From Candidatus Bathyarchaeota archaeon (lineage in GTDB: Archaea; Thermoproteota; Bathyarchaeia; 40CM-2-53-6), in assembly GCA_005888635.1 (NCBI GenBank), contig VBAW01000016.1, positions 62,001-126,000 of the forward strand: a stretch of 64,000 nucleotides of DNA, written 5' to 3'. Shown in pieces: positions 1 to 64,000 of this stretch. The position numbers and the translations under genes were made by a program. The stretch's first letter is position 1. Every line of letters begins with the position of its first letter. Below the pieces are notes generated by a model, which saw only the letters and a program-made list of their open reading frames with translations, searched no databases and was not told the origin of the DNA.

Positions 1-114
1 GTTTTGAGCGAAGGACAGGTCGAATGCGCGGAACATCATCTCGTTCTTGATGGTCCAGTTTCCAGGGAAAATGTTCAGGTCCGCTTTGGGCTTGTCCTTC
101 TGGGCCTTGGGCAA
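1..114 (-). CDS. Unrecognised protein, N-terminal fragment
   Basis: The minus strand opens with TTG at 114 and stays open for 38 codons to the window edge, starting (M)PKAQKDKPKADLNIFPGNW. The frame is closed just upstream by a stop, so TTG is the only usual start. A TATA-like TTTAAGTAA lies about 40 bp upstream. I do not recognise the family. It sits downstream of the beta-oxidation genes on the same strand with a gap of about 70 bp, so a link to acyl-CoA metabolism is possible but unproven. It is not in the ORF track because the window cuts it. Confidence 0.5.
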   Translation of the reverse strand, partial: MPKAQKDKPKADLNIFPGNWTIKNEMMFRAFDLSFAQN

Positions 115-183
115 GTTATGTTCGTCTCGGTGATCTTCTCAACATATTACTTAAACGTGAAATCTTGAGGTTCTCTCGTTGAC

Positions 184-978
184 TCATGTTCCTGAGAACT
201 TGGGCTGACGCTTCTCAAGGAATGCTCTGACTGCCTCTAGATGGTCTTTGGTTTTTCCCGCTATATCCTGGTTCTGGGCTTCATACTCAAGGGCGTCGGG
301 TAGTTCAAGCCGGCTAACTTGGTTCACTACTCTCTTTGAGAGTCCGAGGGCCTTTGTGGGTCCATTCGCAAGCTTCTCAGCAACGCTGTTCACGACGTTG
401 TCTAGTTCAGTGCCTGGGACTGTCTGGTTTACTAGCCCTAGATTCTCAGCTTCCTTGGCTCCGACTGTTCTGCCGGTCATGATTAGCTCAAGAGCCCTGC
501 CCGGGCCCAGGGTTCGGGTCAGGAAATAGCTACTGCCAGAATCGGGTACCAAGCCTACCCCGATGAAGGCTTGTTTGAGGCCCGCCTCCTCAGAGGCTAT
601 TCGGATATCGCAGGCGAGGGCAATGCTCGCGCCGCTGCCTGCGGCGATGCCGTTGATTCGTGCTATAACTGGCTTCTCCATGTTTCGGATCCTTAGAATC
701 ATCGGGTGGTATTTTTTTCGTAGGTGATCGCCAAGGGAGGGACGGGAGTCACCACCGTACCTCTCTTTCAGACCTGAGACGTCTTCGCCGGCTGAAAAGG
801 CTCTACCTGCCCCGGTGATTATGAGACAACGAGTGGCCTCGTCCCTTTCCGCCTCTTTTAGCGCCCTGTAGAATTCTTCTCCCATCTTGTCGTCAAAGGA
901 GTTGAGGGCTGCAGGGCGGTTCAGGGTGATTCTAGTTATCTGTTCCTTCCTTTCGACTAGTATGGTTTCGTAGCCCAT
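184..978 (-). CDS. Enoyl-CoA hydratase/isomerase family protein (PaaG-like)
   Basis: Crotonase-fold enzyme of about 264 residues acting on acyl-CoA thioesters in the cytoplasm. The oxyanion-hole segments FSAGEDVSG and AAGSGASIALACDIR are visible. At the second catalytic position it has GLVPDSGSSYFL, with Asp where true hydratases carry Glu; this is the PaaG-type isomerase arrangement, so isomerase is more likely than simple hydration. The ORF-track start lies 12 codons upstream inside the preceding gene; ATG at 978 gives the normal MGYETILVER start, 1 nt after the upstream stop. It is the last gene of the fatty-acid operon. Substrate cannot be told from sequence. Confidence 0.85.
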   Translation of the reverse strand: MGYETILVERKEQITRITLNRPAALNSFDDKMGEEFYRALKEAERDEATRCLIITGAGRAFSAGEDVSGLKERYGGDSRPSLGDHLRKKYHPMILRIRNMEKPVIARINGIAAGSGASIALACDIRIASEEAGLKQAFIGVGLVPDSGSSYFLTRTLGPGRALELIMTGRTVGAKEAENLGLVNQTVPGTELDNVVNSVAEKLANGPTKALGLSKRVVNQVSRLELPDALEYEAQNQDIAGKTKDHLEAVRAFLEKRQPKFSGT

Positions 979-979
979 C

Positions 980-1753
980 TCATCGCCCCTTGAACTGGGG
1001 TGGTCGTTTCTCACTGAAGGCTTTCATTCCTTCCTTCATGTCCTGCGTCGAGAAGAGAAGGTAGAAGTTTCTTCTCTCAAATTGGAGGCCCTCCTCTAGC
1101 GAGGTGTCGAAGGCTTTCAAGACTGCTTCTTTGGCTAATCGCGTTGCGACAGGTGCTTTCTGTGCAATCTGCATAGCTAGTTTCTTCGCTTCCTCAAAGT
1201 AGGCCTCTATCGGGACGATCCTGTTGACGAGTCCATGCTTCTCCGCTTCCCGAGCAGTAATGGGTTGCCCGGTTAGGATCATTTCCATGGCGCGGAATTT
1301 TCCGATAGTTCTTGTCAGGCGTTGGGTTCCGCCTGCTCCGGGCATTATTCCTATGTTGATCTCGGGCTGTCCGAACTTTGCTGTTTCTGAGGCGATGATA
1401 ATGTCGCAGTTCATTGCCAGCTCACATCCTCCACCTAGGGCGTGTCCACTGATGGCTCCTACGATTGGTTTGGCTGTTTTCTTCAGTCTGTCCCAGAGTG
1501 CGAACTGGTTGCGCTGGATGAGGTCGACTGGGGTTGCTTCGGATAGTTCTTTGATGTCGGCCCCGGCTGAGAAGGCATCATCATTCCCGGTCAGAACGGA
1601 TGCTCTTATTCGATCATCCTTGTCGAACGCTTCGAGAGCCTCGACAAGTTCTCTGAGGAGTTCGAAGTTTAACGCGTTGAGGACTTTGGGTCTGTTTAGA
1701 CGAATGATACCGATGGGCGGTTCTGTCTCGACTAGTATCTGGCTGAACGGCAA
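980..1753 (-). CDS. Enoyl-CoA hydratase (crotonase)
   Basis: A 257-residue crotonase hydrating 2-enoyl-CoA to 3-hydroxyacyl-CoA. Both catalytic glutamates are in place, in GGGCELAMNCD and QPEINIGIMPGAGGTQRL, and the oxyanion hole FSAGADIKEL is intact; length is standard. It is followed at once by the PaaG-like paralog and preceded by 3-hydroxyacyl-CoA dehydrogenase, so two successive beta-oxidation steps are encoded side by side. In related archaea such pairs also serve the hydroxypropionate/hydroxybutyrate cycle; no other gene of that cycle is visible here, so fatty-acid or crotonyl-CoA metabolism is the safer reading. Confidence 0.9.
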   Translation of the reverse strand: MPFSQILVETEPPIGIIRLNRPKVLNALNFELLRELVEALEAFDKDDRIRASVLTGNDDAFSAGADIKELSEATPVDLIQRNQFALWDRLKKTAKPIVGAISGHALGGGCELAMNCDIIIASETAKFGQPEINIGIMPGAGGTQRLTRTIGKFRAMEMILTGQPITAREAEKHGLVNRIVPIEAYFEEAKKLAMQIAQKAPVATRLAKEAVLKAFDTSLEEGLQFERRNFYLLFSTQDMKEGMKAFSEKRPPQFKGR

Positions 1754-1803
1754 GAGGGATCAGTTTTGCCGATCGTAGCGCGTGTATAAAGCGTTGGGAA
1801 TTC

Positions 1804-2682
1804 TCAACGAGTCGTGAAGAATTCGCGGTAGCCTCCTTTGCTCCCTTTTCTTCGTGAGGGATCTCCCAAGTATCCTTGATTCACCATCTCTCTGAGGGCC
1901 TTCGGCGGTATCCACTTTTCATCACCAGTAGCTTGAAAGAGCGCTTCCAGGTTGCGGAGTCTTGTGTCAAGCCCTACAAAATCCGCCAGTTCGAAGGGTC
2001 CCATTGGGTGATTGTATCCCAATTTCATTGCTAGCTCGATGTCGCGAATCTTGGCGGTATCTTCCTCAAGAAGCTTGGACGCCTCCATGAAAAGCGTGAG
2101 TCCCAATCGGTTAGCGATAAAACCGGGCTCATCCCGGACCATGATGGCCGTCTTTCCGATCGTTTCGACGATCATGCCTGCTCTCTGAATTGCCTCCACC
2201 GATGTCTGGTCTGTTTTGACGATCTCGACGAGTTTGGTGATTTGTGCGGGGTTGAAGAAGTGCATGCCCAACAGCCTGTTTTTTTTGGAGAGTTTTGATC
2301 CGATCTTGGTGACTGTGAGCGTGGACGTGTTCGAGGCGAGCAGGGCACTCTCTGGAGCAGCTGATTCTAGCTTTCCGAATATTTCCTGTTTGAGCAGTAG
2401 GTGTTCGTAGACGGCTTCTATGACAAGGTCTGCACTGTTGCAGGCCTCCTTCAAGTCGGCAGCTGGTCGGATTTGTTGGAGAGCCTTGGTCCCTTCTTCT
2501 CGGGTTATCTTCGCCTTGGCAACCGCCGATTCTATGCCGTAGGGTCCGTGGGCGACCTCGTCAAGTCCTGATTTGACCGCGGCACGATTCTCGTCGGTCA
2601 CGGAAACTTCGTGGCCGTGTTGTGCGAAGACTTGTGCTATCTGGCGGCCCATCATTCCGAAGCCGATGACTGCGACCTTCAT
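1804..2682 (-). CDS. 3-hydroxyacyl-CoA (3-hydroxybutyryl-CoA) dehydrogenase
   Basis: NAD-dependent oxidation of (S)-3-hydroxyacyl-CoA to 3-ketoacyl-CoA. The Rossmann motif VIGFGMMGRQIAQVFAQHG sits at the N-terminus, followed by LASNTSTLTVTKI, the catalytic His segment GMHFFNPAQI and the C-terminal substrate domain with GFIANRL and GYNHPMGPFELADFVGLD. The start is ATG at 2682 (MKVAVIG), overlapping the thioesterase stop as ATGA; the longer ORF-track start adds 29 residues read out of the upstream gene. At 292 residues it is a normal single-domain HBD without a fused hydratase. Confidence 0.92.
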   Translation of the reverse strand: MKVAVIGFGMMGRQIAQVFAQHGHEVSVTDENRAAVKSGLDEVAHGPYGIESAVAKAKITREEGTKALQQIRPAADLKEACNSADLVIEAVYEHLLLKQEIFGKLESAAPESALLASNTSTLTVTKIGSKLSKKNRLLGMHFFNPAQITKLVEIVKTDQTSVEAIQRAGMIVETIGKTAIMVRDEPGFIANRLGLTLFMEASKLLEEDTAKIRDIELAMKLGYNHPMGPFELADFVGLDTRLRNLEALFQATGDEKWIPPKALREMVNQGYLGDPSRRKGSKGGYREFFTTR

Positions 2683-3185
2683 TTGGAAGAGTTCTCTGCG
2701 GCCCTTTCCTTCTTGACCAACGCGACCATTCTCAAGCGTTCTTCTCGCCTTCTCTTCGCATCCTTCCATCGACGTTTCTCATCAGGGGATTCTGGAACGA
2801 CGTCGGGGATCTCGGTCGGCTTTCCGTTTTCGTCCATAGCAACATAAGTGAGGTATGAGGATCCCGTATGAGTAACTTTGCCAGTCTTGAGGTCCTCTGC
2901 TTCAATTCTAACTCCAACTTCCATTGATGTATGGCCCGCGTAGTTTAGTGAGGCTTTGAGCGTGAGGAGGTTTCCAACGTAGACTGGGTTGTAAAAGTCC
3001 ATCCGGTCCATGCTAGCGGTGACGACTGTCTTTCGGGTGTGGCGTAGGGCTGTCACGCCTGCTGCGACGTCTACGAGTTTGAGTATTGTTCCTCCGTGGA
3101 CGAACCCCATCGGGTTAGCATCGCTTGGCAGCATCTGTGATGATAGGATGGATTTCGATTCGGTGACCGGCTTCGAGGGTCTCAT
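2679..3185 (-). CDS. Acyl-CoA thioesterase, hotdog fold (YciA/BFIT type)
   Basis: Hydrolyses acyl-CoA to free acid and CoA. The hotdog signature NPMGFVHGGTILKLVD is clear, followed by VTASMDRMDFYNPVYVGNLL and a lysine/arginine-rich C-terminal tail. ATG at 3185 (MRPSKPV) fits the family N-terminus better than the GTG 17 codons upstream. It overlaps the dehydrogenase by 4 nt (ATGA) and is the first gene of the four-gene operon. Chain-length preference is unknown; a role in releasing or buffering CoA during beta-oxidation is inferred from context. Confidence 0.85.
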   Translation of the reverse strand: MRPSKPVTESKSILSSQMLPSDANPMGFVHGGTILKLVDVAAGVTALRHTRKTVVTASMDRMDFYNPVYVGNLLTLKASLNYAGHTSMEVGVRIEAEDLKTGKVTHTGSSYLTYVAMDENGKPTEIPDVVPESPDEKRRWKDAKRRREERLRMVALVKKERAAENSSK

Positions 3186-3313
3186 AACCTTCCGGGCTCC
3201 TAGCTGTCGGAATTTAGCCTTGTCACGAGGAAGCACGGGATTCTGTCTTGGTTAGGGTTAGTTCTTATCTTTCCCAGGCGGGCGCGAGATTCGAGTAGGC
3301 CCCCGGGGGGCTA

Positions 3314-3350
3314 GAAAAGATTCTGCTCCTGAGTCGAGAATCTTTTTTTC
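3314..3350 (-). terminator. Hairpin with T-runs on both strands
   Basis: Perfect 7-bp stem AGATTCT/AGAATCT with a 12-nt loop, followed by T7 on the plus strand and TTTTCT on the minus strand. It lies about 100 bp past the stop of the membrane-protein gene at 3442-3855 and before the thioesterase promoter, so it could end minus-strand transcription. The rest of 3237-3441 holds related CTCCTGA/TCAGGAG inverted pieces but no gene. Confidence 0.45.
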
Positions 3351-3441
3351 GGAAAAGAGTTCACTGGCAACGGTCTTTTTTCAAGAACCGGTTCAGGAGC
3401 GATTCGAGAACCAGTCTCAATAACGAATTCTGACGCCGTTT

Positions 3442-3855
3442 TCAGTTACCGATTCCGCTCTTGATTCCATATGATCGGGCTGTTCTTATCCGGAGAAGGA
3501 TTCCAAGCAGGACAAACTCTACTGCTTTGGCAACGTAGGCTAGCGCGATGTTGGTGTTTGGCGCGTTGACAGCTGCGGATGCTGCCCAGAGGACGATGAC
3601 AATGACGACCCAATAGATGCCAATTTTGAGCCAGAGATCACGCCGATTGTTTGCTGCTACGAGACCGATGCCACCCAGATACACGAGTCCTATTAGGATT
3701 AACGGGACGCCAAGCGGTATTCCATAGACCCATATTCCGATGTACAAGTGAAGAATTGCGGTGACTGCTGCCAATACTAGGGCAACGTTAAGGAGGATCT
3801 TCGGATAACTCGTCGGTAGGGCCCCGGCGGTCGCGTCGGATTTCTCGCCTGTCAA
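3442..3855 (-). CDS. Small integral membrane protein, four predicted TM helices
   Basis: 137 residues: a short polar N-terminus, then hydrophobic segments near residues 20-42, 46-68, 75-97 and 103-122, ending with a basic tail (RIRTARSYGIKSGIGN). The positive tail suggests a cytoplasmic C-terminus. No catalytic or binding motif is visible and I do not recognise the family. It stands alone between the tRNA-Trp gene and the beta-oxidation operon. Confidence 0.65.
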   Translation of the reverse strand: MTGEKSDATAGALPTSYPKILLNVALVLAAVTAILHLYIGIWVYGIPLGVPLILIGLVYLGGIGLVAANNRRDLWLKIGIYWVVIVIVLWAASAAVNAPNTNIALAYVAKAVEFVLLGILLRIRTARSYGIKSGIGN

Positions 3856-4055
3856 GACGCGTTCTACGTGCTACGACGATAGTAGTTCTGGTATTAGGAT
3901 TAAGCATGCGACTGCTTGGCCAGACCGTTCCCGTGGAAAGCCGTGGCAAGGGTGAACCTCGTAAGCCAGTATGCCTACTTTACAGCTTGGTCCCCGTCCA
4001 AGATACGTTCTTGTTTCCTCAACTTCCGCAATGAAAAAGAAGAGTGTTGTAGATA

Positions 4056-4246
4056 TGGTGGGGCCGGTGGGATTTGAACCCACGACATCCGCCGAGTCTT
4101 TCGTCTACGGGTATCTTCACGCGCTCCTGAATTTCGTCATCCCGCCAACTGGAGGTCTGCTTACCCGTTGTAATATATTCTGGAGCCCGTCGTCATTCCT
4201 TTCTAGGACCCATCTCTTGGAATGGGTCTGGCTAGACTACGGCCCC
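4056..4246 (-). tRNA. tRNA-Trp (CCA anticodon) with about three introns
   Basis: Acceptor stem GGGGCCG/CGGCCCC, T-arm GTGGGTTCAAATCCCAC and encoded CCA are clear. The anticodon arm is ACGGG-CTCCAGA-CCCGT with anticodon CCA, split by about 67 nt at the canonical 37/38 position. About 28 extra nt lie in the D-arm, holding a GACCCAT/ATGGGTC hairpin, and about 18 extra nt in the variable region. Removing all three leaves a mature tRNA of about 78 nt with CCA, the expected size. Exact outer intron borders are uncertain. ORF-track entries across this region are shadows. Confidence 0.85.
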
Positions 4247-4360
4247 TCAACTGATTTGAAGGCTCGAGGCCCCACCGAGCGGCCGGCTCGAAAACTATCA
4301 GTATAAAGATAACTGAATCGGGCGTCGAGTCGAAGCTGTTCGGACAGTCAATGACTCGTT

Positions 4361-4642
4361 CTATGGTTGTTCTTTCTGCGCGATGTAAGTCCTTGTCTCA
4401 GGGACATACCATCGGGTTGTTTCACGGAATCTGTGCCAGAAATCGTGGAAGGCGGAGAGATCCCGGGATTCGACTGTGATCATTCCGTTGTACGTGGTGC
4501 CCCAGATGTGGGCGTATTCAGCGACGATCTCTACCTCCTTGGAAAGGTTCTTCTTGAACTGTTCCCAGCCAGCGGTCGCTTTCTTCTTGTCAGCCTCGGT
4601 CAGGGGTCTTACCCGGTAGAAGATCAGGAATGCGAATATCAG
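4361..4642 (-). CDS. Small alpha/beta-barrel-like protein (DUF3303-like), non-ATG start
   Basis: About 93 residues of globular sequence: IFYRVRPLTEADKKKA, then FKKNLSKEVEIVAEYAHIWGT, NGMITVESRDLSAFHDFWHRF and a final strand RTYIAQKEQP. The pattern (N-terminal strand, helix, strand, self-reporting value, helix, C-terminal strand) resembles the DUF3303/dimeric ferredoxin-like group; family membership is a guess. The ORF-track ATG is 41 codons upstream and gives a low-complexity leader. No ATG, GTG or TTG occurs close to the first strand; CTG at 4642 (or 4627) would fit. See the start-codon finding. Confidence 0.5.
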   Translation of the reverse strand: MIFAFLIFYRVRPLTEADKKKATAGWEQFKKNLSKEVEIVAEYAHIWGTTYNGMITVESRDLSAFHDFWHRFRETTRWYVPETRTYIAQKEQP

Positions 4643-4807
4643 AGAATTACACCTTAGGTCGCGCCTATCAAGCAGTTGGGTTAATCTTGTTTTCGCCCTG
4701 TGGGAGCTAGACCCGGAAAGAGGCGTGGTTGGGTTACATGCCTCTTTTGTGACGGGATTCGCCACTAGCCCTCAGTGATGATGGGTCTAGGTGTCTAGGG
4801 GATTCTA

Positions 4808-6751
4808 TTGCGGAAGGCAGCTGTCATTGTATTCCTCACTCTAAGCCTTCTTGTATTCTTGCCAACTGACGCTTCAACGAATCATAGCAATCCGCTCGGT
4901 TTTCTCAACGCAGGACCCGTAGGGACCACCGACTATCCTTGGACGATGTTTCATTATGATGCTGGGCGTAACGGAGCTACTCCTGCTTCTGGTCCTACCT
5001 CCGCGAGCCTGATGTGGAGCTACACTACGGGAGGCATCGTTTACGCCTCACCGATTGTGTCTGATGGATTTGTATTCATCCCGTCTTATGATGGTAAGCT
5101 GTACGCGCTTGACGAGTACACCGGAGCCCTCATCTGGTCCTTTACGACTGGATCAAATATCGTTGCAACTCCGGCAGTGGGAAACGGCATCGTCTACCTA
5201 TCGTCCAAGGACTTTACGGTCTACGCGCTTGATGAGAACACTGGTTCAATGCTCTGGCGAATATCGAACGTCGCGGCAGTCGTATCCTCTCCCGTCTTGG
5301 CAGATGGCAAGCTTTTCTACGGGACCTTGTATTCTTCATCAGCAGGTAGGGCTGAGTTTCTGGCCCTCAATCCTCAAGATGGAACAGTGTTCTGGAGACA
5401 GACTATTTCCGATTATATCGAGGGTTCCGCCGCCGTTAGCAAAGGGCTCGTGTTCTTTGGGATAGGCGCTATCAGCAACGCTGTCGTTGTCGCCTTGAAT
5501 GAGACGACTGGGAAGTCAGTCTGGAATTACAATACAGCGGTCCCGACTACGATAACCACGGCGCCCGCCACTGCTTATGGCAATGTTTACGTGGGTCTTG
5601 ACGGTACCAGGTTCCTCGCGCTCAGCCAAGCCACGGGCGGCCTAGTCTGGTCGTTCAACACCCCAAGCGGTTCTAACGCGACTTCTCCCGCGATCTATAA
5701 TGGAGTAGTCTACTTTGGAACGGGCAGAGGTATCGTGTATGCTCGTAACGCGACTACTGGTGGTCTAATATGGTCGTATACAACTCCTACCGGCGGGGCG
5801 GTGGCATCCTCCCCTGCCATAGCTCTTGGATCTAAGACCGTGTTTTTTGGTTCTAACGATCGCTACTTGTACGCGGTCAATATGATGACAGGCACCTTTT
5901 TGTGGAGGTACTTGACTGGCGGACAGGTTTCCTCTTCACCTGCGGTGGCCGATACCCGGGTCTTCATCGGCGCTAAAGACGCGAAGGTCTACGCCTTGGG
6001 GATAATCATTCCGCCACTGAGCGCTACGCTAACCGCGAGTCCAGCTATCCTGAGATCAGCAAGTGTGTCAAATCTTACAGTGACCGTTAGAAACAGCACG
6101 GGCCCGATCACAGGAGCCAATCTAACTCTTACCTCATCAGCCGGAGGAACACTCAGCCAGCCAGTGATGACTATTCCCGGGACCTATGTTGCCAACTTTA
6201 CTGCGCCCCCAGTAAGCTCGACCCTCATTGATGTAATCCAAGTTATTGCGAGCGCACCTGGCTACCTCAACGCTGTCGCAAGGACGACTATTACCGTGAA
6301 TCCGTACCCCCCTCTGACAGTCGCGGTTGCCGCGAAGCCCGGGACAACCACCCCTGGGGCGGAGGTTCTCCTGATGATCATGGTGACTAATGGGACTGAC
6401 TTGATCGCAGGTGCAAGTCTCACCATGACCTCGACATCGGGCGGCAGCTTCTCTGGTCCTACCGATGGTGGGAATGGAAACTATACAGTAATCTACACTA
6501 CTCCTCTCCAGAGCTCTACTAATGTCCTGACAGTCCAGGCCTCAAAGAACCAATTCAGCTCTGCGCAGGGCCAGGTCGTTGTGACAGTGAACGGGATTCC
6601 TGATCTTACTACTGTGAAGGTGGCTGGTCTACCGCTATTCCTATTTGCTGCGGTTGCAGTCCTCATATTCTTCATCCTTATCGCTGTCGCGGTTACGCGG
6701 CGGGACAGGTCCCGACCGCACGGTCCGCCTCAACCCTCGTTCACGTATTGA
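4808..6751 (+). CDS. Secreted, membrane-anchored PQQ-type beta-propeller with Ig-like domains
   Basis: 647 residues. An N-terminal signal peptide (MRKAAVIVFLTLSLLVFLPTDA) is followed by seven or so propeller blades with repeating TG-x-LIWSFTTGS and SSPAVADTRVFIGAKDAKVYAL patterns up to about residue 400. Two invasin/Ig-like beta-sandwich domains follow, each beginning SATLTASPA or TVAVAAKPG, and then a C-terminal TM helix (LPLFLFAAVAVLIFFILIAVAV) with a short basic tail. The layout places the propeller outside the cell. The start is TTG at 4808. No calcium/PQQ enzyme active site is evident, so a structural or binding role is likelier than dehydrogenase activity. Confidence 0.8.
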   Translation: MRKAAVIVFLTLSLLVFLPTDASTNHSNPLGFLNAGPVGTTDYPWTMFHYDAGRNGATPASGPTSASLMWSYTTGGIVYASPIVSDGFVFIPSYDGKLYALDEYTGALIWSFTTGSNIVATPAVGNGIVYLSSKDFTVYALDENTGSMLWRISNVAAVVSSPVLADGKLFYGTLYSSSAGRAEFLALNPQDGTVFWRQTISDYIEGSAAVSKGLVFFGIGAISNAVVVALNETTGKSVWNYNTAVPTTITTAPATAYGNVYVGLDGTRFLALSQATGGLVWSFNTPSGSNATSPAIYNGVVYFGTGRGIVYARNATTGGLIWSYTTPTGGAVASSPAIALGSKTVFFGSNDRYLYAVNMMTGTFLWRYLTGGQVSSSPAVADTRVFIGAKDAKVYALGIIIPPLSATLTASPAILRSASVSNLTVTVRNSTGPITGANLTLTSSAGGTLSQPVMTIPGTYVANFTAPPVSSTLIDVIQVIASAPGYLNAVARTTITVNPYPPLTVAVAAKPGTTTPGAEVLLMIMVTNGTDLIAGASLTMTSTSGGSFSGPTDGGNGNYTVIYTTPLQSSTNVLTVQASKNQFSSAQGQVVVTVNGIPDLTTVKVAGLPLFLFAAVAVLIFFILIAVAVTRRDRSRPHGPPQPSFTY

Positions 6752-6779
6752 TCGGATGGACGGGCTTTTCCGGGAAGGC

Positions 6780-6788
6780 TTATGTAAG
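6780..6788 (+). promoter_or_regulatory. TATA-like box of the 5S rRNA gene
   Basis: TTATGTAAG lies 24-32 bp before the inferred 5S start at 6812, the normal archaeal TATA spacing. It sits just downstream of the propeller-protein stop. Confidence 0.5.
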
Positions 6789-6811
6789 CGATTTCTGACC
6801 CGTGGGGTTTA

Positions 6812-6968
6812 GTGGGGTTGGCGGCCATAGCTGGGAGCTAGGACCCGTACCCATTCCGAAAGAACGAGGAACGCTCGTACCGGAAGCACGGAAGTGAATC
6901 TCCCAGGCGATCTCTGTGGTAGTGTGGTGAGAGATCCCACGCGAAGCTTAGACCGCTGCCAACCTCAT
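6812..6968 (+). rRNA. rrf: 5S rRNA with an inserted hairpin
   Basis: The ends pair as TGGGGTTGGCGGC with GCTGCCAACCTCA (13 bp, two G-U), forming helix I. Canonical 5S blocks follow: GGCGGCCATAGC, ACCCGTACCCATTCCG, CACGGAAGTGAAT and CTCCCAGGCGATC. Between CCATTCCG and CACGGAAG there are about 25 extra nt that fold as ACGAG-GAACG-CTCGT, extended by TTCCG/CGGAA. Total length is about 157 nt against the usual 120-130. No 16S or 23S gene is adjacent, so this is a stand-alone 5S gene. Confidence 0.9.
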
Positions 6969-6971
6969 TTG

Positions 6972-6997
6972 AAAATTCTGGAAAGTTCTAGAATTTT
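6972..6997 (+). terminator. Hairpin just after 5S rRNA
   Basis: Perfect 8-bp stem AAAATTCT/AGAATTTT with a 10-nt loop starts 4 nt after the 5S 3' end and is followed by T-rich sequence. It is likely the transcription end or 3' processing signal of the 5S gene. Confidence 0.5.
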
Positions 6998-7119
6998 GCT
7001 TCATCGATTTTTTCTATCTTCAGAGTTATGATTGGGAAATCGTGCGTAATCAATCTTTATAACGCGCAGGGGACAATTAACCTTCAGCGCTCGGGGGACA
7101 TCGGCTGCTATCTGTTGCA

Positions 7120-8250
7120 TTGCTCGATATTTTCAGCCCTCTAAGCCCTCTAAGCAGCATTTTCAACAATCTAGGCACTGTCACTCAGTTAATCTTCACA
7201 CTCCTGTTTGTCCTTCTCTTCTTCGGATTTGGGCAGAAGCTCCAGATGCGTCAGTACATGTGGGATATTGACAGGGGATTACGACGCCTCGACCTCATTC
7301 GGACCCAGGCGAAGGATCTGGCGTTGAAGACTATCAAGGAGATCGGCAAGCCGACCATGGACCCATTGCCTCAACTAAATGTGCTGATGGAATCATTCTT
7401 GATTACTCCGGTGGACATGGACCCGTCGGGCATTGTGAGCAAGTTCGACCATCTCTTGGATGTTCGTGATGTGAAGTTCAAGGAGGATGTTCAGAAGATG
7501 GCGCCTGGTGCCGACTCCGCTCAGGTCAACAACCTTGAGAACCTTGTCGAGGCTTCTTGGGCCTTGAACACTATTTTCCGGATAATACGCCACTTCTATC
7601 TGTTGGGCAAGAAGACTAACAGTATATTCATCATCATTCAGCTTCAGGCTCTACTTCCTATGATTATGCAGGAGGCTGAAGCCTACTTGGGTGCGGGGCG
7701 AGCGTTTGCTGAGGGGCAGCCGATAGGGGATGGGCTTGGGCCGCTTGTTGCGTCGAAGTTGATGAAGGATAAGGCTCAGAGGAAGGTCGAGAAGGACATC
7801 ATGGTTGCTGAGACCACGATGGAGGATCGGAGAATAATTGCTCTCAAGGCCGAGGGTCCGGGGGGGAATGTTGGAAAACCGGGGGACGCCATACAATCCC
7901 TCCTCCAAGAGAACGATGGAAAGGTCTCAATGATCGTGATGGTGGATGCGGCTCTAAAGTTCGAGGGCGAGACCACGGGTGAGATCAGCGAGGGGATTGG
8001 TGCAGCGATTGGGGGCATTGGGACGGAGCGTTTCAAGATCGAGCAGGAAGCTACGAAACAGAAGATACCGGTCTACGCGGTCATCGTCAAGGAGAGCATT
8101 CTGGAGGCGATTACTCCTATGAAGAAAGAGATACTTGAGGCGGGAGACAAGGTTATCGAGAGGATTAAGAACCTCATCGTGGAACGGAGCAAGCCCGGCG
8201 ACACGGTTATAATCGCCGGAATAGGCAACACCATAGGCATAGGACAGTAG
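7120..8250 (+). CDS. DUF1512 family membrane protein
   Basis: 376 residues with one N-terminal TM helix (LGTVTQLIFTLLFVLLFFGFG), then a cytoplasmic part with a helical stretch to about residue 210 and a mixed alpha/beta C-terminal region including SMIVMVDAALKFEGETTGEISEGIGAAIGG and the glycine-rich end VIIAGIGNTIGIGQ. This organisation matches the archaeal DUF1512 family as I know it; its function is unknown. The start is TTG at 7120, with a TATA box (TTTATAACG) about 60 bp upstream. The membrane zinc-ribbon gene follows after 9 bp. Confidence 0.75.
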   Translation: MLDIFSPLSPLSSIFNNLGTVTQLIFTLLFVLLFFGFGQKLQMRQYMWDIDRGLRRLDLIRTQAKDLALKTIKEIGKPTMDPLPQLNVLMESFLITPVDMDPSGIVSKFDHLLDVRDVKFKEDVQKMAPGADSAQVNNLENLVEASWALNTIFRIIRHFYLLGKKTNSIFIIIQLQALLPMIMQEAEAYLGAGRAFAEGQPIGDGLGPLVASKLMKDKAQRKVEKDIMVAETTMEDRRIIALKAEGPGGNVGKPGDAIQSLLQENDGKVSMIVMVDAALKFEGETTGEISEGIGAAIGGIGTERFKIEQEATKQKIPVYAVIVKESILEAITPMKKEILEAGDKVIERIKNLIVERSKPGDTVIIAGIGNTIGIGQ

Positions 8251-8259
8251 ACTGTTAAA

Positions 8260-8649
8260 GTGTCTCAGCCGAGACCGCGGAGCGGTCCCTCAATAGGAGT
8301 AATGCTGATCTCCATAGTCCTAATCATAATCGCCTTCTACACCCTCAACCTCGCACTGTCGACATTCAGTTCAGACGTTACTCTGGCGACGTTGTACTTC
8401 ACGGTCGCGGTCCTGTCGTTCGGGTTTGTCGTCCTCTCAGTCTTCAGAGTCAGACGGGGCTACGCGTTAGCCAACCCGGCTCCGCTCAAGGTCATGTCGA
8501 TAGTGAAATGTCCACAGTGCAGCTTCAAACAGATCAAGAATTTCGCGGTCGGCGATTTTGTCTTCAAGAAGCTGGGCATGTGTTCCCAGTGCGGGGTCGC
8601 AAGCCTCTCGATAACAGGCATTTACTACGACGGACCCACACGCCGCTAG
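8260..8649 (+). CDS. Two-TM membrane protein with C-terminal zinc ribbon
   Basis: 129 residues: two TM helices (residues about 13-35 and 42-65), a basic loop RVRRGYALAN, then a zinc ribbon with CPQC at about residue 87 and CSQCG about 24 residues on. The topology suggests a cytoplasmic zinc knuckle. GTG at 8260 lies 9 bp after the DUF1512 stop, so the two are probably cotranscribed. It resembles many small archaeal ribbon-membrane proteins of unknown job. Confidence 0.65.
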   Translation: MSQPRPRSGPSIGVMLISIVLIIIAFYTLNLALSTFSSDVTLATLYFTVAVLSFGFVVLSVFRVRRGYALANPAPLKVMSIVKCPQCSFKQIKNFAVGDFVFKKLGMCSQCGVASLSITGIYYDGPTRR

Positions 8650-9166
8650 CCGCATGCGCGAATTGGACGCCTGGTCCAATCCTGGGTTGAACTCCACTTC
8701 CCCCATCATACGGTTCTAGCTTGTAAAGTGTGAAGGACTTTTTTTTGGGTTCTGACATGCCCCGGGGTCGAGAAATAGTTAGTAGAAAAAAGAAAGATAG
8801 TGAAAAAAAACAAAAATTCCGCGGTAGCAAGAGAAGGGGAAGTCCGGCAAGGGAAAGAAGTATCTGCGACGCGAGACTCGCGCGCGTACCTTTTTTCTCT
8901 AGGCCACGCGGAGTGTGCTGCTTCTTAACAGGATCTCATCATCACGCATCATCGCGTGCTACGTTACTCCAGCCTATCCTTGCCTCTATTCTGGAGCCTC
9001 AGGTTGTTTCTAGCCGTTTTCCTAGGGACAATCAGGTCGATCACGCTTGTCTGCGATAATGGGACATGGGTAGAGGCTGAACGTTTGGGTCGTCTCTTAA
9101 CGGACGGTTGCCAGCTAGCACCGAGTGGTGCTGGTGCGTCGGACCCTCGGATTGGTTGTAGCTTCC
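8650..9166. other. Intergenic region without a recognisable gene
   Basis: About 517 bp. It contains a T9 run near 8740, A-rich tracts near 8790-8815, G/C-rich palindromic sequence (GCGACGCGAGACTCGCGCGC) near 8868 and a hairpin AGCACC-GAGT-GGTGCT near 9117-9132 that could end map transcription. ORF-track entries here are compositionally poor. I looked for RNase P, SRP and C/D-box landmarks and found none convincing. Confidence 0.4.
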
Positions 9167-10078
9167 TTATTGTCCTGTTAGGATGGTGCAGTTGTCGTGG
9201 TTTACTATGACAGTGTGTTCTGATTGTGCTACTGGGTTGTTGCTTGCCTCTATCAGAACTGGGTAGGCGCTTATGCACTTGTTCCGGATTAGGTCCTGAA
9301 GCGCCTTTTTGCCGACTTCTCTTGGGAATCCTTTCTCTAACCATCTTGACGCGAATGGTAGGGTTGAGAAATTGGCTTGTATGAAGGCGAGCACTTTTTT
9401 GGAGTCTTCTGAGGTTGCGCCTTTTGGTTTTACGAACCTGTAGATGTAGGCGCTTGACCCGTTGGTAACCGCTCCTTGGGCCTTGGCTAGGGTCACGAAG
9501 GGTTCGATCGCGAAGACTTCGCCTTCTTCGATCTTTGTCCCGTTCATTCCCATCGCCGAGACGCTGGGGACGGATTTTCCTGCGTGTATTGTGTATCGTT
9601 CGATCTTGTGGCCGGTCAAATTGCTGATGGGTCGTAGGCCTACCCGGGTGATGGTAGTCTGGACTATTCGTCCTATCTCAGATAGTTTGACGCCGGGTTT
9701 GAACGCACGGATCGCATTCTGGAGAGCCTCGTCTGCAGCCTGGGCTAACGGCTCGAACCTCGGGTCCAAGCAGACTGTGACTGAAGTATCCGTGACATAA
9801 CCGTCGACATGGACCCCAAAATCCACCTTCACCAGGGAAGCGGCGGGTATTGTTAGGGTGTCACCGGGAGGCGAAGTGTAGTGTGCTGCAACTTCGTTTA
9901 TTCCCACGTTGACGGGAAAAGCGGGTCTCCCGCCAAAGTCCCTGATCCTCTGCTCTAGTCCTTCACAGATCTCGATGGCAGGCTTGCCGTACTTGACAAT
10001 GCCTGGGACTTCCTTACGCAGCCTAGCTACGATGTCGCCTGATTTCTTGAACGAGTCAAGGGCTTGAGAGTCGAACAA
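9167..10078 (-). CDS. map: Methionine aminopeptidase, type II
   Basis: 303 residues; removes the initiator Met cotranslationally using two metal ions. The metal ligands are in order: VDFGVHVDGYVTD (two Asp), the His of LTGHKIERY, Glu of AIEPFVTL and Glu of QSEHTVIV. The insert between the last His and Glu regions contains the helical subdomain typical of type II enzymes. The start is TTG at 10078, reading (M)FDSQALDSFKKSG. It stands alone on the minus strand, downstream of a small TM protein gene. Confidence 0.93.
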   Translation of the reverse strand: MFDSQALDSFKKSGDIVARLRKEVPGIVKYGKPAIEICEGLEQRIRDFGGRPAFPVNVGINEVAAHYTSPPGDTLTIPAASLVKVDFGVHVDGYVTDTSVTVCLDPRFEPLAQAADEALQNAIRAFKPGVKLSEIGRIVQTTITRVGLRPISNLTGHKIERYTIHAGKSVPSVSAMGMNGTKIEEGEVFAIEPFVTLAKAQGAVTNGSSAYIYRFVKPKGATSEDSKKVLAFIQANFSTLPFASRWLEKGFPREVGKKALQDLIRNKCISAYPVLIEASNNPVAQSEHTVIVNHDNCTILTGQ

Positions 10079-10159
10079 GGGCTGTGTTAACTGCCTGACG
10101 GTTTAGAGATTTTGCTCATTTCACTTATCTCGTGGGAGTTAGTAGATTCACTATCTGAC

Positions 10160-10567
10160 TCACGAGCATTGTCCCGGGACTATGTCATAGTTGTAGGCTG
10201 ATCCGAGTTTCGTGGTCTGGTACAGATCTATGGTTCCGCATCTTAGCAGGGCTGCAAGACCGTTGCCTGAACTACCTTCCAAGTACAAGAAGACCGCGTA
10301 GGACTGTTGGTTTGGAATGCTAATAGAATACCTTCCAGCAGCGTCGATTCTAACGGAATAAGGAAATTGTGAAAGACTGTCAAAATTTACTTGATACGCT
10401 GATTGAATACTTACGACGCCCGAGACGTCAATTGTCAACGGCGGAATCAGGAGATACGTTAGTGCTCCAGCCATAACTAATACCACAACAGCCAACCCGA
10501 CGACTCTCAGTCGTACATTAGTCCTCTTTCTGACCGAGACTCGTAGGCGAGTTGCGGATTTTATCAC
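10160..10567 (-). CDS. Single-TM protein with small extracellular beta domain
   Basis: 135 residues: a very basic N-terminus (RLRVSVRKRTNVRLR), one TM helix near residues 20-42, then about 90 residues of strand-rich sequence with YSVRIDAAGRYSISIPN, resembling a carboxypeptidase-regulatory-like or bacterial Ig-like unit, and two cysteines (LRCGTID, PGQCS) that might form a disulfide. GTG at 10567 is the likely start. No family is recognised. Confidence 0.6.
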   Translation of the reverse strand: MIKSATRLRVSVRKRTNVRLRVVGLAVVVLVMAGALTYLLIPPLTIDVSGVVSIQSAYQVNFDSLSQFPYSVRIDAAGRYSISIPNQQSYAVFLYLEGSSGNGLAALLRCGTIDLYQTTKLGSAYNYDIVPGQCS

Positions 10568-10675
10568 CGGGTATGCGTGTCCCTAAGTAGGCCTGTTCTG
10601 ATTTAAACCGCGCTGGTCGGAAAGGAGGACGGCCGGTTAGAGGACTGGGAAACACGGGTCGAAGGATCCTGGTTG

Positions 10676-11830
10676 CTACGATTTGCTGAAGTCGTGCTTC
10701 CACATCTCTCGTGCGAGGGCACCATCTTTCTTGAATAGATGTACCTGAGCCCTCGCCTTCTCTCTCCGTTCTCTATGCTCCCGCAAGAACTTGGTCACTT
10801 TCTCGACCAGGATATCTTTCAGGTCTCCTGTTAGCATTCGTCCGCCCTTGTATTCTGACCGGATTTCTTCAATGCGTTTGTCGTCGGGTTCGAAGAACAT
10901 GTAGAGCCACTGGAAGGGAACGTCAATGTCAGGGTTGCCGCCGAGTTTGCGGTGTTCTTCGATGGATGCTTGTCCTCCTGAGAAGGCGTGTCGGTAGATC
11001 TTGTTCCGTACGGTCTTGTCGTCATCGTTGAGATAGATAGCGGTTTCGGGTTTGGACGAGCTCATCTTGTCCTGTATCCCAGTCAGGGGTGGGAGGAATT
11101 TGCTGTGGATAGCGGCTGCTTTGTGGTATCCGAGCGGTTCTGCGATGTCTCGTTGTATTCTCCAGTACGGGTCTTGGTCGATGGCTGAGGGTATGAGGCA
11201 GCGCTTCTTCTGGAACAGGCTTGGAAGGATCTGTATTGCGGGGTAGAAGCTCATTCCGATGTTGGTCTCGCCGGTGAAGCCGAAAACTGACTTCGCGGTG
11301 CTGTAATTTATTCTCCGAGCGATCTTCAGGATCATAGGGTAGGCGTGGCCAACGAACTCTGTGTCTTGAAAGATGAACGTCTTGTCAGGGTCGAAGCCGA
11401 CGGCTGCTACTTCGAGGGTATTATCCTGGGCCCATTTCTGTGTATCTTCGTAGGTGAGGCTCCGCTTCTCTTCAAGGAATTTCTCATCGTCAGTCATCTG
11501 AATGTAGACGTTGACCTTGAACTTGTCTTGAAGCCACTTGGTGAAGTAGAAACTGAGAATATGGCCGATGTGCATCGGACCACTAGGGCCACGACCAGTA
11601 TAGAGGAAGAATCTCTTGCCCTTGTCATAGTCGTCTAGGACAAAGTTCAGATCTCGATGGGAGAAGAAGACCTGACGACGCACGAGGTACGCGGCGTCGC
11701 TCAGGATTCCTTCGAGTCGTTTTGCGAGCTGCCCCGCAATATGCTGGGTTCCGAAGTCGCGGATCAGCCGTTCATAGTCGACTTCGCCAGTGACTTCCCA
11801 TGGAGTTACGACGAATTTCTTGTCGACCAT
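10676..11830 (-). CDS. trpS: Tryptophanyl-tRNA synthetase
   Basis: 384-residue class I synthetase charging tRNA-Trp. The HIGH-type motif is GPSGPMHIGHILSFYF near residue 80; the KMSKS-type motif is DKMSSSKPETAI near residue 255. Eukaryotic/archaeal-type features such as FIFQDTEFVGHAYPMILKIAR and NIGMSFYPAIQILPSLF are present. It starts 23 bp after the pheT stop and is the third gene of an aminoacyl-tRNA synthetase operon. The substrate tRNA gene lies about 6 kb away in this window. Confidence 0.94.
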   Translation of the reverse strand: MVDKKFVVTPWEVTGEVDYERLIRDFGTQHIAGQLAKRLEGILSDAAYLVRRQVFFSHRDLNFVLDDYDKGKRFFLYTGRGPSGPMHIGHILSFYFTKWLQDKFKVNVYIQMTDDEKFLEEKRSLTYEDTQKWAQDNTLEVAAVGFDPDKTFIFQDTEFVGHAYPMILKIARRINYSTAKSVFGFTGETNIGMSFYPAIQILPSLFQKKRCLIPSAIDQDPYWRIQRDIAEPLGYHKAAAIHSKFLPPLTGIQDKMSSSKPETAIYLNDDDKTVRNKIYRHAFSGGQASIEEHRKLGGNPDIDVPFQWLYMFFEPDDKRIEEIRSEYKGGRMLTGDLKDILVEKVTKFLREHRERREKARAQVHLFKKDGALAREMWKHDFSKS

Positions 11831-11853
11831 TACTCACTCATCTTTGGGATGGG

Positions 11854-13533
11854 CTATGTCAAAGATAGGTTGGACATTTCTACTTCGAACGCTGCAGCTG
11901 GAAGATTCAGCCCCCAGGATTTGATGGCTCGTGGATTTAGCTCTCCTATGATTCCAACCTCTTCTCCATCTGATAATATCACCCCGCACCTTCCTGATAG
12001 GAAACTGGGATGCTCAGTCTCTTTGATCTGGAATGATCGACCTTTGCTTTCTGCCAACGCGTCAAAGGAAGAACGAATTTCGGTGAATCCAGCGTTTGCA
12101 TGGACGGTGACCGCGGCTAGTTTCCGGCTTTCTTGGATTGGATGGATCTGATTTTCTCCGCGACTGATACATGGTCCAATTTCGAAGATTCTTTGAGGAT
12201 AGTCAACATGTGTATTGTGAGAGAGAACCTCTAGAAGGCTAGGCAGAAGCCAGCGTCTCAATACGGTATGGGTAATCATTCTTGGATTCAAGAGCTCAAC
12301 AAGCTTTCCATCACTCTGCTGCACTTTGTTTGATACAACTGCTGGCGATGTCAACGCGTAAGTCAGAACCTCCTGGAAACCTAGTCCGACCATGATTTCA
12401 GCAACACTCTCGGTCTCGTCTGTCTCTTTCGCAAAGTTTCCCCCAGTCCAGATCCTGGGCCACTCAGGCTTCAACTCGTTAATGTCCATAGCAATTGCGA
12501 TGTCTTCGATGATGTCCACAGAGTGCATAATGTCAGTTCGGTAGCCGGGAATCTCCAATTGGATTGTATCGCCTGTTGCTCTTCGGACCCCGTATCCGGC
12601 TCGTTCAGCAAATCGCGAAGCCTCCTTGAAGGTAAGGGATGTCCCAAGAAGCGAGTTGATGTAGGACAGGCGAATGCTTGCCCGTGTTGGGCTCAGGTTC
12701 GGACTAACGAGTATTCGTGGGGAGCCGTAAGGGTAAGTTTCGAGGCAGGTGTAGATTTTTCCTCCTCTCTCCGCAAGAGTTGAAACCACGATTTTCAGAG
12801 TATTATGAACAGTCTCAGAATTCGTACCCGTAACTTCAACGAGAGTGTTTTTCGTCTCTGTAGTAATCCTCCCGAGATCGTTAGAATTGATCACAGGGGG
12901 TAGCGAGAGGACATTGTCAGCGCCGTCGACAAGTATGGGCCATGATTCAAACTGGGAAATTATTTCTCCATATTCTGCTCCCTTCGGATGGCTCTCGACT
13001 ATCTCTCGGAGACTCTGTTTCTTCTCCGATCCTAAAGGAGTGAAGGTGATAATGTCCGGATTGGCGACCGTATATGAGAGTGGAGATTGTATTAGGTCGG
13101 CTTGGTAGAATCCTATGGAAGCTCTCTTTCTCTTTCTCCCGTAGGTCTGGTCGAGTTTTTCCTGAAGATTGATCCAGCTCTTCAACGCCTCATCGGTTGG
13201 CCGTAGACCCTTTACGATCGCGGTCGAGATGAAGGGGCGAATCGGCTTGACGCGCTTGTCGATGACAACTTTCAGATTCGACCTCCCGAGCACCCGTACC
13301 TCTTTTGTTCGCCCGCCTCCCAAGTAGCCCCTAAGGGCCCTCGCGATTCCTTCGACAGCCCAAATGTCTGGACGGTTGCTGTCTTTGACCTCGATGGAAA
13401 CAATGTCCCCTTCAAGCGATTCCACATCTCCTTTGACGAAGGCGAAGATCTCGTTGAGACCCTCTTTGTCCCGAGGCACAGTCTTGCCAAGCAGACCCTC
13501 TAGATCGGTGAGTGAGAATTCGACACTTGGCGT
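11854..13533 (-). CDS. pheT: Phenylalanyl-tRNA synthetase beta subunit
   Basis: About 559 residues with the archaeal PheT layout: N-terminal segment VEFSLTDLEGLLGKT, KDSNRPDIWAVEGIARALRGYLG, central B3/4-like domain, B5 and the catalytic-like domain with MVGLGFQEVLTYALTSP. The first in-frame GTG (13479) would cut off the conserved beta1 strand. Homologous sequence continues back to ACG at 13533 (ACG CCA AGT GTC GAA TTC), 2 nt after the pheS stop, and the frame closes a few codons further up with no ATG/GTG/TTG. An ACG start is therefore proposed. Forms the (alpha-beta)2 enzyme with PheS. Confidence 0.9.
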   Translation of the reverse strand, partial: TPSVEFSLTDLEGLLGKTVPRDKEGLNEIFAFVKGDVESLEGDIVSIEVKDSNRPDIWAVEGIARALRGYLGGGRTKEVRVLGRSNLKVVIDKRVKPIRPFISTAIVKGLRPTDEALKSWINLQEKLDQTYGRKRKRASIGFYQADLIQSPLSYTVANPDIITFTPLGSEKKQSLREIVESHPKGAEYGEIISQFESWPILVDGADNVLSLPPVINSNDLGRITTETKNTLVEVTGTNSETVHNTLKIVVSTLAERGGKIYTCLETYPYGSPRILVSPNLSPTRASIRLSYINSLLGTSLTFKEASRFAERAGYGVRRATGDTIQLEIPGYRTDIMHSVDIIEDIAIAMDINELKPEWPRIWTGGNFAKETDETESVAEIMVGLGFQEVLTYALTSPAVVSNKVQQSDGKLVELLNPRMITHTVLRRWLLPSLLEVLSHNTHVDYPQRIFEIGPCISRGENQIHPIQESRKLAAVTVHANAGFTEIRSSFDALAESKGRSFQIKETEHPSFLSGRCGVILSDGEEVGIIGELNPRAIKSWGLNLPAAAFEVEMSNLSLT

Positions 13534-13535
13534 CT

Positions 13536-15047
13536 TTAGCCCACCGTCTGGTCCCTAATCCATTCTAGGTCCGAGGTGAACAGTTGACGAATATCCTGGA
13601 TTCTCCTGCTCATCATATACAGCCGGTCTATCCCTAGACCCCAGGCTAGGACAGGAACCTTCACCCCGAGGGGTTCTGTGACTTCCGGCCGGAAGATTCC
13701 GCTCCCTCCAAACTCCATCCAGCCGAAGCCCTCCCGGTACGCCTGCAACTCGACGCTCGGCTCTGTGAACGGAAAATAGTCAGGCTTGAACCGGACCTTG
13801 TCCGCTCCCGCCACCTCCTTCGCGAACATTTCTAAGATGCCTAGGAGATTCGGCAAGTTCAGACCAGGATCGAGAACAATGCCTTCAGCCTGGTTGAACT
13901 CTGTAAGGTGGGTCTTGTCCAGCATGTCTGGGCGGAAGCATCTAGCGATGGCAAAATATTTTCCCGGGATCTGAAGATCCTTCGACAACATGGTTCGGAC
14001 GCTTAGTGCTGTTCCGTGGCTTCGCAGGATGAGTTTCGACGCTTCGTTTCTAGAAAACTTGTAGCGCCATCCAGTCGATCCTGTCTTCCATCCGTTCTCA
14101 TGTGTCTGCGCTACTCTATCCACTAAGCTACCGTATTCTTCAAGGCTGGCTCTTGACGGGTCCTTGAGATAGTAGAGATCGTGAATCTCACGCGCAGGAT
14201 GGTCCTGAGGCATGTAGAGACAGTCACAGTTGATGAATGCTGTCTCGACCAGCGGACCAACTGCCTCTCTGAATCCTAGGGCGACAAGCTTCCTCTTCAC
14301 CATCCTCAAGAACCGTAGGTAAGGATGATACTTACCAGGAAAAGTCCGCGGGACGGCAGACGATACGTTGTAGTTTCGAAGCTTGACCTTCTCCCACTCA
14401 CCGGAGACAATCATGTCGCCAGTTAGGGAGCTCACTTCCGGCCGGGCTGCCTCGCTCGTCCCAATGCTCCGTCCGGCGTCGGTAATCTCGACCTCACGAT
14501 CATTCCTAGCCTGTGACTCGACAAGGTTCCTCTTGGTAAGCCGCAGAGCAGCTTCCTTCAAAACTTGTGGAAGTTCCTCGAGAATCAGAATATCATTCTT
14601 TAAGCGGGCGAGGATTTCTTCCTCATCATCAATCGGCGCTTCGCTACGCGCGACAATCACAAGGTCTGATCCTGATTTTTCGATGGTCCCCCATTTCTTC
14701 CGGCTGATCCATCCAGTAGCTATCGAGCCGTATTTCTCTGCCAGCTTCGAATGCTGAAGAGCCTCTCTTAGGCTTAGGCGTCCGCCGCGATTCTTGACCT
14801 CGAGTAGGATTATTCGCTCGGGGAGTCCCACTAGGGCGAAGGTTCTTCCTTCATCCGTTAGGCTCAGCTCGGTTTTCTTCTCAACCTTCTCCTTGACGAG
14901 CTGGCTCTGGGAGAGATTCAGAACAGCGCGCGCGACCGCGGAATCCGCCAGACCAGCTTTCTTCGCTAGGTCTTCGATAGGGGCTTTTCCACCAGAATCG
15001 ATGAGGGTCTTCAGAACTCTCGCCTCGTTCTGGCTAATCTCTACCAA
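13536..15047 (-). CDS. pheS: Phenylalanyl-tRNA synthetase alpha subunit
   Basis: 503 residues. The N-terminal winged-helix DNA/RNA-binding-like part (SQNEARVLKTLIDSGGKAPIEDLAKKAGL) is followed by the class II catalytic domain with LPQDHPAREIHDLYY-type motif 1, FRPDMLDKTHLTEFNQAEGI as motif 2 and WGLGIDRLYMM as motif 3. It binds Phe and ATP and aminoacylates with PheT. First gene of the pheS-pheT-trpS operon; a TATA-like AAATATAGC lies about 50 bp upstream of the ATG. Confidence 0.95.
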   Translation of the reverse strand: MVEISQNEARVLKTLIDSGGKAPIEDLAKKAGLADSAVARAVLNLSQSQLVKEKVEKKTELSLTDEGRTFALVGLPERIILLEVKNRGGRLSLREALQHSKLAEKYGSIATGWISRKKWGTIEKSGSDLVIVARSEAPIDDEEEILARLKNDILILEELPQVLKEAALRLTKRNLVESQARNDREVEITDAGRSIGTSEAARPEVSSLTGDMIVSGEWEKVKLRNYNVSSAVPRTFPGKYHPYLRFLRMVKRKLVALGFREAVGPLVETAFINCDCLYMPQDHPAREIHDLYYLKDPSRASLEEYGSLVDRVAQTHENGWKTGSTGWRYKFSRNEASKLILRSHGTALSVRTMLSKDLQIPGKYFAIARCFRPDMLDKTHLTEFNQAEGIVLDPGLNLPNLLGILEMFAKEVAGADKVRFKPDYFPFTEPSVELQAYREGFGWMEFGGSGIFRPEVTEPLGVKVPVLAWGLGIDRLYMMSRRIQDIRQLFTSDLEWIRDQTVG

Positions 15048-15129
15048 GAAGGCAATCTCTCCAAGCTACAGTTTTGTTGGGGTCCCGGTTCCGAGCTATA
15101 TTTGATTTCAAAAACCGGTCAACCGCATT

Positions 15130-15210
15130 TCAAAACTCAACCTTCGTGAAGCCGACATCTATCGGATCGTATTTGACCTGAAGAGGATCCTCTAGCCTCC
15201 AGTCCTTCAC
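15130..15210 (-). CDS. Possible 26-residue peptide overlapping the preceding stop
   Basis: GTG at 15210 overlaps the TGA of the luciferase-like gene as GTGA and opens MKDWRLEDPLQVKYDPIDVGFTKVEF before TGA. The amino-acid mix looks protein-like, and the coupling geometry is the same as for other genes in this genome. It is too short to assign. It may be a real coupled microprotein or the remains of a C-terminal extension. Confidence 0.25.
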   Translation of the reverse strand: MKDWRLEDPLQVKYDPIDVGFTKVEF

Positions 15211-16118
15211 AATGACTTCACTATTCGATTCACTGTCTCAAGTTTGAACCTTGCATCTTCACCGCTCGGAAAGTATGGGTAGACTACTGGAAGCGTTACT
15301 CTAGCTTGCCTGAAAGCCTTCACGTATTGAACTAGTTCGTCGCTCTCAGGATTGGCCAGGCTTACTCTCAGTAGCTCTTTGGGCACGTTGACCGGACCAT
15401 TCTTCCATCCTTCGTTCTCGTTGAATGTCGAAATCGCTTTCGCGATCCCGTCTTGGACGAACATTTCGTGGTACTGAGGAGCAGAGTCGTAGCTCAGAAA
15501 CTCCTGCAGCATCAGCCTCTGGGCCGTTTCATCATCCCGCGAGGAATGGAAGATCTTCAGATAGCATGCAAAGTCAATTCCCTCGCCTCTCTCGATCCTC
15601 GCCGCCTCCACCAGTTTGGAAGCATGCTGGGGAGAGCAGAAATTCAGGAGGAGACCGTCCGCCTTAACGGCTGCACGTCTGGCGATTCCTTGTTTGAGAG
15701 TTGCAACGTAGATTTCTGGAGGCTTGACTCCTTGAGGAAAGCTCGCAAATCCCTTCTTGAGTTCGTCGAGTCGTTCAAGCATGGCGCTCACAGTCTTTCC
15801 GGGTTGAGGGCCTGGAGGACCTGTTCCAACTCCTAGGATGAGGCGGCCTGAGGAGAGAGCTTGGAGTGTCTGGACCCTTCGGGTCAGTAGTTGTGGATCA
15901 TGTTCCAGCAATCGTATTACCCCGCTTCCCGAGTGGACCCTTTTCGTTAGAGCGAGAATTGACGCTGCAATTTCTAGGGATTCATAGCCGACCCGCATGT
16001 CAGGAACAAAGATGCGTGAAACCCTATCACTCAGCTCCAGCGCGACTGCTGTCTCTCTGATTTCCTGAGGTGAGAATACTCCGGGTCGGAGGGCGAACCC
16101 TATCTTTTCTGAACTCAA
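15207..16118 (-). CDS. Luciferase-like (F420-dependent type) oxidoreductase
   Basis: 303-residue TIM-barrel protein of the LLM superfamily. Typical segments are SRIFVPDMRVGYESLEIAASILALT, the strand HSGSGVIRLLEHDPQLLTRRVQTLQALS and SGRLILGVGTGPPGP, then EIYVATLKQGIARRAAVKADGLLLNF. These line the flavin/deazaflavin pocket, and in archaea F420 is the usual cofactor; that choice is inference. The substrate is unknown; members include methylene-tetrahydromethanopterin reductase and alkanal-type oxidases. Not clearly linked to its neighbours. Confidence 0.8.
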   Translation of the reverse strand: MSSEKIGFALRPGVFSPQEIRETAVALELSDRVSRIFVPDMRVGYESLEIAASILALTKRVHSGSGVIRLLEHDPQLLTRRVQTLQALSSGRLILGVGTGPPGPQPGKTVSAMLERLDELKKGFASFPQGVKPPEIYVATLKQGIARRAAVKADGLLLNFCSPQHASKLVEAARIERGEGIDFACYLKIFHSSRDDETAQRLMLQEFLSYDSAPQYHEMFVQDGIAKAISTFNENEGWKNGPVNVPKELLRVSLANPESDELVQYVKAFRQARVTLPVVYPYFPSGEDARFKLETVNRIVKSL

Positions 16119-16223
16119 GTTCGTTCGAAGGAATGCTACGAGACAATAAACCGTTCGGAAAAGTCATACAACAGATGCATGTGACGCGACTTGTGGCGTG
16201 TGACTGAACTTGTGCTCGCTGGG

Positions 16224-16719
16224 TTGAACTTCACTAAAATTCCAGCTGTGTCGCGTTTACTCTTGTACGGATTGACGAACAAGAATACGCTTGGTTCCTT
16301 GGCTGTCGTTCTCGTGGTGTAGCTGCATTCGGAACCATGCTTGCCTTCTATGAACAACCAACCGCCTGCCCATGCAACAGCTCTTCAAGTCCAAATCCTT
16401 GGTATCCGTGCATACACAACCCCTGCCCCAAAGAAACATTGACTGTTCAATCTTATCGGATCAACACGCCAACCAACCTTACTCTGAACATACTTAACGC
16501 GGGTGCCTCTCGAAAGCTCTCATAGCGTATTATGTCAAAGACTCCACCGGCGTGCAATTTGCAAATAGCAATTGGTCAGGACCGACGATCCCTCCAGCCG
16601 TAGCTATCTCCGTCAACATACTCATAGACGGACGAGCTTTCACATTCCAGACAGGAATGTCATACACTGTGACGATTGTAGACTCGACCTACGACCAATT
16701 CGCCTTCACTACAAGCTAG
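16224..16719 (+). pseudogene. Frameshifted membrane-anchored surface protein
   Basis: Three frame segments join into one protein: basic N-terminus and TM core (RLLLYGLTNKNTLGSLAVVLVV), shift near 16320, then AAFGTMLAFYEQPTACPCN to TLTVQSYRINTPTNLTLNILNAGA, shift near 16505-16515, then SKALIAYYVKDSTGVQF to SYTVTIVDSTYDQFAFTTS and TAG. The layout (short N-tail, one hydrophobic helix, beta-rich exterior) is that of archaeal pilin-like or surface proteins, though a clear prepilin peptidase site is not seen. Two single-base indels leave it broken unless they are assembly errors. Confidence 0.6.
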
Positions 16720-16796
16720 CGCTTGCGAGTATATAGAATTCTATATCCGGATGTCTCACGTGCACCCGCTCTTCTTGTAACCGCGATTGGCTATCG

Positions 16797-17000
16797 TTGA
16801 GCCTTCAATGTCTAAGTTCCAGCAGTCATAGATTTGATTCTGTCGAGGGCTGTCTTACGCGGCTACCCACAAAGAAGGCAGGCCTCGAGATTCAGGCAAA
16901 GGTTTGTGATAAATGCGGACAGCTCGTACTTACCTATCGCCAATCCATGAGCTGCATAGTCTGCGGTGGACCGCTGAAACCAGTCAAGAGCGCACCCTGA
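16797..17000 (+). CDS. Small zinc-ribbon protein
   Basis: The reliable part is the C-terminal 40 residues, AKVCDKCGQLVLTYRQSMSCIVCGGPL, with two CxxC knuckles about 15 apart, a rubredoxin-like treble-clef. The TTG start at 16797 gives 67 residues; the first 25 look unlike protein and the true start may be later. A TATA-like TATAGAATTCTATAT lies about 60 bp upstream. Function unknown. Confidence 0.45.
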   Translation: MSLQCLSSSSHRFDSVEGCLTRLPTKKAGLEIQAKVCDKCGQLVLTYRQSMSCIVCGGPLKPVKSAP

Positions 17001-17093
17001 ACTAAGCCATAACAAGTGATCTGAGTCGCCTCAGTGGTCCCAGCCTAGCGATCTTTGAATTTGGTTCGTGAAGAACGGGGAATACCAGACTTC

Positions 17094-17984
17094 TCAGTGT
17101 CTTAGGGCTGCTTGTATTGAGACGGTCAGTTGTCCATCGGTCTCAATTGTATCCAGCAGGTGAGTGTACGCTGGAATCGGATTGTGGCTTCTATGCAGAT
17201 ACGAAAAATGAATTCCGTTTACTTCTGTACGAAGGGCCGTATACGCCTCAGCTGCGATGCGGATCCCACCTCCAAACGGGTTCCGGGAGAGGATCTGTCT
17301 CACCCTTTCGGGAACTGGGATACCAAACTTCTGACTCACGAATAGTAGATTCTTCAGCCCAGACGGAATGGATACTTGTACGAAGATTGGTACTCTCAGA
17401 CCTTGGGATCGAAGCTTATCGACGTGGTCGAGCACACTTTCATCGTCAAATGCGGTGTTCGTGACGATATAGTCTGCTCCAGCATCTACCTTGCGGAGCG
17501 TTCGCCAAGTCTCTCGTTCCTGATCCTCAGCATACTGGTTTGTGACAGCCCCGATGCATGGGTGCTGACCGTCGAAAGTTGATAGAACTGCTCGAATCAG
17601 ATCCTCTGTCTTTCTGAAATCGTAATCCTCGATCCGGTGTCCGGGGTAGGGGTCCCCAAAGACGACTAGGAAATTGTCGAGACCCTTCTTGAACAGTGAT
17701 CGAACCAGGGCTAGGTCCGAGCGACGAAAATCTCTGCATGTCAGCGAGGGAACCGCCTCAGCCCCCGTCTTCCTGACTATTACTGCTGAAGCGAGACTCC
17801 TTGTCTGAGGCGTAACTCTGAATCCTGTTGGATAGCTGAGATCGTTTTCGCCATTTCTCAAGGCGGGAATAGTGATGGCGTCAACGCGGCCCTGCAGAAT
17901 TGGCAGGTGGGCCGGTATGACGCGGTTCGGGATTAGCTCAACCGTCACAATGCGGTGACTATTCGCTGCATCCGAGAGTCTCAC
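17094..17984 (-). CDS. MetF-like methylenetetrahydrofolate reductase family protein
   Basis: 296 residues with the MTHFR TIM-barrel pattern: VTVELIPNRVIP near the N-terminus, VPSLTCRDFRRSDLALVRSLFKKGLDNFLVVFGDP in the middle, IGAVTNQYAEDQERETWRTLRKVDAGADYIVTNTAFD, and VNGIHFSYLHRSH at the end. The family reduces methylene- to methyl-tetrahydrofolate. GTG at 17984 overlaps the stop of the MetE gene by 4 nt, so it is the last gene of a methionine operon. The cofactor (folate or a methanopterin) cannot be told. Confidence 0.82.
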   Translation of the reverse strand: MRLSDAANSHRIVTVELIPNRVIPAHLPILQGRVDAITIPALRNGENDLSYPTGFRVTPQTRSLASAVIVRKTGAEAVPSLTCRDFRRSDLALVRSLFKKGLDNFLVVFGDPYPGHRIEDYDFRKTEDLIRAVLSTFDGQHPCIGAVTNQYAEDQERETWRTLRKVDAGADYIVTNTAFDDESVLDHVDKLRSQGLRVPIFVQVSIPSGLKNLLFVSQKFGIPVPERVRQILSRNPFGGGIRIAAEAYTALRTEVNGIHFSYLHRSHNPIPAYTHLLDTIETDGQLTVSIQAALRH

Positions 17985-19186
17985 TGGGTCGCCTCCCTGG
18001 CGAGCTCTGCGCCCTTGACAGTGCTGATGAGCTTCGCAAGAGTCACCTCCCAGGTCCTGGTTCTCAGTCCGCAGTCTGGGTTGGCCCAGATCTTCGCCGG
18101 ATCTCCTACGACTTCTGCGGCGTAGAGTAGTCGGTCGCGTACGAGTTCGGGCGATTCTAAGATATTTCGTCCAGCTTCCTTTCCCGAACCGGATGGGACG
18201 TGTCCCGAAAAGTCGTGAACGTGGACAACTCCGACGCCAAACTCGCCGTCATAACCATTCTGGATGAAGTACTCCAGGTCCCGGTATCCTTCCCGATGCT
18301 TAGCATCAATCCCTAGACTCGTACCGTCTCTGTTGGCGAATTCTAGTGCGAGATGGGTGCACTTGTCGAGTTTCGGAGCGTACTGTGCTAGTACTTTGTA
18401 TCCTATCTCGGAGGGATAGCATGTGTGGTCGCTGAACTTGCAGTTGAATCCTCGAACTGTCTCATTCCAGCCCTCGACAAACAGGTCCATGTCCGCGGGC
18501 TCAGGGTGAGTCGTGATGGCTGGCTCATCGATCTGGATCCACTCAGCTCCAGCATCGACTAGGTCGCGGATCTCGGGCCGTATCACTTGTTCGACGAAGT
18601 CGAGTAGGAACTCTCTCTTCGCCTCCTGCTTCTGCTTCTTGAGACTCAGGCCGGTTCGTCCGCCGGAGTAGTGGCCGCTGAAGGACCAGTCGACTAGCGT
18701 GTAGGGTCCGGTAATTGGGACGTTTAATTCTCCCTTTGCATTCTTCTTGACGTCGAGGAATTCTTGGAGATAGATCGGGTGCTTGCGGTGAATCTTGGAC
18801 TCGGCGACTGCCTTGTTGAAGTACTTGTAATCGAACGACTGGACATGACCGAGGACTCTCATTCCCTCGACACCCCGGATCACGTGTTCGTACATCTCGA
18901 CCCTCTGTTGTTCTCCTCCAACGCCGACATTGTCGAGACCGGTCTGCTCGAAAAGTCTCAACCCATAGATTGTGGAAAGCTCTAGGAGCTCTCTAACGCG
19001 ATTATTCTGCTCCTGCGCGGCCAGTAGCTGCTTGGCTCGGTCTTGAAAGTCTGGGATACCTAGTCGTTGTGCCCATTCTTCCGCTTCCACTAGGTCTTTG
19101 CTCGAGAGTGGCTGGGTCAGGCCCTTGGTTCGCCATCTGGGCTTCGCTAAGCTTCCGATCTCTTGAACAGGATACAACTTCGACAT
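17981..19186 (-). CDS. metE: Cobalamin-independent methionine synthase, zinc-binding catalytic half
   Basis: 401-residue UROD/MetE-like barrel transferring a methyl group to homocysteine. Candidate zinc ligands are HTC in CKFSDHTCYPSEIGY and the Cys of WANPDCGLRTRTW, with WIQIDEPAITTHP and VGVVHVHDFSGHVP as other typical segments. In archaea the core MetE consists of this catalytic half and may take methyl from a methylcorrinoid; the donor here is unknown. ATG at 19186 begins directly after the stop of the second MetE-like gene. Confidence 0.88.
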   Translation of the reverse strand: MSKLYPVQEIGSLAKPRWRTKGLTQPLSSKDLVEAEEWAQRLGIPDFQDRAKQLLAAQEQNNRVRELLELSTIYGLRLFEQTGLDNVGVGGEQQRVEMYEHVIRGVEGMRVLGHVQSFDYKYFNKAVAESKIHRKHPIYLQEFLDVKKNAKGELNVPITGPYTLVDWSFSGHYSGGRTGLSLKKQKQEAKREFLLDFVEQVIRPEIRDLVDAGAEWIQIDEPAITTHPEPADMDLFVEGWNETVRGFNCKFSDHTCYPSEIGYKVLAQYAPKLDKCTHLALEFANRDGTSLGIDAKHREGYRDLEYFIQNGYDGEFGVGVVHVHDFSGHVPSGSGKEAGRNILESPELVRDRLLYAAEVVGDPAKIWANPDCGLRTRTWEVTLAKLISTVKGAELAREATQ

Positions 19187-20164
19187 TTACCGAGCCTCCT
19201 CAAACAGCCTCGTAGCATCGGCAAGAGCTCGCGCTTTGACGTCGGCTACTCTTCGCGGAACGAATTTGAGGTCGGAGTTCGGGACGAGGACAATATCTCC
19301 GCCGATGATGTGTTTCGATACACGTGTCGCGGTTTCAGCGATCCACTCCGGATTCTCCGCGTTTGACTCGCGTCCGTCTATGATGCCTAGGGCGAGCTTC
19401 TTCGTCGTCTCGATCTTCAACTTGGAATAGTCTGTCTCGAACAGATCAATTCCTATTGTGTCGACGGGGAGTTTCAGAAGATCCGGCAGGATGGTCGTTG
19501 CGTCGCCGAAGTATGTGTGGACCGAGAACTTTGCCTGAATACCGTCTACTGTCTCCCTAAGAGCGGCCAATGCATTGTCGAGTTCATTTCTGCCCAGTGC
19601 CTGTTCTCTGTAGGGTCGATAGACGAGGCAGGGCTCTGACAACTGGAATCGCGAAACACCAGCATCTTTCAATCGCTTGATTATTTCATGTTCAGCCGCT
19701 GCTATGTCGGAGAGAAGATCGGATTGACTTGTGTAGTTTAGGTTCTCTGAAAGTTCGGAGAATGTATATGGTCCGGGGAGAGTTACTTTCCAGCCCTTGG
19801 TTCTTGGTAGAAGGTCAGTCCGTATGAAATTTTTAGGTTCAAAAGCATGGACTCCAATTTTCCCTGCGATGGTCGGTTTCTTGTAAAACGTGTTGGTGTC
19901 GAACCATCGATCGTAACGAGTTCCGGTTGTAACGCCGTCCAGAGATTCTACAACGGGTCTTAGTTGGTCCTGCCAGGCGAAGGCTCCATCGGAGAATGTT
20001 TCGAAACCCGAGTCGTCTTGAAGCTTGACTAGCTCTAGCGTGTCCGTTTCGACATGTCTCTTTACAGTGTCGAGATCGGTTTTTGACCTGTCGTATGATC
20101 GTGTGAGTTCTATGAGTTGTTCCGAGCGGGGATAGATTCCACCGAGCTGGGCCTTGGGAGACAT
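19187..20164 (-). CDS. MetE-like barrel protein lacking zinc ligands
   Basis: 325 residues homologous in layout to MetE: GWKVTLPGPYTFSELSENLNY, FQLSEPCLVYRPYR, KFSVHTYFGDATTILPDLL and VLVPNSDLKFVPRR. Compared with its neighbour, HTC is replaced by HTY and the final NPDCGL by NSDLKF, so two zinc-binding cysteines are missing. It probably serves as the substrate/folate-binding or structural partner of the catalytic half, as the N-terminal barrel does in long MetE. It starts with ATG at 20164, about 32 bp from a TATA box, and abuts metE with no gap. Confidence 0.8.
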   Translation of the reverse strand: MSPKAQLGGIYPRSEQLIELTRSYDRSKTDLDTVKRHVETDTLELVKLQDDSGFETFSDGAFAWQDQLRPVVESLDGVTTGTRYDRWFDTNTFYKKPTIAGKIGVHAFEPKNFIRTDLLPRTKGWKVTLPGPYTFSELSENLNYTSQSDLLSDIAAAEHEIIKRLKDAGVSRFQLSEPCLVYRPYREQALGRNELDNALAALRETVDGIQAKFSVHTYFGDATTILPDLLKLPVDTIGIDLFETDYSKLKIETTKKLALGIIDGRESNAENPEWIAETATRVSKHIIGGDIVLVPNSDLKFVPRRVADVKARALADATRLFEEAR

Positions 20165-20195
20165 GACTTGTTCTCGTAGCTTTCAATTATTCCAA

Positions 20196-20204
20196 TTATA
20201 TAAG
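20196..20204 (-). promoter_or_regulatory. TATA box of the methionine operon
   Basis: On the minus strand the sequence reads TTATATAAT, about 32-40 bp before the ATG at 20164, implying a very short leader. The two palindromes described next lie directly upstream of it. Confidence 0.6.
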
Positions 20205-20219
20205 TTCTGTTGTACCAAT

Positions 20220-20269
20220 ATTCCGATAGGAATTACATATTCGTTCAGGATTCTATTCCGAAGGGAATA
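20220..20269. promoter_or_regulatory. Paired palindromes ATTCC-N4-GGAAT between metE and the HTH-CBS gene
   Basis: ATTCC-GATA-GGAAT occupies 20220-20233 and TATTCC-GAAG-GGAATA occupies 20254-20269, centres 35 bp apart. Both share the 5-bp arms and the 4-bp spacer. They lie upstream of the metE TATA box and in front of the divergent regulator gene at 20300, the normal place for an autoregulated operator. A dimeric XRE-type HTH would match the symmetry. Regulation by the neighbouring HTH-CBS protein is inference. Confidence 0.55.
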
Positions 20270-20299
20270 TCTCATAGTCAGTAGATAGTCTAGAGTAGC

Positions 20300-20860
20300 A
20301 TGCTTCCTTCACTCGACGAGATCCCGAAGAAACGCAAAGCACTAGGCTTAACGCAGTCCAAACTCGCTCAGCTAGCGGGAGTCAGCCAATCCATAATCGC
20401 AAAGATCGAATCTGGAACGGTGGACCCCTCATACTCGATAGCAAAACGATTGGTCGAGGCTCTCGAGAAGGAGAGCATCCAGACCTCGCGACCCAGAGTG
20501 AGCGAGATCATGAGCAAACCCGTCATCTCTGTCTCCAAAACCCAACTAGTCCGAGACGCTGTGGATCTGATGAGAAAGCGAGGCTACTCACAACTCCCTG
20601 TGTTCGACGGAAACAGGTGCGTCGGAAGCATCTCCGAGAAGACGATTCTAGACCGTGCCGCCCGCGGAGAACCGCTGGAGTCTCTACTCAACAACAGGGT
20701 CCGGGACATCATGGACTCGCCGCTCCCAACGGTCAATGACGATACGCCGTTGGAGATGGTTCTAGGTCTCTTGCAAGGAAATTACGGGGTCCTCGTAACC
20801 AAGGGAGAGAGCACCATAGGGATACTCACAAAGTCTGACATTTTGAAAGTTAAGCAATAG
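20300..20860 (+). CDS. XRE-family HTH regulator with two CBS domains
   Basis: 186 residues: helix-turn-helix at about residues 10-60 (LTQSKLAQLAGVSQSIIAKIESGTVDPSYSIAKRLVEALE) and two CBS modules, about 67-125 (VSEIMSKPVISVSKTQLVRDAVDLM) and 130-186 (VRDIMDSPLPTVNDDTPLEMVLGLL). CBS pairs bind adenosine ligands such as AMP or S-adenosylmethionine, so a methionine/SAM sensor is attractive given the divergent metE operon. Ligand and sign of regulation are not visible. ATG at 20300. Confidence 0.88.
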   Translation: MLPSLDEIPKKRKALGLTQSKLAQLAGVSQSIIAKIESGTVDPSYSIAKRLVEALEKESIQTSRPRVSEIMSKPVISVSKTQLVRDAVDLMRKRGYSQLPVFDGNRCVGSISEKTILDRAARGEPLESLLNNRVRDIMDSPLPTVNDDTPLEMVLGLLQGNYGVLVTKGESTIGILTKSDILKVKQ

Positions 20861-21050
20861 CACCCTACTGCCTCGTTTCTGGTCGCGCAGCTACCCTGAC
20901 GGCCTCATGATGTGGAATTGTTTCCTGTGAAGGTTCATGGTAGTAACAGTATCCATATCCAAGATTGCGCTCTGCTTCCTCTCGGCTCAAGATTACCAGT
21001 CAGGACGCTTGTAAGTGGATGGGGTCACAAAAAGGAAACGGATTGATCAC

Positions 21051-22439
21051 ATGCTAACCATATTCGGCAAGAAAAAGAAGGACGATTCCAGTGTTCAGAT
21101 AGACACTGGGACGGTTCCCAGTCAACCACCTTCTCAAACACCGTCGATGCAACCACAGGCCCCTATTCCCACAAACACTCAGGATCAACCCCCGACCTGG
21201 CCAACCCCGGGCCCTCTAATGGGCCAGACAACTCCGCCACCTCCCGCACCCTCTATGAGACAAATGAGCCCGGGACCTGCCCAGGGACCCACGCCTAGAC
21301 AGCTGCCGCTCGACGCGTCATTCCCTTCGGAAGAAACGTCTCTATCGAGAATCCTACAATCCCTACTCCAAGACATCCCAACGGCTACAGGGTCCACCTT
21401 CAGTGCAATGCGGGAGAGCACTCCCGAATACGTTGCACCTCGTTCCACACCTCCCAGCAGAGCTATGGTGATTGGTCAGAAGGACGATGAGGGAGGATGG
21501 GAGGAACAAGGCAAACCCTCGCCGAGCAAGCAACCACCGAGCATTCCAAGCGCACCCACCTTCAAACCAGCGAACACACCGGGAACACAAGCTCCAACGG
21601 GAAAGGCTACGACTACGCCAATTCCTCAGCCTGCACCTCCACCGACTCAGCAAAAACAAAACCAGCCTACTGAGAAGCCGCAGGATAAGACTACGAAACC
21701 GGACAAGCCCGCGAAGGAAGCTCCGCCTCAGAAGCCGAAAAAGCCTCCTCAGAGTTTCGACCACATTTTCGAACTAACTCAAGGAAACTTGGAGAGCCCG
21801 GGTTTTGTCATCATCAACGGCCCGCCGGGAGCTGGCAAGACAACTCTCTGCTCAGGCCTCACAGCCAACTATCTGAAAAAGGGAGATCCGTGTCTCTACG
21901 TGACATATGATCAGACTCCCACCACTCTCCGTGAACAGATGAAGAAACTTGGAACGGATCCGTCGCAATACGAATCTCAGTACCGGTTCATCATCGTTGA
22001 CGGTTATGCGTCCCAGTCTGATACGTTCAGTATGGAGGCAACTTACTTGGACCAACCTTTCAACTTCGAAAACATTCAGGATACTCTGGTCCGAAACAGT
22101 CAGGTATTCACGGGAGAGAAGATCAGAGTCGTCTTCGACTCGATCGACAAACTAGTGACAAAGATTCCGCAGAAAGACTTCGTCAAGAGCTTCACTGAAC
22201 TTGCAGGCAAACTCAAAGACTCGGGTGCCACGCTAATCGTCACCGTCGATATGTCTAAGCTTCCGAAGGACTTGGCCGGCTCCTTGACCGACATGGCAGA
22301 CTGTGTCGCTGACCTGTCAAAGGACGATTCGGATCCAACTGAGCGAGAGTTGAAGATTCAGAGACTCAACCAAAAGTCTGCAAAAATCGATGCTGAGACG
22401 TTCGAAATCGATTCTACGAAAGGACTAGTTTTCGTCTAG
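21051..22439 (+). CDS. RecA/KaiC-like ATPase with long proline-rich N-terminal region
   Basis: About 462 residues. After a short basic start (MLTIFGKKKKDDS) comes roughly 220 residues of Pro/Gln/Thr/Ser-rich, probably disordered sequence, then a compact RecA-like domain with Walker A GPPGAGKTTLCSGL, strand CLYVTYDQTP and Walker B-like IRVVFDSIDKL. The domain is of the RadA/KaiC/Rad55 type but lacks tandem repeats. The longer GTG start at 21015 is possible; ATG at 21051 gives a cleaner N-terminus. The linker suggests tethering to a partner or cell structure. Role unknown; stand-alone gene. Confidence 0.7.
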   Translation: MLTIFGKKKKDDSSVQIDTGTVPSQPPSQTPSMQPQAPIPTNTQDQPPTWPTPGPLMGQTTPPPPAPSMRQMSPGPAQGPTPRQLPLDASFPSEETSLSRILQSLLQDIPTATGSTFSAMRESTPEYVAPRSTPPSRAMVIGQKDDEGGWEEQGKPSPSKQPPSIPSAPTFKPANTPGTQAPTGKATTTPIPQPAPPPTQQKQNQPTEKPQDKTTKPDKPAKEAPPQKPKKPPQSFDHIFELTQGNLESPGFVIINGPPGAGKTTLCSGLTANYLKKGDPCLYVTYDQTPTTLREQMKKLGTDPSQYESQYRFIIVDGYASQSDTFSMEATYLDQPFNFENIQDTLVRNSQVFTGEKIRVVFDSIDKLVTKIPQKDFVKSFTELAGKLKDSGATLIVTVDMSKLPKDLAGSLTDMADCVADLSKDDSDPTERELKIQRLNQKSAKIDAETFEIDSTKGLVFV

Positions 22440-22508
22440 AGCCGTATCTTCCACTCTAACAAGCGAATCTATTCGCGGCCGTTCAGCAGGCCCCCTTCCT
22501 ACGGGCAG

Positions 22509-23546
22509 TTAGAGGAACTTGTTGCCGATGCCCATGGCCTCGTTCGTCTTCGCGATAGACCTGCGTCCCTCGCTCTCCAATCCGGTAAGCGCCCGTACTG
22601 CGTCCACGTTCTCTGGGACAACCACGCTTTCATTGTGTACCTGATACACCATGTTCGCCTCGCCGTCCGTCACGTCAAGGATGTCCTCCCAAAAGGCTAC
22701 TTCCCACATATCAGCTCTCACCCGTCCCAAGTCCCGCATCATCTCAGCCACCGCGTTCATGCTATCAACTCCATCCGAGGTCCGGACTGGTGCTAGCCTC
22801 GGCGCGCTCTTCAACGCCTTGAGCACATCCTCTTTCCCTGGGTCCCCTTTCAATTGGACCATTGCAAAGTGCAAGTGACCCAGGTTGAACGGTCCCCTAG
22901 CAGCCATCGTCGTAATGTTTAGTTTCGGAATGATCGTCTGTGCGTCTGGACCCTGGTGTGAAGGAATGTGGGCTTCGGGGATGACAGTATTGATGAGACC
23001 CGTCTTGTGGCTCTCCCACGGGTCAGTGCCTCTCCTGAACAAGACAACCCGGGCCTTCTTGACGCCGATAGTATTCTGAAGAGTTCCAACAGTTCTACAG
23101 ATTCCAGTGGTGTTACAACTCACAACGCGCGTCGCTGCTCGGTTGAGATTCTCCTCGTAATTGCACTGGGCGACAAATGATGATCCTGTCAGCTCATGTT
23201 TCTCTCCGCCCTGGAAAATTGACTTAACGCCGGCTTTGTCGTAGGAGGCCTTGTTCTTTGCCCCTAATCCCGCTGGAGTACAATCAACAATTACGTCGAT
23301 CTTTCTCAATAACTCCTCAAGCGTCCCGGCAACCTCAACTCCCGCCTTCTTCATGTCCGGCAGTTTTTCTGGAATTGAGGCGTAGATCTGGTAGCCCTTC
23401 ATCTGACCAAGCTTGACTCGGTAGTCTCCTGCAACATCGGAGACTCCGACAAGTTTCATGTCGTTCTGTTTCGAGACAGCGTCAGCGACTCGTTTTCCGA
23501 TGACTCCGAATCCGTTCACTCCTACCCTGACGGCGGTCTTGGGCAT
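22509..23546 (-). CDS. gap: Glyceraldehyde-3-phosphate dehydrogenase, archaeal type II
   Basis: 345 residues. N-terminal Rossmann VGVNGFGVIGKRVADAV, DCTPAGLGAKNK and the catalytic Cys in VSCNTTGICRTVG identify the archaeal GAPDH family, which uses NAD(P) to make 1,3-bisphosphoglycerate reversibly. The presence of an archaeal GAPDH suits gluconeogenesis. ATG at 23546; a TATA-like element (TTAATAC on plus) lies about 80 bp away in the divergent region shared with dnaG. Confidence 0.93.
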   Translation of the reverse strand: MPKTAVRVGVNGFGVIGKRVADAVSKQNDMKLVGVSDVAGDYRVKLGQMKGYQIYASIPEKLPDMKKAGVEVAGTLEELLRKIDVIVDCTPAGLGAKNKASYDKAGVKSIFQGGEKHELTGSSFVAQCNYEENLNRAATRVVSCNTTGICRTVGTLQNTIGVKKARVVLFRRGTDPWESHKTGLINTVIPEAHIPSHQGPDAQTIIPKLNITTMAARGPFNLGHLHFAMVQLKGDPGKEDVLKALKSAPRLAPVRTSDGVDSMNAVAEMMRDLGRVRADMWEVAFWEDILDVTDGEANMVYQVHNESVVVPENVDAVRALTGLESEGRRSIAKTNEAMGIGNKFL

Positions 23547-23723
23547 TTTTGATGATTCTCTCGAAAAGGGATTGGTGCGGCTCGCTTTTAGCCCTAACGG
23601 GCAGAAAAGTGGGTCCGGAGACGGGCTTTAATACTAGCCCGCCTGTTTGGAAGGGTAAGCTTACAGCTTAACAGTATAGTGAGGAATTTAGGAAGGTCAG
23701 TGAAGTATGGAGGTTAAATTTTC

Positions 23724-25004
23724 ATGGTTGAACCGTCGCAGTACGCTTCGACAACAAAATACATAGTTAAAGCAAAATTCGATGTCCAAGGCGTCGTAGA
23801 GAAGCCTGACGTAGTTGGTGCCGTTTTCGGCCAGACAGAGGGCCTCTTCGGCCCAGACCTTGATCTTAGGGAATTACAAAAATCCGGACGTATAGGCCGG
23901 ATCGAAATTAATCTAGACTCGAAACATGACAAGACAACAGGCTCAATAGTAATCCCGTCAAGCCTCGACAAAGTCTCAACGGCCATCATCGCCGCTGCGA
24001 TCGAGAGCGTTGACCGCATTGGACCCTGCGAAGCAAAGATCAGCCTTGAGAAGGTAGAGGATGTCCGGGAGGAAAAGCGCAAGGCAATACTGACCAAAGC
24101 CAAGGACATTCTCCGAAAATGGGTCGTAGAATCCTCACCCAGCACCGAAGAGGTCGTGAAGGAAGTTGCAGGATCCCTACGCGGAGTCGATGTCATTGAA
24201 TACGGACCCGAAAAACTCCCGGCTGGACCCGAGGCTGAGAGAGGAGACATCATAGTCGTAGAAGGCCGAGCGGACGTCATTCTTCTCATGAAGGTCGGCA
24301 TCAAGAACGTAATCGCACTCAATGGCACCAAAGTTCCGGAGACAGTCATCAAGCTCACCAAGGACCGAGAAGTCACAGCGTTCCTAGACGGGGACAGAGC
24401 TGGAGACCTGATCTTGAAGGAACTCACTCAGGTTGCGGAGATCGACTATGTGGCTCGTGCTCCATTCGGGAAAGAAGTGGAAGAACTCACACCCAAAGAG
24501 GTCATGAGAGCCTTACGCGAACGCGTGCCGCTAAACATGGCAAAGCCAATCGAGAGACCACAATTTGCTTCCAGACCCGAAAGAACCGAACGTCCTTACC
24601 AAGAGAAATCCTATACCGAGCGAGCCTATGGTCCAAGAGAACAGGGCTACGGTCCACCTGAGATCACCGTTCGTGCCGCTACTCCGGTCGAAAAGCCGAA
24701 CTTACCTCCACCAGTCTTCGACGCCGCGAAAGACCTCCGAGGAACTTTGGAGGCTGTTGTCTTCGACGAGGCGGGTAAGGAGTTGTCTAAGATGCCAGTA
24801 AGTGAGCTTGCGGAGAAGATACCGAGCCTTGAAAACTCTCACCTTGTTCTCTTCGACGGCGTGGTCACACAGAGACTTCTGGACATCGCCGCGGGAAAGG
24901 GCATAAAATACGTGATTGGAGATCGAGTATCAGACGGGGCAAAAAAGCCAGCTAACGTTAGCGTTCTAACGCTCAGCGATCTATCCTCGTTTGGTCCCAA
25001 CTGA
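23724..25004 (+). CDS. dnaG: DnaG-type primase, archaeal
   Basis: 426 residues. A conserved archaeal N-terminal domain (YIVKAKFDVQGVVEKPDVVGAVFGQTEGL) precedes a TOPRIM domain around residues 165-260 with the catalytic Glu in IIVVEGRADVILL and the acidic pair in VTAFLDGDRAGDLI. A Pro/Arg/Glu-rich linker and a C-terminal alpha/beta part follow. Archaeal DnaG is found with the RNA exosome and may also prime DNA. Its last 24 nt overlap the 3' end of the polymerase gene on the other strand. Confidence 0.93.
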   Translation: MVEPSQYASTTKYIVKAKFDVQGVVEKPDVVGAVFGQTEGLFGPDLDLRELQKSGRIGRIEINLDSKHDKTTGSIVIPSSLDKVSTAIIAAAIESVDRIGPCEAKISLEKVEDVREEKRKAILTKAKDILRKWVVESSPSTEEVVKEVAGSLRGVDVIEYGPEKLPAGPEAERGDIIVVEGRADVILLMKVGIKNVIALNGTKVPETVIKLTKDREVTAFLDGDRAGDLILKELTQVAEIDYVARAPFGKEVEELTPKEVMRALRERVPLNMAKPIERPQFASRPERTERPYQEKSYTERAYGPREQGYGPPEITVRAATPVEKPNLPPPVFDAAKDLRGTLEAVVFDEAGKELSKMPVSELAEKIPSLENSHLVLFDGVVTQRLLDIAAGKGIKYVIGDRVSDGAKKPANVSVLTLSDLSSFGPN

Positions 25005-27347
25005 GAGACTAGTTTGGGAAGCCGGGGCCGCTAGTAATTGCTCCGCTGACACACCGAGAATCTCTAGGATACGTGCGGCAGCAGGCACAATTTGATTCCG
25101 GACATAATAATCGTAGTCCACGTCCTCTATTATGACCTTGTAGTGAGGCTCCGCTTTCTGAAACAGTTTTCCAGATCTCTTCGTTATCACGAAGCCGACT
25201 TTGTCTCCTGCCGTAACGGGCCAGCCGTCTTTCGCCATCTTCTTCGCGACTTCCACATGTGGAGCGTTCACCTCGTACGCTTCGACGGGCTTAGTCAGAG
25301 TCTTCCACACAACGAACGATGATAAGGGCAGCTTCTTCGATTTGAGATTCCTCGTCAAGTCTTGAACATAGGCCGCCGCTCTGGACGGGTCAGCGTCTTC
25401 TAAGACCATTCTCAGAACCGTGTTCTGTACGTCCCGAGCTAGGTTCGACCAGTCCCCTCTGACCGCCTCGAGACCTATGACATCGATCTGACCATCGATT
25501 CTTAGGCCTGCATATTTTTTCTTGGCCTCCGTGAAGAGTATCCTCTTGTAGACTTCAGATAGGTTGATTTCGAGTCCTAGCTGCCGATCGATCTCAGCCT
25601 GGAACTTCTGGACAAGTTTCTCATCGTAGTTCACGAAGAGACTGTCCGTATCACCGTAGAAGACGGTGAGTCCGAGGCTCTTCGCGAGCGAAATCGCGCG
25701 GTTGATCGTCTCTCTTCCTAAGGCAGCGGCTGATTCCGCGACCTCCTTCGAATACCAACGTGCCCCAGCCCAGCCCGCGTAGCCGTAGACAGCGTTCGTC
25801 ATGACTTTGACGGCCTTCTCACGAGCCTTTAGCAAAGGATACCTCGAATCGCTCTTGGCTGTGCGCTTGAGCTCGGCCTTGGTCGTCTTCCTGGCTTCGA
25901 TGAGTTTCGTGAGAACTATTCTGTAGAACCCGGAGGGACTCTTTCTGAATCGGTGTCTGACTTCAGGGACTTCGAAGACATCCTCAGTCTCTTTCCCGGT
26001 GACGAGTGTATCGGGAGAAATGTTGTACTTGATCATCAAGCTTGGATACATAGACGAGAAGTCGAGACTGGCCACGTTATCGTGTAGCCCTACCTTCGGC
26101 TCGAGGACAATCGCTCCCTTGTATGGAATAATCGGCTGTTCGGTTCTAGAAGGTATTAGCTGGCCGAGATTGTGGGTCTCCATCATTAGGTAGTTGTCGA
26201 CTCGGAATCCCACGGCCGCAGCTATCACTTGGTCAGGGGGCAGTCCCGAGAGTGCCGATATCTGGATGACATAGTCGATTGCCTCTTCCCCGATCGCTAG
26301 GATGGTTTCGGTTTGTTCTTCCATATGTTTGACTAGGATTTTTCTCTGGTCAGGTTTTGACCAGTAGTCGAGGTTGGCTGTTTCATCGATCGGTTTCTGA
26401 TTTGGTGATTGGATTCCGAGATATTTTGCGACGTTCTCGACGGTCTTGTTCTTCACCTCGTACAGGTCCTCAGCGAAATTGAGAAGGTCAACGTTCGCAC
26501 GTCCGATCAGCGAGTAGTGCCCGTAGAGACTCTGATGTGGCGGACCCTCATCTCGGCCGACTCTGAGCGGGGTCTTGGTCTTGTTCGCCCTCTTCACAAG
26601 ATAGGGCCAGCCGATACTGTTTCCTTCGAAGCTCAGAACGAAGTCTGGATTGATCTTAATGACGTCTTCGCCGAACTTCTGAATGGTAGCTTGATCCGAA
26701 TCGGCGTGAGTCAGGAGAGCTTCGTTTGCATTCTTGTCTGTTCTCCAGCTAATGATCTGGATCGGGTCCCGTATCGGACTAGGTGCACCCGTCTTGCTGA
26801 CGGATAGGAGTGAAAAGGAGAAGAGATCTAGGCTAGGCGGTTCTTCTTTCGGGACGGGGCGGGGATGGTCTGTTGCTGTTAGCGTTTCTTGGACGCTGAA
26901 CTTGTTTGGGTCTATCGTTGAAACAGTAGTGTCTGCCTCGTACCACTGGCAGGGCTTGATCCCGTGGTCGTACTGGTACTTGATCGCTAGTCGGAGTTTC
27001 TCTTCGTAGGTTGCTTCAGCGCCAGTTTTTTTCAGCGTTTCTCGTGCAGCCCTCTCAAGGAACTCTGGGTCTTTGCAGAACACCTTGAGGACGACTCGTT
27101 CGTCGGCTAGAAGTTTCTTTTTCTCAATCGTAGCATTTTCGATGGTGGGATGAGGTTTTTCTGCTTCCAGCTTTTTCCTCAGTTCTTCCGGGTCCTCCTT
27201 CTTTCTTGGTAGGAGGTAGAAGTAGGCTCGGTAGTTGTCGATGACGAGGACCCGTTTTCCTTCGTGGGTGATGCCCCAGAGCCAGATCGACGATTTTCCT
27301 TCGTAGGTCTCATGGTTGAGGTCGAGAAGCCAGAAAGTCTGTTTCAT
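24981..27347 (-). CDS. polB: Family B DNA polymerase with degenerate 3'-5' exonuclease motifs
   Basis: 788 residues. The polymerase motifs are intact: A as SLDFSSMYPSLMIKYN (about 428), B as KVMTNAVYGYAG (about 510) and C as FYGDTDSLFVN. The proofreading domain is present in length but not in residues: Exo I reads FSFSLLSVS where FDIE is expected, Exo II reads SFEGNSIGWPYL where YNGDNFDFPYL is usual, and Exo III reads VKHMEEQTET rather than YxxxD. A polymerase without proofreading is predicted. ATG at 27347 overlaps the upstream small membrane gene (ATGA). Confidence 0.9.
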   Translation of the reverse strand: MKQTFWLLDLNHETYEGKSSIWLWGITHEGKRVLVIDNYRAYFYLLPRKKEDPEELRKKLEAEKPHPTIENATIEKKKLLADERVVLKVFCKDPEFLERAARETLKKTGAEATYEEKLRLAIKYQYDHGIKPCQWYEADTTVSTIDPNKFSVQETLTATDHPRPVPKEEPPSLDLFSFSLLSVSKTGAPSPIRDPIQIISWRTDKNANEALLTHADSDQATIQKFGEDVIKINPDFVLSFEGNSIGWPYLVKRANKTKTPLRVGRDEGPPHQSLYGHYSLIGRANVDLLNFAEDLYEVKNKTVENVAKYLGIQSPNQKPIDETANLDYWSKPDQRKILVKHMEEQTETILAIGEEAIDYVIQISALSGLPPDQVIAAAVGFRVDNYLMMETHNLGQLIPSRTEQPIIPYKGAIVLEPKVGLHDNVASLDFSSMYPSLMIKYNISPDTLVTGKETEDVFEVPEVRHRFRKSPSGFYRIVLTKLIEARKTTKAELKRTAKSDSRYPLLKAREKAVKVMTNAVYGYAGWAGARWYSKEVAESAAALGRETINRAISLAKSLGLTVFYGDTDSLFVNYDEKLVQKFQAEIDRQLGLEINLSEVYKRILFTEAKKKYAGLRIDGQIDVIGLEAVRGDWSNLARDVQNTVLRMVLEDADPSRAAAYVQDLTRNLKSKKLPLSSFVVWKTLTKPVEAYEVNAPHVEVAKKMAKDGWPVTAGDKVGFVITKRSGKLFQKAEPHYKVIIEDVDYDYYVRNQIVPAAARILEILGVSAEQLLAAPASQTSLSVGTKRG

Positions 27348-27604
27348 GCGGACCCTCTGTCTTCACGCCTGCTTTCGATCTGGACCATCCACATCACAAC
27401 GATTCCCGCTATGATCAGCGTAAGTCCCGATGGGAATGAGCTGGCAGCCAGGCCCAATAGCGGATTGTAGGCGCAACCACTAGCCGGACAGTTAGTCGGA
27501 GTGTTAAGCCCGATGAACCCGATCATACTCAAAATTGCGCCGATGCTAACGAAAGCGAATCCCAAGGTCTGGAATGAATGTCTCCAAGGAGGCACGGGGG
27601 TCAT
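27344..27604 (-). CDS. Two-TM small membrane protein upstream of polB
   Basis: 86 residues with TM helices near 12-33 and 55-76 separated by a short loop containing two cysteines ([11 protein letters not shown]), which could be disulfide-bonded outside. The C-terminus is basic/acidic ([12 protein letters not shown]). It overlaps polB by 4 nt, so both are read from one promoter. No family is recognised. The gene starts inside the region from which rps11 is transcribed the other way. Confidence 0.6.
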
Positions 27605-27642
27605 TCCGGTCCGACCAATCGCGACCGCTTGAGAGTAAATGG

Positions 27643-27650
27643 TTTAAATT
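27643..27650 (+). promoter_or_regulatory. TATA box of rps11-glyA
   Basis: TTTAAATT about 40 bp upstream of the S11p ATG; the expected start of transcription is around 27672, leaving a leader of about 17 nt. Confidence 0.5.
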
Positions 27651-27688
27651 CGCCTGTTAGCGTGGGGGCTCCTTGGATAGTTAGCGTC

Positions 27689-28096
27689 ATGGCGGAGAAG
27701 GCGAAGCAGCCAGCAGACCACTGGGGAATCGCTCACATCTACTCAAGCTTCAACAATACCATGGTTCACATTACCGACTTGACTGGAGCAGAGACGATTT
27801 CTCGAAGTGCAGGGGGTCAGCATGTTAAGGCTGATCGATTGCAAGGGACCCCTTACGCGGCGATGCAAGCAGCTGCGGCAGCTGCAAAGGTTGCAAAAGA
27901 TAAGGGAATCACCTCTCTCCATATTCGGGTTCGAGCCCCCGGAGGTCACGGAGCCCGAACCCCAGGTCCAGGTGCCCAGGCAGCGATCAGAATGTTAGCC
28001 CGTCATGGTTTCCGGATTGGCAGAATTGAAGACGTTACGCCTGTCCCGCACGACGGGACTCGCCGACCTGGTGGCCGACGCGGCCGACGCGTCTAG
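27689..28096 (+). CDS. rps11: Ribosomal protein S11 (uS11)
   Basis: 135 residues of the small-subunit platform. Diagnostic segments are [46 protein letters not shown] and the basic C-terminus [18 protein letters not shown]. The ORF track extends 37 codons upstream; ATG at 27689 gives the normal N-terminus. In many archaea S11 sits in the rps13-rps4-rps11-rpoD operon; here it is alone in front of glyA, with a 5-bp gap. Confidence 0.97.
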
Positions 28097-28101
28097 CTCC
28101 C

Positions 28102-29295
28102 TTGGAGTTTTCCTCAACGTCCTACGCCTCTCAGATCCGGAAGATAGTGGATAAGCATCAGAAGTGGCGGGCTGAAGAATGCCTGAATCTGATTCCTTCT
28201 GAGAACGTGACGAGTCATACTGTTAGACAGCTTCTCTCAGGCGATATGGGGCATCGGTATCGGGCTGATGATCGGTTCTACAAAGGGACCAAGTTCATGG
28301 ACGAACTCGAATCCTTTGGAGAGAAAATAGCCTGCGAAGTTTTCGGTGCCGACTGGGCCACGCTCCGGCCACTCTCAGGACACATGGCTGATATGATCAT
28401 GGTCTCAACGCTCGCCAAACCAGGCGGTTCAATTCTAACCGTTAGTCCCGCGGATGGAGGCTATCCGGGTCTAAGCGATCAAGCTGGATATCCAACATTC
28501 GTGAATGTTCGGAATTTGTATTTTCCTTTCGATTCGGAACGGATGAACATTGATGCAGAAAAGGCTCGCGGGTTGATAGAAGATGAGAAGCCCTCACTCG
28601 TCGTCTTCGGCCAATCCTTCTTCCTATTCCCACATCCAGTCAAGGAGCTCGCAGAAGCCTGCAACACGGCAGGATCTCGGGTAGTCTACGATGGCTCCCA
28701 CGTGCTTGGATTGATTGCCGGAGGCGAGTTCCAGAGGCCGCTTCAGGAAGGCGCGGAACTCTTACTGGGATCAACTCACAAAAGCCTGTTCGGTCCACAG
28801 GGAGGAATAATTGTTGGAAAGAAGGAGGTTGAAGCCGAAGTGAAAGGCCGACAGTTCCCTGGTCTGGTAGACAATGCTCACTGGAATCGAATTGCTGCAT
28901 TGACCTATGCGCTGGACGAGGCGCGTAGAAACGGTGGAAAATATGCGCCACGCGTGATTGAAAATGCCAAGGCCTTGGCGAAGAGTTTGCACGAGAGAGG
29001 CGTGCCCGTAAAGTGTGCAGATTACGGGTTCACCGCGTCCCACCAAGTCTACCTGAACATGAAAGACGAGAAAGAAATCGACAGGCTAACCCAGCGGCTG
29101 GAGGATGCGAATATCATCGTGGATCGCGGGATACGGATAGGCACCTGCGAAGCCACGAGGCGTGGAATGAAACCCAAGGATATGGATAGGGTAGGGGAAC
29201 TGATAAGTCAAGTTTACAAGGGCACAGACCCTGCAAGGATTCGGCCGCAAGCCACGAGGCTGAGACGAGGATTCAGTTCAATCCTCTACGCTTAG
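28102..29295 (+). CDS. glyA: Serine hydroxymethyltransferase-like PLP enzyme
   Basis: 397 residues, shorter than the bacterial 415-430 but usual for some archaeal members. It interconverts serine and glycine with a C1-carrier. NLIPSENVTS and the PLP-lysine segment LLLGSTHKSLFGPQGGI are clear, as is VVYDGSHVLGLIAGG. The start is TTG at 28102 (MEFSSTSYASQIRK), 5 bp after rps11, indicating cotranscription. With kbl/tdh at 58-60 kb, glycine can be made or degraded by two routes in this window. Confidence 0.88.
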   Translation: MEFSSTSYASQIRKIVDKHQKWRAEECLNLIPSENVTSHTVRQLLSGDMGHRYRADDRFYKGTKFMDELESFGEKIACEVFGADWATLRPLSGHMADMIMVSTLAKPGGSILTVSPADGGYPGLSDQAGYPTFVNVRNLYFPFDSERMNIDAEKARGLIEDEKPSLVVFGQSFFLFPHPVKELAEACNTAGSRVVYDGSHVLGLIAGGEFQRPLQEGAELLLGSTHKSLFGPQGGIIVGKKEVEAEVKGRQFPGLVDNAHWNRIAALTYALDEARRNGGKYAPRVIENAKALAKSLHERGVPVKCADYGFTASHQVYLNMKDEKEIDRLTQRLEDANIIVDRGIRIGTCEATRRGMKPKDMDRVGELISQVYKGTDPARIRPQATRLRRGFSSILYA

Positions 29296-29350
29296 ACGGA
29301 AAAAAATCTTGGAAACAGGTTATTATTCGGCCAGCCGTCTCGTCTAGAGT

Positions 29351-29539
29351 ATGTCTCTACCTAAGCAGGGTGACACCGTGAAGGTGACCCTGTTGAATCG
29401 TGAGACGATCGAAGGTGTCGTCGAATGGGTTGATGGCAATGGTCTCTGGGTGAAAGGAGCTGAAAGGTCGAGATGGGTCCCTCTGGAAGCCTTTACCGCG
29501 CCGCATGAGTCTCATCCGATTGATACCAAGGAAGAGTAG
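29351..29539 (+). CDS. Small Sm-like beta-barrel protein
   Basis: 62 residues: KQGDTVKVTLLNRETIEGVVEWVDGNGLWVKGAERSRWVPLEAF has the strand pattern of the Sm1 motif (loop, G-x-V, D-x-N-G-L). Sm-like proteins bind RNA, but the shortness and absence of a clear Sm2 motif leave this open. ATG at 29351; a TATA-like TTATTATTC is about 25 bp upstream, implying a near-leaderless mRNA. Confidence 0.55.
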   Translation: MSLPKQGDTVKVTLLNRETIEGVVEWVDGNGLWVKGAERSRWVPLEAFTAPHESHPIDTKEE

Positions 29540-29764
29540 TCCGCAGCCTAGCATCGAGAAGAGGCAGAATCTGAGAGCTGAACCAGAACCTTGACCCTCC
29601 CGTTCAGCCTCGCCTGGGCGTTGTTCACCGTCTTCGAGAAAGTCGTGCTGAGACTGCCGTGGCCGCTAAGACGATTTGTGATAATGCAGTTTCCTGATGA
29701 ATTCGCAGCTCAACAAGTAGTTGTTCGGTCTAGGACTCTTCGATAGAAGACTCGCGTTTCCAGA

Positions 29765-30370
29765 CTAAGATCGCTCCGAAGAATCTGACGCTTGCGCTCT
29801 CTGGCTCTGTACCTGGGTCGTTAAATCCAGCACGTTCTTCAGTTCCTTTTTCAAGATAAGCGGATCGTGGTTGAGGTTGAAGTAGTCTGCGAAAGTTATC
29901 GTTGTCCGCAGAAGCCTTGAGCGTCCGATCTTATCATAACTGATTAGATCCATCTCCTTCAACTGTTTGACGTGTTGATACGCGAGTTTTCCTCTAACCC
30001 GTACGACATGTGACTGAGGAATCGGCTGTCTGAGAGCTATGAACGATAAGGTTCTCAATGGACCTGGCGTCAAGAGAGGTCTGTTTGAGAGCTTCCTCAC
30101 GTGCTTAGCAAACTCTGGCCTGAGCTGCATCACAAACCTTCCATCTGGTAATTCTAAGACTTGGACCGGGCTGTCCAGTTTGGCATAGCGTTCGGCTATA
30201 GCTCGTGCAATGGATCGAATCTTCTCTTCGGACCTTGCACCTATTACTGCTCCGATCGTCTTGAAGTCTAGCGGTCTTCCCGAAACGTAGAGTGCTGCCT
30301 CACAGAGCTGTTGTTGAAGCAACAAAGATGATGCCTTAGCTGCTGGTTCAGTCTGAGACTGGGTTTCCAT
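29765..30370 (-). CDS. scpB: Segregation and condensation protein B
   Basis: 201 residues with tandem winged helices: CEAALYVSGRPLDFKTIGAVIG in the first and LRTLSFIALRQPIPQSHVVRVRG, HVKQLKEMDLISYDKIGRSRLLRTTITFADYFNL in the second. It bridges ScpA and SMC heads in the condensin complex. Its start overlaps scpA by 23 nt; it is the last gene of the SMC operon. Confidence 0.88.
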   Translation of the reverse strand: METQSQTEPAAKASSLLLQQQLCEAALYVSGRPLDFKTIGAVIGARSEEKIRSIARAIAERYAKLDSPVQVLELPDGRFVMQLRPEFAKHVRKLSNRPLLTPGPLRTLSFIALRQPIPQSHVVRVRGKLAYQHVKQLKEMDLISYDKIGRSRLLRTTITFADYFNLNHDPLILKKELKNVLDLTTQVQSQRAQASDSSERS

Positions 30371-31025
30371 TGTCTATCACTTCGATCCGAATATCCCCAA
30401 ATTCTTCTGTCTGAACTAGACCAACCTTTCTTTCTATGGCGAGGAATAGAAGCATGATGAACATGCGGACCGCTTGCACAGTATCCCCCTTCCCCAGCAG
30501 CTGCAGAAATGAGAGGCTTTCGCCTGGAACCGTCTCTTCCAAGAGTCGGCTGTAGAAAGCGTTGATCTCGTCTTCAATCTTCACAAGCCAATCGTCCGCC
30601 TGTTCAAACACGGCAGGCGTACGGGACACCAGCTGAGCAGTCTCAGACGGCAGCAGCCTCTCGGCCCTGAGAACGTCAAGTATTCCCTTGAGAACCTCGT
30701 CTAGGGAGGTTGTTGTGGACTGGAATCTGATCGGGAACGCCAAGGGGGGAGGCACATAGTCCGTGGGTCTTTCAGGTGGAGGCCGCGGTGGTTCCTCCAT
30801 CTTCAGGACGAGTTCCGATTTCATCCGCAGAAGGACTGCAGAGGATAGTAGTGCTGTTCCTGAGACTGAGAAGTCTATGAATCCTCGAACTTTCATCTCC
30901 TTCATCAGACCCGTCAGAAGCTGGGACAGGTTCACATCCCATGGCTTGACACGATGCAAGTGGAGCAAGTCAAAGAGTACAGTGTACGGGCTTTTGAGCC
31001 AGTAGGTATCCTGTTCCGTCGTCAA
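30348..31025 (-). CDS. scpA: Segregation and condensation protein A (kleisin)
   Basis: 225 residues. The N-terminal helix YTVLFDLLHLHRVKPWDVNLSQLL is the part binding the SMC neck; the low-complexity PPRPPPERPTDYVPPPL linker and a C-terminal winged helix (FLQLLGKGDTVQAVRMFIMLLFLAIERKVGLVQ) follow, the latter binding the SMC cap. ATG overlaps the smc stop by 4 nt. Together smc-scpA-scpB make a full archaeal condensin. Confidence 0.9.
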   Translation of the reverse strand: MTTEQDTYWLKSPYTVLFDLLHLHRVKPWDVNLSQLLTGLMKEMKVRGFIDFSVSGTALLSSAVLLRMKSELVLKMEEPPRPPPERPTDYVPPPLAFPIRFQSTTTSLDEVLKGILDVLRAERLLPSETAQLVSRTPAVFEQADDWLVKIEDEINAFYSRLLEETVPGESLSFLQLLGKGDTVQAVRMFIMLLFLAIERKVGLVQTEEFGDIRIEVIDNGNPVSD

Positions 31026-34000
31026 TCTTTGACTCCGCTCTTGTTCGGTAGGGAGATCACCTGGCTCTGTCCCTGGTCAATGTAGACTCCGAAGACTCTG
31101 TCCGCACGAGAGATCGTAGTGTCTTTCAGAGAGATCACAACGAACTGGGAATCCATGCTCTTGGACTTGACTAATGTTGCCAGCCTCTTCGCGTTCAGAA
31201 CATCTAGGTGGGCATCAATCTCGTCCATGATGTAGAAAGGCATCGGATGGATCTGTTGCAGAGCAAGTAGATAGCAGACTGTCGAGACCGATTTTTCTCC
31301 GCCACTTGCGGCTCCAATCGTGAGTTCGGTCTTTCCGGGGAATTGAAGGAATACATCTAGCCCTCCCTCGAATGGATTGTCGGGACTATCTAGCGCCATC
31401 CTTCCATTCCCGCCGTTCGTGATGTCGGAAAAGATTTGGTGGAAAGTATCATTCACCTTAGTGAAGGCGCCCATGAAAGTGTCGAGTTTCCTTTTCTCCA
31501 GTTCATTCATGAAATCTAGAATTGCCAGCTTCTCCCTTTCAAGATCCCCTATTCGAACTGAGAGGTGCTTGTATCCGTCCTTGATCTCTTCATAATGCTG
31601 GACCGCAAGCTGATTAACCAAGCCGATCTCAGCCAGCTCCTTCTCGAGACCCGACTTGATTTTCGTGGCATCCTCGATAGCTTCTGGCGTGGTTTCCAGA
31701 GGCTTCTCAAAGCCGAGATTTCGCAACTGTGCAGTCAGCATTGTCAGCTGCGTCTCTAGCTCTCTGAGGCCTGCCTTCAACTCCGAGACGTTGGAGTTGA
31801 GCGGGTCCATTCTATCGATTAGTTGCGAAAGGGACTTTTCTATCTCAGAGAATCTATCTTCGTACTTTCTCCTCTCCTGACCCACTGATGCAAGGGCGTC
31901 TACTAGTCGAGCTTTTTCTTCGGTAAGCTTACTCATTTCTTGTCGCAGCTCTTCGGATTTCTTGTTCGCCACCTCGACTCTTGATTCCTCTCGTCTGATT
32001 TCAGTCTCAAGGGCTCTCAGTTGAATCCGTACCTGGTCGTAGCCAGGTTTGAGAGTGTCAAGTGTGGACTGGGTAGAGGCAACCTTGCTGTCCAGCGCCA
32101 GCTTCTCGCGCAGCAGGGTCTCTGCTTCCGCGACCGCCTGATCTCGTTCGCGTTCCATCGCCATGATTGCGGTCCGTCTCTGTTCGATCTTCAGCTTGGC
32201 TAGCTCTTCCTCGCGCATCGAGAGGCGTCGTTTTATCTCGCCTTGCTTCTGGGCTATTTCCTCTAGTAGTTCCTGTTCGCGCTGCATCGAGTTCTGGAGA
32301 CTATCGATTCTCTTCTTCGTCTGTTGCAGCGACAAACGGGTCCTTTCGAGGCTACTCTGAGCCATCTCGACATCGCGCGTGAGTGCTTCCCGCGTCTTGC
32401 TAGTGGAAACCCTGTCCTCTCTAAGTTTGACAATCTCGGATTCTAACCGGTCGAGTTCGGATCGAGATCGCTGAACAATAGATTCTAGCGACTTGACCGT
32501 TCGCTCAAGACCCTCAAGGACGTTCGACCTCGGGATTAGAGTGGAAGCATCGAAGGGGGCTCGATAGTAGCCACTTTCGAGACCTCCGCCCGGCTCGTAA
32601 AGGTCCCCGCTTGTCACGACGCATCTCAGGCCCTTTGCGGCGCTCAGGAAGGCCGCTCGCTGGTTCGTCGCGAGCATTGTATCGCCAAAAACGAATTCGA
32701 CCGCCGAAGCTAATCCTTTCTCGGACTTGATGACGCTTGAGAGGGGTCCCACGATCCCGGGAGTCTGCTCATACTCATCGTTCATCGGGGGTACTTCTAG
32801 GTCATCGAGAGGAATTATCTTGGCTCGACCGAGTCTGGTCCGTTTTAGACTCTCGACGCATTTGATGGCGACTCCTAGGTCCTTCACCACGAGGGCTCTC
32901 ATCCAGCCCGCGCTCGCTGCTTCGATTGCCTTGCTGTACTCATCGCTGTACTTGATCAGCTCTTGTAGTCGCCCGAGGACTCCTTTGAGCGCTCCTTCTT
33001 CCGCCATCTCCTCTAGCTTCTGTAACGCCTTCTCTTCTGCCTGAAGAGTATCTGCAATATTTCGCTGAGTGTTGAACTCGGTTACAGTTACTCGCGCTCT
33101 CTTAGCAACATCGAGAGCTTCGTCAATCTCCTTGTGCCGCTGATCCTTGAGCTCAGTGTACTCCCTTGCCTTCTCTTCGATATCCTGCAATCTCTTCGCT
33201 TCCTCCTTCCCGAGCTTCTCCATCTCTCGAATTCTCTTCTTCAATTCCTCGGCGAGCTTGGAGAATTCTTGGTGGCGAGCCTCGAGCGTCTGCAAATGAC
33301 TCGCAGTCAGGTCTAGTTTCGCCGAGCTGCCCTTGCTTGTTGCAATGAAAGTCGATAGTTCTTTTTCTAGTGCAGCTATTTCAGCATCGAGTGATTCGTG
33401 GATCTCTGCGTCAGCCAATAGAGATTCTCTGGCGTTTTGCAGAGCAGTGTTGAGCTTCTCGGCTTTGGCGTTTGCTTCCCCAAATCTCGCCTCTAAGCTG
33501 GCTTTCTGAGCAGTTAGGTTTCTGAGGGCAGTCGGGAGTTCTTTGAAATTGTTCTGGATTTGTTCTCCCTGATTCTGTAGAGACTCGATCTGCTTAGTTC
33601 GGGTATTCAGAATATTCTTGGCTGCTTCGGCTTCTGCTCTCGCTCTGACTACTCCATTGCTAGCCTCTGCGATCTTCCTTTCAGCGTCGAAGAGTTCTTG
33701 ATTGCCTTGGGTGACGGTGAGCTCTTCAAAGTGGCGTCTATCCGCCTCAACCTTGGACCTCTGGCTGGTAAGTTCATCCCTCTGGTGCCTTAGAGCTTCG
33801 AGGTTCTTCTGCTCAACTTCAAGCTCTAGGGAGGCACTCGTGCGCTTGTTTTCGAGAGCCACGATTTGTGAGGAGTAGATTCGCGCCTGCTGGTTGCCAA
33901 TCTCTTTCTCAAGAAGCTTGGAACGTAGAAGGTCATTGCGTTCTCGTTCAAGCCGTTCTATTCTGTTTCTTACGTCTTCGACCTTGCCTGCTGCTACTCT

Positions 34001-34561
34001 CAGGTTGAGGTCGGCTTCTGAGAGCTGGACTTTTGCTTCGGCTTTCTTGGTTTCGAAGACCCCCAGTCCAATGAGGTCTTCCAGGATCCGTCTTCGTTCT
34101 TCCGTGCTAATCTCTGCGAGACGAGTGATTGAATGTTGAGCGATGAGGTTGAAACCGGTTACTTGGATGTCGCCGGAACTGAGAATATCCTGTACTTGCT
34201 TTCTAGAGAGGCGCCGGCCGTTCATTCGATAGATACCCTCCCCACCCTTGGAAAACTCCCGTGACACGGTGACGAGGTCTGAGTCTACAGGAATCTTTCG
34301 GTCGGAGTTGTCGAACTGGACGGCTACGTAGGCCGCTCTGGCGTCTCCTGTGCCAGACTTGTGGACTAGGTCTGAGAGGCTTCCCCCTCTAAGTTCGCGG
34401 GGGCTGAGCTCGCCGAGCGAGAATTTTAGCGCGTCCAGGATATTGGATTTTCCTGAGCCGTTTGGGCCGGTGAATACTGTGAAGCCTCGGTCTAAGTTGA
34501 CTGAGACCTTCTTGTTGAAGGTCTTGAAGCCTCGGATGTCGATTCTCTTGATATAGACCAA
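31022..34561 (-). CDS. smc: SMC ATPase (condensin core)
   Basis: About 1179 residues from TTG at 34561, (M)VYIKRIDIRGFKTF; the ORF-track start 61 codons upstream only adds unlike-protein sequence. Walker A GPNGSGKSNILDAL is at the N-terminus and the signature GAASGGEKSVSTVCYLLAL and Walker B FYIMDEIDAHLD at the C-terminus. Long coiled coils flank a hinge near residue 460-620 (LKGVLGRLQELIKYSDEYSKAIEAA, RTRLGRAKIIPLDDL). Complete length and motifs indicate a working chromosome-organising ATPase. It is preceded by uppS and followed by scpA and scpB. Confidence 0.95.
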   Translation of the reverse strand: MVYIKRIDIRGFKTFNKKVSVNLDRGFTVFTGPNGSGKSNILDALKFSLGELSPRELRGGSLSDLVHKSGTGDARAAYVAVQFDNSDRKIPVDSDLVTVSREFSKGGEGIYRMNGRRLSRKQVQDILSSGDIQVTGFNLIAQHSITRLAEISTEERRRILEDLIGLGVFETKKAEAKVQLSEADLNLRVAAGKVEDVRNRIERLERERNDLLRSKLLEKEIGNQQARIYSSQIVALENKRTSASLELEVEQKNLEALRHQRDELTSQRSKVEADRRHFEELTVTQGNQELFDAERKIAEASNGVVRARAEAEAAKNILNTRTKQIESLQNQGEQIQNNFKELPTALRNLTAQKASLEARFGEANAKAEKLNTALQNARESLLADAEIHESLDAEIAALEKELSTFIATSKGSSAKLDLTASHLQTLEARHQEFSKLAEELKKRIREMEKLGKEEAKRLQDIEEKAREYTELKDQRHKEIDEALDVAKRARVTVTEFNTQRNIADTLQAEEKALQKLEEMAEEGALKGVLGRLQELIKYSDEYSKAIEAASAGWMRALVVKDLGVAIKCVESLKRTRLGRAKIIPLDDLEVPPMNDEYEQTPGIVGPLSSVIKSEKGLASAVEFVFGDTMLATNQRAAFLSAAKGLRCVVTSGDLYEPGGGLESGYYRAPFDASTLIPRSNVLEGLERTVKSLESIVQRSRSELDRLESEIVKLREDRVSTSKTREALTRDVEMAQSSLERTRLSLQQTKKRIDSLQNSMQREQELLEEIAQKQGEIKRRLSMREEELAKLKIEQRRTAIMAMERERDQAVAEAETLLREKLALDSKVASTQSTLDTLKPGYDQVRIQLRALETEIRREESRVEVANKKSEELRQEMSKLTEEKARLVDALASVGQERRKYEDRFSEIEKSLSQLIDRMDPLNSNVSELKAGLRELETQLTMLTAQLRNLGFEKPLETTPEAIEDATKIKSGLEKELAEIGLVNQLAVQHYEEIKDGYKHLSVRIGDLEREKLAILDFMNELEKRKLDTFMGAFTKVNDTFHQIFSDITNGGNGRMALDSPDNPFEGGLDVFLQFPGKTELTIGAASGGEKSVSTVCYLLALQQIHPMPFYIMDEIDAHLDVLNAKRLATLVKSKSMDSQFVVISLKDTTISRADRVFGVYIDQGQSQVISLPNKSGVKD

Positions 34562-34640
34562 AGGCCCGGGCCCTGGAACAGTTCTGACTCTAGTTAGATA
34601 AGTCCGTCCGTCATGAGCGAGGGCATTGTAGCCGGTTTGC

Positions 34641-35423
34641 TTATCGGCCGAATCTTCGATGGCGCCGCTGATAGAGCCGTATGGCTCGGAGAAAATCGAT
34701 CTTCCGGAACTCAGGCCAGTAAACGTCTTCGAACACCAGCTCACTGTAGGCTGACTGCCAGAGCAGGAATCCGCTCAGACGCTCTTCGCCCGAAGTTCGT
34801 ATGACGAGATCAGGGTTCGGATTTGGCAGATGTGCTGTGTAGAGATACTTGTGAAACGTATCTTCGTCAATCTGCTGCGGAGAGAGATTTCCCTGATGGA
34901 CATCTTCTACTATCTTCTTTGTAGCATCGACTATCTCTGCTCTTCCTGTATAGGCGATCGCGAGGTTTAGGAAGTGCTGGTCGTACATGCTCGTTTCGTC
35001 TTCGAGACGTTTGAACACATCCTGAAGTGTTTCAGGCAAGAGATCAGTCCGGCCGATTGCTTTGACTCGTACTTTCTGGGAGTGAAGTCTGCTGTCCCTT
35101 CCCAGTTTCCTGGTCTCTTCTTCGACGATCTTGAGAATCGAGTTTACCTCGTCGCTAGGTCTTGAAAAGTTCTCGGTGGAAAACGTGTATAGCGTGAGTG
35201 TCTTGATGCCGTATTCTAGGCACCAGTCAAGAACTTCTTCGCCGACCTTTGCCCCTGCCCAGTGTCCGGCGGTGGAGTTGAGAGCCTTCTCTGTCGCCCA
35301 TCTTCGGTTACCATCGAGAATTATTCCGATATGCTCCGGCATGGGGCCATATTTGATCTGCTCGATCAGATACTTCTCGTAGGCCTTGTAGACCCCTGCG
35401 AATCTGAGGAGGCTGTTTATCAT
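34641..35423 (-). CDS. uppS: cis-Prenyltransferase (undecaprenyl/dolichyl diphosphate synthase family)
   Basis: 260 residues condensing isopentenyl diphosphate onto a prenyl primer to make the lipid carrier for glycosylation. The diphosphate-binding P-loop IGIILDGNRRWA is near residue 35 and the conserved end reads VIRTSGEERLSGFLLWQSAYSEL. ATG at 35423 overlaps the previous stop by one base (TAATG). Its position before smc is operon-like; cotranscription does not imply functional linkage. Confidence 0.92.
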   Translation of the reverse strand: MINSLLRFAGVYKAYEKYLIEQIKYGPMPEHIGIILDGNRRWATEKALNSTAGHWAGAKVGEEVLDWCLEYGIKTLTLYTFSTENFSRPSDEVNSILKIVEEETRKLGRDSRLHSQKVRVKAIGRTDLLPETLQDVFKRLEDETSMYDQHFLNLAIAYTGRAEIVDATKKIVEDVHQGNLSPQQIDEDTFHKYLYTAHLPNPNPDLVIRTSGEERLSGFLLWQSAYSELVFEDVYWPEFRKIDFLRAIRLYQRRHRRFGR

Positions 35424-36226
35424 TAAGCGATTTCCTGGGTTTCCTCTTTCCTCAGTTGAGCGTGTGCGAGCGCGGTCCCGCAGGGACAGTCTTTCCTAGA
35501 CTCGGGTATTTTTGCTATCGCTCCAGTTAGGATCTTATTGAGCACTTGGCTGGTCTCGTGGCCCTTCTCTTCTACTTCTCTTGCTGATAACGTTCTCTGA
35601 AGCCCAGCGGCCATGTTGGATACGAAGCTTATCGAAGCATAACACATCTCAAGCTCGCGGGCGAGAAAAGCTTCGGGGGCTCCAGTCATTCCGACTATTC
35701 CGCACCCCATTGTACGGAGCATCCTAATCTCTGCTGGGGTCTCGTAACGGGGTCCTTCAGTACACGCCATAACTACCTCTCTAGGAGGGCTTCTGCCTGT
35801 TGCCGCGGTCGAGGCGGTCAAGACTTCTCGGACCTTGGGGCAGTAGGGCTGAGAAACGTCGATGTGGGTAACTGGCGAGCTTTCGTAAAACGTTCCAATT
35901 CGGGACTTTGTCATGTCAACAAGGTCCGAGGGGACGACGATTTCGCCGGGTGAGAGTTGCTGGTCAATCGCCCCGACAGCGTTTGTTGCCATAATGCGTT
36001 CGACTCCGAGGCTCTTCAGCCCCCAGATGTTTGCTCGATAATTCACCTTGTGAGGAGGGCTTGAGTGATTTTCTCCATGTCGCGGTAGAAAGACTGCGGG
36101 TCTCGAATCTACTTCGCCGATCGTAAGGCTGGGAGTTGGTCCGTAGGGTGTTCCTAGGATTTTCTGGTTTCCTTTGAGGATGGATTTTACTCCTGAGCCG
36201 CCGATGATGGCGATGGGACGCTTCAC
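35423..36226 (-). CDS. mtnP: S-methyl-5'-thioadenosine phosphorylase / purine nucleoside phosphorylase
   Basis: 267 residues, hexameric PNP/MTAP family: phosphorolysis of methylthioadenosine to adenine and methylthioribose-1-phosphate in polyamine/methionine salvage. IAIIGGSGVKSILKG at the N-terminus, FLPRHGENHSSPPHKVNYRANIWGLKSLGV and the substrate segment MACTEGPRYETPAEIRMLRTMGCGIVGMTGAPEA are present. It overlaps the coiled-coil gene by 4 nt. Substrate choice between MTA and other 6-oxopurine nucleosides is not certain. Confidence 0.9.
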   Translation of the reverse strand: MKRPIAIIGGSGVKSILKGNQKILGTPYGPTPSLTIGEVDSRPAVFLPRHGENHSSPPHKVNYRANIWGLKSLGVERIMATNAVGAIDQQLSPGEIVVPSDLVDMTKSRIGTFYESSPVTHIDVSQPYCPKVREVLTASTAATGRSPPREVVMACTEGPRYETPAEIRMLRTMGCGIVGMTGAPEAFLARELEMCYASISFVSNMAAGLQRTLSAREVEEKGHETSQVLNKILTGAIAKIPESRKDCPCGTALAHAQLRKEETQEIA

Positions 36227-36990
36227 TCTTCTGTTCCTTCGTAGAGTGCGCTGAGTTCTTGTAGCGTTAGCTTCCCGCCCTTACTGAGCTTCTTCTGAGC
36301 CGTGTCCTTTAGAGCATCCTTGAGTGCTTCTCCTTTCTGACGTTGCTCTCTCCGCTCATCATCTGTCAAGGTATTTCTTAGTTGTAGGAATTTCTGATTC
36401 GTGTCTGCTGTTCTCCGTTTGAGGTCGTCGAGTGTTTTCTGCTGTTCTTCGCGTCTGAGTCTGAGGGTTTGGAAGGCTTCTGACAGTTGGACGATGTCAG
36501 CGTGATGCTTCTGGCTTTCAGCAGCCAATTCCTGGACTCTCGCGTGTATCTGGTCGGCTTCTTCTCGTTGTTTCGTGATATCGTCTCTAAGCTTGAGGAC
36601 TTTGTGGTAGCCTGTGACCCGGATCTCCAAGCTCCTAATCTTCGTCATCAAGCGTTTCTCGTCATCCTTCCCAAGCGGCGAGGTCTGGACCTGCCATTCC
36701 AACGCTGCTAGCTCCTTCTCGGCGATTGAAGCGTGGGGCCGGTCGCTCATCTTCTTCAAAAGTTCCCGAAGCGTTGCGAGTCTCGCGCGGGATGTGTCTC
36801 GAAGCTTGTCACGGGTCTGCTTGAGCGCTCGGACGGTGTCGTTCAGACCGTCCCGGGTCTTACGTAGGTTCTGTAATTCTTCCCGGACTTTTTGTAACTT
36901 GATCTTCGTCTCGTTGAGTTGGTCGAGGCTCTTTGAATGCTCGATTCTCAACTGTTGTCTTTCGTCGTCGAGCTTGTCGATCTCGCTCAC
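36223..36990 (-). CDS. Coiled-coil protein
   Basis: About 255 residues of nearly continuous heptad-like sequence (LRIEHSKSLDQLNETKIKLQKVREELQNL onwards) with a break near LEWQVQTSPLGKDDEKRLMTKIRSLE and a short C-terminal part GGKLTLQELSALYEG. Similar coiled-coil proteins are widespread in archaea, some mislabelled phosphoserine phosphatase. GTG at 36990 is preferred; the TTG at 37098 would run over the divergent promoter and the TraB-like start. First gene of the mtnP-uppS-smc-scpAB block, hinting at a chromosome or ribosome related role. Confidence 0.65.
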   Translation of the reverse strand: MSEIDKLDDERQQLRIEHSKSLDQLNETKIKLQKVREELQNLRKTRDGLNDTVRALKQTRDKLRDTSRARLATLRELLKKMSDRPHASIAEKELAALEWQVQTSPLGKDDEKRLMTKIRSLEIRVTGYHKVLKLRDDITKQREEADQIHARVQELAAESQKHHADIVQLSEAFQTLRLRREEQQKTLDDLKRRTADTNQKFLQLRNTLTDDERREQRQKGEALKDALKDTAQKKLSKGGKLTLQELSALYEGTEE

Positions 36991-37097
36991 TTCTTGGGAC
37001 TTCCCCGTGCCTGGATGACTGGAATGATGGAAAGGTAGATTGACCGCCTTATAGGGATTGAAGCCGAAAATCGGGGACGGTTGCAGACTCGTCGGCA

Positions 37098-37784
37098 ATT
37101 GAGAAGGTAGGCGATCGTCTCAGTCTGATTGGGACGATTCACGTGGATCCTAAGAGCACCAGCTTTGTGCGGGAAACGATTTTGGGATTGAAGCCGGAGG
37201 TAGTAGCGTTGGAGCTGGATGAGGGGCGGCTCATAGCGCTTGAGAATCCCGGCAAATCCTCAGGTCGTGGTGGCGGAGGGTCTTTCTTGGCGATGATGTT
37301 GTTGGAGAGGTTTGCGGGTGAGATGACGGGTTCACCTCCGGGACAGGAGATGCTCCGAGCGGTTGAGGCTGCTAGGGCGGTTGGGGCGAGGGTGGCTTTT
37401 GTTGATCTCCCAATTGGAATGACGGTCGGTTCTCTGCGGAAGCTTCCCCTACGGGAAAAGGTGAGGCTGGGCGTTGATTCACTGGTCAGTATCGCGCTCT
37501 TGCCGTTTGCCGGGTTCAACTTGTCTAAGTTAACCGAGAATTTGGAGGAGCAGCTTCGGCTGTTTCGACTGCGCTATCCTGAGTTGAGCAGGCTCCTCCT
37601 CGATGTTCGGGAGGAGTTCATGGTAGCCAGGATTCGAGATATCATGTATTCTACGAGCGGACGGGTCGTTGGAGTGGTGGGCTATGGACACTTGAAATCT
37701 CTAGGAAAGGCTCTGGCCTCTGTCGAGATGAAACCTGTCTACTCTACGAGCATCACTTGGAATATGACGACTGGCAGTAGCTGA
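37098..37784 (+). CDS. TraB/PrgY family protein, non-ATG start
   Basis: About 228 residues. The hallmark GTIHVD, then KPEVVALELDEGR, sits at the very N-terminus; the C-terminal strand VVGVVGYGHLKSL is also typical. These proteins are thought to be peptidase-like (EreA/ChaN/TraB fold). The ORF-track GTG (37143) is inside the GTIHV motif and cannot be right. Open frame continues to a stop with no ATG/GTG/TTG; ATT at 37098 (IEKVGDRLSLIGTIHV) or CTG at 37125 are the plausible starts. A TATA box CTTATAGGG lies near 37048. A hydrophobic helix (LVSIALLPFAGFNL) may touch the membrane. Confidence 0.75.
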   Translation: MEKVGDRLSLIGTIHVDPKSTSFVRETILGLKPEVVALELDEGRLIALENPGKSSGRGGGGSFLAMMLLERFAGEMTGSPPGQEMLRAVEAARAVGARVAFVDLPIGMTVGSLRKLPLREKVRLGVDSLVSIALLPFAGFNLSKLTENLEEQLRLFRLRYPELSRLLLDVREEFMVARIRDIMYSTSGRVVGVVGYGHLKSLGKALASVEMKPVYSTSITWNMTTGSS

Positions 37785-37793
37785 TCTTCTGTG

Positions 37794-39221
37794 CTAGGAG
37801 AAGAACAGCCTTGTCTCTCCCATTGTCCGGACGTCTAGGGCCTCAATGTCGACCATCAGGGGAAGGTCGTGGACAACGTTACCCAGAAGTAAGCATCTTC
37901 TCGCCGGTGTTCCTCTGATTAGCGACCGAATTGTCTCACTGTCCGACTTTGCGACTTTGCCGATTGTTTCGATGTCGTGATCGTTGGTGAAGTTGAAGAT
38001 GAATACGTTGTCGGCTTGTCGGTAGATGGTCTCCTGGACGGTGTCGGGCTGGTTGGTGATGAAAGTCGTGAAGAGCCCGATGTGCCGCATCCGTGTTATG
38101 ATGTCGTCCCAATATGTGTCTTTGAGGTAGAGGTGCGCTTCTTCCGCGAAGAGGAAGGCCGCTCGAAGCCAGTTCGAAGACAGAATCTTCGTCAGTTCAC
38201 CCAAGAAGATCTCGACGATTATTCGTCGGACAGTGTGGCTCTGGTTCTTCAAGTTGACAACGAGGATTCCTCCGCCATCGATCGCGTGCAGGATCTTTTC
38301 CTCAGTTAGAGGGTTGGTTTCGTCGTAGAAGAGTCCGGATTCCAGTAGCACTTGTAGCCGTGAGATGAGTGCTTCTCTAACGCTTTCATGGCAGCTCCAT
38401 GACTGGACGGTCTGAGTCAGATTGGGTAGAGTCAAATCACCCTTTGATTCTAGGTCTCGCCAGATCGTGCTGAATACTTTCGAAGAGGTTGCAGGCAGGT
38501 CAAGGGCATTGCTTAGGACGCCTGCCATCGTTCGGAACCCAAGCTTGGCAAGCGCGAAGTTGATCCCGCTACGAGGGGCAAGGACCGTCAGTCTCGAAGT
38601 GGATAAGCGGCCGTCTCTGGACTTGTGGAGGTTGACGTATTCGCCGTTCACATCTAGAACGATGCAAGGTGCTCCAAGTCCGGCCATTGATAGGAGTAGA
38701 AGCTTTGCGAGGTGGGACTTACCCGTTCCTTTGCGCCCCGTGATGATGTTTAGGCTACCATCAAGGCCGCCTGCGTCGATCTGGACAGGGTCGCCATCGT
38801 TGTGGCCGACCGTCAGTGGCCTCTTTCCGCCGTTCATGATCAGGCGGTTGATCGGATAGGCGCGTATGCGGGAAGAGGTTCGAGAGGGAAGCCAGGATGT
38901 GGTGGGCGAGAGGTCCTTTTCTCCAGTGATTGTTCCTCTTATCTTGCAGACTGCCAGCCGCGTGTCTTTCAATGCGTCTACCTCGCTGGAAATGTTGAGC
39001 GGGTCCATGTCCTCTCCAGACAGCTCGCCGTCGGTCATCACGTCTCGGAGGATGTCTTCCAGAATTCCAGGCACGTTCGCGTATTGTAGATCGATTACTT
39101 GGACGAGTAGTCCCTTTGCCAATCCAGGATCTTCAATCAGCAAATAGTCCCCTCGCTGGACATGCTCGTCAGGAAACGCGATTAGCTGGACTTGATCGCC
39201 CTCTTTCCGGTAGATTCGCAC
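37794..39221 (-). CDS. herA: HerA DNA-translocating ATPase/helicase
   Basis: 475 residues. An N-terminal beta-barrel (HAS domain) to about residue 120 is followed by the FtsK/HerA motor with Walker A ITGRKGTGKSHLAKLL, Walker B-like AAFLFAEEAHLYL and the sensor segment TTFITNQPDTVQETIYRQADNVFIFNF. It forms a hexamer that pumps DNA to the NurA nuclease in end resection. It follows nurA by 2 bp. No mre11/rad50 is next to it, unlike many archaea. Confidence 0.92.
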   Translation of the reverse strand: MRIYRKEGDQVQLIAFPDEHVQRGDYLLIEDPGLAKGLLVQVIDLQYANVPGILEDILRDVMTDGELSGEDMDPLNISSEVDALKDTRLAVCKIRGTITGEKDLSPTTSWLPSRTSSRIRAYPINRLIMNGGKRPLTVGHNDGDPVQIDAGGLDGSLNIITGRKGTGKSHLAKLLLLSMAGLGAPCIVLDVNGEYVNLHKSRDGRLSTSRLTVLAPRSGINFALAKLGFRTMAGVLSNALDLPATSSKVFSTIWRDLESKGDLTLPNLTQTVQSWSCHESVREALISRLQVLLESGLFYDETNPLTEEKILHAIDGGGILVVNLKNQSHTVRRIIVEIFLGELTKILSSNWLRAAFLFAEEAHLYLKDTYWDDIITRMRHIGLFTTFITNQPDTVQETIYRQADNVFIFNFTNDHDIETIGKVAKSDSETIRSLIRGTPARRCLLLGNVVHDLPLMVDIEALDVRTMGETRLFFS

Positions 39222-39223
39222 GG

Positions 39224-40330
39224 CTAGGCCACATACCTGCTTGTGCCAAAGGGTCCGAAAAGTGATCGTCGCAGGCTGGGACGGGACTGTAATGTGATGT
39301 GGTGGTTGGATGCGACGAATCGTTGGACGGCGAGAATCTCGTTTGCTGTAAAGGTGCTGAAAATGTGCGCGATTCTCAGAGTCTCTGGATAACCGTGAAA
39401 GATAACATCGGTGCCAGCTAGTCTTTCAAGTGCTTGTTGGGCTTCTTCCTGGCTCGACTCTCGATCAATGTCTGTTCTGAAGAGGAATCCGTCACTGGAT
39501 AGTTTTGCTACATACACTCTGCCAAGGAACCTAACGGGGTAGGGCGGGTATTCGCTTTCGACTAGGGAGCTGATGTCGATCTGGTGCGGTGTGTCCTTGT
39601 CGTTTGTGAGTCCGAGGATATTTCTTCCCCCGACAGTCAGCTGAGTGGCTTTGGAAATCCCGATTACGATGGAATTATTTTGACGGGCCGTGGCTAGAAT
39701 CTTGTTGACGCGGGCCGCGGGGTTGTCGGGAGTGCCTGCGGTTAGAGATCCATCGATGAGGAGTATTCCGTCTTTGAGTGATTCTGACAAGACCTCCTGA
39801 ACCCAGCGTTCGACGTGGTTCCGGAGTCGCGTCAGGACCCTGAGGGTCTTCAGTGATAATCCGCCGAAGGCTCGGGACTCGTCTTCGCGGTACTGACTTA
39901 CATCTTCAGAGTTTGGAACATGAAAAAGTAGCGGACCCCATCTGGTATACAGAATCTTGCTCTGTTGCCTCCAGACCCCGACTGCTCGGATGGCGAAAAT
40001 CATCCCATTCTCGGTCTCGCCAATCTTGACGCTGGACGCGTCGCAGGCAACTACCGGGACGAACTCTTTGTTGGGGTTGATTGGGTAGCGCTTTAGTCCG
40101 GATGAGGTTATGGAGCCTCCAATTTCGAGTCTCTCTTCAGAGTCGGCGTCGTCAACCCCCATCTCCACGAGCGAGACTGGTCGTGGATTGAACTTTGATC
40201 CTTGGAGGGACTGCATTGACCGGGTGGAGAGCTCTACCAAGGAATCTGGGATGGAGGGTAGTCCGATGACCTCCGGTATGCTTTTTATTTGCTGAAGAGG
40301 TTCAGTGGTCTCTTGGGTGCGGTGGAGCAA
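39224..40330 (-). CDS. nurA: NurA 5'-3' nuclease
   Basis: 368 residues of RNase H-like NurA fold. Metal-binding acidic residues lie in VPVVACDASSVKIG (first Asp) and GILLIDGSLTAG (second Asp), and a C-terminal HITLQSRPSLRRSL segment. It works as a dimer on the HerA hexamer. The genes are adjacent in the order nurA-herA. A 12-bp hairpin separates it from the winged-helix gene upstream. Confidence 0.9.
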   Translation of the reverse strand: MLHRTQETTEPLQQIKSIPEVIGLPSIPDSLVELSTRSMQSLQGSKFNPRPVSLVEMGVDDADSEERLEIGGSITSSGLKRYPINPNKEFVPVVACDASSVKIGETENGMIFAIRAVGVWRQQSKILYTRWGPLLFHVPNSEDVSQYREDESRAFGGLSLKTLRVLTRLRNHVERWVQEVLSESLKDGILLIDGSLTAGTPDNPAARVNKILATARQNNSIVIGISKATQLTVGGRNILGLTNDKDTPHQIDISSLVESEYPPYPVRFLGRVYVAKLSSDGFLFRTDIDRESSQEEAQQALERLAGTDVIFHGYPETLRIAHIFSTFTANEILAVQRFVASNHHITLQSRPSLRRSLFGPFGTSRYVA

Positions 40331-40349
40331 GGTTAGATTTCCCCAGTTT

Positions 40350-40377
40350 CAGGCGGGAAAGCCCCCTTTCCCGTCTG
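40350..40377 (-). terminator. 12-bp hairpin upstream of nurA
   Basis: CAGGCGGGAAAG-CCCC-CTTTCCCGTCTG forms 12 bp with one G-U pair and a 4-nt loop. On the minus strand it lies 21 bp after the winged-helix gene stop and 20 bp before the nurA start. No strong T-run follows, so it may be a terminator, a processing site or a leader structure of nurA-herA. Confidence 0.4.
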
Positions 40378-40397
40378 TCCCCGCACCCGTTTCCATA

Positions 40398-40934
40398 TCA
40401 TCCTGATGTAGTCACCGTTTTCTCGGCGGGTGATGAGGCTGCTCTGGCGGTGAGGCCCTTTGCGATCTCGTGGGCTTTCCGTATTCCTTGCATGCTGAGC
40501 TTGTAGGCTCCGTCGTTTGTTCTGTCGATGAGTCCGGTTTTTGTCATCATTGCCAGAGTGTTCCGGACTGTCTTCACTGCTTTTCCGATTGCTCGGCTGA
40601 TGGCTTCGGGGTCCATCTCTACATTGGGCCGGGTGCCGACCGCGTGAGCGACTCTGGCTGCTAGGAGTACCATGGCGATGGAGTTTTCAGCTGACATTTC
40701 CGGTTTTAGCAGGACGGCTTCTCCTTCTGGGGTCAGCTGGACTGCGCTGGACAGATCATCAACCATCGACGAGTAGTCTGGTGAGAAGGTCAGCTTGGAT
40801 GCTAGTGAGTAGTTTGGCAGGACTTTGGCCGCGAATTGCATGACTTCACGAACAACGGTTTCTAAGTCTCCTTCGGCTGTGTGTTTGATGTCTCCCCACT
40901 CTATCTGAACTTTGATCTTGGGTTGTTCTGGCAA
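40398..40934 (-). CDS. Winged-helix protein, paralog family member A
   Basis: 178 residues. Plan: N-terminal strand-rich segment (KVQIEWGDIKHTAEGDLETVVREVMQFAAKVLPNYSLASKLTF), a central LTPEGEAVLLKPEMSAENSIAMVLLAARVAH helical unit, and a C-terminal winged helix (AISRAIGKAVKTVRNTLAMMTKTGLIDRTNDGAYKLSMQGI). Member B next door has the same order. It probably binds DNA or acts as a scaffold; the N-terminal segment may sense or dimerise. 6 bp after member B, hence cotranscribed. Confidence 0.7.
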   Translation of the reverse strand: MPEQPKIKVQIEWGDIKHTAEGDLETVVREVMQFAAKVLPNYSLASKLTFSPDYSSMVDDLSSAVQLTPEGEAVLLKPEMSAENSIAMVLLAARVAHAVGTRPNVEMDPEAISRAIGKAVKTVRNTLAMMTKTGLIDRTNDGAYKLSMQGIRKAHEIAKGLTARAASSPAEKTVTTSG

Positions 40935-40940
40935 TTTTTC

Positions 40941-41489
40941 TTACCTCTCCGGAAGCTGCGCAACCCGCGGCATCAGGTTCTTGATGACGACTCTAGTACC
41001 CATTGTCGTGAGTCGGTAGGAGCCTTTGCCGACTCGCTCGACGAGTTGTTCGTTGCAGAGTTCGCTAAGCCTTCCAGCTACAGTGCCTGTTGAACGTCCA
41101 GTAGTCTTAGTGATCTCGTCCAGTGACAGAGTATCGCTCTCTTTCTTGCCCATTTGATGTTGCAGGCGTGATCCTGCGAGGTGGATCATCATGAGTTCCT
41201 TGTCTTTGAGTTCCCTCAGGTCCTTCAGAACGACCAGGCCTTCTGGTGAAACCGCAAGCACTCCTGTGCAGCTCTGAAGGAACTCCGCCGCATCCACAGA
41301 CAGTACAAGCTTGGAGACTAGCTCAATCGAAGGGTAGATCTTGGAGAAGTAGGTGAGTAGTTCTCTTAGAACCGTTTCTGGACTGCCGATGATTCGATTC
41401 TCGACCCCGGAGTGTTTTAGGATGACTTCAATCGCGGCTGCCGCATCCTCGGAGTTCGGCTTTCGTTCAAGGACCTCTAAACCAGACAT
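40941..41489 (-). CDS. Winged-helix protein, paralog family member B
   Basis: 182 residues with the same three-part plan: AAIEVILKHSG...ETVLRELLTYFSKIYPSIELVSKLVLSV, LAVSPEGLVVLKDLRELKDKELMMIHLAGSRLQH, and the winged helix LDEITKTTGRSTGTVAGRLSELCNEQLVERVGKGSYRLTTMG. ATG at 41489 with a TATA box (GTTATATCT on minus) about 35 bp upstream. First gene of the pair with member A. Role unknown; the DNA-binding domain suggests regulation. Confidence 0.7.
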   Translation of the reverse strand: MSGLEVLERKPNSEDAAAAIEVILKHSGVENRIIGSPETVLRELLTYFSKIYPSIELVSKLVLSVDAAEFLQSCTGVLAVSPEGLVVLKDLRELKDKELMMIHLAGSRLQHQMGKKESDTLSLDEITKTTGRSTGTVAGRLSELCNEQLVERVGKGSYRLTTMGTRVVIKNLMPRVAQLPER

Positions 41490-41555
41490 TATTCTTCTTG
41501 CCCACGATGTTCACAGAGTTGAGATATAACGCTTTTCTGTCCCGAAGACGACTCG

Positions 41556-41641
41556 ACAAGGTGTTACTCTCAGACTTGGGAATGAAAGTGAAAGTATTTC
41601 GGCTCAAGATAGAAGTCGGGCTGAACTACAAGGTGTTACTC
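41556..41641. repeat. Direct repeat ACAAGGTGTTACTC (two copies)
   Basis: Identical 14-mers at 41556-41569 and 41628-41641, 72 bp apart, in the 242-bp region between divergent winged-helix genes. They are in front of both genes and could be binding sites for one of the neighbouring regulators. No other copies were noticed in the window. Confidence 0.5.
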
Positions 41642-41731
41642 GTAGCCGAACATGGAATCTGCTAAGATGACCGGTAATTCCGGGACCGAACCTTCATCTA
41701 TCTCCCATAGATTTCTTCGAACCGCACTGGC

Positions 41732-41980
41732 ATGGACTACAATGAGCTGAAAATACAGGTCCTGAGCCTCTTCGAAGCCTCGGGCGAATTGGATAGCCAG
41801 AGGGTCCGTAGCCTACTATCGGGCATGAAGGTCGAACTGTCTGACAAGGCTGTAGAGATGGCTCTTTTGCGATATTCGAGACAGGGTCTACTCGCGAGGA
41901 CCAGGCGGTCCGGGAGATTCCACTATAGAATGACTGAGAAAGGACGGGCCCGCAGAACCTGGTTATCCAAGACTAGGTAA
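41732..41980 (+). CDS. Small winged-helix protein
   Basis: 82 residues, almost entirely a winged helix: LFEASGELDSQRVRSLLSGMKVELSDKAVEMALLRYSRQGLLARTRRSGRFHYRMTEKG. It lacks the N-terminal parts of its larger neighbours. ATG at 41732. Its last 8 nt overlap the convergent member C gene. Probable DNA-binding regulator. Confidence 0.65.
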   Translation: MDYNELKIQVLSLFEASGELDSQRVRSLLSGMKVELSDKAVEMALLRYSRQGLLARTRRSGRFHYRMTEKGRARRTWLSKTR

Positions 41981-42473
41981 TCTTCTGGAGGCGGGGGAGG
42001 ATGTCGTTCTGGATCCACTGGACCCCCGCGCCTGAGAGTACATAGTTTCCTCGTTCTGTTATCACCTTGCCTTCTCGTCGCAATTCACTGATTCTGGCTC
42101 TGACGATACTCTCACCGGTAGTCTTCCACGAAGAACTCAGCAGAGAACTGAGATCATCGTCTCCCAATGGCTTGGGGTGCATGGAGAACATCACCAGTGA
42201 TATGGCTTCTTTCGCGGAGAGGGTATCTACGGGAACCGTGAGATGAGGTTTCCCTTCGGAAGTAAACTCGACGATGCCCGCGATACCCACTGACTGTTCC
42301 GGAGCGTTAGTTGGACTGGCTGAGAGCTGAGGTGTAATTGAAAAGTTGCCTGTGGGTCCGAGTGTCTTCTCAAGATCCTCAAACTGTTCTCTGACGTAGT
42401 CGTGATCTCCTTCAAGCTCGACTTCAAAATCCCCTTTTCGGATTCTGAACCTCAGCCTCTTCTCTGAAGACAA
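41973..42473 (-). CDS. Winged-helix protein, paralog family member C
   Basis: 166 residues with the plan of members A and B: basic strand segment (KRLRFRIRKGDFEVELEGDHDYVREQFEDLEKTLG), central VEFTSEGKPHLTVPVDTLSAKEAISLVMFSMHPKPL and a C-terminal winged helix (GESIVRARISELRREGKVITERGNYVLSGAGVQWI). The strand pattern F-R-I-x-G-D-F-E-V-E-x-x-G is close to that of member A (I-E-W-G-D-I). Three such genes within 2 kb mark a local family expansion. Confidence 0.7.
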   Translation of the reverse strand: MSSEKRLRFRIRKGDFEVELEGDHDYVREQFEDLEKTLGPTGNFSITPQLSASPTNAPEQSVGIAGIVEFTSEGKPHLTVPVDTLSAKEAISLVMFSMHPKPLGDDDLSSLLSSSWKTTGESIVRARISELRREGKVITERGNYVLSGAGVQWIQNDILPRLQKIT

Positions 42474-42593
42474 GACCTAGCGTGTCCTCTCTACGGTTCT
42501 AATTAGGGTTTATCGAATCTTAGACTAATAATGGCGGAGAGAGTCGAAGACATTTGAATATGAGCCGCCTCGGACCTCACCGAGCGAACGCCT

Positions 42594-43100
42594 TTGGTCG
42601 ATACAGTGATTTTCATCGGCGAACTAGCTGCGAGCATCGCGGCTTCTTGGCTAATTTCGGAGATACTGATCAGGCTCATCACAAGAGGTGCCAAGAGAGC
42701 GGGGGCATCCGCGGATCTGATCAGGAGTGTTCGCGAGGGGCTCAGCATTCTCTGGGGTGTCTTTGTGGCCGTATGGCTTGTCAGCGTCACCGGCATAGGG
42801 TCAATGTTTTCTTTCTTGACACTCTCTGGAATAGTAGGATTAGCCATCTCCCTGGCGTTACAGAATACTCTGACCAACATAATTTCAGGTATCCTAATAC
42901 TATCTGATGGGGTCCTGCGACTCCACGATTCGGTCGAGTATGGCGGGGTGAGGGGGAGGGCCGTAAAGATAGGCTTGAGGGCGACTTGGGTCAAGACGGA
43001 CAGCGGCGATATCGCGATAATAAGCAACAACTATCTCGCGAACGGTCCCTTGGTCAACTTCACTGCCCGCGAACGGCTTGAGAGGAAGCTGCGCTTATGA
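42594..43100 (+). CDS. Mechanosensitive channel (MscS) family, short
   Basis: 168 residues: TM helices near 3-22, 48-68 and the pore-lining helix FSFLTLSGIVGLAISLALQNTLTNIISGILIL, then the start of the beta domain (LHDSVEYGGVRGRAVKIGLRATWVKTDSGDIAIISNNYLANGPLVNF). The C-terminal alpha/beta vestibule domain of full MscS (about 280 residues) is missing, so it is a minimal channel or a truncated copy. TTG at 42594 start. Confidence 0.75.
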   Translation: MVDTVIFIGELAASIAASWLISEILIRLITRGAKRAGASADLIRSVREGLSILWGVFVAVWLVSVTGIGSMFSFLTLSGIVGLAISLALQNTLTNIISGILILSDGVLRLHDSVEYGGVRGRAVKIGLRATWVKTDSGDIAIISNNYLANGPLVNFTARERLERKLRL

Positions 43101-43254
43101 TCTCGTCAGGCCGCTCCCATATGCCAAACTTCTACATCCATACCCATCTTGTCCAACCCGCTCTGGTCGAACTTACAAGTTGTTCGAATAACTTACGCAG
43201 AGAAAAATATGGAGGGGACAAACGATTCGCCTGAGTCGTTCGCTCCGTTCTGTG

Positions 43255-45066
43255 CTACAGGTGACTTACCAGTGGGCCTGCTGTGGGTTTGGTCCGTGGG
43301 TGGCGACGGCCTGGAGTTGGACTTGGCTCTGAGAAGGGTAGCGTCTGGAGGAACTGGGGCACTTGCCTTGCGTGTGTCACCGCCTCGAAACCAGATGTTA
43401 GCTTGATCAATGTTGGTTCGCTGAAGGCTGTGCTGAAGAACGATATCCCTACTGGAACTCCGAATGTCATGCCCATTGGGACGTTGATGTTTGGATAGCC
43501 CACAATTGCTGGCGGTGACGAGCTGCCGACTACGAAGTGGTCGCCGTTGATCAGGTCTGTCGGCCACGACGGGTTATCCGTTGGGGCCACTATCGCGTCT
43601 AGATTGAATTCCTTCAAGAGCATGTCGATGCCCTCCGTGGCGCCAAACAGTATATCCGCTGCAATTGCCTGATTGTACGACATCCCCAAGGGTTGAGTTG
43701 CGTTCGGGTCCGAGCTGAAGGTCTCGGCCAGCTCGAAGATCTCCTGCCCAAAGAATGGCATTTCTTGAGTTGCATGAGCCGTGTTGAAGGCGACTAGGTC
43801 CGCGAGTGTCCCACTGGCCGTTGGCACACCCGTCCTGGTGGCAAGATAGTTCTGTATGTCGGTCTTGAAGTCGAAGAGTAGCACCGTGAATTCATTGAGC
43901 CCACTGAAAATGTCCGAGAAGTGTGGGAAGAACACGTCCACTAGAGTCGCACCCGCGTTCGACATAGCGGTCAATGACTGTTCGAACACTGCATCCAGCT
44001 TTGGACTGAATCCTTCAAAATCCCGGGAAACGCCGATTCTTGAGCCGTTTAGCCCGTTGGGGTTGACGAAGGCAGCATAGCTGGCCGGTAGCTTTGGTCG
44101 TTTTTGACCCTGCTTGCCTATCGGGCTTGTGCTTGTCGCGGGGTCTCGTGGGTCGGGTGTTCGCTGAGCGATCGCGTCAAGGACAATCGCTGCGTCAATT
44201 ACCGTCCGCGCGTGTGGACCCGCTGTGTCTTGGGTGTGTGATATCGGTATGATTCCTGCACGGCTGACCAGTCCGACAGTAGGTTTGATGCCCACTACGC
44301 CGTTATGGTTGGCGGGACAGACGATGCTCCCGTCCGTCTCCGTTCCTATGGAGACTGTGGCGAGGTTGCCCGATGCTGCTGCTCCTGATCCCGAGCTGGA
44401 TCCGCATGGGTTCCTGTCGATGGCGTAGGGCATGTTGCATTGGCCCCCGCGTCCGGACCAGCCGCTGGACGAGAAGAACGAGCGGAAGTTGGCCCATTCG
44501 CTCAGGTTCGTCTTCCCGAGAATTATGGCTCCAGCCTTTCTCAGATTCGCCGCGACCGTCGAGTCTTGGAGTGCTGGTGTGCCGACTAGTGCGAGGGAGC
44601 CCGCAGCGGTCTGCATCTGGTCATGCGTATCGAGGTTGTCTTTCAAGAGGATCGGTATTCCCATCATCGGACCTAGGATGGTTCCTGATTGACGCATCCG
44701 GTCGATTTGGCCGGCGATGTTGAGAGCGTCTGGGTTGACTTGAAGGATTGAGTTGAGTTGTGGGCCGTTCTGGTCGAGCGCTGTTATGCGGGACAGGTAA
44801 CTGTTAACGAGGGACTTGGCTGTTAGGGTTCCGGCTGCAAACATTGATTGTATCTGGGCGATGGTTATCTCCTCGATACTCGATGCGGGCCCAGTCTGAG
44901 GAAGCCTAGTCGGGGTTACGGTTTCTTGTCGGATTTCTGGGATTGACCCTAGGATTGTGGCTGAGCTGGCTGCGACTGCCGCTGCGACCGCGCCATATTT
45001 TAGAAATTCTCTTCGCGAAACCTTCTTCTCTGGTTTCTCTATTTCCTGGGCTGTCATGTCTGACAT
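43255..45066 (-). CDS. Tat-exported amidase (amidase signature family)
   Basis: About 603 residues. The N-terminus has a twin-arginine signal, KKVSRREFLKYGAVAAAVAASSATIL, so the enzyme is exported folded. The Ser-cisSer-Lys catalytic triad is visible: Lys in PILLKDNLDT, cis-Ser and Ser in GSSSGSGAAASGNLATVSIGTETDGSIVCPA. ATG at 45066 (MSDMTAQEI) is preferred over the upstream ATG. Family members hydrolyse amides or peptides; the target is unknown, extracellular amide scavenging being plausible. Confidence 0.88.
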   Translation of the reverse strand: MSDMTAQEIEKPEKKVSRREFLKYGAVAAAVAASSATILGSIPEIRQETVTPTRLPQTGPASSIEEITIAQIQSMFAAGTLTAKSLVNSYLSRITALDQNGPQLNSILQVNPDALNIAGQIDRMRQSGTILGPMMGIPILLKDNLDTHDQMQTAAGSLALVGTPALQDSTVAANLRKAGAIILGKTNLSEWANFRSFFSSSGWSGRGGQCNMPYAIDRNPCGSSSGSGAAASGNLATVSIGTETDGSIVCPANHNGVVGIKPTVGLVSRAGIIPISHTQDTAGPHARTVIDAAIVLDAIAQRTPDPRDPATSTSPIGKQGQKRPKLPASYAAFVNPNGLNGSRIGVSRDFEGFSPKLDAVFEQSLTAMSNAGATLVDVFFPHFSDIFSGLNEFTVLLFDFKTDIQNYLATRTGVPTASGTLADLVAFNTAHATQEMPFFGQEIFELAETFSSDPNATQPLGMSYNQAIAADILFGATEGIDMLLKEFNLDAIVAPTDNPSWPTDLINGDHFVVGSSSPPAIVGYPNINVPMGMTFGVPVGISFFSTAFSEPTLIKLTSGFEAVTHARQVPQFLQTLPFSEPSPTPGRRHPRTKPTAGPLVSHL

Positions 45067-45210
45067 AGACCCATTCTCCGTAGAAAAGCCTCTACCGCGG
45101 TCGTTCAATTATTAACAGTTTCTATGGAATGCTCGAAGAAGCTTGAGACTGAACTAACCATCTCGTCTAGGGACTGTCCACATCGCATGCACAAATCTGT
45201 ACGGAGGATC

Positions 45211-45636
45211 TCAGCTAGATAGAAGGTGGAGAACCTCTGTTGACGTCGAAAGGTCTCGGACCTTGCTCTCTATTTCGTCCCTAATCTTTCTCACTTCCCC
45301 TAACGGTTTACCTTTTGGATCTTCCAGATGCCATTCGATCAGCTTCTTTCGCATTTGAGCAATGATCGGTTTCGGACACGCTTCTTCGATGGAGCAGCCC
45401 ATTGTTACAACGAGACGTGCGTCTCGGATCAACTCGGGTGTAAGGATTTTCGGTTGATTGGAGGAGATGTCTATCCCACGTTCCCGCATCGCGTCTACGA
45501 CGGTCGGGTTGATCCGCGCAGAGGGTATCGTACCTGCGCTCCGCGCGTTCATCCCGTGCTTCTTAGCGAAGGCCTCGGCCATCTGGCTTCGTCCCGCGTT
45601 CTCAACACAGACAAACAGCACGGGACCCTTTGCCAA
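45211..45636 (-). CDS. arsC: Arsenate reductase, low-molecular-weight phosphatase type
   Basis: 141 residues. The P-loop VCVENAGRSQMAEAF (C-x5-R) is at residues 10-22, followed by RSAGTIPSARINPTVVDAMRERGIDIS and VTMGCSIEEACP, giving the redox cysteines of thioredoxin-coupled ArsC; the DP loop is WHLEDPKGKP. It reduces arsenate to arsenite. It begins within the last 35 nt of the aquaporin gene, a tight overlap that makes a joint arsenic function likely. The same fold also includes tyrosine phosphatases. Confidence 0.88.
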   Translation of the reverse strand: MAKGPVLFVCVENAGRSQMAEAFAKKHGMNARSAGTIPSARINPTVVDAMRERGIDISSNQPKILTPELIRDARLVVTMGCSIEEACPKPIIAQMRKKLIEWHLEDPKGKPLGEVRKIRDEIESKVRDLSTSTEVLHLLSS

Positions 45637-46327
45637 GCTTGGATCGCTCTAAGAATCTGAAAGCAAGTCCGGCAATTAAACCCCCGGTCAAGGGTCCTAG
45701 CCAGTAAACGTAGAGATTTGTCAAATATCCTGACGCCAGCGCCGGACCGAGGCTTCGAGCCGGATTTAGCGACGCATTCGTTAGCGGACCCAGCGCGAGA
45801 ATAACCACGAACAAGGTCGACCCGATCAGCGCAGCCTCTCCCGGCTTCTTGTGAACTCGTAGTGAGGCCACGAATCCCGACATCGCCAGCACGAAGGTCC
45901 CTACAGCCTCCAAGAGCGTCCCAACCGGAAGGCTCACCGCGCTAGCTAGTTTCGTAGTGCCTAGGTCTGCTGGGGACCCGAATTGGCTGAAGATTAGTTT
46001 CACTGTAAACGCCCCGAGCAGTCCGCCTAGAACTTGGAATGAAATGTACGGGAGGAACATTTCTAGGGATGTTTTTCCAGCGATTGTGTGGGCGAGCGTA
46101 ACTGCTGGGTTGATGTGCGCCCCCGAAATTCTGCCGAATAGAAGGATGACAAGCGCAACTGTCGCTCCAAATGCGAATCCGATGATGAGGAGAGCCTCGA
46201 AAGTAGTGATACCTTGAGCTAGCGAGACAGCTGCAACGGTCCCAGGTCCGATAAGGACGAGAAGGTAGGTGCCTAGAAGCTCTGACAGACAGCGTGCCCT
46301 GCGGCTCGCATGAGGATGGGAGGACAA
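45602..46327 (-). CDS. MIP-family aquaporin/glyceroporin
   Basis: 241 residues with six TM helices and the two pore motifs: SGAHINPAVTLAHT and NASLNPARSLGPAL. The first NPA is followed by V and the second by R, the usual selectivity arginine. Upstream and overlapping arsC, it resembles arsenite-exporting aquaporins (AqpS-like) known in rhizobia. That transport role is inference from context. An alternative is general water/glycerol exchange. Confidence 0.88.
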   Translation of the reverse strand: MSSHPHASRRARCLSELLGTYLLVLIGPGTVAAVSLAQGITTFEALLIIGFAFGATVALVILLFGRISGAHINPAVTLAHTIAGKTSLEMFLPYISFQVLGGLLGAFTVKLIFSQFGSPADLGTTKLASAVSLPVGTLLEAVGTFVLAMSGFVASLRVHKKPGEAALIGSTLFVVILALGPLTNASLNPARSLGPALASGYLTNLYVYWLGPLTGGLIAGLAFRFLERSKLGKGSRAVCLC

Positions 46328-46448
46328 CAGTGGAATGTTGCAGTTTTGAGGCCCGTGTCTAAACTCTTCCTCGGAGTGAAGGGGCTCAAACGTCTTCGGA
46401 TCTAGAATCGTAAGATAGATGAACCCAGAGGTAGACGCGGGGGCTCGT

Positions 46449-46569
46449 GCGGCCGTAGTCTAGCCTGGTCTAGGACATAGCATCGGGGCGTCTAGTGGGC
46501 TTCCAACCCAACGACCCGGGAGACCATCAGTTCGGTGGTCCGGGAATTCAAATCCCGGCGGCCGCACCA
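46449..46569 (+). tRNA. tRNA-Gly (UCC anticodon) with two non-canonical introns
   Basis: Acceptor GCGGCCG/CGGCCGC, encoded CCA and TTCAAAT T-loop are clear. Removing 17 nt (46479-46495) after position 27 gives a perfect anticodon stem TTGGG/CCCAA around CTTCCAA, anticodon TCC at 46502-46504. Removing 26 nt (about 46521-46546) from the T-arm restores CCGGG-TTCAAAT-CCCGG. The remaining tRNA is 78 nt with CCA. No intron lies at the usual 37/38 site. Exact splice sites are inferred from pairing. Confidence 0.85.
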
Positions 46570-46571
46570 AG

Positions 46572-46598
46572 AAACCGCTCTCGGACCCCGGGCGGTTT
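46572..46598 (+). terminator. Hairpin after tRNA-Gly
   Basis: AAACCGC/GCGGTTT (7 bp) with a 13-nt loop begins 2 nt after the tRNA CCA end. It may stop transcription or guide 3' end processing. No T-run follows. Confidence 0.35.
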
Positions 46599-46989
46599 CG
46601 GTGGTTTGTGTCGCGAGGGTCAACTGCTTTTGAGATTTTTCGGCGAGGGTCTCTGTCAGGTGAAACTGATCTCGGCGAGTCTTGCAATTCGGGGCGCAGA
46701 ATGGAACCGTCAACCGTTTTTCTGATAGCGGATTAAGCGTAGAGCTCAGCGTGAATATCTCGCGACCTCAAATCGCCTGCCCCGATTCCGGATCCAAGCA
46801 TGATCCGGGCTTGTTCCGTTACAAAAGAAACAATCTGCGAATTTTGATTCTACAAAGACCCAAGTCGGGAAGGATTTACCATTCGTTAATTCCCTCGCAG
46901 AGTCGAGTTTCGTGTCGCGAGGAGCAAGTGCAATTGGAATTTCTTGAATGGTAACGGGGTTTGGTAACCGTGAATGGTAACATTGCAGA
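46599..46989. other. Intergenic region with GGTAAC triple repeat
   Basis: No gene seen. It carries GGTAAC three times at an exact 13-bp period (46950, 46963, 46976), the outer two within GAATGGTAAC, plus an inverted partner TACCATTC near 46877. This could be an operator, possibly for the remnant toxin gene next to it. Confidence 0.35.
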
Positions 46990-47165
46990 AGAACTGCGCT
47001 AGTGAGATCATCTAGGGTCGAAAGAGAAGCGTCTTGATCCTCTTTGATCTTGGCGAGTTCACTGTCAGTCGTGAGAACTGTGGCTTTGAGTCGTTTTGCC
47101 GCTGCTAGGACGTAACAGTCGACAAGTGAGAGGTCTGGACGCCTGCGCTTTTTCCAGCCCTGCCA
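46990..47165 (-). pseudogene. VapC-type PIN domain remnant (C-terminal half)
   Basis: The minus-strand frame reads RRPDLSLVDCYVLAAAKRLKATVLTTDSELAKIKED, which has the spacing of a PIN C-terminus (D at the LVDCYVLAAA helix and D in LTTDSELAKI). There is no start or N-terminal half with the first catalytic Asp; an in-frame stop lies just upstream. It is not in the ORF track. A decayed toxin copy. Confidence 0.55.
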
Positions 47166-47232
47166 CGCGGGCGAGTTCCGGGTCCGTCTCTTGCCGACCT
47201 GTACTTTCTGCTAGAAGCTAGACCATTGCTGG

Positions 47233-47709
47233 CTATGCCGTTTTCCAGGCTGCAAACTTCTTCAAGACTCTTGTAGGAACAGGGTTGAGGTATTGGAGAT
47301 GCTTCTTCTGGCAGAGGTTTCGAAAGTCAGTGTCCGTGGTCATGATTCCCGTCGCTTGGTTTTGAAGGGCTACGGCAAGATAGCCTGTGTCGAAGGCGTC
47401 GTGGTGGAGTTCTCGTGCTAGCTCGAAAGCCATGTGGACGACTTCTCTGGTGATTCGGCAGTATTGGACTGTGGGGTAGTGGTCGAGGAAGTGTCTGATC
47501 GCTTTCTCGCTCTCTTCTCTGTCACAGCCCCACTGTCGGGGCGTGATCCAGTAGGCGCGTATGGGGACTATGTCGGGTGTCAGCGGTATGAATCGGCCTT
47601 GGAGGCCCTCTTCGAGCTGTGGTGCGACGTATCTGTTTCCGGGATGGTCTTCGACGAGGAAGATTGCGAGCGTGTTAACGTCGATGGTTATCTTGTCTCT
47701 AGCCACCAA
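47233..47709 (-). CDS. PIN-domain protein (VapC-like ribonuclease)
   Basis: 158 residues. Catalytic acids are placed as in PIN nucleases: first Asp in ITIDVNTLAIFL, then HDAFDTGYLAVALQNQATGIMTTDTDFRNL with the later Asp residues, giving a complete acidic set. GTG at 47709 overlaps the stop of the preceding PIN gene by 11 nt, so two PIN genes lie in tandem in one transcript. No separate antitoxin gene is next to it. RNA target unknown. Confidence 0.8.
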   Translation of the reverse strand: MVARDKITIDVNTLAIFLVEDHPGNRYVAPQLEEGLQGRFIPLTPDIVPIRAYWITPRQWGCDREESEKAIRHFLDHYPTVQYCRITREVVHMAFELARELHHDAFDTGYLAVALQNQATGIMTTDTDFRNLCQKKHLQYLNPVPTRVLKKFAAWKTA

Positions 47710-48232
47710 AGGTGGCCTCGCCGGCGTCTGGGAAAGCCTCTCTTCCCCATTTGGGGCGTGATGCTCTGGGACCCAGCAGCGTGGATTGGTTAATCCTTTC
47801 GACCCATTTGAACTCGGCTAGAGATCTCACGTCCCGGAAGTCGCCGTCCAGCGAAAGGATCTTTGAGACGCTGTTTCGTCTCATTATAACGAGCGACGTC
47901 CAATCCGTGAGTTTCGGAATTACCTCCGCGTGTTTTCTAAGATATGACTTGGCCGTTGCAAAATCAGTCTCGCCTACCTTTTCCAGCTTCAGCTTTGCGC
48001 TATTCTGAATTACACTATCTAGATTTCTTATCAGTGAAAGACGAAAATCAGTATCCAATTTCGTAGTCTTGCTCCATGCTACCGATATACACTCGTCGAG
48101 AATATAGTCCGATGTATACAGCCATTCAGACTTTTCAAACGCCAGAGATAGTATTTCTTTACCTGTGACATGATCCGAGTCGTGTTTGTTTAGAGCCGCT
48201 ACGAAGATGTTTGTATCAACGAAGAATTTCAG
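47699..48232 (-). CDS. PIN-domain protein, CTG start
   Basis: 177 residues when read from CTG at 48232: (M)KFFVDTNIFVAALNKHDSD through LYTSDYILDECISVAW, ATAKSYLRKHAEVIPKLTDWTSLVIMRRNSVSKILSLDGDF. This supplies the complete PIN active site (Asp of FVDTN, Glu of LDEC, Asp of TDWTS, Asp of SLDGDF). The ORF-track start (TTG at 48058) loses the first two. CTG overlaps the PLD-like stop as CTGA, mimicking the common ATGA coupling; there is no other start between that stop and the catalytic Asp. Confidence 0.78.
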   Translation of the reverse strand: MKFFVDTNIFVAALNKHDSDHVTGKEILSLAFEKSEWLYTSDYILDECISVAWSKTTKLDTDFRLSLIRNLDSVIQNSAKLKLEKVGETDFATAKSYLRKHAEVIPKLTDWTSLVIMRRNSVSKILSLDGDFRDVRSLAEFKWVERINQSTLLGPRASRPKWGREAFPDAGEATFGG

Positions 48233-48750
48233 GCAAATTCCTCATCGAGGCGTGAAGCGTGTGTATCAACCTTCCAGTCGATGGGCCGCCGCAACGCTTT
48301 CCACAAGGAATCCTGTTTCCAGTCGATTTTCTTCACTGGTTTCGCGTCGGCAAGTAGCTTGTCGAATTTGTCTCTGATCTTCGCGGCCTCTTCAGGCTCA
48401 TTTTCATGAAGTTCGCCTGTCCTTTCTCCGACTTTCAGAGCGTGGGGCCTCGACAGAATGTAAGATTTTGAATCTGCCACTAGGAAATGATCTCTTACTC
48501 GTGACCCAATGAAAACCTCGACTCCCCTAGCGATGAGCCCATTAGAAACATCGGAGGATGGGTTTGAAGCATATACTTTCACGGCAACCCCTCTTTCTCG
48601 GGCTCGCTCCGCCGCCCACTTCAGGTCTGGGAATCCATAAGCACTGATCTCGCCTGTGATGACGATTATCTCGTCCTTGGCAGAATCGATAAGTCGGACT
48701 GCTTTGCGCCTGAAATCCTCATCAGTCGAGTCACGACTAATCTTGTTCAG
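48229..48750 (-). CDS. PLD-like domain protein (non-catalytic), CTG start
   Basis: About 173 residues from CTG at 48750: (M)NKISRDSTDEDFRRKAVRLIDSAKDEIIVITGEISAYG, AAERARERGVAVKVYASN, VEVFIGSRVRDHFLVADSKSYILS. The pattern matches one phospholipase D-like half, but the HxK catalytic pair is reduced to DHFLVAD. Such degenerate PLD modules usually bind ligands or nucleic acid. The ORF-track start is 56 codons too late. A TATA box TTTTAAAAG at 48787-48795 sits about 40 bp upstream. It heads a three-gene operon with two PIN genes and may be the antitoxin or sensor. Confidence 0.65.
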   Translation of the reverse strand: MNKISRDSTDEDFRRKAVRLIDSAKDEIIVITGEISAYGFPDLKWAAERARERGVAVKVYASNPSSDVSNGLIARGVEVFIGSRVRDHFLVADSKSYILSRPHALKVGERTGELHENEPEEAAKIRDKFDKLLADAKPVKKIDWKQDSLWKALRRPIDWKVDTHASRLDEEFA

Positions 48751-48854
48751 GGCCCCTCTGCCTCTACTGGAGCAAAATCCGCGGGCTTTTAAAAGAAGTC
48801 CTTACGCTCCCGATTCATCCTAAGACACAGCATTCGGACCACCCCGCCAACTAG

Positions 48855-49076
48855 GAGGATTCAGCGAACTCGAACAAGCGTTCATGGCTTGCGGGACTCA
48901 GGTCGACCCTCAGAATACTCTCCTTTACCGAAGAAGCGTCTGAGCCTGTGGCAAAGATACTCTCCGGTCTAGATAGGGCTGGGAGAGGGATCGAGATCCG
49001 AGACCTATTCGTCGGAGCCACAGCGCTCCAAGAAGGCTATGCGGTGGCAACCGAGAACCAGATTCATGATGGTTAG
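48855..49076 (+). pseudogene. VapC-type PIN remnant on the plus strand
   Basis: The open frame after TAG at 48852 reads RSTLRILSFTEEASEPVAKIL, then GRGIEIRDLFVGATALQEGYAVATENQIHDG and TAG. The part IRDLFVGATALQEGYAVATEN is the standard PIN C-terminal motif (RD, G-A-T-A-L, T-x-N). The N-terminal half with the first Asp is absent, so this is a 5'-truncated toxin. 49080-49260 between it and vapB has no gene I can support. Confidence 0.6.
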
Positions 49077-49266
49077 TAGTGCTCCCTTCGCTGATGTTTT
49101 CGGCTTATGATCTCTTGGAACGTTTCAAACATGTCTCCGGAACGGTGCCCGTTTCCGACAAACCTTAGACTCGCCTCGATGTTCCTGTAAGTTTTCAATC
49201 CGATCTGAACATCTGCTCCCTTGGTAAAGCGAAAGCTATATTGTAAAGCGCGTGCAAGATTGTAGG

Positions 49267-49536
49267 GTGGAGAGAAGATTGGGGTCTGTTGTGAAGGTGA
49301 GTAGGAAGCATCAGGTTGTCGTTCCTCGGGAGGCTAGAGAGGCGTTGGGGGTGGGTGCGGGTGACGAGTTGGTCGTAGAGGTCGAGAATGGTCGGGTCTT
49401 GATGAAGCCTAAGCCTCGGAACTATTCGAGGCATATGCTCGGGCTGCATAAGAGTGTCTGGAAGGGCGTTAAGACTGAGAGCTATGTTAGGACGGAGAGG
49501 GAAGCCTGGAAGAAGGAAACTTCCTCAAAGTCCTGA
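49267..49536 (+). CDS. vapB: AbrB/SpoVT-type antitoxin
   Basis: About 89 residues. The AbrB swapped-hairpin motif is clear: KVSRKHQVVVPREAREALGVGAGDELVVEVENGRVLMKPKP, followed by a C-terminal toxin-binding tail (YSRHMLGLHKSVWKGVKTESYVRTEREAWKKE). A TATA box (CTATATTGT, 49236-49244) places the RNA start near 49265, so GTG at 49267 is chosen over the ORF-track 49252. Its stop overlaps the toxin start as CTGA. Confidence 0.8.
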   Translation: MERRLGSVVKVSRKHQVVVPREAREALGVGAGDELVVEVENGRVLMKPKPRNYSRHMLGLHKSVWKGVKTESYVRTEREAWKKETSSKS

Positions 49537-49958
49537 GTAAGCACCGCATTCTCGGGATCGATACTTCTCCATTCATCTATCACCTCGAGAAGAACCCGAT
49601 ATTCTCCGGGCTTACTCTCAGACTCTTTGAGCTCGTGGAGAGAGGCGGCGTAAGGGCCGTGACTTCGACTCTATCGCTGATGGAGGTCCTGGTCAGGCCA
49701 AAACAGTTGAACCAGCAGAAGGTAGTTGACGACTATGGATTCTTGCTGAGAACCTTCCCCAATCTTACGTTGAGGAGTATCGATGATAGCTGCGCCGAGA
49801 GAGCTGCGGATCTGAAAGCCGCCTATGGGATCAGGCCTCCCGACGCGTTACAGATCGGGACTGCGATCGTATCCGGTGCCGGATGCTTTGTGACGAACGA
49901 TGAGAAGCTGAAGAAGGTGAAGGAGATCGAGGTTATTCTGTTGAAAGATTACGCATAA
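49533..49958 (+). CDS. vapC: VapC-type PIN ribonuclease toxin, CTG start
   Basis: About 141 residues. The first catalytic Asp is in RILGIDTSPFIYHLEKNP, followed by LSLMEVLVRPKQ (Glu) and RPPDALQIGTAIVSGAGCFVTNDEKL (two Asp). The ORF-track GTG (49635) would remove the first Asp. Between the last upstream stop and that Asp there is no ATG, GTG or TTG; CTG at 49533 overlaps the vapB TGA as CTGA. Toxin function is inferred from the family and the AbrB partner. Confidence 0.8.
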   Translation: MSKHRILGIDTSPFIYHLEKNPIFSGLTLRLFELVERGGVRAVTSTLSLMEVLVRPKQLNQQKVVDDYGFLLRTFPNLTLRSIDDSCAERAADLKAAYGIRPPDALQIGTAIVSGAGCFVTNDEKLKKVKEIEVILLKDYA

Positions 49959-50118
49959 CACTACTCTCGCACGCTAGATCACGAAGGCTAAGCCGTGGCC
50001 AACCGAGAACAAGGAACACGTCCAACGAATACCAGGCCTCACAGTCCTAGCCGAGCAAGAGTATGAGTAACAGGTTCTTTGAGAGCAAGACGTCAAACGC
50101 TTGTTTCGGCTACGTTCG

Positions 50119-51609
50119 ATGGCTGCCACATCGGAACACAATCTTGCCAATACGGAGCTTCAGAATGCTGAAGTTGAAGACATCTCTGCACAGCCGTTTG
50201 AAGACGAACTGCTCGGCCTCATATGGAAATTCCTAGAATCACCGGGTAACGTTCTGCTGATTCAAGGGGCGCCTGGTACAGGAAAAACCACGCTTGCGCT
50301 TGAACTTCTCAGAAGAGTGAAAGGGACTCGTATCGGGCCTCGTGAAATTTCGGCCAACAAAGTGTACGTGTCGAGCCGGGTCTCACCAATAAAGTTCCGC
50401 CGGCAATTCCCTGGAGTCCATGAGGTCATCGATTCTATGTCAGGAAAGGGGCTTGCAGGCACCTGGACAGAGAGTGAGGACAACGCTCGTCTGTCGGGAG
50501 CCACCGCGAATATTGTACATAGAATTCTCGCTCTGAAACGGGCGAAGCAGAAAGGAATTGTCGTCATAGATAGCTGGGAAGGAGCTGTACGGAACTTAGC
50601 CGAGGAAGAACGTCACTCGTTAGAGTCAGCAATCTTTTCCGAGCTCGACGACAGCAAGCTCGGGGCAGTACTTGTGAGCGAAGGTGAAAGTGCCTCGGGT
50701 CTAACGCATCTTGTAGACGGAATCACCACACTGTCAATGTCTCGATTGGAAGGTAGGGTGGTCAGGAGCATGATGGTCGACAAGCTCCGAGGGTTTAGGC
50801 TGCGCAGGCAGGGAGCGCTCTTCACTCTTGACAGAGGCAGATTCACGCCCCTACCTAGGGTCGGATTTCATCTTGATGGTGACTTGTCGGAAACTCCTAG
50901 AGTTCCGGCGATTGTTCCTCACACTTTAGCGGCCTATTCGACAGGCAGCGAAGACCTTGACAAATTGCTCCAGGGCGGAGTCAAGAAGGGATCCTCTGTC
51001 CTGATAGATCTCAACAGCACAGTATCCCCTCGTGTCGGCATCCTCCTCATCGACATCATAACAGCTAATTTCATCAACCAGGGTGGCTCTGCGTTCATAG
51101 TTCCCTACAGCATATTCAACTCCCAGACCGTTGCCGACTCTATGAGGAGATATGTCGGAAACACGGCATTGAACGAGAGGGTCCGCATCGCAGAGTACAA
51201 CCAGGGGCTTCCAGATGAAAAATGGCGGGTGAAGATGAGAGGCAAGATAGAGGAAGATATTCCAATCATCAACAAGTACTGGAGCCAGCTTGGGGCCATC
51301 TCAACATCAAGAATGATGAAATTTGACTTCGACAAACTAGCACAGGTCTACGGTGAAGCCATCGGGGTTCCAAGTCTCGCCGAAATTGGAGCCGGCATAC
51401 GGGAGTCAGCAGCTTTCATGATGGCGGTAGTCTCACGACCTACGATGATGAGAGAGGAACTTCAGAGAAGCGTCGACTATTACTTGAAAACACAGACACT
51501 TGACGAATCCCTCCTCATCTATGGGGTCAAGCCGTTTAGCAACGTTCACGGTGTGGAATTCAGTTTTGAACGAGGCTATCCACGTCTATCCTTAATGGAA
51601 GTCGTCTGA
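50119..51609 (+). CDS. KaiC/GvpD-like P-loop ATPase with two RecA-type domains
   Basis: About 496 residues. The first domain has Walker A LLIQGAPGTGKTTLALELLRR (near residue 50) and GIVVIDSWEGAV as Walker B. The second begins STGSEDLDKLLQGGVKKGSSVLIDLNS and has no P-loop (GxxxxGK is missing), though ILLIDIITANFIN and ESAAFMMAVVSRP keep the fold. This resembles archaeal GvpD-like/KaiC-like regulators. ATG at 50119 is preferred to TTG at 50101. Target unknown; it borders the toxin island. Confidence 0.75.
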   Translation: MAATSEHNLANTELQNAEVEDISAQPFEDELLGLIWKFLESPGNVLLIQGAPGTGKTTLALELLRRVKGTRIGPREISANKVYVSSRVSPIKFRRQFPGVHEVIDSMSGKGLAGTWTESEDNARLSGATANIVHRILALKRAKQKGIVVIDSWEGAVRNLAEEERHSLESAIFSELDDSKLGAVLVSEGESASGLTHLVDGITTLSMSRLEGRVVRSMMVDKLRGFRLRRQGALFTLDRGRFTPLPRVGFHLDGDLSETPRVPAIVPHTLAAYSTGSEDLDKLLQGGVKKGSSVLIDLNSTVSPRVGILLIDIITANFINQGGSAFIVPYSIFNSQTVADSMRRYVGNTALNERVRIAEYNQGLPDEKWRVKMRGKIEEDIPIINKYWSQLGAISTSRMMKFDFDKLAQVYGEAIGVPSLAEIGAGIRESAAFMMAVVSRPTMMREELQRSVDYYLKTQTLDESLLIYGVKPFSNVHGVEFSFERGYPRLSLMEVV

Positions 51610-52563
51610 CCAATCCACCTAGGACCTGATGTGTCCAAGAACCTTTGCTAGTAGACTAGAACTCCATCTTAGCGCTATGATTGATCCTATATTGTCCGCA
51701 TTCGCAGTGGTCAAAGGGGTAGGGGAATCGCAATCTGCCTACTATCTCATAGAGGATCAGCAAGACCTCCTTCTTCGAAGCATAGTTTCGTCCTAGCTAC
51801 CTACGCACGCTTTTCGCTTGGTAAACTGAAGCGCTTTGGACACCCTCTTATCCATCATAGGATAACGCTCCTATCGATCGTCTATATCCGGCGATTTCAA
51901 GAATTGTGATCAGGGCTTGTCTTGTTACGAATGAAGAGACGTTCAAGCGGGTCAAGGAGATTGAGATAGTGGTGCTGAACCATTTCGCATAATAGACTCT
52001 CAAACTATCAGAGTGCCAAGAACGCCTACAGCAATAGGACATCCAGCCTAGGAACGTATGCTAAGAAGGGTCCCCTTGATGGGGTGACCAGGAGTCGAGA
52101 ACACAAAGAGAAGACAAGGCTCAACCCTCGGTCCGGATGGAAACTACACCACGACACACGCAAACAAAACCATCCAACACGCTACAACAACCCGAGAGAG
52201 ACCAGGCAAAACAGTCGAATTGGCTCCTGACAGTCGCGTGCAAACGCCTTTGGAGTCGCCTTAGAATCGAAAATTGTCCGTCCTTACGCTAATCCTCTCC
52301 AGTGCATGATGACACGCCAGCCGCCGGTGGTAACATCCTGAGGGTGCCTAGGAAGTCGCCCGGGAAATCGCCTGAGGGTCCAGGTCGATGACAAAATCCG
52401 CGTGACGGTTACGAGGATGCGAACGTGGTCGTTGATGCGACCCTGTTAAGATCCGGCTAGCAGTAGACCGTCTAGAAAGAAATGGGTATGCTGGTGAGTC
52501 CCGTGACGCAGAAAAGTGATTGATTCTGGAATCCCGTGAGTACGAATAATGGATCGGCTGTTC
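51610..52563. other. Long intergenic stretch with toxin remnant
   Basis: About 950 bp with no intact gene I can support. A 39-codon ORF at 51677-51796 (MIDPILSAFAVVKGVGESQS) is doubtful. A VapC remnant sits at 51918-51992. The part 52060-52540 is rich in short direct pieces such as GTGACG/GATGCGA and could hold an RNA, but no known motif is strong. Confidence 0.4.
51918..51992 (+). pseudogene. VapC C-terminal remnant, near-copy of the 49.9 kb toxin
   Basis: Reads CLVTNEETFKRVKEIEIVVLNHFA and TAA. It aligns closely to CFVTNDEKLKKVKEIEVILLKDYA, the end of vapC at 49958. Upstream bases do not continue the frame as PIN. A duplicated, largely deleted toxin gene. Confidence 0.65.
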
Positions 52564-52899
52564 TTAGGGTCGTCTGATGTTTGTTACTCGAAGCTTGAAT
52601 TGCAGCGTCTTCCCGGCCATGGGATGATTGCCGCTCCTCCCGTAAGCCTTCTCGGGTGGAATAACGACCTCCTTCTCCTCATTCACCTTCATACCCATCA
52701 ACGCCTCGTCAAAACCCTGAATCACCTTACCGGTTCCGAGAATCACCATCAAGGGGTGGTAGTCGCGGGCTGCATTGTATAGTCCCGCGCTCTTGGCTTC
52801 TTTCTCCATAGACGTATCGAATATCTTTCCGCCCGGGAATTTTCCGATATAGTGGACTGAGACGGTATCTCCTTTCTGCGCTTTCAGTTCTAAGCTCAT
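52564..52899 (-). CDS. FKBP-type peptidyl-prolyl isomerase
   Basis: 111 residues, a compact FKBP: KAQKGDTVSVHYIGKFPGGKIFDTS, MVILGTGKVIQGFDEALMGMKVNEEKEVVIPPEKAYG and LQFKLRVTNIRRP. The archaeal insert-in-flap domain of SlyD-like FKBPs is missing, so this is the minimal catalytic domain with a small insert (KEAKSAGLYNAARDYHP). Cytoplasmic folding helper. ATG at 52899, with TATA-like CTATTTAG about 30 bp upstream. Confidence 0.9.
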   Translation of the reverse strand: MSLELKAQKGDTVSVHYIGKFPGGKIFDTSMEKEAKSAGLYNAARDYHPLMVILGTGKVIQGFDEALMGMKVNEEKEVVIPPEKAYGRSGNHPMAGKTLQFKLRVTNIRRP

Positions 52900-53019
52900 G
52901 ATTCATTCGCTCACGGAGTTTGGTTTTGGGTCTAAATAGGTAACGGTGGACTCTGGTGTCTGAAGGAGATTTCTTCCCTCCGACCTAATTTATACGGAAC
53001 ATAGGGCACATCTCACGGC

Positions 53020-53298
53020 ATGATGGCTGAGAAGCAGACCCCGAAAGCTCGCTTCTCCACAAAGCTCCCGAATGGAGACTTCCTAGGAATCACCATATGG
53101 CCGGGAAAAACCGAACCATCCGCAGAGGTTGTTACGGTTCAGATACGACATCCAACCGGCGACAACTGGGAAACTACAGCCCGAATCGCGCTCTATCGCA
53201 CGCCAGATGGCAAGTATTCCCTACTTCCGGAAAGGCCGGTAACAAAGTCTTCAGAAAAGACGGAAGCAGTAACAGTAGCTGCGACAGAGGGAGATTAG
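53020..53298 (+). CDS. Conserved-looking small protein
   Basis: 92 residues: strands ARFSTKLPNGDFLGITIWPGK and AEVVTVQIRHPTGDNWETTARIALYRTPDGKYSLLPERP suggest a small beta sheet, then a disordered Ser/Thr/Glu tail. TATA box TTTATACGG at 52988-52997 puts the transcript start almost at the ATG (leaderless). Family not recognised. It is followed after 4 bp by a split-barrel protein. Confidence 0.6.
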   Translation: MMAEKQTPKARFSTKLPNGDFLGITIWPGKTEPSAEVVTVQIRHPTGDNWETTARIALYRTPDGKYSLLPERPVTKSSEKTEAVTVAATEGD

Positions 53299-53302
53299 GA
53301 AA

Positions 53303-53704
53303 ATGTCTACTAGCGAGTTAGTGTTGGAAGAGACCCCATACCTGAACCTCACGACGAGAGGCAGGAAGACAGGGCTGAAGCATGATGTTGAGCTCTGGTT
53401 CGCCTTCGAAGACGGAAGACTATACTTCCTTGCACACGAATCCTCTCACTGGTGGAAGAACGTCGTCAAGACTCCCAGAGTCGAAGTAGAGGTCTCGGAG
53501 ATCCTCTTCGAGGGAACAGGCAGACTTGTCCCAGAGAAACGTGAACACACATTCGAACTCTTCAGAGGCAAATACGGAAGGGACCAGGTAGAGCGATGGT
53601 ACGGCGGCGAGAGGTCAAAGAGGAAAGCGGTCGAGATTCAGCTCGGACGGGTCTTGGGAAAGAAGCCGAGCGGCAAAGGCAGCCTTATCGAGATAGCCAT
53701 ATAA
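53303..53704 (+). CDS. Split-beta-barrel F420/flavin-binding family protein (DUF385/PNPOx-like)
   Basis: 133 residues: YLNLTTRGRKTGLKHDVELWFAFEDGRLYFLAHESSHWWKNVVKTPRVEVEVSEILFEGTGRLV. The TRGRKTG loop and WWKNVVKTPRVEV helix-strand are typical of deazaflavin-dependent nitroreductase/F420-binding split barrels. It may reduce quinones or other acceptors with F420H2. It starts 4 bp after the preceding gene, indicating an operon. Exact activity unknown. Confidence 0.78.
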   Translation: MSTSELVLEETPYLNLTTRGRKTGLKHDVELWFAFEDGRLYFLAHESSHWWKNVVKTPRVEVEVSEILFEGTGRLVPEKREHTFELFRGKYGRDQVERWYGGERSKRKAVEIQLGRVLGKKPSGKGSLIEIAI

Positions 53705-53737
53705 CAAGTCAACAGAGCACCACAGGTCCGATAAGGT

Positions 53738-54001
53738 ATGGCGTACGGACTAGCGGAGGGGTTCAGAAAGACAGCCGTGCGGCTGGGTGGAAAGAAGAAG
53801 CGCCAAGCGGTGGTCATCGCAACTTTCGGCAACCACTTCACACTGAACGACGCGCTCGAAAAATTCCGGAAGGAAGGACTAACGTTCGAGACAGAGAAAG
53901 GGCACATCGTCAAGATATTCTTGGACAAGAATACGAAAGAGAGAGCGGAACAAGTCCGAAGTATCATTAGAGAAAACTTCGGTTACGTTGAACCGCTCTA
54001 G
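53738..54001 (+). CDS. Small alpha/beta protein
   Basis: 87 residues: basic start (GFRKTAVRLGGKKKRQAVVIATFGNHFTLNDALEKF), then TFETEKGHIVKIFLDKNTKERAEQVRSIIRENFGYVEPL. Alternating strand/helix suggests a ferredoxin-like fold. Not recognised. Same strand as its neighbours, 33 bp downstream of the split barrel. Confidence 0.55.
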   Translation: MAYGLAEGFRKTAVRLGGKKKRQAVVIATFGNHFTLNDALEKFRKEGLTFETEKGHIVKIFLDKNTKERAEQVRSIIRENFGYVEPL

Positions 54002-54045
54002 ATAGATACCAATTCAGACAATCTAGCTCGACGTTCCCTAGCACA

Positions 54046-54711
54046 ATGAAGATTCCGAAGTTCGTTACGATATCGTTCGATGTAGACAAGACCCTCTTCC
54101 GTCAGCCTGCACTCACCCAGGCGGCACGAGGCTTAGGGATCGGCAAGAAGTGGGACGCGATCGACCAGATGTATCATCGTAAACGGATAACTCTGAGACA
54201 GGCTCTCTTGCAACAGTTTCAGCTTCTCGTCGGGATGAAGCTCTTGGACATTTTAGCTGAAGTCTCCAGGGTCCCGATGATGCGGAACATCCGAGAGGCC
54301 GTTGACAAGCTCTTGGGCCTTGGACTGTCAGTGATCCTCTGCACCGACAATCCGGATTTTCTCTGTCAGTATTTAGTGGAACAATTCGGATTCCGCGGAT
54401 TCGTCTCGTCAAAAGTAGCCGTGAAGAACGGACTAATCATAGATGACATCGAGCCTCTACCGGACAAGAGGCTCGGCATCAGAAAGTACTGCGCATGGAT
54501 GAGCATTCCACTAAGCAAGACCGTCCACGTGGGAGATGGGCTGAATGATGTTCCCGTCTTTCGAGTAGTCGGCTATTCTATCGCCTTGAACGCTAGCCTT
54601 GAGAAGGCGAGGAGGGCGGCTTCACATCAAATGGAGACCGACGACCTGCTCGACGTTTACAGGCATATTCAGTCGGAAATGTCAAGCGCCTCGGCCTCTT
54701 TCTCTCCCTAG
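54046..54711 (+). CDS. HAD-superfamily hydrolase (phosphoserine phosphatase-like)
   Basis: 221 residues. Motif I SFDVDKTLF (DxDxT), motif II VILCTDNPD, and motif III/IV VHVGDGLNDVPVFR are all present, so phosphatase activity is plausible. The cap is a small helical insertion (RKRITLRQALLQQFQLLVGM). The sequence resembles SerB-type enzymes. Substrate unknown. ATG at 54046. Confidence 0.8.
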   Translation: MKIPKFVTISFDVDKTLFRQPALTQAARGLGIGKKWDAIDQMYHRKRITLRQALLQQFQLLVGMKLLDILAEVSRVPMMRNIREAVDKLLGLGLSVILCTDNPDFLCQYLVEQFGFRGFVSSKVAVKNGLIIDDIEPLPDKRLGIRKYCAWMSIPLSKTVHVGDGLNDVPVFRVVGYSIALNASLEKARRAASHQMETDDLLDVYRHIQSEMSSASASFSP

Positions 54712-54726
54712 AAGAGAGGAGGTTGT

Positions 54727-55254
54727 CTAGCATGATGACTTACTACGGTCAAGGGTTCCGCGAACTGCTTTTGCCCTTCGCCGATATCCGCGAAGAAGGA
54801 CGTAGCCCACGAGGATGAAGAATAGCGAATCGAGTGCCAAGAAGAGTGGATTGTAGATAGTGCCATTTGCTTGGATGCATGGGCGCGGGCAACTGGTCTG
54901 TTGGACCTTCCAGGTGAAGGGGACGCCATAGTTGCTGGCTGTGATACCGCCAGGGTTGGCTCCTTGGTCAGTCATAACCCAGCCAGTTGCGAGCGCTAGA
55001 AGGATTCCGACGGGAACGAGAGGAATAATCAATCGGATTGCCGGTACTAGCGTCCTCCGGGTCTGACTACGGACCAATAGAAATCCGGACACTCCTGAGA
55101 GGACTAGTCCAGCCAATGTGAATAGTGATGACCAATTCTCCTGGCCGACCGTTATCCCGGAACCGTAGGGCGCTGCCCAGAACGCTGCGCCGAACAGTAA
55201 CATCACTCCTCCAACGAGCCCGGGACAGAGCGCAACGAAAGCTGTAGTCTTCAT
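54727..55254 (-). CDS. Membrane protein with four predicted TM helices
   Basis: 175 residues from ATG at 55254 (MKTTAFVALCPGLVGGVMLLFG). Four hydrophobic segments (about 7-27, 41-61, 72-93 and 148-167) flank a polar extracellular part with two cysteines (QQTSCPRPCIQ). The C-terminus is basic (RRRAKAVRGTLDRSKSSC). The ORF-track start 38 codons further up adds unlikely sequence. Unknown function. Confidence 0.6.
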   Translation of the reverse strand: MKTTAFVALCPGLVGGVMLLFGAAFWAAPYGSGITVGQENWSSLFTLAGLVLSGVSGFLLVRSQTRRTLVPAIRLIIPLVPVGILLALATGWVMTDQGANPGGITASNYGVPFTWKVQQTSCPRPCIQANGTIYNPLFLALDSLFFILVGYVLLRGYRRRAKAVRGTLDRSKSSC

Positions 55255-55388
55255 GGCAAGAAGAGCGTCCGTACCTCGATAATAGTCGAGTTCAACCCAG
55301 CACCAAAGAAAAGAGTGACAGCCCCAGAAAGACCGCACGGCATACGCGGTACCAGATCCGAGAACCAAGACAAGTGAACAGTACTAGG

Positions 55389-56378
55389 TCAGTAAATTAG
55401 CCGGCTACTCAGGGCGAGCCTTTTCTTGTCCGTTACGAACGCGCATTCTTGGAGCCCCAACTTTCTGCCGAGATGGAGGGCCAAGTGTTGCAGACAGAAC
55501 ATGACTTGTAGAGTTCCCAGAAGAGGATAGCGCGTGTCACTCTTCAAAAGATGCACGTTGAAACCGCTCTTTGAAAGAACTCGAAACACTTCAGTCGTCT
55601 TCTGGTCCGAACTCGGAGCTAAGAATAGAAGATTGTCTGACTTCTCTTGGAGTGAGAAAAGCTGGGAATGCCCAAGCTGCTCTGTATGCTGGTATTGAGC
55701 CAATAGCCCCAGAACCTCGTGGATCTTGAAAGCTGCATACATTGCGAGAGCGTAGCCCGTCCCGGATCCGACGAACAGGAACCCTCCGCGAGGATCGACC
55801 CGCAAGTCTCGAGCCCACTCAGCTGCTTGTTGTTCAATCATGCGTACAGAGTCTAGTTTCGGTAATCGACGGAGCAGCGAGGCTACCGCAAGGAGGGAGG
55901 CCGAGAAACTCGCGGTTCCGGACGTAAGGATTCCCGGGCTCCTATATCGTAACCGAATTACATCGTCGCATTCTTTCGCGAGAGGGCTCTCCGGGTTCGC
56001 GGTTATTGCAACGCGCTTCTTCGCTAACCCTCTGACGCTTTTAGCAAGCTGTATGTTCGTTCTGGTTTTGCCGCTGACTGATGTTATGAAGAGGGTCTTG
56101 TTCCTAGCCACCTTCGGATAGAGCTGGAGCTCGAAAGGGTCTGCAGCGAACGCCTGCATATGGGACAAGTAATGGGCGAAGAGTGAGCTTGCGAGGGAGT
56201 CTCCTGAGCCGGTGAAAATGATGCTCGAAGGGTCAAGATTGCGAAAGCGGTCATATTTTCCGAGTTCGCGGGCGAATGCTGGAAGGTCTTCGACTTGGTT
56301 ATGGATTTCTTGCTCGATCGCATCGAGCGAGGATGTCTTACCCAGCGTTCTCTGCTGACTCTTGCCTATAGACGCCAC
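55389..56378 (-). CDS. SIS-domain sugar-phosphate isomerase-like protein
   Basis: 329 residues with two SIS domains. The first has IIFTGSGDSLASSLFAHYL and TLFITSVSGKTRTNIQLAKSV; the second has GGFLFVGSGTGYALAMYAAFKIHEVLGLLAQYQHTEQLGHSQLF. This resembles the isomerase half of GlmS/AgaS without the glutaminase. It probably handles a sugar-6-phosphate or amino-sugar. GTG at 56378; the first 40 nt overlap the zinc-ribbon gene. Confidence 0.8.
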   Translation of the reverse strand: MASIGKSQQRTLGKTSSLDAIEQEIHNQVEDLPAFARELGKYDRFRNLDPSSIIFTGSGDSLASSLFAHYLSHMQAFAADPFELQLYPKVARNKTLFITSVSGKTRTNIQLAKSVRGLAKKRVAITANPESPLAKECDDVIRLRYRSPGILTSGTASFSASLLAVASLLRRLPKLDSVRMIEQQAAEWARDLRVDPRGGFLFVGSGTGYALAMYAAFKIHEVLGLLAQYQHTEQLGHSQLFSLQEKSDNLLFLAPSSDQKTTEVFRVLSKSGFNVHLLKSDTRYPLLGTLQVMFCLQHLALHLGRKLGLQECAFVTDKKRLALSSRLIY

Positions 56379-56511
56379 CTGAGTAGGTCCATTTCTTCCC
56401 GCATTGCTTGCATTGGAGGTTGAATCCGGTCCGCCATCCGTCTGGGCTTCGTATCTCGCCGGTTATGGCGAGTTCTCCATGGCACGAGCACCGCGGGACA
56501 ATCCTTGACAA
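56338..56511 (-). CDS. Small zinc-ribbon protein overlapping the SIS gene
   Basis: 57 residues from TTG at 56511: SRIVPRCSCHGELAITGEIRSPDGWRTGFNLQCKQCGKKWTYSGGVY. The CSC and CKQC pairs form a zinc knuckle. The ORF-track start further up yields a less credible leader. It overlaps the SIS gene by 41 nt in another frame. May have a nucleic-acid or structural role. Confidence 0.5.
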   Translation of the reverse strand: MSRIVPRCSCHGELAITGEIRSPDGWRTGFNLQCKQCGKKWTYSGGVYRQESAENAG

Positions 56512-56661
56512 GACACTATCGGTCGCTCGATGGCGGAATAAATGCAATTTGCGATCCGAATGTTTCAAGCGTTATGCTAGGAGAATTTTTCGGCGCGGCT
56601 TCAGTTATTCTTATATGCTTTGCCCCGTCATACGTAGACTATAGGTATTTCGAATGGTCCG

Positions 56662-56928
56662 TTGGGATATTCGAAAACTGAGAGCGTGAAGAAAAAAACG
56701 TCGTATAAGGTCATGGTGGCCTTCGGCGAACAGACCTACACTCTTCTTAGCGACGAGGCTCGTGCACGCGGAATAACAATTCAGGAGCTTCTCCGTGCGG
56801 TCGTCATACCTGACTGGTTCAAGGCAAAGTATGAGCCTGTTCCACGACAAAGTCCGGTCATCGAACGGAGGACGAGAGAGGAGGAGCCTGTGGTGCCCTA
56901 CTCGTTCTCAAACAAGCTCAGATACTAG
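56662..56928 (+). CDS. Ribbon-helix-helix-like small protein
   Basis: 88 residues. The core TSYKVMVAFGEQTYTLLSDEARARGITIQELLRAVVIPDWF has the strand-helix-helix pattern of RHH regulators; a disordered charged tail follows (VPRQSPVIERRTREEEPVVPYS). GTG/TTG-like start at 56662 and a TATA box TCTTATATG at about 56607. Likely DNA-binding. Confidence 0.6.
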   Translation: MGYSKTESVKKKTSYKVMVAFGEQTYTLLSDEARARGITIQELLRAVVIPDWFKAKYEPVPRQSPVIERRTREEEPVVPYSFSNKLRY

Positions 56929-57017
56929 TTCCAGCCACCCAAACTTCTTTTTTCATCCTTCGGCATAGTTGCGGTCTCGATCCCGATTTGTGGTCTAGGA
57001 ATTTGTTTAAGCTCGGG

Positions 57018-57333
57018 CTAATTCAAATCATAAGGCGGATACTCAAGCTTCCATAATTGTTGATGTCCTCCGCGCCCCATTCCCCCGAGATATGAAACGA
57101 TTAGAAACCCGATCAAGCCAATGAAAAAGAATACTAAACTTCGAACTAGAAACATCAAAGAGAAACCGACAACCATGAGTCCTATTCCTGCACTAAATAT
57201 GGCGACGTTGCGCGGAATGAATTTTCTGCCAGGCCGAGCCACCGGCACAAGAGTAAGGTCTACCTTACAATTCACGCATGCTTCTTGAGCGTCGGGATCT
57301 TGCGCGAAAGCCGCACTGGGGGCAGACTTTCAC
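57018..57333 (-). pseudogene. Zinc-ribbon membrane protein split by a frameshift
   Basis: GTG at 57333 opens KVCPQCGF; after a one-base shift near 57305 the sequence continues AQDPDAQEACVNCKVDLTLVPVARPGRKF and two TM helices (NVAIFSAGIGLMVVGFSLMFLV and LVFFFIGLIGFLIVSYL). Joined, this is the common archaeal CPxCGxxNP...CxxC plus TM architecture. The ORF track shows only the second part (57018-57275). Either a recent pseudogene or an assembly error. Confidence 0.6.
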
Positions 57334-57638
57334 CAAGGGAGAGACGATCACACTTCTTACCTTGCTTCGTAGTTTAGCGTTCCGATTCCGATCATTCACT
57401 CTTCTAGGGACAGTCCGTTGAGAACGAAAAGCCCGATTGGTGATGCTCGTACAACCGGAGCGTGTTCAGCGAGCACTCGGGATCGTGGTCTAAACTGAAG
57501 GTGCCTGCACGATTCATTGATAAGTCAGACCAACACCAAACTTCTTGGCGGCATAAGCCCAAAACTAGAACCTCCTCCCCGCCTTACCCGTAACCGCGAA
57601 ACCTTGCTGAAAAGGCATAATGGGCGATCTAAGCTTTA
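57334..57638. other. Intergenic region without assigned gene
   Basis: About 305 bp. It contains a GGTGATGC element near 57441 and CTGA near 57499, which could mimic C/D-box RNA signals but without convincing companions, and no long coding frame. Confidence 0.35.
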
Positions 57639-57878
57639 GTGGTGGAGGGTTTTTCGCTCGGTGATCCTCTTTTGGGATTAGTAGGTAGCCAATTGGTCAA
57701 TCCGGCCGTAACAAGGAGGTTCTGTCCAAAGTGCCATTCTGAAAATATTATTCTCTGGATGGGCGGATACACTGGAGCAATGTATCGGTGTCCTGACTGC
57801 GGTTACACTGGACCCGTAGTCATCGAGACCGACGGCTCTATTCCATCCGGGGAGTCGGAAGTCGACGAGAAGGAATAG
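57639..57878 (+). CDS. Zinc-ribbon protein
   Basis: 79 residues; the core RRFCPKCHSENIILWMGGYTGAMYRCPDCGYTGPVVIETDG is a TFIIS/RPA12-like ribbon (CPxC...CPxCG). The acidic tail ends ESEVDEKE. The first 25 residues from GTG at 57639 (SLGDPLLGLVGSQLVNPAV) are less certain. Stand-alone, convergent with kbl. Confidence 0.6.
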   Translation: MVEGFSLGDPLLGLVGSQLVNPAVTRRFCPKCHSENIILWMGGYTGAMYRCPDCGYTGPVVIETDGSIPSGESEVDEKE

Positions 57879-57923
57879 ACGGCCCTAGATTCGAAAGGTA
57901 ATGTCTTTTCTCACTCAGTTGGA

Positions 57924-59126
57924 TCAGATCAGAGATAGTTTCTTCCCAGCTTTCTGGAAGGCATCGGCAGCTTGATCGAGATCCTTCTTGGTATGTGCGC
58001 TTGTCACGATCGTCCGGATTCTCGCCTTGTCTTTGCCCACCATCGGAAATACTATCGGAAGAACGAACACTCCGAGCCTGAACATTTCGTCCGCGAGTTT
58101 GTGGGCTTTCCCGCTCTCGCCGACCATGACTGGAGTGATTGGTGTCTCGCTCTGTCCCGTGTCGAAGCCCAGCTCCTTCAATGCTTTCTTGAAGTATCGG
58201 GTATTGTCCCAGAGCTTCTTCACCAGCGACGGATTCTTCTTCAACAGCTGTATCGCGGCGATGCAGGCTCCCGGGACACCAGGCGGTTGAGACCCTGAGA
58301 GGAGATAGCTTCGGACCTTGTTCTGAAGATAAGTGCACAAGTCTTTCGAGCCAACAACGTAACCCCCAACACAACCGAAGGCCTTGGAGAATGTCCCCAT
58401 GTCAACATCGACCTTTCCTTCAAGGTGGAAGTGGTTTGTGATTCCCCGTCCGTTCTCGCCCAGGACTCCATCGCCATGAGCATCGTCAACGTACGTTATG
58501 GCTTGATACTTCATCGCTAAGTCTACGATGTCTTTGAGGGGAGCGATGTCCCCATCCATGCTGAAAACTCCGTCAGTAATGATGAGAATCCTTCGAAAAC
58601 GATCAGTATTCTGCAGCTGCTTTTCTAGATCGCTGATGTCTTTGTGTTTGTAAACTCGCCTCTCAGCCTTGGTCATTCGACAGCCGTCGATGATGCTTCC
58701 GTGGTTGAGCTCGTCACTGATGATTAGGTCTCTTTCATCCACCAGGGCGAGGATTGTTCCCGCGTTCGTAGCATAGCCCGATTGAAATGTGATTGAGGCT
58801 TCAGCCCGCCGATATTCGGCGAGAATCTTCTCCAGCTTCAGATGGATGTCCATGGTACCCGCGATAACTCGTACCGATCCAGACCCTGCACCATACTTTC
58901 GTGTAGCAGTAATCGCAGCTTGCTTCAGCTTCGGGTGATTAGCCAAACCGAGATAATTGTTGGAACATAGAACCAGGACATTCTTGCCGTCAACTCTGGC
59001 ATGTGGGGCTGATGGGCTCTGAAGAGTCCGGATGCGCCAAAGCAGATCGTCGCGGTCAAGGCCCTCTAGCTCTCTACGCAGACTATCAAGCAGAGGTTCT
59101 CTTTGCAGGTTGGATTGCTGGCTCAT
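57924..59126 (-). CDS. kbl: Glycine C-acetyltransferase (2-amino-3-ketobutyrate CoA ligase)
   Basis: 400-residue alpha-oxoamine synthase with PLP. CSNNYLGLANHPKL, SGYATNAGTILALVDERD, ITDGVFSMDGDIAPL, YVDDAHGDGVLG and the PLP-lysine segment DMGTFSKAFGCVGGYVVG are all present. It cleaves 2-amino-3-ketobutyrate with CoA to glycine and acetyl-CoA, the second step of threonine catabolism. It is divergent from a threonine-dehydrogenase-like gene, supporting this assignment over KBL-like biotin enzymes (BioF). Confidence 0.9.
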   Translation of the reverse strand: MSQQSNLQREPLLDSLRRELEGLDRDDLLWRIRTLQSPSAPHARVDGKNVLVLCSNNYLGLANHPKLKQAAITATRKYGAGSGSVRVIAGTMDIHLKLEKILAEYRRAEASITFQSGYATNAGTILALVDERDLIISDELNHGSIIDGCRMTKAERRVYKHKDISDLEKQLQNTDRFRRILIITDGVFSMDGDIAPLKDIVDLAMKYQAITYVDDAHGDGVLGENGRGITNHFHLEGKVDVDMGTFSKAFGCVGGYVVGSKDLCTYLQNKVRSYLLSGSQPPGVPGACIAAIQLLKKNPSLVKKLWDNTRYFKKALKELGFDTGQSETPITPVMVGESGKAHKLADEMFRLGVFVLPIVFPMVGKDKARIRTIVTSAHTKKDLDQAADAFQKAGKKLSLI

Positions 59127-59151
59127 TTCTGATCATGGTGATCCGTACCTG

Positions 59152-59211
59152 CGTAAAACGCTTTACAATAGGTTTCATTCTCCGTCAATTCAGACTGACA
59201 AACGTTTTACG
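59152..59211. promoter_or_regulatory. Inverted repeat CGTAAAACG / CGTTTTACG between kbl and tdh
   Basis: CGTAAAACG at 59152-59160 and its exact complement-reverse CGTTTTACG at 59203-59211, centres 51 bp apart, in the 123-bp region between the divergent genes. The first copy lies in GCGTAAAACGC, itself a short palindrome. It may be an operator controlling both genes. Confidence 0.45.
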
Positions 59212-59249
59212 GTCGACCTAAACGCCGGGGAACAGTTCAAGGGAATCAT

Positions 59250-60311
59250 TTGAAAGAGCAAATGCACGCTGTCGTCAAGACTGTTCCAGGTCCAGGTGCT
59301 GTCTACGAGCCGTGGCCTTTCGCTCCCAAGCCGGGTCTGAGAGACGTTCAGGTCCGAGTTGAGGCTACTTCGATCTGTGGAACGGATATGCAGATCTATG
59401 ATTGGCACGAACTGATGGCTAAGCGGGTCAAGCCTCCTCTCGTAATGGGTCACGAGTTCGCGGGAAAGGTGGTGGAAGCGGGAAAGCAGGTCTCTGACCT
59501 CAGAGAGGGTGACATTGTCTCTGGCGAGACTCACATTAACTGTGGAAGATGCTTCCAGTGTCGCACAGGGAATGGTCATGTCTGCGAAAGGATGCTCCTT
59601 CGGGGAGTCGATACCGGCGGGTGCTTCGCTGAGTATCATACCCTTCACGAGAGTAGCGCGTGGCTCAACGACAAGAGAATTCCCATTGAGACGGCTAGCG
59701 CGCAAGAACCGTTGGGTAACGCTGTTCACGCTGCTTCTTCGGCAGACATACCTGCACACACGGTCGCAGTCTTCGGCTGTGGTCCGATAGGCGCATGTCT
59801 AATTGGGCTTTGCAAATCGTTCGGAGCCAGCAAGATCTTCGGAATCGACATCGTAGAATACAGATTGAACTTGGCGAAGAAGATGGGTGGAGATGTCCTC
59901 ATCGACGGATCCAAAGAGAAAGTTGTCGATACCATCATGAAAATGACCGACGGACGCGGCGTTGACGTCTTCTTTGAAATGTCAGGTGCGCCGCCATCGT
60001 TCGAAGAAGGATTCAGGGTCCTTCGCCCTGGGGGAACTGCTGTCCTATTCGGGCTGCCCTCGAAGAACGTCGAGTTCGATGTGGCGAACTGGATCGTTTT
60101 CAAAGACGCAAACGTCCAAGGGGTCTTCGGGCGTCGATTGTGGAGTACGTGGTACAAGACAGCGGAGGTGTTGAAGGCCGGAGAAGTGGACCTCTCAAAA
60201 GTGATTACTCACAGGTTTGCGCTGGAAGAGTTCGCGAAGGCCTTTGCGCTCATGAAGTCGGGCCGCTGCGGAAAAATCGTCATGTATCCGAATCGGAAAC
60301 CGCCCAGTTAG
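59250..60311 (+). CDS. tdh: Zinc-dependent L-threonine 3-dehydrogenase-like alcohol dehydrogenase
   Basis: 353 residues, MDR superfamily. The catalytic zinc site is in ATSICGTDMQIYDWHE and MGHEFAGKVV; four cysteines of the structural zinc are in NCGRCFQCRTGNGHVCERM. The NAD-binding glycine motif is VAVFGCGPIGACLIGLC. Next to kbl it most likely oxidises threonine to 2-amino-3-ketobutyrate. TTG at 59250, or ATG at 59262 (MHAVVKTVPG). Sugar or other polyol dehydrogenase activity is the alternative. Confidence 0.88.
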   Translation: MKEQMHAVVKTVPGPGAVYEPWPFAPKPGLRDVQVRVEATSICGTDMQIYDWHELMAKRVKPPLVMGHEFAGKVVEAGKQVSDLREGDIVSGETHINCGRCFQCRTGNGHVCERMLLRGVDTGGCFAEYHTLHESSAWLNDKRIPIETASAQEPLGNAVHAASSADIPAHTVAVFGCGPIGACLIGLCKSFGASKIFGIDIVEYRLNLAKKMGGDVLIDGSKEKVVDTIMKMTDGRGVDVFFEMSGAPPSFEEGFRVLRPGGTAVLFGLPSKNVEFDVANWIVFKDANVQGVFGRRLWSTWYKTAEVLKAGEVDLSKVITHRFALEEFAKAFALMKSGRCGKIVMYPNRKPPS

Positions 60312-60340
60312 AGCTAGGTCCAACGGATCGTTCTTGGTGC

Positions 60341-60658
60341 CTAACGCTTCTTCGGCTCGGCCGTTTGAGCTTCCTTCTGCCTGGTCTTTACAATCTCGCT
60401 AGCTAATCCTTTCAGTACAACTGATCGTTGTCCGGTTTTCTTAATCGTGACATAGCCGGTCTTCTCCCAGGGCGAACCCGATAGCGCAGCCTTCTCCTTG
60501 GTTTCGGGTGAATATCCCAGGGACATTGCTGCCTGCCAGACCTCCTTTAGACTCGGCTGTTTGACTGCACGGGATACCGGGAGTCTGCGCCCTTGACCTC
60601 GAGTCTTCGAACTATCTAGATGTGCCGGCCATACAATCAAGAATCCTGGGCGCTTCAA
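60341..60658 (-). CDS. srp19: Signal recognition particle subunit SRP19
   Basis: 105 residues: FLIVWPAHLDSSKTRGQGRRLPVSRAVKQPSLKEVWQAAMSLGYSP then WEKTGYVTIKK. This is the SRP19 RNA-binding fold that helps load SRP54 on SRP RNA. It starts 17 bp after the S8e stop and is cotranscribed with it, a pairing common in archaea. The basic C-terminal tail (KTRQKEAQTAEPKKR) extends the usual length slightly. Confidence 0.88.
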   Translation of the reverse strand: MKRPGFLIVWPAHLDSSKTRGQGRRLPVSRAVKQPSLKEVWQAAMSLGYSPETKEKAALSGSPWEKTGYVTIKKTGQRSVVLKGLASEIVKTRQKEAQTAEPKKR

Positions 60659-60675
60659 TCGCCCACCAACTCAGC

Positions 60676-61074
60676 CTAGTTCTTCTGGGACTTTTCTAGT
60701 AGGATTGCGTTGATAACGCCGTGTTGGCCCGGACGGGACGTAACTCGAGCCTGCCCCAGCTCAGTCTCCACAATCGCTCCCTTAGTGATGACGCCTCTCC
60801 GTTGATAGTCTACGTTCGCAGGGTTCCTGACGACTCGTAAAAGTTTCGATTTTGAACTCTTGCCGGAGGCCTTGTCTGTCACGACAGCCCAGTCGGCCAC
60901 GGCAATCCGAATTTTTGTGCCCCCGCCGAACATCCCCACCCGTCTCTGCTTAATAGGTCCGAGAGTCGTCTCGGTCGGCTCGGAGCCTGCTTCGAAAGCC
61001 CTCTTTCCACGCCATGGTCGCTTGGTTCCACCCGTGGGTTTTCTCTTGTATTGGCTACCGTGACTCTGAGGCAT
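60676..61074 (-). CDS. rps8e: Ribosomal protein S8e
   Basis: 132 residues: SHGSQYKRKPTGGTKRPWRGKRAFEAGSEPTETTLG, then RVVRNPANVDYQRRGVITKGAIVETELGQARVTSRPGQHGVINAILL. All features of archaeal/eukaryotic S8e. ATG at 61074; a TATA-like TTAATATGG (minus strand) sits about 35 bp upstream, so the mRNA is nearly leaderless. Confidence 0.95.
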   Translation of the reverse strand: MPQSHGSQYKRKPTGGTKRPWRGKRAFEAGSEPTETTLGPIKQRRVGMFGGGTKIRIAVADWAVVTDKASGKSSKSKLLRVVRNPANVDYQRRGVITKGAIVETELGQARVTSRPGQHGVINAILLEKSQKN

Positions 61075-61116
61075 CTGAAGACACCAGACGTTGTTTCAGG
61101 GTCGCCATATTAACCG

Positions 61117-61458
61117 TTCCCTGAATTAGATATTCTGGAAGGATTTTCGAGATTTTTTCTGCCCGCGGTAGCCGAGCAGCAGCGAGCCATATCTCCACTC
61201 TGAGATGATTCTGCGAATGTGCTAAGCTCGACCCCGACTTGCTTCTCGAAAATGCAAAGTCTGACAGTAAAGCGGTAAATGACTCGCTGAAAGTTTGTCT
61301 TAGAAACTTCGCTCGTCGGTATTTGGGCTAAGTGGTGTAGGATCTTGGCGTTGCCATGCAACCCCAATTCCTAAAAGAACTACTACTGTCCTTGGATTGG
61401 ACACCTAAGTCGGAAAACCCCACAACTACTAAGAAGTGCCCACAAAGCCAAGGTCAGC
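61117..61458. other. Intergenic region upstream of S8e
   Basis: No credible gene. The minus-strand 85-codon ORF-track entry here is of mixed composition and overlaps the S8e promoter. Confidence 0.4.
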
Positions 61459-61555
61459 ATGAAAAAGCTACCACTTCTCTTACTTCTTGCTTCTTTACTC
61501 TTTCTCATACCACCACTACCATTAAGTCACGCTACACCAGCACCAGTTGGACTTA
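61459..61555 (+). pseudogene. Truncated signal-peptide gene fragment
   Basis: ATG at 61459 opens a textbook signal peptide MKKLPLLLLLASLLFLIPP ending LSHATPAPVGLSFEA. Beyond about 61555 the reading frame runs antisense to an integrase fragment and loses protein character. So only the N-terminus of a secreted protein gene remains, cut at the junction with the integrase remnant. Confidence 0.45.
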
Positions 61556-61785
61556 GCTTCGAGGCTCCGACGGTACGCCTTGAGCGTGTTATGGACGGTT
61601 TCGCTGTCGGACTTCGCGTTTTTTACAAGGCTGTCCGGGTCGGTCTTGGCGTACTGGCAGAAGCGGTTTAGAAAGTGGAGGTAGGGTTTGGCTGTTGACG
61701 GCTTTACGTTGGCAAGCCAAATCTCCACTGTCCGCGGCTTCGCGTCGTTCACACGTATGTTTGTACGTCGCGCGTATATGTTCAT
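61552..61785 (-). pseudogene. Tyrosine recombinase/integrase N-terminal fragment
   Basis: ATG at 61785 reads MNIYARRTNIRVNDAKPRTVEIWLANVKPSTAKPYLHFLNRFCQYAKTDPDSLV...AYRRSLEAK. The helical SAM-like core-binding domain (WLANVKPSTAKPYLHFLNRFCQYA) is typical of XerC-type or archaeal integrases. The catalytic domain with R..H..Y residues is missing; the sequence stops at the junction with a secreted-protein fragment. A scar of an integrated element. Confidence 0.6.
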
Positions 61786-61886
61786 ATTCGCGGACGGGTG
61801 TTTATCCGTGAAATTTCCACTGGTAACCGAATCTTTATTTGATCGCGGACGCTCCTGAGTTGTAAATTCGAGGCGCAACCCGGAGA

Positions 61887-62105
61887 ATGCCCAATTATTG
61901 CTTGGAGTGCGGCGGAAACCTAAGCTACGATTCCGCAATCAAGCAATACGCGTGCAAGAGTTGTGGCCTAACCTTCACCCAGCAGGATCTTCTACAGGGA
62001 CGGGAGAAGATGCTCCAGAGCCAGGAGACAGTGGATGAGGAGAAGAAACGCCGCCAGAAAGACTATCTCAAATGGTGGCTCAGCTCAGATAAGAAGACAA
62101 AGTAG
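61887..62105 (+). CDS. Zinc-ribbon protein with coiled tail
   Basis: 72 residues: MPNYCLECGGNLSYDSAIKQYACKSCGLTFTQQDLL followed by a charged helical tail ending KDYLKWWLSSDKKTK. Two CxxC pairs 18 apart form a ribbon. ATG at 61887. Sequence of this type is common in TACK archaea; no known function. Confidence 0.65.
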   Translation: MPNYCLECGGNLSYDSAIKQYACKSCGLTFTQQDLLQGREKMLQSQETVDEEKKRRQKDYLKWWLSSDKKTK

Positions 62106-62240
62106 GCAATTTCTTCCCTAGTTAACGTTCCAGCACTCGTTCTTGCGAACGCGAAGCTTCAAGACAGTTTTCCAGTTCGTACTTTTCATCGAAGCACAGG
62201 GTTTATTCCCGAAGTCGATTACAATCGTTTTGAGCGAATC

Positions 62241-62888
62241 CTGACTCTCTCGAAGAGCGAGAACATCCTCGAAGACATACTCGAAAAATGGAGGCGTGGG
62301 TCCACTGGGCCTCTGCCTCAGTTGACTCCTCTCCAGCTTCTCAACGCTCTAGTCCTAGTTGAAAGAGAAGGACCTGTGGGACGGAGAGCCCTGTCCGAAA
62401 CTCTCCAGCTAAACGACGGGGTAGTTCGCGGACTACTGGAAAGGCTGGCAGCAAGCAAAATGGCCTTGGTAACTGTGAAAGGTGTCCAGCTTTCCAAGAT
62501 GGGAAAGGAGAGTCTCCGGAAGCTTCTTCGTCAGCTATCAATCAAGAAGATTATTTCGCTAGAGCAATCTGACTTAGTCCCCACAAATTCTGCCATGGGA
62601 GTGCACGCCACAAAGTTGTACAGACCAGGAATGACTGGAATTGTTCAGAGGGATGAAGCGATTAAGGCTGGAGCTGAAGGCTCAATCACAGTCGCAGTTC
62701 TAGGCAAGAAGCTTGTGATTCCGCCTGACAACAAGAGTATCGCAGAACTCGCTCCAAAAGAAAACGCCAGGCTGAGGAGTGAGTTAGAACCCACTGACAA
62801 GGATCTCATCATAATCGGCTTTGGAAAGGACCCGGGACGCGCCCTTGCAGGTGCACTTGCGGCGGTCCTCTCGCTCCAGAAAGCCTAG
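62241..62888 (+). CDS. DUF4443-like winged-helix regulator, CTG start
   Basis: About 215 residues. The wHTH is LTPLQLLNALVLVEREGPVGRRALSETLQLNDGVVRGLLERLAASKMALVTVKGVQLSKMG; the second domain runs TNSAMGVHATKLYRPGMTGIVQRDEAIKAGAEGSITVAVLGKKLVIPPDNKSIAEL. The ORF-track TTG (62322) begins inside the first helix. The frame continues upstream as TLSKSENILEDILEKWRRGSTGPLPQ, with CTG at 62241 as the only plausible start; no ATG/GTG/TTG occurs back to the stop at 62103. TATA-like GTTTATTCC lies about 40 bp before CTG. Confidence 0.7.
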   Translation: MTLSKSENILEDILEKWRRGSTGPLPQLTPLQLLNALVLVEREGPVGRRALSETLQLNDGVVRGLLERLAASKMALVTVKGVQLSKMGKESLRKLLRQLSIKKIISLEQSDLVPTNSAMGVHATKLYRPGMTGIVQRDEAIKAGAEGSITVAVLGKKLVIPPDNKSIAELAPKENARLRSELEPTDKDLIIIGFGKDPGRALAGALAAVLSLQKA

Positions 62889-62918
62889 GGGAACCTGGAA
62901 CTGACAGAAAGGCGGAAA

Positions 62919-63725
62919 TTGTCTAGGAAGCCCACTGCCGAGATCATCTCGATCGGTAACGAGCTTCTCATCGGACACACACTTGACACTAACTCCCACT
63001 GGATTGCGAAGCACCTTACCAGGTTAGGGTGGACCCTCGAAAGGGTTACACATCTACGCGACTCGTTGGATTCAATCAAGTCGGGTGTACGAGGATCTCT
63101 GAAGAGAAACCCGAGTGTCCTGATCACAATTGGCGGGTTGGGTCCGACCCATGACGACATGACGTTGGCTGGAGTATCACGAGCGGTCGACAAACCACTG
63201 AGATTGAACATGGAAGCGTTGGAACTTGTGAGAGATCATTATCGAAGACTCGAAAGCAAGCCCAGACTGACGAAATACCGGACCAAGATGGCTACTCTTC
63301 CACAGGGTTCCGTTCCTCTGCCGAACCCCGTTGGCACAGCTCCCGGAGTAAAGATGCAACAGTCAAGCACAACCCTGTTCTCTCTACCCGGTGTGCCTTC
63401 CGAGATGAAGGCGATATTCCGCAGCAGCATAATTCCTTACTTAGAATCATTCCATACGACTCGCCCCAAGGAAGTAGAGATCAAGATTACTGGGATAATC
63501 GAGTCGGCGCTCGCACCAATTCTTGATCAGGCGCGCAGGATCTATCCAAGATTATACTTCAAGTCTCATCCTAGAGGGAGAGAAACAGGAATCAGGCCTT
63601 TGATCCTGCTCCACATCTACAATGTCGAACCTGGAGCAGAGAAAGAAATCTCTGAGGCGTCAGCTCGCATAATGCTTCAATTGGCTGGAATCCGAGCCCG
63701 ATCAAGTCTCGTTATGAAGAAATGA
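62919..63725 (+). CDS. CinA/MoaB-like molybdopterin-binding domain protein
   Basis: 268 residues; AEIISIGNELLIGHTLDTNSHWIAKHLTRLGW and ITIGGLGPTHDDMTLAGVSRAVDKPL are the signature of the CinA N-terminal (COG1058) family, followed by LFSLPGVPSEMKAIFRSSIIPYL. CinA acts on NMN or ADP-ribose in bacteria; archaeal single-domain members are less well defined. TTG at 62919, 30 bp after the regulator, so probably cotranscribed. Function beyond family level is uncertain. Confidence 0.85.
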   Translation: MSRKPTAEIISIGNELLIGHTLDTNSHWIAKHLTRLGWTLERVTHLRDSLDSIKSGVRGSLKRNPSVLITIGGLGPTHDDMTLAGVSRAVDKPLRLNMEALELVRDHYRRLESKPRLTKYRTKMATLPQGSVPLPNPVGTAPGVKMQQSSTTLFSLPGVPSEMKAIFRSSIIPYLESFHTTRPKEVEIKITGIIESALAPILDQARRIYPRLYFKSHPRGRETGIRPLILLHIYNVEPGAEKEISEASARIMLQLAGIRARSSLVMKK

Positions 63726-63767
63726 TCTCCCGTTTCGCTGCAAAGTCTAGCCGGTGTTTACGACAGC

Positions 63768-64000
63768 CTACTCGGTGGCGACTTGGACGAGGTCTTCTGG
63801 TTGTCTATTGCTGGTCTGGGACAGGTTCATGATTCCGCCTGTCAGGCTCTGGGCTCCGACTCCGTTCTTTGCCAACACTTCGGCTACGCGTAGAGATGTT
63901 CCTCCTGCCATGCAGACTAGGAGCGTCTTCGACTTGTCTTTCGGCAGAAGAGCGTTGATTCCCGCTGGAATCTTCTCGCTCGTTATGAGCGACTGAACGT
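63768..64000 (-). CDS. Rhodanese-like domain protein, C-terminal part
   Basis: The minus frame from the window edge reads VQSLITSEKIPAGINALLPKDK, KTLLVCMAGGTSLRVAEVLAKNGVGAQSLTGGIMNLS and stops at TAG (63770-63768). The active-site loop CMAGGTS carries the persulfide-forming Cys of rhodaneses, and VAEVLAKNGVGAQSLTGGI is the usual C-terminal helix/strand. The N-terminal part lies outside the window. The plus-strand ORF-track entry here is a shadow. Could be part of an adenylyltransferase or sulfur-carrier enzyme. Confidence 0.75.
   Translation of the reverse strand, partial: VQSLITSEKIPAGINALLPKDKSKTLLVCMAGGTSLRVAEVLAKNGVGAQSLTGGIMNLSQTSNRQPEDLVQVATE

Follow-up and report, generated by a model that had tools for sequence, protein, structure and literature searches.

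A PolB3-group DNA polymerase of Bathyarchaeia with an exonuclease site that was probably inactivated long ago

PolB3 is regarded as the major, proofreading archaeal family B polymerase. The stretch of 64,000 nucleotides of Candidatus Bathyarchaeota DNA analysed here (the window) encodes a member of the PolB3 group that has lost its exonuclease site. None of the four acids that bind metal in this site is left, and the polymerase triad is in place. The loss is not peculiar to one genome, but common to a large group of archaeal relatives. This PolB3 is probably a catalytically competent polymerase, with an exonuclease site that was inactivated long ago, and accessory to the accurate PolD and PolB1.

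The gene lies on the minus strand at 24981..27347 and encodes 788 amino acids from an ATG start. The assignment draws on the open reading frame, Pfam, alignments and Foldseek. Pfam recognises two domains in it, DNA_pol_B (E 6e-65) and DNA_pol_B_exo1 (E 1e-12). The motifs were read from a pairwise alignment to 5mdn, the solved PolB3 of Pyrobaculum calidifontis, and from a MAFFT alignment of 42 rows. All coordinates of motifs are on the minus strand. Exo I (26799..26816) reads FSLLSV against FDIEVY, such that FDIE in 5mdn corresponds to FSLL. Exo II (26598..26630) reads FEGNSIGWPYL against YNSNGFDWPYL, with NSIGWPYL in place of NGFDWPYL. Exo III (26307..26330; H341, Q345) reads KHMEEQTE against RYVLDDVR, with HMEEQ in place of YVLDD. 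The metal positions are thus taken by S179, L181, G246 and Q345. Polymerase motifs A (LDFSSMYPS, 26040..26066, with D429), B (KVMTNAVYGY, 25779..25808) and C (YGDTDS, 25641..25658, with D566 and D568) are intact in the alignment.

The initial annotation had described exactly this combination, with the metal-binding acids gone from Exo I, II and III and motifs A, B and C preserved, and both alignments agree with it. It had also called for an alignment to see if acids would return to the metal positions after local shifts, which they do not. A local shift gives no site because the glutamates near Exo III change position among sister species: E343 and E344 vary within the genus, where the sequence is EEQ, AEL or KAQ. 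The Exo II metal position is G, H, Q or D in sister species. Rescue by neighbouring acids was therefore rejected. An assembly or sequencing error was also rejected, since independent genomes have the same loss. From the missing metal ligands and established knowledge of family B exonucleases, we infer that the window PolB3 would have no nuclease activity.

A whole-genome search found 60 relatives, some as close as the genus and others related at the level of the class. Scoring of 117 full-length relatives found all four acids in 51, none or one in 65, and three in a single protein. The survey is bimodal in this way, which excludes chance loss. The polymerase triad is DDD in every surveyed row where it is covered. 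No Bathyarchaeia PolB3 among those examined has more than one of these four acids in its exonuclease site. The same state, called exo-minus here, is found in Brockarchaeota, Methanodesulfokora, Geothermarchaeota, Wolframiiraptor, two other Nitrososphaerota genomes and one Methanomethylicota genome; Korarchaeia and deep Nitrososphaerota lineages are thus among the exo-minus rows. All four acids (exo-plus) are present in the examined Thermoproteia, Nezhaarchaeota, Baldrarchaeota, Sifarchaeum and euryarchaea.

The one protein with three acidic positions belongs to Jordarchaeum, in a genome that also has PolD. This intermediate PolB3 has KID at Exo I (Asp for Glu), keeps the Asp of Exo II, and at Exo III has lost the Tyr and kept the Asp. 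As a separate observation, the PolB3 reading frame of one sister species (G009, contig C12, 2000-6500) falls into two frames, with the break between residues 314 and 318; either a recent disruption or a mistake in the assembly could explain this.

A maximum-likelihood tree was computed from the polymerase domain alone, so that the exonuclease trait itself had no part in it. This tree has an exo-minus clade of 47 rows with support 94/94. The Methanomethylicota row falls outside this clade, which makes two changes of state. A second tree, with 15 added sequences from the class of the Methanomethylicota genome and fewer of the others, has an exo-minus clade of 41 rows with support 97/93, and the state changes twice here as well. 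The second loss comprises two species, and their sister sequences are exo-plus and Nezhaarchaeota-like. This means that two exonuclease losses are needed, one ancient and one in Methanomethylicia. The loss itself had been noticed in the initial annotation, and that part stands; its ancient age and its spread over a group of archaeal classes were not visible there.

The closest solved relative of the window protein is 5mdn (E 7.5e-175, 586 bits, aligned over residues 4-773). PolB1 and PolB2 from the same genome are far weaker matches. Full-length similarity, a convergent dnaG and intact motifs A, B and C place the protein in the PolB3 group. An active 3'-5' exonuclease site is typical of characterised PolB3, although it is not a phylogenetic criterion; it is absent here as far as sequence can tell. 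An assignment to PolB2 was rejected, given the canonical YGDTDS of motif C and an Exo III region that aligns in place.

The gene for DnaG (Toprim domain; 23724..25004, plus strand; open reading frame, Pfam and synteny) is convergent with polB3 and overlaps its 3' end by 24 bases. A dnaG that is convergent within tens of bases is found at most Bathyarchaeia loci and at many Thermoproteia loci, and this arrangement has been described for crenarchaea (PMC4104785). Because the convergent dnaG is common to both, exo-minus and exo-plus PolB3 are the same positional gene. Replacement of PolB3 by a paralogue is unlikely for this reason: the synteny is that of the locus of the exo-plus orthologues.

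The genome search also found both PolD subunits, DP2 and DP1, as well as PolB1 (contig C21) and PolB2. PolB1 of the window genome and of the examined relatives keeps DIE at Exo I, NGDxFD at Exo II and YxxxD at Exo III, and in the window genome its polymerase motifs are intact as well. All five phosphoesterase motifs of DP1 are kept in 31 of 31 examined. This makes the loss specific to PolB3, and two predicted proofreading polymerases remain. The initial annotation had called the enzyme a main-looking PolB, which is not supported in a genome where PolB1 has all exonuclease and polymerase motifs and PolB2 is present too. Its suggestion that fidelity would be left to PolD fits the presence of DP2 and of DP1 with intact motifs, and the search it proposed for a second PolB or PolD turned up both.

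Exonuclease state and PolD go together to some degree. Within the tree set, where many genomes are incomplete drafts, PolD accompanies exo-minus PolB3 in 39 genomes and was not detected beside it in 4 (G047, G082 and the genomes of L109 and L116). Exo-plus PolB3 occurs without PolD in 26 genomes of that set and with PolD in 7, five of these euryarchaeal. In TACK archaea, PolD thus tends to be absent where PolB3 is exo-plus and present where PolB3 is exo-minus; this is a pattern with exceptions and not a tested correlation. With just two changes of the exonuclease state, which leave two usable independent pairs, it lacks statistical power. PolD alone is not the cause of the loss, since euryarchaea, and also genome G143, have PolD together with exo-plus PolB3. 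Genome G047, which is 98% complete, has an exo-minus PolB3 and a PolB1, and neither DP1 nor DP2 was found in it; a loss of PolD is possible there.

Selection has not abandoned the exonuclease domain (about residues 161-370; 26238..26867, minus strand). Between congeneric species, with some dS near saturation, dN/dS is mostly 0.10-0.17 for this domain and about 0.05-0.08 for the polymerase domain; the PolB1 exonuclease domain has about 0.02-0.10, also with some dS near saturation. These values indicate that the exonuclease domain of PolB3 is constrained, but more loosely. The AlphaFold2 model of the entire protein is confident (pLDDT 89.5) and has the exonuclease fold, and its best Foldseek match is 5mdn, with TM 0.89/0.92. 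Many exo-minus members end in a tail that resembles a clamp-binding motif, for example KTLTDFF or KTLFDFL. In the genus of the window the aromatic pair of that motif is missing from the tail, so use of the clamp by this PolB3 is uncertain.

PolB2 of the window genome has a peculiarity of its own. In this genome (locus L047, contig C98, about 5505-7738) and in two sister species (L220 and L221), an identical additional base (TGC TCC TTT CGG) divides the gene into two open reading frames. The site of the split is the exact position of an intein in the relative G013. Both halves are under purifying selection, with dN/dS about 0.04-0.14. A programmed +1 frameshift and a split polymerase are both candidates. 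In another genome of the same order (G035, contig C185, 8700-10300), a short insert that contains several stop codons interrupts PolB2 at this site and looks like what is left of an intein.

For the window PolB3, a polymerase activity and a cellular role are what we infer from all this, and the most likely role is an accessory one beside PolD and PolB1, as a polymerase that does not proofread. Inactivation of the exonuclease site would date back to the ancestral PolB3 that Bathyarchaeia share with related TACK lineages, with the fold of the domain kept as a scaffold. Accurate replication would be carried by PolD, through DP2 and the DP1 nuclease, and by exo-plus PolB1. PolB3 may then serve short synthesis tracts, such as gap filling, extension from lesions or mismatches, or primer extension. 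In such tracts, proofreading could be unnecessary or even counter-productive, and errors made by PolB3 would be corrected in trans or tolerated.

Other roles have to be weighed against this one. PolB3 might be a lesion-bypass extender like PolB2 or Pol zeta, which without proofreading could extend mismatched or damaged primer ends. Loss of proofreading does fit extension past lesions, PolB2 is called an extender in the title of one paper (PMC8764526), and the exonuclease of Pol zeta is inactivated (PMC7544198). However, the active-site motifs of the polymerase are canonical, the genome already has PolB2, and no damage-response operon was recognised around the PolB3 gene, all of which makes this rather unlikely. 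An analogue of Pol alpha, extending primers at every Okazaki fragment before PolD or PolB1 takes over, with proofreading in trans, is a more doubtful proposition still. Pfam finds no primase-binding or zinc-finger C-terminal domain in the protein, the adjacent dnaG is convergent and forms no operon, exo-plus orthologues have that neighbour too, and the genome search gave no PolB3 match in the Bathyarchaeia genomes G041, G044 and G049. Such an analogue does gain from eukaryotic Pol alpha being in the same state, with an inactive exonuclease domain and an active polymerase (PMC7544198), and from the presence of the PolB3 gene in most searched Bathyarchaeia genomes, beside other polymerases and adjoining dnaG.

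It is very improbable that other residues hold the metals and that proofreading survives in cryptic form. The Exo II aspartate is the one partly retained position, found in 42 of the 65 exo-minus relatives. But the acids of Exo I and Exo III have mostly given way to a variety of non-acidic residues (S/T/H/A and N/R/Q), all four acids are gone from the window protein, and those nearby vary within the genus. A decaying gene, on its way out and with little function, is hardly credible either. The exonuclease domain has roughly double the dN/dS of the polymerase domain, the PolB3 gene is broken in G009, and some relatives lack it, but the polymerase domain is under strong purifying selection and the reading frames are full-length in most genomes over very deep divergence.

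A broader reading of the accessory polymerase is put forward tentatively, as somewhat short of probable. A single ancient event may have led to the proofreading-free PolB3 of Bathyarchaeia, Brockarchaeota, Korarchaeia and deep Nitrososphaerota. It would be tied to the retention of PolD as replicase, and would have been repeated in Methanomethylicia. It might be a natural counterpart in archaea of the division of labour between exo-plus Pol delta/epsilon and exo-minus Pol alpha/zeta.

The reviews of archaeal polymerases that were consulted name PolB2 as the inactivated group, not PolB3 (PMC4104785, PMC7544198). Keyword searches of the literature, together with PMC4104785, PMC7544198, PMC2669801 and PMC3984812, gave no earlier report of an exo-dead PolB3. 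Its occurrence in a large set of archaeal classes alters inferences on their replication fork. Alongside the eukaryotic case, it would be a second one in which cellular family B polymerases of the replicative type have lost the exonuclease, and it is a source of naturally exo-minus enzymes. It also raises a testable question: can cells do without PolB3 proofreading only if they have PolD, which brings a nuclease subunit of its own?

Among known systems, P. calidifontis PolB3 is alike in full-length fold, domain order and polymerase motifs, and the crenarchaeal dnaG neighbour is convergent as well. 5mdn and the Thermoproteia orthologues keep the four exonuclease acids, whereas the window PolB3 has none. 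PolB1 is a family B polymerase from the same genome, but it keeps all exonuclease motifs and, compared over the C-terminal half, is only about 29% identical to PolB3. Archaeal PolB2 (Dpo2) has similarly degenerate exonuclease motifs, but its motif C is altered, with one Asp, and its Exo III is missing, where the window PolB3 has a canonical motif C and an aligned Exo III region. The catalytic subunits of eukaryotic Pol alpha and Pol zeta belong to a different clade and to multi-subunit enzymes, with C-terminal metal-binding domains that the window PolB3 does not have. They are family B polymerases with an inactivated exonuclease and an active polymerase, and judged by its sequence the window PolB3 agrees with them in this. 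Much like eukaryotes with Pol alpha and Pol zeta, archaea seem to have produced a specialist polymerase that leaves its errors uncorrected.
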